Positions 1-32,419 of a stretch of 32,419 nt of DNA are shown one piece after another (position 1 is the stretch's first letter; each line of letters starts with the position of its first letter). The notes beneath the pieces were generated by a model. The model ran no database searches. It was not told the origin of the DNA and saw only the letters and a program-made list of their open reading frames with translations. The stretch is from Nitrosomonadales bacterium. Lineage in GTDB: Bacteria > Pseudomonadota > Gammaproteobacteria > Burkholderiales > Gallionellaceae. The stretch covers positions 1-32,419 of the forward strand of contig JAHFQY010000027.1 of NCBI GenBank assembly GCA_023259065.1, in the 5' to 3' direction. The translations under genes were made by a program, and so were the position numbers.

Positions 1-1514
1 TCCTTGGAGGCGGTGTTGATGGTGTCGGTCGCTTCCTTGATGCGGCTGATGACTTCGGTAAGCTGCTCTACAGTAGAGTTCGAGTCATCCTTGAGCGTGC
101 CGAAAGTGCCGTGGTATTCGCTAGTAATCTTCTCGGTCAGGTCGCCCTTGGCCAGTGCTCCCAGGACACGCACCACTTCGTTGAGGCCAACCTCACTGGT
201 TTGCATCAGGCTATTCATTTCCTCAGCCAAACGCTTGAAAAAACCTTCCTTGCCTTCAACGCTGATACGCTGATTGAAGTTGCCATTAGCCGCAGCCTGA
301 AGGATATTTTCGATTTCCTTCTCTATGGCCACCTCGTCTGTGCGGTCGCTCCATTCAATAGCTGATCCCAGCCTTTCACCCTGCTCATTAATTACCGGGC
401 ATGCAGCCAATGCAAAAGTTCGTCCAGCCACCTTGATTTCAGTGCGGTATGTACCGTTCAGATTGGCAAGTAACTGTTGTTGATGCGCAGGATTCTTGTG
501 AAACTGGTCGATATTGGCTCCCATCAGATTGGCGGCGCTGAAATTTGGCATTACCGTACGCAAGGCGCTTTCTGACTTGGTCATTAATGCGACAACAGAT
601 TTATTCAGGTAGATGATGTTGCGATTTTTATCTGCAATCATCACGCTGGTACCCACATTATCCAGTGCAACCTTGACCCGCATGGATTCATTGGCCGTAC
701 GCCTGGCATCAGACACCTCGAAGCCCATGCGTATTTGCATGGACTTCATTGCATACATCAGTCTGCCAATTTCGTCATCGCGATCAATTTCAATCCTGTT
801 TGTGTATCGCCCTTGGGCAATCTCATTAAGCTGGTTGCTGGCAAACTGGATCGGGCCAACCGTGCTGCGAATAAGAGACCAACCCGACCAGGCCAGGAAC
901 ACCGCGCCAGCAACCGCAATGGCCGCAATCATGGCGGGTTGAGCAGCGAAGGCTCCCAGCAAGCCAAGCGTTACCAGCAACAAGACTCCCATCGCCATCA
1001 TGATCAAAATGCGCGCCTTGATGGAGGCATTGCGCAATAGGCCAAGCTTGTCAGCAACTCCAGACCGCACCGCTTTACCTTCTCTTATGCGCAACTTGCC
1101 CTGCCTGCCCTCCCTGAACAGGCGGTAGGCGGCCTCATGTGCATCGATTACTGCCCGGCCAGGCTTGCTGCGCACGGACATATACCCCACCACTGACCCA
1201 CCTTCGTATACTGGTGTGGCATTGGCTACGACCCAATAATGATCGCCGCTTTTACGCCTGTTCTTTACGATCCCTGTCCATGGCTTACCTGCCTTTAATG
1301 TGCGCCACAAGTCAGCGAACGCTTCTTCCGGCATATCGGGGTGTCGCACCAGATTGTGCGGCTGTCCGATTAACTCTGCCTCACTAAACCCGCTAGCCTC
1401 GATAAAATCAGCATTGACATAAGTGATCAGGCCTTTTAGATCCGTTTGGGAAACGATGGAAGAGTCTTGTCTGAGCTCATATTCCACATTGGTCACTGGT
1501 GTGTTCATGCGCAT
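1..1514 (-). CDS. PAS-containing methyl-accepting chemotaxis protein (Aer-like), 3' part outside window
   Basis: A chemoreceptor read on the minus strand that runs off the window start, so the C-terminal signalling tip is not visible. I translated it by hand. The N-terminus (about residues 20-115) is a PAS domain of the Aer type, with the segments YVNADF, NLVRHPDMP and KSGDHYWV. Hydrophobic segments follow at about 168-205, then a HAMP-like stretch, then a second PAS domain (about 275-370, with MIADKNRNIIYLNKS) and a further HAMP/linker region (GALAKGDLTEKI). Aer-type receptors sense redox or energy state through a PAS-bound cofactor; whether FAD is bound here is inference. The start is the ATG at 1514, preceded by GGAGG at 7-nt spacing; a second ATG lies two codons in. 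It is the last gene seen in the second chemotaxis set, 80 nt after the CheA-like gene. Confidence 0.88.
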   Translation of the reverse strand, partial: MRMNTPVTNVEYELRQDSSIVSQTDLKGLITYVNADFIEASGFSEAELIGQPHNLVRHPDMPEEAFADLWRTLKAGKPWTGIVKNRRKSGDHYWVVANATPVYEGGSVVGYMSVRSKPGRAVIDAHEAAYRLFREGRQGKLRIREGKAVRSGVADKLGLLRNASIKARILIMMAMGVLLLVTLGLLGAFAAQPAMIAAIAVAGAVFLAWSGWSLIRSTVGPIQFASNQLNEIAQGRYTNRIEIDRDDEIGRLMYAMKSMQIRMGFEVSDARRTANESMRVKVALDNVGTSVMIADKNRNIIYLNKSVVALMTKSESALRTVMPNFSAANLMGANIDQFHKNPAHQQQLLANLNGTYRTEIKVAGRTFALAACPVINEQGERLGSAIEWSDRTDEVAIEKEIENILQAAANGNFNQRISVEGKEGFFKRLAEEMNSLMQTSEVGLNEVVRVLGALAKGDLTEKITSEYHGTFGTLKDDSNSTVEQLTEVISRIKEATDTINTASK

Positions 1515-1594
1515 GAGGACACCTCCGCCATCACGTTAATGTTCACCAATTTAGCGATGTTCACTATTTTGCTGTTCATTTCGGCTCTCGTACT

Positions 1595-3577
1595 TTATGC
1601 CGCCAGTCGGGCTTGTGCCGCATGGTGTCCACCCAGGGCCGTGACATCCAGAATCAGCGCCACCTTGCCATCGCCCATGATGGTGGCGCCGGACATGCCC
1701 GGCACCTTGCGGAAATTGGATTCCAGGCTCTTGATCACCACCTGGTGCTGGCCCAGCAGCTCATCCACCAGCAGGGCGGTTTTCTTGCCCTCGGCCTCGA
1801 TAATCACCACGATGCCCTGGCTCAGGTCGGTCACCGTGGGCTTGATGTTGAATACTTCATGCAACGCCACCAGCGGCAGGTATTCGCCGCGCACGCGCAA
1901 CAAGCGTCCCTCGCCACTGACTGATTTCAAATCCTCTTCGGTGATCTGAAGCGATTCAACAATTGACCCCAGTGGCACGATGAAGGTCTGGCCGGCAACC
2001 GCCACCGACAGCCCGTCCAGTATCGCCAGCGTCAACGGCAGTCGGATGGTGGTGCGCGTGCCAAAGCCTTCTGCGGAATCCAGCTCGACGCGGCCACCCA
2101 TGTCGGCGATATTGCGCTTCACCACATCCATGCCGACGCCGCGGCCGGAAACATCGGTGATGACATCGGCCGTGGAGAAGCCGGCTTCAAAAATCAGCAT
2201 CCATACCTGCTGGTCGCTCATATCATCAGATACGGGCAAGCCGCGCTCCCTGGCCTTGCTGAGTATCTTGCCGCGATTGAGGCCGCCACCATCGTCGGCC
2301 ACCTCGATAACGATGCTGCCGCCCTGGTGGAAGGCATTGAGGGTGATCGTGCCGTGTTCGGATTTGCCTGCGGCCAGACGTTTCTCCGGCGTTTCTATGC
2401 CGTGATCGAGGCTGTTGCGTATCAGGTGTGTGAGCGGGTCGGCGATCTTCTCGATCAAGCCCTTGTCCAGCTCGGTGGCCTCGCCCAGGGTCTTGAGCTC
2501 GACTTTCTTGTTGAGCTTGCTCGCCACATCGCGCACCACGCGCGGAAAGCGGCTGAACACAAAAGAGATGGGCAGCATGCGCACCGACATCACTGCCTCC
2601 TGAATGTCGCGGGTGTTGCGGTCGAGCTGGTTAAGACCGTTCTGCAGGCGTTCCAGCACCGACTCATCCAGTTGTGATGCGGATTGCGCCAGCATGGCCT
2701 GGGTAATCACCAGCTCGCCCACCAGGTTGATCAGCTGATCAACTTTTTCCACGCTGACGCGTATGGAATTTTCAGCGACAGGCGCCGCCACCTTGTCCGC
2801 AGCACGGCGTGTAGGATGGGCTTCTGCGGCAAGCATGGGGGAAACGGCAGGAACAGGTTGGGCGGCCGCTGTGGCAGCAGCTGTTACAGACGTTGCGGCG
2901 GGTGCAGATGGCTCGGTAAAAAATCCATAACCCTGCTTGTCTTCCTGCTCGGCCGAGTGCTGCGGCGTACCCTCAAAGAAGCCATAACCTGCATCGTCCG
3001 TGGCCGCCGGTGCAGCTACCGCAACCTCATCGAAGAAACCATAACTGTCATCATCGGAGCTTGCCTTGGAGAGCGCGGGAATATCATCGAAGAAACCGTA
3101 ATCGTCATCGACCGCTTCTGCAGGCTTCTTGGCGGAGCTTTTTGATTTTGCCTTGACTGTTTTTACTGGTGCAATGTCAGCTGCAGGTTGTGCCGAGGAT
3201 AGTTGCTCCAGCCTTGCGCACACCGCCGTGATCTGATCCTGATCGACTTCACCCTCGCCGCGATGCGCGGCAAGCTGCATGGAGATGGCATCTCCCGCTT
3301 CCAGAAACGCGCTGACCATATCGTCGGTCAGTGTCATTTCCTGTTTGCGCAATTTGTCCAGCAGGGTTTCCAGCACGTGGGTTACTGCTGTCATGTCATT
3401 GAAACCGAAAGTACCCGCCCCGCCCTTGATGGAATGCGCCGCACGAAAAATGGCATTCAGGTCATCCATGCTGGGATTGGACACATCCAGCGCCACCAGC
3501 AAGCTTTCCATGGAAGCCAGATGTTCGGCCGCTTCCTCAAAAAAGACCTGGTAAAACTGACTTAGATCAATGCTCAT
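1595..3577 (-). CDS. cheA: Second CheA-type chemotaxis histidine kinase, P2 replaced by Y-G-F-F repeats
   Basis: A 660-residue chemotaxis kinase that autophosphorylates and passes phosphate to CheY. In order: an HPt domain (1-125) with phosphorylatable His48 in AAHSIKGGAG; a linker (about 130-270); the P3 dimerisation domain (about 272-340); an HATPase domain (about 345-515) with N-box HLIRNSLDHG, G1 DDGGGL and G2 GRGVGMDVV; and a CheW-like P5 domain (about 520-650). No folded P2 CheY-docking domain is visible. In its place are four Y-G-F-F motifs at residues 160, 179, 198 and 217, an exact 19-residue period, flanked by Asp/Glu. The ATG at 3577 has AGGTGA upstream. The gene follows a second CheY and a membrane MCP and differs clearly from the CheA at 5328-7199, so it may serve a separate signalling array or modulate the main one. 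Confidence 0.95.
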   Translation of the reverse strand: MSIDLSQFYQVFFEEAAEHLASMESLLVALDVSNPSMDDLNAIFRAAHSIKGGAGTFGFNDMTAVTHVLETLLDKLRKQEMTLTDDMVSAFLEAGDAISMQLAAHRGEGEVDQDQITAVCARLEQLSSAQPAADIAPVKTVKAKSKSSAKKPAEAVDDDYGFFDDIPALSKASSDDDSYGFFDEVAVAAPAATDDAGYGFFEGTPQHSAEQEDKQGYGFFTEPSAPAATSVTAAATAAAQPVPAVSPMLAAEAHPTRRAADKVAAPVAENSIRVSVEKVDQLINLVGELVITQAMLAQSASQLDESVLERLQNGLNQLDRNTRDIQEAVMSVRMLPISFVFSRFPRVVRDVASKLNKKVELKTLGEATELDKGLIEKIADPLTHLIRNSLDHGIETPEKRLAAGKSEHGTITLNAFHQGGSIVIEVADDGGGLNRGKILSKARERGLPVSDDMSDQQVWMLIFEAGFSTADVITDVSGRGVGMDVVKRNIADMGGRVELDSAEGFGTRTTIRLPLTLAILDGLSVAVAGQTFIVPLGSIVESLQITEEDLKSVSGEGRLLRVRGEYLPLVALHEVFNIKPTVTDLSQGIVVIIEAEGKKTALLVDELLGQHQVVIKSLESNFRKVPGMSGATIMGDGKVALILDVTALGGHHAAQARLAA

Positions 3578-3611
3578 AGTCGCAAGTCACCTGATAGTTA
3601 ATTCCTGACCT

Positions 3612-3638
3612 GACCCTGTTTACAGGCCGGTCAGGGTC
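3612..3638. other. Hairpin in the cheY-cheA intercistronic gap
   Basis: Within the 138-nt gap between the second cheY and the second cheA there is a 7-bp perfect inverted repeat, GACCCTG (3612-3618) and CAGGGTC (3632-3638). The T-run (TTTTTT from about 3643) lies on the plus-strand side. For the minus-strand transcript the hairpin is therefore preceded by an A-run rather than followed by a U-run, and it is not a normal intrinsic terminator for the operon. It could be an mRNA processing or stability element. Confidence 0.45.
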
Positions 3639-3715
3639 GTCATTTTTTCAATGAAGCCTGTATCTATCCTTGCCGTGTCGGAAGCAGGCTTGCCGCTTGC
3701 CAGATTGCCGGTGCT

Positions 3716-4081
3716 TCAACCAATTACTTTTTTCACCACTTCCAGCAGCTTCTGCGGGTCAAACGGCTTCACGATCCAGCCTGTCGCTCCTGCCGCCTTG
3801 CCCTGCATTTTCATGGCATCACTGGATTCAGTGGTGAGCATCAGCATGGGCACCGATTTATAGGCCGGCATGGCGCGCAGGCTCTTGATCAGCGTCAAGC
3901 CATCCATACGCGGCATGTTCTGGTCGGTCAGCACCAGGTCCACGGTCTTGCCTTTGGCCTTGTCCAGGGCTTCCTGGCCGTCCACCGCCTCGATGATTTC
4001 ATAGCCAGCGCTCTTCAGCGTAAACGCCACCATCTGGCGTATAGAACTGGAATCGTCCACACTCAATATCGTTTTTGCCAT
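3716..4081 (-). CDS. CheY-like response regulator (second copy)
   Basis: A single-domain receiver of 121 residues with no output domain. The acidic pair Asp9-Asp10, the phospho-acceptor Asp53 (in LVLTDQNMPRMDG), Thr83 and Lys105 (VKPF) are all present, so it should accept phosphate from a CheA. The ATG at 4081 has AGGGGA at good spacing. It sits 33 nt after the membrane MCP and 138 nt before the second CheA, which makes that kinase its likely phosphodonor. It differs from the E. coli-like CheY at 7959-8348 around the phosphorylation site (TDQNM instead of SDWNM). It could be a second motor regulator or a phosphate sink; the sequence alone does not decide. Confidence 0.95.
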   Translation of the reverse strand: MAKTILSVDDSSSIRQMVAFTLKSAGYEIIEAVDGQEALDKAKGKTVDLVLTDQNMPRMDGLTLIKSLRAMPAYKSVPMLMLTTESSDAMKMQGKAAGATGWIVKPFDPQKLLEVVKKVIG

Positions 4082-4114
4082 TGCTGTTCCCCTGAAAACA
4101 TTTGCACTAGTTTC

Positions 4115-5317
4115 TCAAAACAAATCGATGTCGCCAGTTTCCATCTTGTCCTGGCGCACCGGGTTGCGGTTACCCATCTTTTCAGACTTGGCAAATATAT
4201 CACCGATTTCCGCGCGCATTTTTTCGATCTTCAGGTGCGAAGCCGCATGCCCCTGGGCAGCCTCGTTGGACCACTCGCCGAGGCGCTCCCAGGCTGATTC
4301 CACGCTGCTGATTTGCGTATGCGAATGCTGTAGCAACTGGCCAACCATATCCTGGAACTGCAAGGAGGTAATGGCTTGCCCCACCACCAGATCCACCTGT
4401 TGCGAGATCTCGTTTTGCTGCTCGATAACCTGGGTCATCTTGATGTTGGACTCACGCACCTCCTCAAGCTTGTCCTGCATTTTTTTCTTTGCCACCATCG
4501 CAATACCCACATCCTCAGGGGAAATGCCATTCACGGCCTCTTCGGCCAGTGCAATCACCTTGATCATCTCGGTAATATCCTTGCGGATTTGCTGGCTGAA
4601 CTTCTCGGAGCGGCTGGAAAGTTTGCGCACCTCGTCCGCCACCACGGCAAAACCGCGCCCCGATTCACCGGCGCGGGCTGCCTCGATCGCCGCATTCAGC
4701 GCCAGCAGATTGGTCTGTTTGGCAATCTGATCTATCTCAACCAGCACATTCAGCACGCTCATTACCTGCTCATTCAGGCTGCCCATCTTGAGCGCCATTT
4801 CGCGGCTCAGCTTATCGTTGGCAATAATGCCGGCCATCAGCTTGTCGAGATTCCTGATCGTCTCGGCAGTATCGGCCATGAATTTGTTTACCGAGGATTC
4901 GTCATGCCCGCTGTCGACAAAAACCAGTGCCAGGTCACGCTGGCTTTTGATCAGGTTCTGCATGCCATTGAAGCTGACGAAGAGCTTCTCGATTGCGTCT
5001 GCCAACAGTGCCTGCACCTGGTTCAGGTCGGCATTGGCGCCGGCAAAATGGCGGGAAAATTGCGGATGGGTTTGCAGCAGCACGCTTTCAACAGCGCTTT
5101 GCTGGGTTGCGCTTGCACTCTGAATTTTTTCTGCCCCCCTGGCTGAGGGACGCAACAGCCACCACAGTACGATCAGCGCAACTGAAGTAATGGCGCCGTG
5201 TATCAGCAACCCCATCCACTCCGCACCCATGCCATCCAGCATCCAGTGCAGCACTGCCGCAGCGATGACAACGCCTGCCAGCACCATGAGTTTGCTGTTT
5301 TGCCGTGTATCTTGCAT
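4115..5317 (-). CDS. Short-loop membrane methyl-accepting chemotaxis protein
   Basis: A 400-residue receptor-like protein. Two hydrophobic segments lie at about residues 11-27 and 35-56 with only about eight residues between them, so there is no periplasmic ligand domain. A cytoplasmic alpha-helical region follows, holding the conserved MCP hairpin tip at about 196-236 ([17 protein letters not shown], then [13 protein letters not shown]). No HAMP domain is obvious. Without an outside sensor it may read membrane or cytoplasmic state, or act as a scaffold. The ATG at 5317 follows AAGGGA, and the gene starts only 10 nt after the stop of the main cheA, so translation is probably coupled. It leads directly into the second cheY and cheA. 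Residues 61-190 look helical but I recognise no named sensory domain there. Confidence 0.9.
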
Positions 5318-5327
5318 GGCAAGTCCC

Positions 5328-7199
5328 TTATATATTGCTATCGCTGAGCAGTTCCTTGATATCCAGGATCAGCACAATCTCGCCTTCGCTGGACATGGTT
5401 ACACCGGCCACCCCTTTGGGACGGAAGGTATCCAGGGATTTGATCACCACATCATCATGCCCTGCAAAACCGTCTGCCGACAGGATGAAACTGTGGTTGC
5501 CCTGCTGCATCAGCACACCCACCTCGGATTTTCCGGAGTCTTCCCAGCCTATCAACCTGGCCAGCGACAGCAGCGGCAACACCTCGCCACGCACCACCAT
5601 GGTGGGCTTGCCGGAAATCAGCTGCTGCTCCTCTTCTGTCACCGACATGATTTCACGCACCATGGACAGCGGCACTGCAAACGGCTGGTCGCTCAGGCGC
5701 AACAACAGCACCGGCAAAATCGCCAGTGTCAGCGGCAGGGTGATGGTGAACACCGAACCACGGCCCGGCTCGGACTCAATCGAAATAGTGCCGTTGAGTT
5801 TCATGATGTTGGTTCTCACCACATCCATGCCCACACCACGGCCGGAAACACTGGATACCTCATCCTTGGTGGAGAAGCCGGGCATGAACACCAGATTCAG
5901 GCTGTCTTCCTCGCTCAGTGCGCTGGCGGCTTCCGGGGTAATCAGGCCTTTTTCTATGGCCTTGTTGCGCAGCACTTCGGCACGCATGCCGCGGCCATCG
6001 TCAGCGATGCTGATCACGATGTGATCGCCTTCCTGGCGCGCACTCAGCTGCACCACGCTCTTCTCCGGCTTGCCCGCCGCGGCGCGTTGCTCGGCGCTTT
6101 CCACGCCGTGGTCGACCGCATTGCGCACCAGATGCACCAGCGGATCGTTCAGATCCTCGATCATGGTCTTGTCGATTTCGGTTTCTTCACCGGACAACAC
6201 CAGCTCCACATCCTTGCCCAGCTGGCGCGCCAGATCACGCGCCAGGCGCGGGTATTTCTTGAACAAACGGCCGATGGGCTGCATGCGTGTATTCATCACC
6301 GCGTTCTGCAAATTCACCACCAGCATGTCAAGCTGGCTGACCGCCTCATCCAGCGATTTGAGCGTTGCCGGATCGGCACGCCCCTGCAGGATGTCGGTGC
6401 GCAAATGGGTCAGGCGGTTTTTGGTCAAACCGATTTCACCGGAAAGGTTAAGCACCTGATCCAGCCTGTCGGTGTCGACACGTATGGTGTTGTCTTTGGC
6501 GCCCGCCTCACCTTCGCGCCGTGAGGCAGAAGGTGCGGGGTTGCCGGGAATATCGTTGGCACGGCGCCCAAAGGCGCTGACCTTGAGCTGGTGCTCGTCT
6601 ATCACCACACCTGATTCGGATTGTGTTGCAGCGGCAGGCGCTGCTGCCACTGCAGGCGCAACGGGGGCGGCTGCAGTGGCTGTTCCCAGCAAGCCGTGGT
6701 AGAGCTGATTCCAGTCCGGCCCGGTTTGCGCCGCTGCCTGCAGGGCAGTGGAAACAACCGGTGCTGATGCTGCAGGTGCAGGCTTGGATGACACTGCGGC
6801 AACCTGTTCGCCATTCAGGGCGGCCTCCAGTGCTGCCAATACCTCAGGAGGCGCAGCCTGCGGCTGGGTATTCTTGCTCAGGTCATTGAACATCAGGCGC
6901 ACATCACCGGTCGCCGCCATGATCACATCAAGCAGGGAAGGCGTGAGCTGCAGCTCGCCATTGCGTAATTTGTCGAACAGATTTTCTGTCAGGTGGCACA
7001 GGGTCACCAGTTCATGCGCATTCAGAAACCCGGCGCCCCCCTTGATGGTGTGGAAACCGCGGAATATCACGTTTAACAGCGATTTATCGTCAGGAGATTT
7101 TTCCAGATCCATCAGCTTGCTATCCACATCGGACAGCAGGTCAGAGGCTTCCAGCAAGAAGTCCTGTAACAACTCTTCCATCCCTGTGAAGTCGCCCAT
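5328..7199 (-). CDS. cheA: CheA chemotaxis histidine kinase (main cluster)
   Basis: Chemotaxis sensor kinase of 623 residues from the ATG at 7199. An upstream in-frame extension overlaps cheZ and looks non-coding. Order: HPt with His50 in [13 protein letters not shown]; an Ala/Pro-rich linker (about 110-235) with a short [12 protein letters not shown] segment; P3 dimerisation domain; HATPase domain with [16 protein letters not shown] and GRGVGMDVV; and a C-terminal CheW-like domain. As in the second CheA, no folded P2 domain is visible, and the W-x-x-L-Y segment may be a linear docking motif (inference). The ATG lies 1 nt beyond the cheZ stop, so cheY-cheZ-cheA are tightly coupled. The kinase should couple the receptors through CheV, or a CheW encoded elsewhere, to phosphorylation of CheY. 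Confidence 0.96.
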
Positions 7200-7200
7200 T

Positions 7201-7962
7201 TCAGAACCCCAGGCTTTCCAATAGATCGTCAACCTGCGCCTGGCTGGTAACCACATCGGTACGCCCGGCTGCATTGACTACCGGCCCATTCAGCAAGCTG
7301 GAATCTATTTTTGCGCTGGCAGGTGCATGCTGCACCAGCAAAGTGACGAGTTGGCTTTCAAGATCCTGTGTCACTTCCATTATTTTCTTGATTACCTGGC
7401 CGGTGAGGTCCTGGAAATCCTGCGCCATCATAATTTCTGTCAGATGCGCATTGGTTTGCCTGGTCTGCTTGGGCACCTCGATCAGGTAGGCATGGGTGCG
7501 TGTCGCCAGCTGCTTGAATTGCTCCACGTCCATTTTCTGGTCAAACAGCTTCTGCCAGTCAGCCGCCAGCGCCTTCGCATCTTTCTCGATTTTTTCCACC
7601 ACGGGTTGCGCCGAGTCAGTGGCGTTGAGCACACGTTCGGCTGCCTGCTGCGTCATGGTGGCAATATAGTTGAGGCGGTCGCGCGAATCGGGAATGGCCG
7701 AGGCCGCCTGTTCCAGCTTTTTGTCAAAGCCCAGTTCGCGCAGGCTGTCATGCAGCACGCGCGTCATCTTGCCAATCTCGTTGATGACTTCCTCTTCCTC
7801 GCCCTTTGCCCCGCCCTGGGCTACAGCCTTGGCGGCTGCCACCGGGGCCGCCGGCTTGGCGCTGCTGCTTTCGCTGTTCGCCGTAACTATGCTGTCGAAC
7901 AGAGCCTCCAAATCGTCAGAGTCGTTATTTGCCGTCGCTTTTTTATTCATGGCATCACTCAC
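7201..7962 (-). CDS. cheZ: CheZ phosphatase of CheY-P
   Basis: Removes phosphate from CheY-P and so ends the motor signal. The 253-residue product has a disordered Ala-rich N-terminus (about 1-55), a long helical hairpin, and the signature DFQDLTGQ at 182-189; Asp185 and Gln189 correspond to the catalytic Asp143 and Gln147 of E. coli CheZ. The last residues ([13 protein letters not shown]) match the C-terminal helix by which CheZ binds CheY. The start is a GTG at 7962 overlapping the cheY TGA by four bases; an ATG four codons later (7950), with GTGAGTG upstream, is a good alternative. CheZ is typical of gamma- and betaproteobacteria, in line with the rest of the window. Confidence 0.95.
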
Positions 7963-8348
7963 TTCTGCATGGTTAGAAAGATTTTCTGTAACTTTTCATC
8001 CAGTGTTGCTGCTGTAAAAGGTTTAACCACGTAACCGGAAGCACCCGCCTGCGCCGCCTCGATAATGTTTTCACGCTTGGCCTCGGCCGTGACCATCAGC
8101 ACCGGCAGATGCTTGAGTGCATCGTCGGCGCGTATCGCCCGCAACAGTTCGATGCCGGTCATGTTCGGCATGTTCCAGTCCGACACCACGAACTCGAAAT
8201 CACCGCCGCGCAGCTTGGCCAGCGCCTCGACACCGTCTTCCGCCTCGTGGACATTGGCAAAACCCAGCTCCTTGAGCAGGTTGCGCACGATGCGGCGCAT
8301 CGTTGAAAAGTCGTCCACGACCAGGATTTTCATATTTGGATCAGCCAC
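7959..8348 (-). CDS. cheY: CheY chemotaxis response regulator
   Basis: Canonical motor-binding CheY of 129 residues, very like E. coli CheY. Asp12-Asp13 form the acidic pocket, Asp57 in [10 protein letters not shown] is the phosphorylation site, and [16 protein letters not shown] matches the enteric protein closely. The downstream VTAEA and VKPF segments hold the conserved Thr/Ala and Lys. The start is GTG at 8348 with GGAGG five to six nt upstream; an ATG five codons later lacks such a site. The gene overlaps cheZ by four bases. Phospho-CheY should bind the flagellar switch and alter rotation. Confidence 0.97.
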
Positions 8349-8429
8349 AATTTCCTCCGTTTCTAGCTATTTTCTTGAAAAGTGATTCAGTCATATCCGG
8401 TACAACCCGTCCATTATCGCCACATCGGC

Positions 8430-9386
8430 CTACATCAGCAAAGGCCGCAACGTTTCTGACAATGCAACCGCATCAAATTTCGATACATAACTATCAACGC
8501 CCACCCTTTTACCCATCGCACGGTTCGCTTCTGACGACAGCGAGGAATGCATCACCACCGGAATATTGTCAAAGCGCCTGTCCGCCTTGATGTGCTGGGT
8601 CAGCACATAACCGTCCATTTCCGGCATCTCGGCATCCACCAGCACCACCTGAATCTGTTCATGCAAATCAACTCCGGTATTCTGTGCTGAATCCGCCAGG
8701 CCCTTGAGTCGCTCCCACGCTTCCTGCCCGTTATGCGCCTGTATGTGTTTCACGCCCATCTTGTCCAGTACTTCGGCTATTTTCTTACGCGCCACAGCGG
8801 AATCATCGACGAAGAAGACCGACTTTTCATGGCCTTTTTCCAGCTTGTCTATATTGCCCACCACCGCGTCGCCAAACGCGGTGGACAAAATCTGTTCCAC
8901 ATCCAGAATGGAAACCAGCGAGCCATTGGGCAGCTCGGTAATGGCGGTGATCAGGTTGCTGTTGTTGGACACCATGCCCTCGGCGGCGCGCACCTTGTCC
9001 CAGTCCACGCGGATGATGCGGTCCACATCGCGCACCAGGAAACCCAGCACATGGCGGCTGTATTCGGACACCATCATGACTTTCTGCTCATCCGGATTGC
9101 CCAGCCCCATGAACTTCGCCAGGTTAAGCACCGGCATGACGTGGCCGCGCAGGCTGACGATGCCATCCACCCCGTGCGGCATGTTGGGCGTCTTGGTGAT
9201 GCGTATCGCGCGGGTGACTTCTTTTACCTTGAATACGTTGATACCGAAGATTTCATTCGAGCCTATGGAGAACAGCAGGATTTCCATCTTGTTGGAACCC
9301 GCCAGATTGGTGCGCGCATCCACCGCATCCATCAGGCTGCCGCTTTCCTGGTTTTGGTATTGTGCAATCGATTGTTCGAAGGCCAT
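8430..9386 (-). CDS. cheV: CheV coupling protein with receiver domain (copy 1)
   Basis: CheV joins a CheW-like coupling domain (about residues 30-165) to a receiver domain (about 185-315), linking receptors to CheA while being itself phosphorylated. The CheW part shows GINVFKVKEV and GIVSLRG; the receiver has VDDSAVAR and phospho-acceptor Asp251 in VLVDAEMPEMDGY. I start it at the ATG at 9386, with AGAGGA just upstream; an in-frame TTG/ATG further out overlaps the previous gene's end and lacks a ribosome site. It lies 14 nt after the second cheV. With no cheW in this window, the two CheVs may carry the coupling job here. Confidence 0.93.
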   Translation of the reverse strand: MAFEQSIAQYQNQESGSLMDAVDARTNLAGSNKMEILLFSIGSNEIFGINVFKVKEVTRAIRITKTPNMPHGVDGIVSLRGHVMPVLNLAKFMGLGNPDEQKVMMVSEYSRHVLGFLVRDVDRIIRVDWDKVRAAEGMVSNNSNLITAITELPNGSLVSILDVEQILSTAFGDAVVGNIDKLEKGHEKSVFFVDDSAVARKKIAEVLDKMGVKHIQAHNGQEAWERLKGLADSAQNTGVDLHEQIQVVLVDAEMPEMDGYVLTQHIKADRRFDNIPVVMHSSLSSEANRAMGKRVGVDSYVSKFDAVALSETLRPLLM

Positions 9387-9400
9387 GATCTTTCCTCTCA

Positions 9401-10345
9401 TCAAGACAACAGGCGCGTCAAGGTCTGCGCCAGTTTTTGTGGATCAAATTTGGGTACGTATTCATCCACACCCACAGCCTTGCCCAGCTGCTGGTTGGAG
9501 TCACTCGACAACGACGAATGCATCAGTACCGGGATACCGGCAAAGCGCCGGTCCTCCTTGATCTTGCGGGTCAACATATAGCCGTCCATCTCGGGCATCT
9601 CCACATCGGTCAGGATGAGTTGAATCAGATTTTTCAGCGGAACATGCGTTGCGTCGGCGTAGTCCGCCATTTTCTTCAGTTCCTGCAGCGCCATGTTGCC
9701 GTTGATCGCCGAGATATGACGCACCTGCATGGCATCCAGCGTGCGCTCGATCTGCTTGCGCGCCACCGAGGAGTCATCCACGAAAAAGATCGTGCGGTTG
9801 GCCACAGCCAGTGGCTGCACATTCTTGAGCGCAAAGTCATCCACACTGAACTGACCTGTATCTGCCAGCACTTTTTCCACGTCCATCATCATCACCAGGC
9901 GTTTGTCCGGCAGCTCGGTCACTGCCGTCACCAGGCCGCCCATCTGCGCATTGAGCATTTCCGGCGGCACGCGCATCGAGGCCCAGTCCAGGCGCAGGAT
10001 GGTGTCCACCGCCTCCACCAGGAAGCCCTGGGTATGGCGGTTATATTCGGTCACGATCATGATCGCGGGCTTGGTGTCGGTTTGCATATTGGTGTATTTC
10101 GCCAGGTCGATCACCGGAACCAGCGTGCCGCGCAGACTCACCATGCCCTCCACACAGGATGGCATGTCCGGCGCCTTGGTAATTTCGGGTATGCGCATCA
10201 CCTCGCGCACCTTGAACACGTTGATGCCATAAGTCTCGCGGCGGCCGCTGCGATTGTCCGTTCCCAGGGTAAACATGAGAATTTCCAGCTTGTTGGTACC
10301 GGCAAGCTTGGTGCGCGCATCAATATTTTTTAGTAACTCTGACAT
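9401..10345 (-). CDS. cheV: CheV coupling protein with receiver domain (copy 2)
   Basis: A 314-residue CheV with the same layout as its downstream neighbour: a CheW-like domain (about 10-165; YGINVFKVREVMRIPEI, GMVSLRGTLVPVID) and a receiver (about 185-310; FFVDDSSVARKQIE, phospho-acceptor Asp247 in ILTDVEMPEMDGY). The ATG at 10345 follows AAAGGAG at good spacing. The two copies are clearly diverged paralogues, so the duplication is not recent. Retention of both suggests they couple different receptors or adapt on different time scales (inference). The 77-nt gap before it, after the MCP, contains no promoter I can call with confidence. Confidence 0.94.
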   Translation of the reverse strand: MSELLKNIDARTKLAGTNKLEILMFTLGTDNRSGRRETYGINVFKVREVMRIPEITKAPDMPSCVEGMVSLRGTLVPVIDLAKYTNMQTDTKPAIMIVTEYNRHTQGFLVEAVDTILRLDWASMRVPPEMLNAQMGGLVTAVTELPDKRLVMMMDVEKVLADTGQFSVDDFALKNVQPLAVANRTIFFVDDSSVARKQIERTLDAMQVRHISAINGNMALQELKKMADYADATHVPLKNLIQLILTDVEMPEMDGYMLTRKIKEDRRFAGIPVLMHSSLSSDSNQQLGKAVGVDEYVPKFDPQKLAQTLTRLLS

Positions 10346-10422
10346 GTCCGACTCCTTTTAAAGGATGAATTCCGGCGGCAAACTTCAGCCACCACCCGAA
10401 TCTGCACCCTTAATCCTTCCTC

Positions 10423-12057
10423 TTAGTGTTTCACCTTGAAACGCCCCACCACACTCTTCAATTCGCGCGCCAACTCATTCAAGCGCACACTCCCCTGCTC
10501 GGACTGGGCAATAATCATGTGGTTTTCTTCAGCCATCTGTGCAATTCCTTCCACATGGCGCGCCACATCCTGGCTGGCCTGACTCTGCTCCACCACCGAC
10601 GAGGCAATATCGCCCACACCGCCACTGGCCTGCTCCACAGCTTGCCCCGCCTGCTTCAGCACGCTTGCCACCTGCTCGATCTGGCGTTGAGTAGTCTGCA
10701 GGGAAGTCAAACCGGCCTGCACCGATTTTTCCGCCATGTCCGATTTTTGTTGCAAGGATTGGGTAACGCGGTCAATTTCGTTGGCGGACTGCGCGGATTT
10801 CTCCGCCAGCTTGCGCACCTCATCCGCCACCACGGCAAAGCCGCGGCCCTGCTCACCTGCGCGTGCAGCCTCAATGGCCGCATTGAGCGCCAGCAAATTG
10901 GTCTGGTCGGCAATATCCTTCACCTGCTGGGTCATGCCGGAAATGGTGTTGGCGCTCTGGATGAATTCATTGACTGCGCCAGCGATCTGTTTGACGTTCT
11001 GCTCGATCTGGCTAATTTCCCTGATCATCGAGCTGGTGCTGGCGTTGCCCTCGCGTGTGCGCTCCAGGCTTTGATCAGACAGCTTGCGCACATCCGAAGT
11101 GTTGTCTGCCACCGAAGAAATGCTGACCGACATTTCCTCCATCGCCGCCGCCATCGCAGAGGCGGCTTCGCTCTGGGTCTGCGAGCTTTGCGTCATGCGC
11201 GCAAAGCTCGCAGACATCTGCGTCGCCGTTTCACTCACAGCCTCCGCATTCTTGCTTGCCTTGGCAATGATCATGCTGAAGTTGATCATCAGCGTATTGA
11301 AGGCATCGGCGGCCTGCCCCAGCTCACTGTCATCATGCACGGTCACGCGCCGGCTCAAGTCGCCATCCGCTGCGATCTGCCCCATGGTGTCGCGCATTTC
11401 GGTGGCGGGAATAACCACACTGCGGATGATTTGCCACGACAATGCAGCCGCGATCAACAAGATCACCAGCACGATAGCAATGGCTATGTTCTGTGCGTGC
11501 GCACTGCCTGCCTTCAACTCCTCATCATCCTGCTTTTGCAATACCTGGTTGTAATCGTTGATGGCAGTTATATCCGCCTTGATGAGGCCATTCAGCGCAC
11601 TAACCTTGTCACGCTCGATACGGAAGGCGTTCGCCACATTGCCATCTTTCAAGGCCGCCAGCATGGGCTCCAGCCCTTCTTTCACATAAGCAGCACGGTG
11701 CCCACGCCACACCTCAAACAGCTCGCGCTGCTTGTCATTTTTCAATGATTGCTCATATTCTTTGGAAATCCGGGTAATTTCATCGCGATTCTTGTAGAAC
11801 TCCGCCTCATGTTTCGCCAGGCGTGCCGGCTCAAAATTTACCCCGGCATCAATCAGGACAAGGCGGTTTCGTGTCATCAAATAAATAATGCGCCCAAACA
11901 CTTCCACGTTATCCAGCAGTTGCTGCGAGTCGGCCTGCAGGTGCGCCAACGCACGCGAGCTGCTGACACTGAAATAGACAGCATTACCCAGCAGCATGAT
12001 ACCCATGACACCAACCAGAAGGATCAGGCGCAGTTTAACTGTCATATTCTTAAACAT
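10423..12057 (-). CDS. Methyl-accepting chemotaxis protein, transmembrane, 4HB-like sensor
   Basis: A classical 544-residue transmembrane receptor. TM1 lies at about residues 8-30, a periplasmic helical region of about 155 residues looks like a four-helix-bundle sensor, TM2 at about 190-210 is followed by a HAMP domain (about 210-262), and the cytoplasmic signalling hairpin has its tip at about 375-420 ([35 protein letters not shown]). The C-terminus (VGRFKVKH) has no NWETF-like pentapeptide, so CheR/CheB tethering is unlikely. I use the ATG at 12057, which starts directly before TM1 with GGTGGGGAA upstream; an earlier in-frame start would add 23 unlikely residues. A FliA-type promoter sits about 80 nt upstream, which makes it a late flagellar-regulon gene. 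Confidence 0.93.
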
Positions 12058-12137
12058 TAGTTTATTCCCCACCCTGTAATTGTTCGCTCTTCCAACCCGA
12101 GCCATCGGGTAGCCAGCTTTACTCAACCCCTACGCTG

Positions 12138-12164
12138 ATAGCGGCAGAATCCCGTAAACCTTTA
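12138..12164 (-). promoter_or_regulatory. FliA (sigma28) promoter of the MCP gene
   Basis: Read on the minus strand: TAAAGGTT (12164-12157), an 11-nt spacer, then GCCGCTAT (12145-12138). The enteric sigma28 consensus is TAAAGTTT-N11-GCCGATAA, so 7 of 8 and 6 of 8 positions match at the exact spacing. The start point would be near 12131, giving a leader of about 74 nt before the MCP ATG at 12057. It lies in the 150-nt gap after motB, so the receptor and the che genes behind it can be transcribed apart from motAB. Confidence 0.72.
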
Positions 12165-12207
12165 ATATCCCGATACATACCACCCACGCTTCATGGCTTA
12201 CTCCAAC

Positions 12208-13239
12208 TTAGTGCACCGCAGCCACCGGCGCGGACACAGGGGGTATGCCTTGCACAGGAGTCAGCACTGGCGCAGGCGGCACAGCAGATGTAGCGGGCGG
12301 CACACCGCTTTGCACCAGCGCGCCAAGCTGGGCCTCGACGTTAACTGTCTCCTCTACCGTACCGCCATCTTTTTGCGCCGCTTCAGCCGCCTCCTTGTTC
12401 ATCACGATAATGCTGATGCGCCGGTTGACCGGGTTGAACGGGTCTTTCTTGTCGAACAGCACTGCGGACGAAAGCCCCACCACGCGCGCAACTTTGGCAT
12501 CCTCCATACCACCGACAATCAGCTCCCTGCGCGAGGCATTGGCGCGATCTGCCGACAGATCCCAGTTGCTGAAGCCCTTGCGGTCTGCGGCATAAGGCTG
12601 GGCATCGGTATGCCCGGAAAGGCTGATTTTGTTGGGCACTTCATTCAGGATCTTGCCTATCTCATGCAGGATTTCCTTGGTGTACGGTTCCAGCTCCGCA
12701 CGGCCTATCCTGAACATGGGCCGGTTCTTTTCATCCACGATCTGGATGCGCAACCCTTCGGTGGTGAGATCCAGCAATATCTGTTTCTTGAATTGCTGCA
12801 TCCTGGCATTGCTCTCGATCGCCTTTTCTATACTGCCTTTCAGCGCCTTGAGCTTGTCCAGCTCACGCTGCTTTTCCAGCTTGACCAAATCCTCCAAAGC
12901 CGCCTTGATATTGACGATCTTTTTCTCGCTGGGCAGTTCGCCTTCTTTTACCTGGCCGGCTGAGCGCGTCAGATCCTTGCCGCCGCCCTTGATGATGCTG
13001 GAGCTGTCGCCGCTGCCCGAGCCGCCCATCAGGGCCACCTTGAGCGGCGTCTTGAAGTATTCCGAAATACCATTCAGGTCGCCCTTGGCGGTGGAACCCA
13101 GCAGCCACATCAGCAGGAAGAACGCCATCATCGCCGTGACGAAGTCGGCATAGGCGATTTTCCACGCACCGCCATGATGGCCGCCGGCCACCTTCTTGAT
13201 GCGCTTGATGACTATGGGGCGTTTATCTTCGCTCGACAT
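12208..13239 (-). CDS. motB: MotB flagellar stator protein
   Basis: Stator subunit that anchors the motor to peptidoglycan and carries the proton-binding Asp. Of 343 residues, the basic N-terminus precedes one TM segment with Asp32 in YADFVTAMMAFFLLMWLL, the proton site. A Gly/Ser-rich plug/linker and a helical region follow, then an OmpA-like peptidoglycan-binding domain (about 155-285; SGHTDAQPYA, NWDLSADRA, NRRISIIV). The last about 55 residues form a Pro/Ala-rich tail beyond the usual end. The ATG at 13239 has no strong ribosome site; being 32 nt after motA, it is probably translated by coupling. The Asp and TM residues suit a proton-driven (MotB) rather than sodium-driven (PomB) stator. 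Confidence 0.97.
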   Translation of the reverse strand: MSSEDKRPIVIKRIKKVAGGHHGGAWKIAYADFVTAMMAFFLLMWLLGSTAKGDLNGISEYFKTPLKVALMGGSGSGDSSSIIKGGGKDLTRSAGQVKEGELPSEKKIVNIKAALEDLVKLEKQRELDKLKALKGSIEKAIESNARMQQFKKQILLDLTTEGLRIQIVDEKNRPMFRIGRAELEPYTKEILHEIGKILNEVPNKISLSGHTDAQPYAADRKGFSNWDLSADRANASRRELIVGGMEDAKVARVVGLSSAVLFDKKDPFNPVNRRISIIVMNKEAAEAAQKDGGTVEETVNVEAQLGALVQSGVPPATSAVPPAPVLTPVQGIPPVSAPVAAVH

Positions 13240-13271
13240 GGCTGAATATTTTTCGTGTTAGTGGAGATCGT

Positions 13272-14126
13272 TTAGCGTTTCTGCTTAACGTGCTCCTCCA
13301 GTTCAGCGAAGCCCGGACGCTCGCTGGAGAGCAGCGCCTTGCGGCCAAATTCCACCGCCATTGCCGGGGCGTAACCATTCAGGTTGGCCAGCAGGGTCAC
13401 CTTGATGGTCTGGAACATCTTGGTGGACTCTTCGGCCTTTTGCTCCAGCAGGCCCGCAAGCGGCCCCACAAAACCATAAGCCAGCAGAATGCCGAGGAAG
13501 GTACCCACCAGCGCGTGTGCGATCAGGATGCCCAGCTCGGCCGGCGGTATGCCCACCGACTCCATGGTGTGCACCACGCCCATAACCGCGGCCACAATAC
13601 CGAATGCCGGCATGCCGTCACCCACCTTGGCAATGGCATGCGACGGCACCAGCGCTTCGTGGTGATGCGTCTCGATTTCCACATCCATCAGGTTCTCGAT
13701 TTCCATCGCATTGAGGTTGCCGCTGACCATGATGCGCAGATAGTCGGTGAGGAATTCAACCACATGGTGATCGGCCAGGATTTTGGGGTATTTGGCGAAG
13801 ACCGGGCTTTCATGCGGATTTTCCACATCGCCTTCAATCGCCATCAGGCCTTCCTTGCGCACCTTGCCGAGCAGCTCGTAAAGCAGGGCCATCAGCTCCA
13901 TATAGCTGTCTTTGCTGTATTTTGAGCCCTTGAACAGGGACGGAATGGATTTCAGGGTTGCCTTGATGGTCTTGGCGGAATTACCCACAAAGAACGCGCC
14001 ACCGGCGCCGCCGCCTATCATCAGCAACTCAACCGGCTGGAACAGCGCCCCCATGTGTCCGCCAGCCAGCGCAAAGCCGCCAAACACGGAGACACAAACC
14101 ACCACATATCCAATAATCACCAACAT
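13272..14126 (-). CDS. motA: MotA flagellar stator protein
   Basis: Ion-channel partner of MotB, 284 residues, the usual length. Four TM segments are visible (about 1-22, 30-50, 170-192, 200-222). The cytoplasmic loop has the charged stretch GKVRKEGLMAIE, corresponding to Arg90/Glu98 of E. coli MotA that touch FliG, and the two functional prolines lie in MPAFGIVAAVMGVV and YGFVGPLA. The ATG at 14126 has AAGGG upstream. It sits 195 nt after flhC with a palindrome and a possible FliA -10 in between, then motB follows at 32 nt, so motAB form their own small unit inside the motility block. Confidence 0.97.
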   Translation of the reverse strand: MLVIIGYVVVCVSVFGGFALAGGHMGALFQPVELLMIGGGAGGAFFVGNSAKTIKATLKSIPSLFKGSKYSKDSYMELMALLYELLGKVRKEGLMAIEGDVENPHESPVFAKYPKILADHHVVEFLTDYLRIMVSGNLNAMEIENLMDVEIETHHHEALVPSHAIAKVGDGMPAFGIVAAVMGVVHTMESVGIPPAELGILIAHALVGTFLGILLAYGFVGPLAGLLEQKAEESTKMFQTIKVTLLANLNGYAPAMAVEFGRKALLSSERPGFAELEEHVKQKR

Positions 14127-14197
14127 GATTCATGCCCTTAATTGTGTACACGCATGTAGCATAACCAGTTTGCAGGGTAGCAGCCACTTTTCTGTTT

Positions 14198-14224
14198 TCA
14201 TCGGCGAAACAGGCTGCGAATACA
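14198..14224 (-). promoter_or_regulatory. Possible FliA promoter for motAB
   Basis: On the minus strand GCCGATGA (14205-14198) matches the sigma28 -10 consensus GCCGATAA at 7 of 8 positions, 71 nt before the motA ATG. The matching -35 position (TGTATTCG, 14224-14217) is poor, so this is only a candidate. motA is a late flagellar gene in enterics, which makes such a site expected. Confidence 0.4.
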
Positions 14225-14263
14225 TTATCATTTCATGCTTTTGCACGCCGCCCCACAACGCAC

Positions 14264-14305
14264 AACGCCGTTAATACTGAGTGCAGATTCAGTATTAACG
14301 GCGTT
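14264..14305. other. 17-bp perfect palindrome between flhC and motA
   Basis: A perfect 17-bp inverted repeat (14264-14280 and 14289-14305; arm starts AACGCCGTTAAT) with an 8-nt loop. The T-run (TTTTTTT, about 14310-14316) follows the stem on the plus strand, so it has the form of an intrinsic terminator for plus-strand transcription, although no plus-strand gene ends here. For flhDC the stem starts 16 nt after the flhC stop and lacks a U-run. It may still end or protect the flhDC mRNA. Confidence 0.7.
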
Positions 14306-14321
14306 GCTGTTTTTTTCAACC

Positions 14322-14867
14322 TCAGGCTGCAGCGGCGGCTTCGAGTTGCGCGGCTTTGCGGGTCTTGCCAGCGCGTGAGGGAGGGCGGCAGATGCCGCAG
14401 GTATAGTCATCGCACAGATCATCGGTATGCACCACGAAGTGGCCGCCGCATTCCGTGCAGGGTGTGAGCTGCAACATCCTGGCATCAAAGAAACGCAGCA
14501 TGAACCATGCGCGGGTAATGCTCAGCACCGGCTCGTCAGCGCCGGGGCTGGTCTGCTCCAGATACAGGCGATAACTCTTGATCAGCGCCTCAACGCCGCT
14601 GACGCCGGCATGCTTCACCAGGAAATGATGGATATCGATAAACAGGGAGGCGTGGATATTCGGCAACCAGCTCATGAACCAGTCGGTGGAGTACGGCAGC
14701 ATGCCCTTGGAAGGGGACTCGCCCTTGATTTCCTTGTACAGCTTGAGCAGGCGCTCGCGGCTGATCGAGGTTTCTTCCTGCAGCAGCTGCAGGCGCGCCC
14801 CCAGGTTGATCAGGTCCACGGCAATCTGGATTTCACGGGCTTCGTTGACTACGCTCTTGTTTTTCAT
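14322..14867 (-). CDS. flhC: FlhC flagellar master regulator subunit
   Basis: FlhC joins FlhD in the FlhD4C2 activator that turns on class II flagellar promoters with sigma70. The product has 181 residues, close to the E. coli length. The C-terminal zinc site is intact: Cys137, Cys140, Cys157 and Cys160 (CTEC and CGIC) match the four ligands known for E. coli FlhC. An Ala-rich tail ends the protein. The ATG at 14867 follows GGGGGAGAG and is 22 nt after flhD. A palindrome follows the gene. Confidence 0.96.
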   Translation of the reverse strand: MKNKSVVNEAREIQIAVDLINLGARLQLLQEETSISRERLLKLYKEIKGESPSKGMLPYSTDWFMSWLPNIHASLFIDIHHFLVKHAGVSGVEALIKSYRLYLEQTSPGADEPVLSITRAWFMLRFFDARMLQLTPCTECGGHFVVHTDDLCDDYTCGICRPPSRAGKTRKAAQLEAAAAA

Positions 14868-14889
14868 GATCTCTCCCCCTGTTTTCCGG

Positions 14890-15210
14890 TTAAGCTGCCA
14901 ACGCTTCTACGGGCTGTGCAGACATCAGGATGGTGGCATGCACCTGCGACATCATCCTGTCCTTGTTGAAATCGGTAATCATGTTGAGCATCAGGCGCTC
15001 ATCAAAGCGGAAGCGGCACAGCAACATGTTGGAAGCCGCCATCTTGAGGATTTGCGCCGGGGTCAGGCCTGCAATCAAATCGGCCATCTCTTCGCTGATA
15101 CCAAGGCGGAAAATTGCGGAGACCTTGTCATCCTGTATCATCTGCTGCGCGAGCAGCATGTAGGAAAGATTGGATTCCTTGATTTCTTCGTTGATCTGGC
15201 TAGCCTGCAT
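14890..15210 (-). CDS. flhD: FlhD flagellar master regulator subunit
   Basis: FlhD subunit of the flagellar master regulator, 106 residues from the ATG at 15210, which has AGGGGGAA upstream; a longer in-frame version would add 18 residues of poor coding quality. SNLSYMLLAQQMI and FRLGISEEMADLIAGLTPAQILKMA are characteristic FlhD segments. It is first in the flhDC operon; the 331 nt before it hold no gene on this strand and carry tandem operator-like boxes. FlhDC in a betaproteobacterium implies E. coli-style control of motility. Confidence 0.95.
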   Translation of the reverse strand: MQASQINEEIKESNLSYMLLAQQMIQDDKVSAIFRLGISEEMADLIAGLTPAQILKMAASNMLLCRFRFDERLMLNMITDFNKDRMMSQVHATILMSAQPVEALAA

Positions 15211-15541
15211 TTTCTGTTCCCCCTGGTCACAAATCATGTCCTGTTCGACGACTGCATTCTGCAAGAGAACGCCAAGTCACTGAATCAGAGGATTTCCGAT
15301 TCTTTTGTAAGAAGATTTCCTACAAAGCTTGCCCGTTGATTTTGTGAATATTCCTGAACAGCCCGGGAAACAAAGCCCAGGAACCCGCGCTAATTGGGGC
15401 TTTGCACGACACCCCGCGAGTGCATCATCACGCCAGCGCGGCAGGCTATGCTCACAAGCGCACCCTGATGGTATAGACTTGCTCCACCTCCCCGCAGCGA
15501 CACTGCGGAACCAGGCTGACGACCACCGATGCTATAAGTTT
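15211..15541 (-). promoter_or_regulatory. flhD upstream region with two tandem operator-like boxes
   Basis: A 331-nt gene-free stretch between flhD (minus) and the small plus-strand gene at 15542. Two related boxes occur at 15286-15299 (CAGAGGATTTCCGA) and 15309-15322 (AAGAAGATTTCCTA); 10 of 14 positions agree and they are 23 bp apart, about two helical turns. The second lies inside a near-palindrome, TTGTAAGAA-GAT-TTCCTACAA (15305-15325), 8 of 9 bp paired. It resembles the RcsAB box of enterics (TAAGAATATTCCTA) with one extra base. The boxes end about 76 nt above the flhD ATG. I see no confident sigma70 promoter. Further up is a 6-bp hairpin, CCGCAG/CTGCGG, at 15492-15508. Confidence 0.55.
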
Positions 15542-15877
15542 ATGGAAAACCCTTTTACCGCCCGCTGGAGCGCAACAGGCAGCAACCTGTGCACAGGCCA
15601 CTGGGAAATCTTGCACCAGGGCAAACTGTTACCCCTGGACGCGCACTGGCGCGAAACCGACATGGGTACCTACGGCATCTACAGCCACATCTTTCCCGAC
15701 GATGAAGATTTTGCCGAAGGCCTGAAGGAAGATGAGTGGATACTCGCCAACGTCGACTGGGTGAGCCAGTTGTTTGCCGCAAATGACATCCCCATTGATG
15801 AACAACACCTGCGCTGGTTCTTCCAGGCGATCAACCCGCAGGACTGGCGCTGCGGCAGCTGCGGCGGCTGTATCTGA
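15542..15877 (+). CDS. Small acidic hypothetical protein with C-terminal CxxCxxC
   Basis: I do not recognise the family. The 111-residue product from the ATG at 15542 is acidic and Trp-rich (segments HIFPDDEDFAEGLKEDEW and DWVSQLFAANDIPID) and ends in WRCGSCGGCI, three cysteines spaced CxxCxxC at the extreme C-terminus. There is no signal peptide or TM segment, so it should be cytosolic. The open frame extends upstream to 15329, but that part has non-coding-like composition, so I start at 15542; no good ribosome site precedes it. It is divergent from flhD and convergent with the toxin at 15912, from which it is separated by 34 nt. The cysteines could hold a metal or cluster or act in thiol chemistry; both are guesses. 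Confidence 0.65.
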   Translation: MENPFTARWSATGSNLCTGHWEILHQGKLLPLDAHWRETDMGTYGIYSHIFPDDEDFAEGLKEDEWILANVDWVSQLFAANDIPIDEQHLRWFFQAINPQDWRCGSCGGCI

Positions 15878-15911
15878 ACCGCACCAGGTCCGCTTGATTG
15901 CACGGTGCAAC

Positions 15912-16190
15912 TCACCGTTTCAAGCTGCGATAGAAGTTTTCGTGAGAGCCAACCAGAAGTAGCAGCCTTGTTGCCGGGTCGTATTCGTAGGCCAATAAAA
16001 ATTGCTGATTCACGCAGTCAAATTTGTACACATATACACCGAGCAAATCACCTTTCTTTGCCTCACCCAGCCCCGGGTTACGCACTATCATTGCGACAGC
16101 CTGATCTACAGCGCCCTTCTGGTTGTCATGCAGTTTCTTGTAGGTGCGCAGAAAAGCGTTGGTTTGCTGAACTTTGATTTCACAGGTCAC
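15912..16190 (-). CDS. RelE/ParE-family toxin
   Basis: Toxin of a type II toxin-antitoxin pair, 92 residues. The fold is suggested by the start (AFLRTYKKL), the central helix (AVDQAVAMIVRNPGLGEAKKGDL), the strands around VYVYKFDCVNQQFLLAYEYD, and the C-terminal GSHENFYRSLKR, typical of RelE/ParE-superfamily toxins. Members cut mRNA on the ribosome or poison gyrase; which one applies here cannot be told. It starts with GTG at 16190, overlapping the antitoxin gene by 11 bp, so it is translated by coupling and kept below the antitoxin. It converges with the small plus-strand gene. Confidence 0.85.
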   Translation of the reverse strand: MTCEIKVQQTNAFLRTYKKLHDNQKGAVDQAVAMIVRNPGLGEAKKGDLLGVYVYKFDCVNQQFLLAYEYDPATRLLLLVGSHENFYRSLKR

Positions 16191-16410
16191 GGTATTTGCC
16201 GGGAACGAAATCAGTCAACTTGCTTCTGTCTTCTGACTTTGCAATCAACAATTCGCGCACGAAATCCGTGGGCAGCTCCGGATTTTCGAGCGCCGCCTTG
16301 CCGACTTTAGCCCAAAACTCCAGCTGCCCTGCAATTGTGCGGCACTCCCCCTTGGAGGCGCTTTTGGCTTGCTCATAGAGCTCATCGTCAATTCGTACCG
16401 GCATACCCAT
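16180..16410 (-). CDS. ParD-like antitoxin
   Basis: Antitoxin partner of the RelE/ParE-type toxin, 76 residues. The N-terminus (MPVRIDDELYEQAKSASKGECRTIAGQL) is a ribbon-helix-helix-like DNA-binding domain; EFWAKVGKAALENPELP is typical of the ParD-like antitoxin family. The C-terminal part (about 45-76) would bind the toxin. The ATG at 16410 has GAGGAT upstream at 7-nt spacing. Antitoxin first, toxin second, with an 11-bp overlap, is the classic order. It should repress its own promoter (16443-16471) through the palindrome at 16428-16439. Confidence 0.85.
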   Translation of the reverse strand: MGMPVRIDDELYEQAKSASKGECRTIAGQLEFWAKVGKAALENPELPTDFVRELLIAKSEDRSKLTDFVPGKYRDL

Positions 16411-16427
16411 GGCTGCATCCTCATTTA

Positions 16428-16471
16428 CTACACTTGTAGCAAATCATAGGCGCCCAGCTGGAAAATGTCAA
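16428..16471 (-). promoter_or_regulatory. Promoter and operator of the ParD-like/RelE-like operon
   Basis: On the minus strand: -35 TTGACA (16471-16466, perfect), 17-nt spacer, -10 TATGAT (16448-16443, 5 of 6). The start point would be near 16436, giving a leader of about 26 nt. A perfect palindrome, CTACA-CT-TGTAG (16428-16439), lies on the start point, where bound antitoxin would block transcription. Confidence 0.8.
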
Positions 16472-16487
16472 CGTCGACCGATTTTCT

Positions 16488-16691
16488 TCACACCCTGTTG
16501 CAGCGCACTGTCTCACCGCCCACTAGCAGCAACAGCACTCCCGCCACCACACCTGCGTCCGCAATCAACCAGCGCCAGTCGCTCACCATCTCCTGCAGCA
16601 CGATGGCGGCGCCTGTACTGCCTGCCATTCCCAGCGCCAATGCCGTGGAGGCAAGCAACAGAAACAATCCGGTGAACTTCATGGCTGACAT
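16488..16691 (-). CDS. Small putative membrane protein
   Basis: A 67-residue frame with two hydrophobic segments: about 4-31 (signal-like, GLFLLLASTALALGMAG) and about 40-58 (LIADAGVVAGVLLLLVGG), ending in a short Arg-containing tail. It could be a two-pass inner-membrane peptide or a secreted or anchored small protein. The ATG at 16691 has AAAGGAAA about 7 nt upstream, the best argument that it is real. It lies just ahead of the toxin-antitoxin promoter and between the two TA modules. I recognise no family. The chance of a spurious frame is real for this length. Confidence 0.5.
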   Translation of the reverse strand: MSAMKFTGLFLLLASTALALGMAGSTGAAIVLQEMVSDWRWLIADAGVVAGVLLLLVGGETVRCNRV

Positions 16692-16730
16692 TTATTTTCC
16701 TTTCATCTGGGTAGTATTCTGGAAAACTCA

Positions 16731-16753
16731 TTCTGGCCAGAAGGTGTTACACC
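16731..16753. promoter_or_regulatory. Two adjacent palindromes between the membrane-peptide and XRE genes
   Basis: TTCTGGCCAGAA (16731-16742) is a perfect 12-bp palindrome, directly followed by GGTGT-T-ACACC (16743-16753), another perfect palindrome. They lie 40-62 nt upstream of the small membrane gene and about 110 nt upstream of the XRE gene, in a divergent gap. They look like protein-binding sites, but no regulator can be named. Confidence 0.4.
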
Positions 16754-16813
16754 CTGATGACAAGCATTCGCGGAGGCGAAGAAAAAATCCGCCAATTTTC
16801 AGACAATCCCAGG

Positions 16814-16855
16814 GTGTCCAATATATTTGACACATCACAGGACGGGTATTAGCAT
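16814..16855 (+). promoter_or_regulatory. Promoter and operator of the XRE/nucleotidyltransferase operon
   Basis: -35 TTGACA (16827-16832, perfect), 17-nt spacer, -10 TAGCAT (16850-16855, 4 of 6). Transcription would start near 16862, next to the ATG at 16863, so the mRNA is probably leaderless; no Shine-Dalgarno sequence is visible. A 20-bp palindrome with one mismatched pair (16814-16833, arms GTGTC and GACAC around AATATATT) covers the -35 and fits autorepression by the XRE protein. Confidence 0.7.
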
Positions 16856-16862
16856 TGCCGCC

Positions 16863-17327
16863 ATGCACATAGACATTCACACCATCGGCCGGCAAATCAA
16901 GCAATCCAGACTGCAAGTCGGCATCAGTCAGGCTGAACTTGCCCGTCTGGCGGAAGTTTCTCGCGCCACCATCAATGGCATAGAGAACGGCACAATCAAA
17001 GAAATTGGGGTAAACCGCTTGAACAGGATCGTGGCAGTCAGCCGCAGCCTGCCTGTGCCACATAAAACAATCGGCACATCCAGGCGTAAATCGGCCCGTC
17101 TTGACCTGTCGTTCCCCTACGACTGGAGCAATCCGTCCATGACAGACGATGTCCTGATCGACAAGGTAGTTGAGCGTGGCTTGTTCGAAGACATGGTCAA
17201 AATTGCCATCCGCTATGGTGTAAATGCTTTGCGACTATCCATCACGGCATTTACCTCCAGAAACAGCCTGTCCGCACCCGGATTGAACAGGATGCTGGGC
17301 AATATCGAAAAGGCTTTGCATGCTTAA
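16863..17327 (+). CDS. XRE-family helix-turn-helix regulator, probable antitoxin
   Basis: A 154-residue protein with an N-terminal XRE helix-turn-helix (about 8-62; IKQSRLQVGISQAELARLAEVSRATINGIENG in sense) and a C-terminal domain of about 75 residues (from FPYDWSNP, through LIDKVVERGLFEDMVKIAIRYGVNALRLS, to NRMLGNIEK) that I cannot name. The ATG at 16863 matches the HTH start and the inferred transcription start; a TTG at 16827 in the same frame is actually the -35 element. The gene overlaps the nucleotidyltransferase gene by 8 bp. By position and by analogy with AbiE systems it should be the antitoxin and autorepressor, but the usual AbiEi winged-helix antitoxin is absent. Codon and base use look more A+T-rich than in the motility genes, which hints at transfer. 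Confidence 0.85.
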   Translation: MHIDIHTIGRQIKQSRLQVGISQAELARLAEVSRATINGIENGTIKEIGVNRLNRIVAVSRSLPVPHKTIGTSRRKSARLDLSFPYDWSNPSMTDDVLIDKVVERGLFEDMVKIAIRYGVNALRLSITAFTSRNSLSAPGLNRMLGNIEKALHA

Positions 17328-18051
17328 ACTGGAGTTTATGCCGGAGCGCACAAGGCGAGTATTCGATGCCTTGGCAAAAGAACCGCTAATGCACGGCTTT
17401 GTGCTAATCGGCGGAACCGCATTATCTATTCAGCTTGGACATCGCTTGAGCGAAGACCTTGATTTTTGGTTGCCCAGCGCAGCCATGTCCAAAGACCGGG
17501 TGAATTCCATTTTGGAAAACCTGGCGACCGCCGGACTTCATCACGAATTTGCCACGCCAGCCTGGAAATTGTCGCAAGCGCGTATCAATGGTATTGACCT
17601 GCTATCACAAAGCCGAGACCACGTTGTCGACGGCGTGAAAGTGACATTCTTTGCGCGCAATGATGTTCCTTATCGCCATTTCGCAGGAATGAAAAGAATC
17701 CGGGGCCAATCTCAATTCGACATTGCCCATGAAGAAACCATTTTCCACATGAAGGCATGGCTGCTATCACAACGCGTGCGTTCTCGTGATCTGTATGACT
17801 TGATGGCAATGTCGCAGCGGGGGAAAACCATGGCGGATATTCTTGAAGCAGGCTCGCAGGCTGATCCCTCTTTTCAGCGCGAATATGCGAAAGAAGTATT
17901 GGTAGGAAACATTCCGCTTGATGCCGATGACGAGGGATTTGATTCCATTGAACTCGATATCACCGTGAGGGATATTCAACAGTTTTTTCTTTCGGCGGTG
18001 AATCGATATGAAATACAAGTGGCGTCAGAAATCGCCAATAAGTTGCGCTAG
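17320..18051 (+). CDS. AbiEii/AbiGii-like nucleotidyltransferase, probable toxin
   Basis: A 243-residue protein of the AbiEii-like nucleotidyltransferase family, known as the toxin half of abortive-infection and TA systems; characterised relatives transfer nucleotides to tRNA or other targets. The signature is clear: Gly31-Gly32-Thr-Ala, then HRLSEDLDFW with Asp46 and Asp48 as likely metal ligands. The downstream helix MKAWLLSQRVRSRDLYDLMAM (here about 144-164) matches the conserved K...R-D-x-Y-D part of the family. The ATG at 17320 has AAAAGG upstream and overlaps the regulator's stop by 8 bp, so translation is coupled. It ends 40 nt before a strong bidirectional terminator and faces the tRNA-rpoD unit tail to tail. 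Confidence 0.85.
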   Translation: MLKLEFMPERTRRVFDALAKEPLMHGFVLIGGTALSIQLGHRLSEDLDFWLPSAAMSKDRVNSILENLATAGLHHEFATPAWKLSQARINGIDLLSQSRDHVVDGVKVTFFARNDVPYRHFAGMKRIRGQSQFDIAHEETIFHMKAWLLSQRVRSRDLYDLMAMSQRGKTMADILEAGSQADPSFQREYAKEVLVGNIPLDADDEGFDSIELDITVRDIQQFFLSAVNRYEIQVASEIANKLR

Positions 18052-18091
18052 ATTAAATCTCAATTCATATAACCCCGCCGTAATTACTGCC

Positions 18092-18143
18092 CCAATAAGA
18101 CAAAAGACCCAGGCGTTCAAACCTGGGTCTTTTGTCTTATTGG
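18092..18143. terminator. Bidirectional terminator, perfect 22-bp stem reaching the tRNA 3' end
   Basis: Arms 18092-18113 and 18122-18143 are perfectly complementary over 22 bp, with an 8-nt loop. The core (AAGACCCAGG and CCTGGGTCTT) is flanked by A- and T-runs, so it can terminate both the plus-strand toxin operon (ending 18051) and the minus-strand rpoD-tRNA transcript. The right arm includes TGG at 18141-18143, which is the CCA end of the tRNA on the minus strand. Confidence 0.9.
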
Positions 18144-18217
18144 TGGGCCCTCGCGGACTTGAACCGCGGACCAAAGGATTATGAGTCCTCTGCTCTAACC
18201 AACTGAGCTAAGGGCCC
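18141..18217 (-). tRNA. tRNA with CAT anticodon, probably tRNA-Ile2 (lysidine-modified), possibly tRNA-Met
   Basis: A complete 77-nt cloverleaf with encoded CCA. Acceptor GGGCCCT/AGGGCCC, D stem GCTC/GAGC, anticodon stem GAGGA/TCCTT with loop CTCATAA (anticodon CAT), variable TGGTC, T stem CGCGG/CCGCG with loop TTCAAGT. CAT can mean Met or, once C34 is changed to lysidine by TilS, Ile reading AUA. Pairs C4-G69 and C5-G68 and the T-loop resemble E. coli tRNA-Ile2 rather than elongator tRNA-Met, so I favour Ile2. It starts 6 nt after the rpoD stop codon and probably shares the rpoD transcript. Confidence 0.95.
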
Positions 18218-18223
18218 TTGAAC

Positions 18224-20176
<1,953 letters not shown>

Positions 20177-20253
20177 ATGGGTGGATTCCCAGTTAAATAC
20201 TAAAATTGAAAAATTAAATGCGGCCTGAACAAAAGCCGCTTAAATGGGCGCGG

Positions 20254-20259
20254 ATTATA
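20254..20259 (-). promoter_or_regulatory. -10 element of a probable rpoD promoter
   Basis: A perfect TATAAT on the minus strand, 78 nt before the rpoD ATG, in the 126-nt gap after dnaG. No good -35 lies at 16-18 nt upstream, so it may need an activator or be weak. A separate rpoD promoter is also known in the E. coli operon. Confidence 0.5.
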
Positions 20260-20302
20260 CCCGATTTTGCAAAACCTTACCGCAGCTTGGGGGAAACCGG
20301 CT

Positions 20303-22045
20303 TCATTTCATCCCCGCCAGCCTTTCCTGCAGCAATTGCAGGTAGAGCGTGCGCTCCTGCTGCTCCAGCCCTTTCAGGCCGGTTTGCTGGAATTTCAGCT
20401 CCAGTTCCTGCCACTGGCGCCTGCGCTCTTCCTCGCGCAGCCTGGTCAACACACCTTCGACCTCGGCCGCCACGTCAAATTCCTCGCCCCACTGCAAAAT
20501 ATCCGCCTGCGCTGCGGCAAGCGCCGCTTCGTGGGCCGTGCCCTGAAAATGCTGGATCATACCGGCCGTGCTGACCTCGCCCTCCTGCCCGGCCAGCCAT
20601 TCGGCCAGGGCCATGATGGCCGCGGCATCGGCGCCATCGGCGGCGAAATCGGCGGGCAAACTCCGCGCCAGCTCCGGTTTCACCAGCAAACAGCGCAACA
20701 AGGCGCGCACATTGGAAGGCGCGCGGCGCGCCGCCTTGGCCGGTGCCTTGCGTTGCGGGGCCGCAATGGGCTTGATCGCGTACAAGGCCTCCAGTTCGGC
20801 CTGGGTAATTCCGGCCAGCGCGGCCACTTCCTTGCGCAGCAGCAAGGCCATGGTTGGGGCGCTAATCGCCAGCAACAGGGGCTGCGCGCTTTTCAGCAAG
20901 TTGCTGCGGCCTTCCTGCGTGCGCAAATCCACCTGGGCGCACAGCTCGCGCAGCAGGTAGCCGGAAAGCGGCAGCGAGTCGTGCAGCAATTCCTCAAACG
21001 CCTCGGTGCCGTGCTCGCGCACATAGCTGTCCGGGTCATGCTCCTTGGGCAGAAACAGGAAGCCGATGCGCTTGCCATCGACCAGGTGCGGCAGCGAGTT
21101 TTCCAGCGCGCGCCAGGCCGCCTTCTGCCCGGCGGCGTCGCCATCAAAGCAGAACACCACCTGCTCGGCCAGGCGCAGCAGCTTCTGCACATGAAAGGGC
21201 GTGGTTGCCGTGCCCAGCGTGGCCACGGCATATTCAACCCCGTGCTGCGCCAGCGCCACCACGTCCATGTAGCCTTCAACCACCACCACCATCTGGCTGG
21301 CGCGTATGGCTTTCTGCGCCTGAAACAGACCGTACAGCTCATGGCCTTTTTCAAACAGTGTGGTTTCCGGCGAGTTGAGATACTTGGGCTCGCCCTTGTC
21401 CAGCACGCGCCCGCCAAAACCGATGACCTGCCCGCGCGCATTCACGATGGGGAACATGATGCGGTCGCGGAAGCGGTCATACCGCTTTCCCCCCTCGCCT
21501 TCAATCACCATACCGGTCTCGACCAAACTGGCGTCCTGGTAGCTGGGAACGATGCTGGCCAGATTCTGCCAGGCATCAGGCGCATAACCGATGCCAAAGC
21601 GTGCGGCCACTTCACCGGAAAGCCCGCGCCGCTTGAGATAGTCGATCGCGCGCGGCGACTGCTTGAGCTGCTCGCGGTAGTAACGCGTCGCCGCCCGCAT
21701 CACATCGTATAAATCCGGGGCCACTTTGTGCTGCACCTGCCCCGGCGTCGTTTGTTCGCGCGGCACTTCCACACCGATGCCGCGCGCCAGCTCCTCCACC
21801 GCATCCACAAAGCCCAGCCCGGTATGCTCCATGACAAAGCCGATGGCCGTGCCATGGGCGCCGCAACCAAAGCAATGGTAGAACTGCTTGCTCTGGCTAA
21901 CGGTAAAGGACGGGGATTTTTCGTTGTGAAACGGGCAACAGGCGGAATAATTCGCACCCGCTTTTTTCAGGGGAACATAGCGCTCGATGACATCGACAAT
22001 ATCGAGGCGATTGAGCAAATCCTGAATAAAACTTTTTGGAATCAC
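20303..22045 (-). CDS. dnaG: DNA primase
   Basis: Makes RNA primers at the replication fork and works with the DnaB helicase. The 580-residue product is the normal length. The N-terminal CHC2 zinc finger has Cys37, His40, Cys58 and Cys61 (CPFH ... CFGC). The TOPRIM core follows, with VVVVEGYMDVVALAQHG and CFDGDAAGQKAA providing the acidic metal-binding residues, and a C-terminal helicase-binding region (about 430-580). The start is GTG at 22045 (encoding M-I-P-K-S-F-I as in the family), with a GAGG-type site upstream. It is 83 nt after yqeY. Confidence 0.98.
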   Translation of the reverse strand: MIPKSFIQDLLNRLDIVDVIERYVPLKKAGANYSACCPFHNEKSPSFTVSQSKQFYHCFGCGAHGTAIGFVMEHTGLGFVDAVEELARGIGVEVPREQTTPGQVQHKVAPDLYDVMRAATRYYREQLKQSPRAIDYLKRRGLSGEVAARFGIGYAPDAWQNLASIVPSYQDASLVETGMVIEGEGGKRYDRFRDRIMFPIVNARGQVIGFGGRVLDKGEPKYLNSPETTLFEKGHELYGLFQAQKAIRASQMVVVVEGYMDVVALAQHGVEYAVATLGTATTPFHVQKLLRLAEQVVFCFDGDAAGQKAAWRALENSLPHLVDGKRIGFLFLPKEHDPDSYVREHGTEAFEELLHDSLPLSGYLLRELCAQVDLRTQEGRSNLLKSAQPLLLAISAPTMALLLRKEVAALAGITQAELEALYAIKPIAAPQRKAPAKAARRAPSNVRALLRCLLVKPELARSLPADFAADGADAAAIMALAEWLAGQEGEVSTAGMIQHFQGTAHEAALAAAQADILQWGEEFDVAAEVEGVLTRLREEERRRQWQELELKFQQTGLKGLEQQERTLYLQLLQERLAGMK

Positions 22046-22128
22046 CCCAACCCTCGCCTGCGCTTAAACTTTGGTGTGGAGAAACTGGATTAGCCGGTGG
22101 CCGGGCCTGTTGGCCAGCCGGGCAATTA

Positions 22129-22575
22129 CTACTTGGACAAACGCGCTTTAACCTGCCCGGACACGCGGCCGATATCGGCACGCCCCGCCAGTTGCGGCTT
22201 GAGTATGGCCATCACCTTGCCCATGTCCTGCGCACTGGCCGCACCGCTGGCGGCAATCGCCGCGGTAATGGCCGTGTCAATTTCCGCTTCGCTCAGCTGC
22301 TGCGGCATGTAACCCTGCAGCACGCTCATCTCGAACTTCTCGGCATCGGCCAGATCGTGGCGGGCGGCTGCCTCGTACTGGCTGACCGAATCGCGGCGCT
22401 GCTTCATCATCTTGTCGATAATGGCCAGCACATCAGAATCTGTAAGCTCGATGCGTTCATCCACTTCGCGCTGCTTCATGGCCGCCAACAAAAGACGAAT
22501 AGCCCCCAGGCGCGCCGTTTCCTTGGCGCGCATGGCGGTCTTCATGTCTTCAGTGATTTGCTGTTTAAGACTCAT
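22129..22575 (-). CDS. yqeY: GatB/YqeY domain protein
   Basis: A 148-residue protein of the YqeY family, similar to the tail domain of GatB, which binds tRNA in the glutamyl/aspartyl-tRNA amidotransferase. The stand-alone role is not firmly known. MSLKQQITEDMKTAMRAKETARLGAIRLLLAAMKQREVD is typical at the N-terminus, and VLQGYMPQQLSEAEI and KPQLAGRADIGRVSGQVKARL at the C-terminus. Its place between rpsU and dnaG is common in proteobacteria. The ATG at 22575 lies 51 nt after rpsU, with a GC-rich hairpin in the gap; the ribosome site is weak. Confidence 0.95.
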   Translation of the reverse strand: MSLKQQITEDMKTAMRAKETARLGAIRLLLAAMKQREVDERIELTDSDVLAIIDKMMKQRRDSVSQYEAAARHDLADAEKFEMSVLQGYMPQQLSEAEIDTAITAAIAASGAASAQDMGKVMAILKPQLAGRADIGRVSGQVKARLSK

Positions 22576-22587
22576 TCTGTCAGTAAG

Positions 22588-22611
22588 GCGCCGCGCAAAC
22601 AGGCGCGGCGC
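22588..22611 (-). terminator. Intercistronic hairpin after rpsU (attenuator-like)
   Basis: A perfect 9-bp GC stem, GCGCCGCGC/GCGCGGCGC, with a 6-nt loop, 15 nt after the rpsU stop on the minus strand. There is no U-run behind it. In E. coli a terminator between rpsU and dnaG lets S21 be made in excess over primase; this hairpin sits in the matching place and may do the same or protect the rpsU message. Confidence 0.6.
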
Positions 22612-22626
22612 TTGCCGGAACCGGAA

Positions 22627-22839
22627 TTAATACAGCTTTGGAGGCAGAACCTGGTTACGCAGACGCTTGTAGTGGCGTTTTACGGCTGCAGCCAGCTTGC
22701 GCTTGCGCTCGGCTGTTGGCTTCTCGTAGAACTCACGGGCGCGCAATTCGGTCAGCAGGCCGGTTTTTTCTACAGAGCGCTTGAAACGACGCATGGCTAC
22801 TTCAAACGGCTCGTTCTCTTTAACACGTACGGTTGTCAT
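22627..22839 (-). CDS. rpsU: 30S ribosomal protein S21
   Basis: Ribosomal protein S21, 70 residues from the ATG at 22839, of normal length and highly basic. [20 protein letters not shown] and [12 protein letters not shown]-type segments are diagnostic. Two in-frame TTG codons just upstream are less likely starts, since AAGGT sits at 22847-22853 with right spacing to the ATG. First gene of the rpsU-yqeY-dnaG-rpoD operon, driven by the promoter at 22876-22904. Confidence 0.98.
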
Positions 22840-22875
22840 CAACAAACTACCTTATACAAAAAATTTGAGGGCGCG

Positions 22876-22904
22876 ATTCTAGCAAAACGGCCCCCTTTCC
22901 ACAA
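22876..22904 (-). promoter_or_regulatory. Promoter of the rpsU-dnaG-rpoD operon
   Basis: On the minus strand: extended -10 TGC-TAGAAT (TAGAAT at 22881-22876, 5 of 6), 17-nt spacer, and a weak -35 TTGTGG (22904-22899). The start point would be near 22869, about 30 nt before the rpsU ATG. Confidence 0.65.
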
Positions 22905-22917
22905 CCGCGATTTCAAA

Positions 22918-22954
22918 TCGGCCGGCTTATTGCTGGCCGACTCGCCCAATAAGC
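22918..22954. other. Two mutually exclusive hairpins downstream of the kinase cluster
   Basis: TCGGCCGGC (22918-22926) can pair with GCTGGCCGA (22932-22940), 8 of 9 plus a wobble. The overlapping GCTTATTG (22925-22932) can instead pair perfectly with CAATAAGC (22947-22954). On the minus strand the first hairpin is followed by a short TTTG, so it may end the kinase transcript ahead of the rpsU promoter. Confidence 0.4.
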
Positions 22955-23010
22955 AATATTCCCTTATAAATCATAATGTCAGGCAAAAACAGTGGAGCCT
23001 GAATCACCCC

Positions 23011-23086
23011 AACCCCTCCCAGCCTCCCCTTGACAGGGGAGGAGCGGGCCGGCTCTCCCCCTGTCAAGGGGGAGCTGGAGGGGGTT
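23011..23086. repeat. 76-bp REP-like inverted repeat, copy 1
   Basis: A long imperfect palindrome with arms AACCCCTCCCAGCC... and ...GGAGCTGGAGGGGGTT around CCCTTGACAGGGG and its inverse CCCCTGTCAAGGGG. It lies 34 nt after the stop of the kinase at 23121. A 77-bp copy at 30681-30757 is nearly identical in the arms and differs in the loop. Such GC-rich intergenic palindromes are common dispersed elements in betaproteobacteria and can end or protect transcripts. Confidence 0.9.
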
Positions 23087-23120
23087 AGGGTATTCCTTTC
23101 AAATCTCCCACGCTTGCCCC

Positions 23121-26100
23121 CTATTTCGCCGCCAAACCCCTGATACGTTTTATCAACACATTGAAATCCACGGGTTTATACATGAAGCCGGCAATGCCGA
23201 CAGCGGCCACAGCTTCAGGATTGGCCTTGTCGCTGTAGCCGGTGCACAGCACGATAGGCAGTTGCGGGCGCAGCGCAAGCATCTGCACCGCCATATCCAT
23301 GCCGCTCAGCCCCGGCATGGATTCATCGGTAATCACCGCATCTACACTATCCGGGGCGGCCATAAAGGCAGCCAAGGCCTGTTGCGGCTGATTGAACGCG
23401 TTAACCCTGGCGCCGTGCACGGACAACAACTCTTCCATCATCATCGAGAGGGCGACCTCGTCATCCACCACCATGATGCGCAAGCCGGACAGCGACAGCT
23501 CGTCATCGGTACGCAGCGCTTCAGTGGCTGCACTCTGCGCGGGGGCATCCGCAAGCGGCAGCAGAATTCGGAATGTTGTGCCCGCGCCCGGCGCGGTTTC
23601 AACCAGAATATGCCCGCCCGCCAGATGCACAATGCCATGCGCCACCGCCAGCCCCATGCCGCTGCCTTTGCCCACTTCCTTGGTGGTAAAGAAGGGATTG
23701 AAAATATTCGGCAAGATGTCGGCAGGAATACCGCTGCCGCTGTCGCTCACGGCAATTTCCACAAAGCTGCCGGAAAAATCCTGGTTACAGGAAGAGCACA
23801 CGCCCTTGCCCACTTCGCGCAACCCCAGCACAAAATTGATCGTGCCATATTCGCCGATGGCATCGCGGCCATTGATACCCAGATTCAACAACACCTGATG
23901 CAGCTGCACCGGCTGGATATTGACGCGGAGATCGTCATGCAGGCCGGTTAAATTCAATGTGATCGTGGCCGGCACCGAGGCGCGCAGCAGGCTGACCACC
24001 TCCTTCACCACCGGCTGCAGCAAGACTATGGATTTTTCATTCTCCTTGACCACCGGCGAGTTGCGGCCAAACAGCATCATCTGGGCAACCAGCGCCTTGG
24101 CACGCTCACTGGCAACGATGATCGAATCCAGGTAGCGCAAGGCCGGCCCCTCTGCAGACTCCCGCTTCAGCGTATGCCGGGCCAGCTCAGCATAGCCGAA
24201 AATCGCCCCCAGGATATTGTTGAAGTCGTGCGCCACACCGCTGGTCAGATGCCCTATGGCCTCCATCTTGGTGGCCTGGCGCAACTGGGCATTAAGCTTG
24301 AGCTCGCGTGCGGCACTGGCCTTGCGCTCGCTGATATCCTCAACCACCATCACGTGCTGTGTGGGCGTCTCACCCGGCTGCCACAGCGCCGAGGTCGACA
24401 GGCTGACCCATACCACAGAGCCATCCGGCCTGATACAGCGCTTCTCCGTGGAGTATCCGCTGATCTGTCCGGACTTGAGCTGCTTCAGGTAATCCAGACC
24501 CGATGCAATGTCATCAGGGTGAGTAATGGACTGGAACGTTGCTGCCAGCATCTGTTCCTGGCTCAGGCCGACGATGTCGCAGTAACGCTGGTTCACATTG
24601 AGAAACTGCCCGCTCAGGCTGTCCACCAGCGCCACGCCTACCGGCACCTGTTCGAAGATCGTGCGCAAGCGTTGCTCGCTTTCACGCAACGCTTCTTCGG
24701 CCTGCTTGATCTGCGTAACATCTGTCACCGTCACCACAAACCCCTGCGCCTTGTCATTCACGATGGTGGGCACATATTGCACCCAGACGCTGCGCACTTC
24801 CCCATTGGTCTTGCTCAACTTGCGTTCGAACTGTTGCGCCTCGCCATACAGCGCCTTGCGCATCAAGGGTTCATTAAGCCGGTACATCTCCTCACCCAGC
24901 ACCTCCGGAGCACGCATGCCCAGCATTTCCTTCGGGCTGCGCCCAAACCATTCCATCGATGCTGTATTGGAAAATGCACAGATCAGATCCTTGGTCCAGT
25001 AGGTCACCATGCCGGGCACTGCGTCCGTCACCGTTTTCAGCAGCTGCTGATTCAGGCGCGACTTTTCTTCCGCCAGTTTGCGTTCGCTGATATCCGAATT
25101 GGTGCCTATCAAACGCAGCGGCTTGCCGTTAGCATCGCGGGCAACAGCCATGCCACGGGCAAGTATCCATTTCCAGCTGCCATCCTTGCAGCGCAAGCGG
25201 TGCTCAAAGACCATGGTCTTGCCCTTGCCCGCCATGTAAGCCTCAACCACTTCCAGCACCACGGCCAAATCGTCCGGGTGAATACGGGCAACCCATTCCG
25301 AGTACTTGTTCTTGATTTCATCCCCGGCATACCCCAGCATGGATCGCCACAGATCCGAATACACTGCCGCGCCGGTTTCAACATCCCAGTCCCACACGCC
25401 ATCACCCGCCCCTTCCAGGGCAAAGTTCCAGCGTTCCTCGCTTGCGGCAGCCTGCTTGCTCAGGCGTTGGCGCACAGCCATTACCCTGGCGAGGTACCAG
25501 CTGGCCAACACAATCAGCAGCAGCGCGGCAAAGAACAGTGTAATGGCGACGGGATACCGCCCCAGGCTGTGGCCGGGCAACAGTTGAGGCGGAATATATG
25601 AGACAACTTTCCAATAATATTCTTCCGCCTGGTGCAACCCAGGGGTGTTGCCACTGGCGGATAGCGTGCCAATATGGTGCTGCCCGTGCTTGAGCGGAAA
25701 GACGGTATCAAAAACGAACACACCGTTCGCTGTCTGCATGCTCCCTTCCACAGTGGAGGAGATGGTTTTCCATTCTTCCGGATAGCGGTTGAAAAATGAG
25801 CGCTGCTTATTCAGCATGAAGCCCCATGCATCATTCTCCTGCGGGCTGCTCAACCAGTAGCCCTCACGGTTGAGCAACATTTCGTCGGCCTTCAGCGTAC
25901 CCGTACTGGCCTGCATATGCTCGATCAACATTGCACCGTAGTAGTTGAGCAGCACAACGCCTTGTTTGCGCCCGCGGCTGTCGAATACCGGCGTGCCAAA
26001 GCGGATCATCGGCTTGTAGGGCATTTCAATCTGGCCGTTGTCGGTATTCAGGTCCAGCGGCGAAACATAAACCTCTCCACGCTTCAGCTTGAGTGTTTCC

Positions 26101-26588
26101 TGAAAGAAGTAGCGGCCTGCTTTGTTCTGCAGCGTAGCGCGGGGAACGACGGCGGGAACGCCACGGCTGTGATTGACGCGGATGACTTCCATGCCATTGG
26201 CGTCAAGGTAGCAGATCTGGTCGTACCAGCCCTTGGCCCTGGACATATTGAGCATGTCCAGCTCTGCCTCCAGGCGTCCGGCCTCGGTGTGCTGATCAAG
26301 ATAACGCAACAGATCGGCATTGCCGGCCAGCAGGCGCAAGTCCGAGACCACAGACTCGAAATCCTGGGTAATGGTGTTGGTCGCCACCTCCAGATGAGCG
26401 GCTTCATTGACCTGCAGCGCAGCAATGTCATCCCTCACATCCACATAGACACCCGCAAAGGTAATCAACAGCAGCAGCGACACTGCGGGCACTGCAAGGC
26501 GCAGGAAATATCTGCCCGTGCCCGGACTTTCACCCTGCAGTCGCTTCATCCATGCCGCAAACGGCCACCGATTATTTATTTTCCTCAC
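23121..26588 (-). CDS. Hybrid sensor histidine kinase: periplasmic sensor, three PAS, HDFNN-type kinase, receiver
   Basis: A membrane sensor kinase of 1155 residues from GTG at 26588, chosen because GGAG lies 5 nt upstream; an in-frame TTG at 26603 has no such site. TM1 at about 33-48, a periplasmic dCache-like sensor (about 50-335), TM2 (about 345-368), then three PAS/PAC domains (about 385-505, 510-630, 640-755), an H-box with His787 in SGVAHDFNNILGAIFGYAE, an HATPase domain (N-box LGINGRDAI, DSGSGIP, GSGMGLAVAHG) and a receiver with Asp1088 in ITDESMPGLSGMD. A CSSC pair at 931-934 lies in the ATPase domain. There is no HPt. It starts 44 nt after the preceding hybrid kinase, so the two are probably one transcript. 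The ligand is unknown. Confidence 0.93.
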   Translation of the reverse strand: MRKINNRWPFAAWMKRLQGESPGTGRYFLRLAVPAVSLLLLITFAGVYVDVRDDIAALQVNEAAHLEVATNTITQDFESVVSDLRLLAGNADLLRYLDQHTEAGRLEAELDMLNMSRAKGWYDQICYLDANGMEVIRVNHSRGVPAVVPRATLQNKAGRYFFQETLKLKRGEVYVSPLDLNTDNGQIEMPYKPMIRFGTPVFDSRGRKQGVVLLNYYGAMLIEHMQASTGTLKADEMLLNREGYWLSSPQENDAWGFMLNKQRSFFNRYPEEWKTISSTVEGSMQTANGVFVFDTVFPLKHGQHHIGTLSASGNTPGLHQAEEYYWKVVSYIPPQLLPGHSLGRYPVAITLFFAALLLIVLASWYLARVMAVRQRLSKQAAASEERWNFALEGAGDGVWDWDVETGAAVYSDLWRSMLGYAGDEIKNKYSEWVARIHPDDLAVVLEVVEAYMAGKGKTMVFEHRLRCKDGSWKWILARGMAVARDANGKPLRLIGTNSDISERKLAEEKSRLNQQLLKTVTDAVPGMVTYWTKDLICAFSNTASMEWFGRSPKEMLGMRAPEVLGEEMYRLNEPLMRKALYGEAQQFERKLSKTNGEVRSVWVQYVPTIVNDKAQGFVVTVTDVTQIKQAEEALRESEQRLRTIFEQVPVGVALVDSLSGQFLNVNQRYCDIVGLSQEQMLAATFQSITHPDDIASGLDYLKQLKSGQISGYSTEKRCIRPDGSVVWVSLSTSALWQPGETPTQHVMVVEDISERKASAARELKLNAQLRQATKMEAIGHLTSGVAHDFNNILGAIFGYAELARHTLKRESAEGPALRYLDSIIVASERAKALVAQMMLFGRNSPVVKENEKSIVLLQPVVKEVVSLLRASVPATITLNLTGLHDDLRVNIQPVQLHQVLLNLGINGRDAIGEYGTINFVLGLREVGKGVCSSCNQDFSGSFVEIAVSDSGSGIPADILPNIFNPFFTTKEVGKGSGMGLAVAHGIVHLAGGHILVETAPGAGTTFRILLPLADAPAQSAATEALRTDDELSLSGLRIMVVDDEVALSMMMEELLSVHGARVNAFNQPQQALAAFMAAPDSVDAVITDESMPGLSGMDMAVQMLALRPQLPIVLCTGYSDKANPEAVAAVGIAGFMYKPVDFNVLIKRIRGLAAK

Positions 26589-26632
26589 TTTATCTCCAGG
26601 CAACCCTTAAGCCCGCACACTCCGGCAAGCGC

Positions 26633-30643
<4,011 letters not shown>

Positions 30644-30680
30644 TGCGGCTTACCCTTGCGTTGCGGTTTCATCAAAAACA

Positions 30681-30757
30681 AACCCCTCCCAACCTCCCCT
30701 TGACAGGGGAGGAGCGGGTTCGGCCCTCCCCCTGTCAAGGGGGAGCTGGAGGGGGTT
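30681..30757. repeat. 77-bp REP-like inverted repeat, copy 2
   Basis: Second copy of the element at 23011-23086. The arms differ at one position (AACCCCTCCCAACC against AACCCCTCCCAGCC) while the centre differs more (GGGTTCGGCCC against GGGCCGGCTC). It fills most of the 128-nt gap between two hybrid kinase genes, 14 nt after the stop of the upstream one. Confidence 0.9.
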
Positions 30758-30771
30758 GGGTTTATCCCTGC

Positions 30772-32419
30772 TCACAATATTTCCTGCTGCAGCGTCTGCT
30801 TGATCTGTTCCACAATCTGCCCCAGCATCGGGCGCATCTGCGCAACGATGCCTTGCGCCCGCTCAAGGTCCTGTTGCTGCTTGCAGCTCTCCAGCGCTTC
30901 GCACAGATCGCCAAAGCTCATGGCGCCCACTGTGCGTGCGGATGATTTGTTGCTGTGCGCCAGTGCGCTGAGTGTTGCCATGTCCCGGCCGGCCAGCGCG
31001 GTTTCTATCCCGGCCATGCTATCGCTCAGCGAGGTCATGAACAACAGGGCATATTTGCGTATTTTCTCCGGCTTGTTGCCAAAGTTGCCGGCTAGACTGC
31101 TCAGGTCTATCAGGCTGCCCGCAGCGCTGTGCGGCGCGACAGCCGGCTCGCGCGCAAGCGGGACGGCGGGCTGTGCACGTTGCGGCAGCCACTTTGCCAG
31201 TTTTGCATACAGCTCACCCGGCCTTACCGGCTTGCTGATGAAATCATTCATGCCCGCCGCTTGGCAGCGCGCCTGGTCGTCACGTCCCACATTGGCGGTC
31301 ATGGCCAGCACCGCCACTCCGGCCATGGCCGGAGTGGTGCGAATAATGTGCGTGGCTTGCAGGCCGTCCATCACCGGCATCTGCACATCCATCAGCACGC
31401 AGTCGAAAGCATGCTCCCGCATCTGCGCGATTGCATCCTGGCCGTTGCTGGCCAGCCACACGACTGCGCCCACTTCCTCAAGCAGACCCATGGCAACCTG
31501 CTGGTTGAACTGGTTGTCCTCCACCAGCAGGATATGCGCACCGTTGATTCTGCCCACGTCAGGCGCCTGTTTCGGAGCGGCCACGTCGAGCGGCTTACTG
31601 GCAAGCTGCAGCCGCACGCTGAACCAGAAGGTGCTGCCCCGACCGGGTTGGCTGCTCACCCCCACCTCGCCCCCCATCAGCTCGGCCAGCTGTTTGCTAA
31701 TGGCCAGCCCCAGGCCGGTACCACCGTATTTGCGCGTGGTGGAAGCGTCTGCCTGCTGGAATTTGTTGAAGATATGAGCAAGCTGTTCATGGCTCATGCC
31801 GATGCCGTGATCCTCGACTTCAAAGCGCACCAGTACACCCTCCCCATCCGCAGCCAGACTGCGTGCACGCACCGTAATTTCACCGGCGGGAGTGAATTTG
31901 ATGGCGTTACTGAGGTAGTTAAGCAGCACCTGGCTGAGCCGCGTGGTATCGCCGCGCAGTGACTGCAACAAGCCGGTGTCCACTTCCAGCTTCAGTGTCA
32001 GCCCTTTGCGGCTGGCGCTCTCTGCCATCTGGCTGGTGAGATTCTCCAGCATCTTGCCCGGCTCGAAATCGACCAGCTCAAGATTGAGTTTGCCCGCTTC
32101 AATCTTGGAAAAATCCAGGATGTCATTGATGATGCCCAGCAGGTGCTCGCCGGACTGGTTGATCTTGCGTATATAGTCGAGCTGTTTGGGGTCTGCCTCG
32201 TTACGCAGCGCCAGGTGCGACATGCCGATGATGCTGTTCATCGGCGTGCGGATTTCATGGCTCATGTTGGATAGAAATTCGCTCTTGGCCTGGTTGGCGG
32301 CCTCGGCCTGTTCCTTGGCGATGGCCAGCTCGCGAGTACGCTCCTGCACGCGGCTCTCCAGGCTGGCATTCAAGTTGAGCAGCTCGCGCTCGGCCTGCTT
32401 GCGTGCGGTGACATCTATG
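30772..32419 (-). CDS. Hybrid sensor histidine kinase with receiver and HPt, N-terminus outside window
   Basis: The C-terminal 548 or so residues of a hybrid kinase that enters from beyond the window end. The first visible residues ([14 protein letters not shown]) are the end of a PAS/PAC domain, so the gene does not start at the TTG at 32373. Then come a coiled coil, HisKA ([19 protein letters not shown]), HATPase ([29 protein letters not shown]), a receiver ([24 protein letters not shown]) and an HPt ([24 protein letters not shown]). Order and sequence closely parallel the kinase at 26633, which points to a tandem duplication. Both should run a His-Asp-His phosphorelay. The partner regulator is not in the window. 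Confidence 0.93.

Follow-up and report, generated by a model that had tools for sequence, protein, structure and literature searches.

The phosphatase CheZ combines a helix bearing the DxxxQ signature with a C-terminal tail that binds CheY, and the N-terminal peptide of FliM binds CheY on its alpha4-beta5-alpha5 side. The P2 domain is lacking in about half of CheAs, in which the region is extended and unstructured according to the excerpts available of PMC10782961. For the F7 chemosensory systems, the excerpted text of PMC7184735 gives the simplified gene order mcpA-like, cheY, cheA, cheW, aer2-like, cheR, cheD, cheB, with mcpA located elsewhere in stage 1 systems and lost in stage 3, and with cheY but no cheZ in stage 1–2 clusters. 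The same excerpts describe the C-terminus of the McpA-like proteins as conserved and important, with an unclear role, and as not matching the C-terminal pentapeptide for CheR, x-[HFYW]-x-x-[HFYW], found on Aer2/McpB receptors; the matched passages of PMC9855816 hold no statement on the McpA C-terminus. In Comamonas testosteroni, CheA phosphorylates CheY1, whose locus tag is next to cheA, and CheY1 shows fast phosphate loss and a partial reduction of chemotaxis upon its deletion (excerpts of PMC6391922).

A chemosensory locus opens the 32,419-nucleotide stretch of Nitrosomonadales (Gallionellaceae) DNA analysed here, hereafter the window. The gene order seen in it is mcpA-like, cheY, cheA and a PAS-HAMP frame; the contig ends at window base 1, before any cheW, cheR, cheD or cheB of this cluster. 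The features of the CheA are as follows.

1595 to 3577, minus strand: probable F7-type CheA histidine kinase of 660 aa, with Hpt, linker with four YGFF motifs, dimerisation, kinase and CheW-like domains
2771 to 3199, minus strand: acidic, A/P-rich, P2-less linker from Hpt to P3 (about residues 127–269), bounded by the HMM matches of P1 and the core
3089 to 3100, minus strand: YGFF motif 1, residue 160, from the CheA translation
3032 to 3043, minus strand: YGFF motif 2, residue 179, from the CheA translation
2975 to 2986, minus strand: YGFF motif 3, residue 198, from the CheA translation
2918 to 2929, minus strand: YGFF motif 4, residue 217; the step from motif 3 to motif 4 is mostly kept at 19 in the family

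This CheA matches the Pfam domains Hpt, H-kinase_dim, HATPase_c and CheW, and Pfam finds no P2 or CheY-binding domain in it. Its closest solved relative is 6s1k, listed as chemotaxis protein CheA (1.6e-186), and it scores 767 bits against NCBIfam PRK10547, slightly below the cut-off of 793. A tblastn search of a plasmid collection gave CheA-type matches in 453 records, and among the matches listed E. coli records resemble the window CheA at ~60% over 80% of its length. The PAS-HAMP frame (window 3–1514, minus strand) follows cheA directly and is cut by the contig end; in several relatives the same place after cheA is taken by a CheW-like match.

We propose that the YGFF repeats of this linker, the C-terminal tail of a DxxxQ protein encoded upstream and the tail of CheD would all be docking sites for the F7 CheY through one code, a reading to which we assign a probability of roughly one half, slightly on the favourable side. 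Through YGFF motifs of the form [DE]-rich, G-[YF]-G-[FL]-F, then [DE], the disordered linker of CheA would keep the F7 CheY, the product of the gene immediately upstream, close to the Hpt phosphodonor. The CheA motif would be of the same class as the tail [DES]-[IV]-[DET]-[LF]-F on the McpA/CttP-like DxxxQ protein and on CheD, and kinase, phosphatase and deamidase would bind, and compete for, one surface of CheY, the P2-facing alpha4-beta5-alpha5 side. If this is true, a single motif ties together the holding of CheY by a P2-less CheA, the conservation of the McpA-like C-terminus and the dephosphorylation of F7 CheY. The peptide DDAGYGFFEGTP is a predicted candidate for a CheYb-binding sequence.

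As the preliminary description reported, YGFF occurs at CheA residues 160, 179, 198 and 217, in three exactly equal steps of 19 residues, and is followed, in order, by D, D, E and T. Among 100,000 shuffles of the 138-residue linker, one YGFF copy arose in 57 and two in none. The 57-nt repeat units are identical, pairwise, at 25–36 of 57 nt and the codons differ among the four YGFF stretches, which indicates that the repeat is old or selected and, as already supposed, not a recent DNA duplication. An exact period like that of the window CheA could also arise by chance or from recent duplication within a single genome; the presence of the motif in 91 of 181 CheA linkers, together with the varied codons and the low identity of the units, reduces the probability of this explanation to almost nothing, and the homologues rule it out. 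The pattern [YF]GFF is absent from the frame of the window's other CheA (5328–7274). A search of the window's genome for G[YF]G[FL]F, whose leading Gly restricts it to two of the four CheA copies, gave 12 DNA matches; of the other ten, two lie in no frame above 80 aa, and the eight that lie in frames are not flanked by acidic residues on both sides.

The homologues examined comprise 189 CheA loci: the window's own, 29 from 60 whole-genome relatives, 80 named contigs and 79 further loci chosen from matches in 276 genomes of the class and 250 of the order. A parsable Hpt-to-P3 linker was obtained for 181 of them (L066, L068, L070, L072, L101, L105, L161 and L164 were dropped), and L063 was additionally left out of the CheA tree. 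The pattern [YFW]G[FLIM][FWY] occurs in 272 copies in 91 of the 181 linkers, a fraction that is not a prevalence, the loci having been chosen by similarity to the window CheA, with manual selection of the last 79, for the most part of a single locus per genus code. Shuffled linkers contained a mean of 1.0 and a maximum of 4 copies (200 shuffles), and outside the linker the same CheAs contain the pattern three times. Position -3 is acidic in 62% of the copies and position +5 in 54%, with basic residues there in 4% and 1%, respectively, and the consensus reads acidic-acidic-acidic-x-G-[YF]-G-[FL]-F-[DE]-[DEP]. The repeats thus behave as the short linear motifs that they had been suggested to be. 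The motif is more general than the single window CheA indicated; judged from these alignments, an F7 (E. coli-type) group of CheAs conserves it as a linear motif with acidic flanks.

Motif-bearing named loci come from Herbaspirillum, Janthinobacterium, Massilia, Herminiimonas, Zoogloea, Dechloromonas, Chromobacterium, Comamonas, Hydrogenophaga, Mitsuaria, Alteromonas, Rheinheimera and Salinimonas. No copy was seen in the linkers sampled from enterics, Halomonas, Xanthomonas, Burkholderia, Pandoraea, Vibrio, Shewanella, Pseudoalteromonas, Pseudomonas, alphaproteobacteria and Helicobacter. Copy number ranges from 1 to 7 per linker. Multiple copies, variable spacing and an acidic disordered context are also what would be seen in a sticker-spacer linker, in which aromatic motifs act collectively in clustering or condensation with no single partner. 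This is very improbable in view of the strict [YF]-G-[FL]-F order, the fact that the named Comamonas, Hydrogenophaga and Mitsuaria loci have one copy each, and the one-copy C-terminal version found on other proteins.

The fixed period had been taken to suggest selection on spacing, and the alignment of homologues, set in advance as the test of the period, speaks against this: the motif is retained and the period is not. In the family of the window CheA, which numbers 18 CheAs, the 38 non-final steps span 12 to 31 residues and equal 19 six times; in CheAs outside the family, 126 steps span 9 to 36 and equal 19 twelve times. Only the last step is held in the family, at 19 in 13 of 17, and the last motif pair of the family linkers (e.g. 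L001, L011 and L016) is joined by the spacer T-P-x(9)-Q-G-[YF]GFF. The arrangement 19-19-19 is unique to the window CheA among the 18, the nearest being L018 (three copies, steps 19 and 19), and in this comparison looks like a coincidence on top of one conserved last step. The mostly constant last step with its Thr-Pro and Gln-Gly context, and the fact that the linker connects Hpt to P3, would be consistent with regulatory elements that act in cis or trans within CheA, binding for example P4, P5 or Hpt, and tune kinase activity. However, the same motif class forms the C-terminal tail of other proteins, and no docking is seen in the predicted Hpt-linker part (a fold of Hpt and linker, CheA 1–225), so that we regard this possibility as decidedly unlikely.

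The statement that the repeats replace P2 is partly upheld. P2 was called with an iterated profile, which may have drifted (bearers score at least 37 bits and others at most 25), and by this measure it is present in 66 of the 91 motif-bearing CheAs, which rules out replacement as a rule. The 25 under the cut-off include 17 of the 18 window-family CheAs and three Alteromonadales, and the part of the claim that stands is that the motif is retained where P2 was lost; the window CheA linker itself scores 15 bits. At least one of the 25, L144, may contain a divergent P2, given the 91 linker residues that come before its first motif. CheAs without P2 do not clearly carry more copies (mean 3.6 versus 2.8, Mann-Whitney p = 0.053). 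Since P2 and motif occur together in so many linkers, the motif probably did not arise as a P2 substitute, though it was kept after P2 loss. P2 of the E. coli and T. maritima CheAs occupies the same place between Hpt and P3 and has the same inferred job, bringing CheY near Hpt; it differs in being a folded domain, whereas the window-type CheAs carry unfolded four-residue motifs, often besides a P2.

The putative docking partner and its most telling residue are placed as follows.

3716 to 4081, minus strand: CheYb, F7-type CheY of 121 aa adjoining cheA, putative docking partner, from Pfam, gene place and comparison
3812 to 3814, minus strand: codon of CheYb Met90 (E. coli CheY position 94), the best discriminator of motif-bearing and motif-less loci

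Of the 95 motif-bearing loci (the 91 with the standard motif and four with the variant motifs described below), 94 have a CheYb-type gene upstream of cheA, L025 having an MCP end instead. CheYb residue 90 is Met in 92 of these 94 versus 2 of 54 motif-less loci, where it is Lys in 41. Seven of the ten best-discriminating CheYb positions fall within residues 86–121, that is, within alpha4-beta5-alpha5, which make up 36 of 121 positions (hypergeometric 0.007); the remaining three are 54, 67 and 76. The excerpts of PMC7184735 place E. coli CheY positions 92 and 94 among those facing P2. Met is also found at position 90 in the gammaproteobacterial motif-bearers L058, L086 and L097 (three Alteromonadales), and Tyr or Phe in motif-less Pandoraea L073 and Burkholderia L077 and in the motif-less loci L137 and L141. 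The motif is gained or lost only seven times on the CheA tree and independent co-changes are therefore few: motif and Met90 gave two starred, well-supported pairs, mostly in the same direction. The association thus appears to cross phylogeny in a few cases and, with few independent pairs, is suggestive. The adjacent CheY, which the preliminary description had named as a possible partner, is the best candidate on the grounds of co-occurrence, the matching tail of the neighbouring protein and covariation on the P2-facing side, from which we infer binding.

The neighbouring protein and the CheZ used for comparison have the following features.

4115 to 5317, minus strand: McpA/CttP-like protein with MCP signalling domain, CheZ-like DxxxQ helix and C-terminal tail, from Pfam and alignment
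4337 to 4357, minus strand: FQDMVGQ (DxxxQ) stretch, the family profile being in register with the FQDLTGQ helix of CheZ
4118 to 4135, minus strand: C-terminal tail GDIDLF, like the CheA motif class, from the translation and the tail pattern
7201 to 7962, minus strand: CheZ from the adjacent CheA1/CheYa gene set, included for comparison (FQDLTGQ; C-terminal end DDLLESLGF), from Pfam

The product of 4115–5317 is an MCP-like protein of 400 aa encoded upstream of cheY-cheA and, by place and tail, would be the McpA/CttP-like gene of F7 clusters. Sixteen aligned sequences of this type have as strict constants only Q-F-x-D-x-x-x-Q and a terminal Phe, and the usual C-terminus is NPVxQxxMxSGD[IV][DE]LF. 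An upstream LQFxDxxxQ frame is found in 77 of 95 motif-bearing loci versus 5 of 86 motif-less ones, a search that undercounts motif-less systems with mcpA elsewhere. The last residue is Phe in all 77 frames, and the one before it is Leu in 74, Met in 2 and Phe in 1. Among the 18 loci without such a frame, nine have less than 1.2 kb of upstream sequence, L057 has the tail without DxxxQ, and eight have neither tail nor DxxxQ gene in at least 3.5 kb upstream. For the tail pattern alone, 74 loci have both tail and motif, 17 the motif only, 9 the tail only and 81 neither. On the tree, motif and tail gene gave two starred pairs, mostly in the same direction, in an underpowered comparison; with the strict motif there are three pairs, and the tail is unchanged in most.

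When profiles are compared, the DxxxQ helix and that of CheZ fall in register (hhalign 77.8%, E 1.9e-5, in a single comparison), and from DxxxQ to the C-terminus there are 80 residues in the window McpA-like protein versus 71 in the window CheZ. The window protein has no Pfam CheZ match at E ≤ 5, and one of eight proteins scanned (L040) matches the CheZ model at E 0.072, short of the cut-off. The resemblance to CheZ thus consists of a helix in register and a hydrophobic C-terminal tail 71–80 residues later; the two differ in the tail itself, LLESLGF in CheZ versus GD[IV][DE]LF, and in the MCP signalling domain that the window protein also has. On this likeness, the McpA/CttP-like DxxxQ protein is a probable CheZ-like phosphatase for the F7 CheY. 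The McpA/CttP-like receptors of F7 systems in the excerpts of PMC7184735 (PA0180, VCA1088) share the place next to cheY-cheA, the MCP domain and the conserved C-terminus; the genes compared in the present loci are in addition tied to a DxxxQ signature, occur also without the MCP part and are matched to the CheA motif.

In 26 motif-bearing loci the DxxxQ gene is reduced to 152–246 aa, with helix and tail and no MCP hairpin. Among the named loci, L040–L042, L051, L052, L063, L064 and L074 have lost the MCP part and retain helix and tail. Because helix and tail remain where the MCP part is gone, the loss of mcpA in stage 3 may need revision, the gene appearing to be reduced, not gone.

A tail gene without the standard CheA motif is present at nine loci, and at four of these the CheA carries, by eye, an altered, tail-like motif: repeated EDMGLFEP beside a neighbour tail GGMDLF (L168), FELF beside GEVELF (L166), YEFF beside GDMEMF (L159) and, as a weak case, AGFF beside GDVELF (L156). 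No variant motif was seen in the CheAs of L098, L107, L108, L110 and L191 (three Pseudomonas, one Nitrospira record and L191). The four variants are the best single hint that motif and tail may share a binding surface.

The tail was also searched for genome-wide, as [DE]-[IVM]-[DE]-[LF]-F-stop. In the window's genome, the assembly of which is 77% complete, it occurs at five places versus two for a reversed-pattern control, and all five end chemosensory-type frames: two CheD (by Pfam), two MCP-like proteins that contain DxxxQ and one further DxxxQ protein that Pfam does not match. In eight other genomes it is hardly commoner than the control (10 places versus 8), and there only the kind of protein matched, not the count, favours the tail: the five motif-bearing genomes hold nine places, of which seven are CheD-like or DxxxQ proteins, one a GGDEF protein and one a 62-aa frame, the enteric genome holds one (a 45-aa frame), and the Burkholderia and Pseudomonas genomes none. 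The two CheDs of the window's genome, L209 (C22:80625) and L212 (C59:27547), end in the tail form [DES][IV][DET][LF]F. Its DxxxQ protein without a Pfam match, L213 (C65:104169), is a 207-aa frame with FQFYDKLVQ and the tail DDIELF, and is a candidate for a further CheY phosphatase. The GGDEF protein of the Mitsuaria genome (L214:469–1515, by Pfam) ends in SDIELF, a possible link of the tail to c-di-GMP signalling.

Among 33 CheD-like frames, so called from a short pattern in their sequence (for two other CheDs, L209 and L212, the call is by Pfam), 29 end in the tail or within two residues of it by eye, and 17 by the strict pattern. Burkholderia L077, which also lacks the CheA motif and the upstream DxxxQ gene, has a CheD without tail. 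Tails are likewise present on the CheD and McpA-like proteins of motif-less systems, from which it follows that the tail probably predates the CheA motif and, CheYb residue 90 being mostly Lys in such systems, that Met90 cannot be required for the tail, to judge from the sequences compared.

CheD acts on receptors and is, to our knowledge, no CheY enzyme, so that motif and tails might have some other common partner. Motif and tails could instead recruit their proteins to a shared part of a scaffold or array, such as CheW, a receptor, CheA P5, CheB or a polar landmark. The tail on a receptor-acting CheD and on MCP-like McpA, together with its presence on the CheDs of motif-less systems, agrees with such recruitment. 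The reduced DxxxQ genes, in which helix and tail persist once the MCP hairpin is gone, and the association of the motif with the P2-facing side of CheYb do not, and on balance we consider recruitment away from CheY rather unlikely, if the most serious of the alternatives to docking on CheY.

Structure prediction lends the docking on CheY that had been anticipated no support for the motif and weak support for the tail. In an AlphaFold read-through of CheYb and CheA(1–225), the CheY and Hpt domains are predicted well, whereas the linker up to residue 225 has low pLDDT and no secondary structure, the ten-residue blocks around the four motifs having mean pLDDT values of 46, 40, 39 and 42; the complex shows no confident motif docking, a result that with a 35-row alignment is compatible with docking. 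In the corresponding read-through of the C-terminal part of the McpA-like protein and CheYb, the tail forms a short strand (I-D-L) at pLDDT ~50 or lower, with a pTM of 0.49. There, too, no confident docking is seen, which is equally compatible with docking given an alignment of 26 rows, from which the tail-only rows except L107 were left out (misplaced by MAFFT).

More tentatively, and with somewhat less than even confidence, the docking reading may be extended to one F7 CheY code for the whole phosphate cycle, with 1–7 internal copies on CheA and one C-terminal copy each on the DxxxQ protein and CheD. The DxxxQ protein would then be the missing CheZ of F7 systems, cut to helix and tail in several betaproteobacteria, and the CheA motifs would have assumed the role of P2 in two lineages or more, namely in most of the window's family and in Alteromonas/Rheinheimera/Salinimonas. 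The FliM peptide is similar as a short peptide on the proposed side of CheY, and dissimilar in its sequence, its single copy and its origin from a motor protein. The Aer2/McpB pentapeptide, as excerpted in PMC7184735, is likewise short and serves as an aromatic tether at the C-terminus of proteins from clusters of this type. A search of one open library found no relevant title on the motif or tail in the chemotaxis literature. What appears to be new is the repeated linear motif in the linker of F7-type CheA, in a form shared with the tails of McpA-like and CheD proteins, and a McpA/CttP-like neighbour of cheY-cheA that has a CheZ-like DxxxQ helix and the tail GDIDLF.

Elsewhere in the window, an HTH and AbiEii-like nucleotidyltransferase pair of the type IV toxin-antitoxin type (16827–18051) lies close to flhC and an rpoD-type sigma gene.
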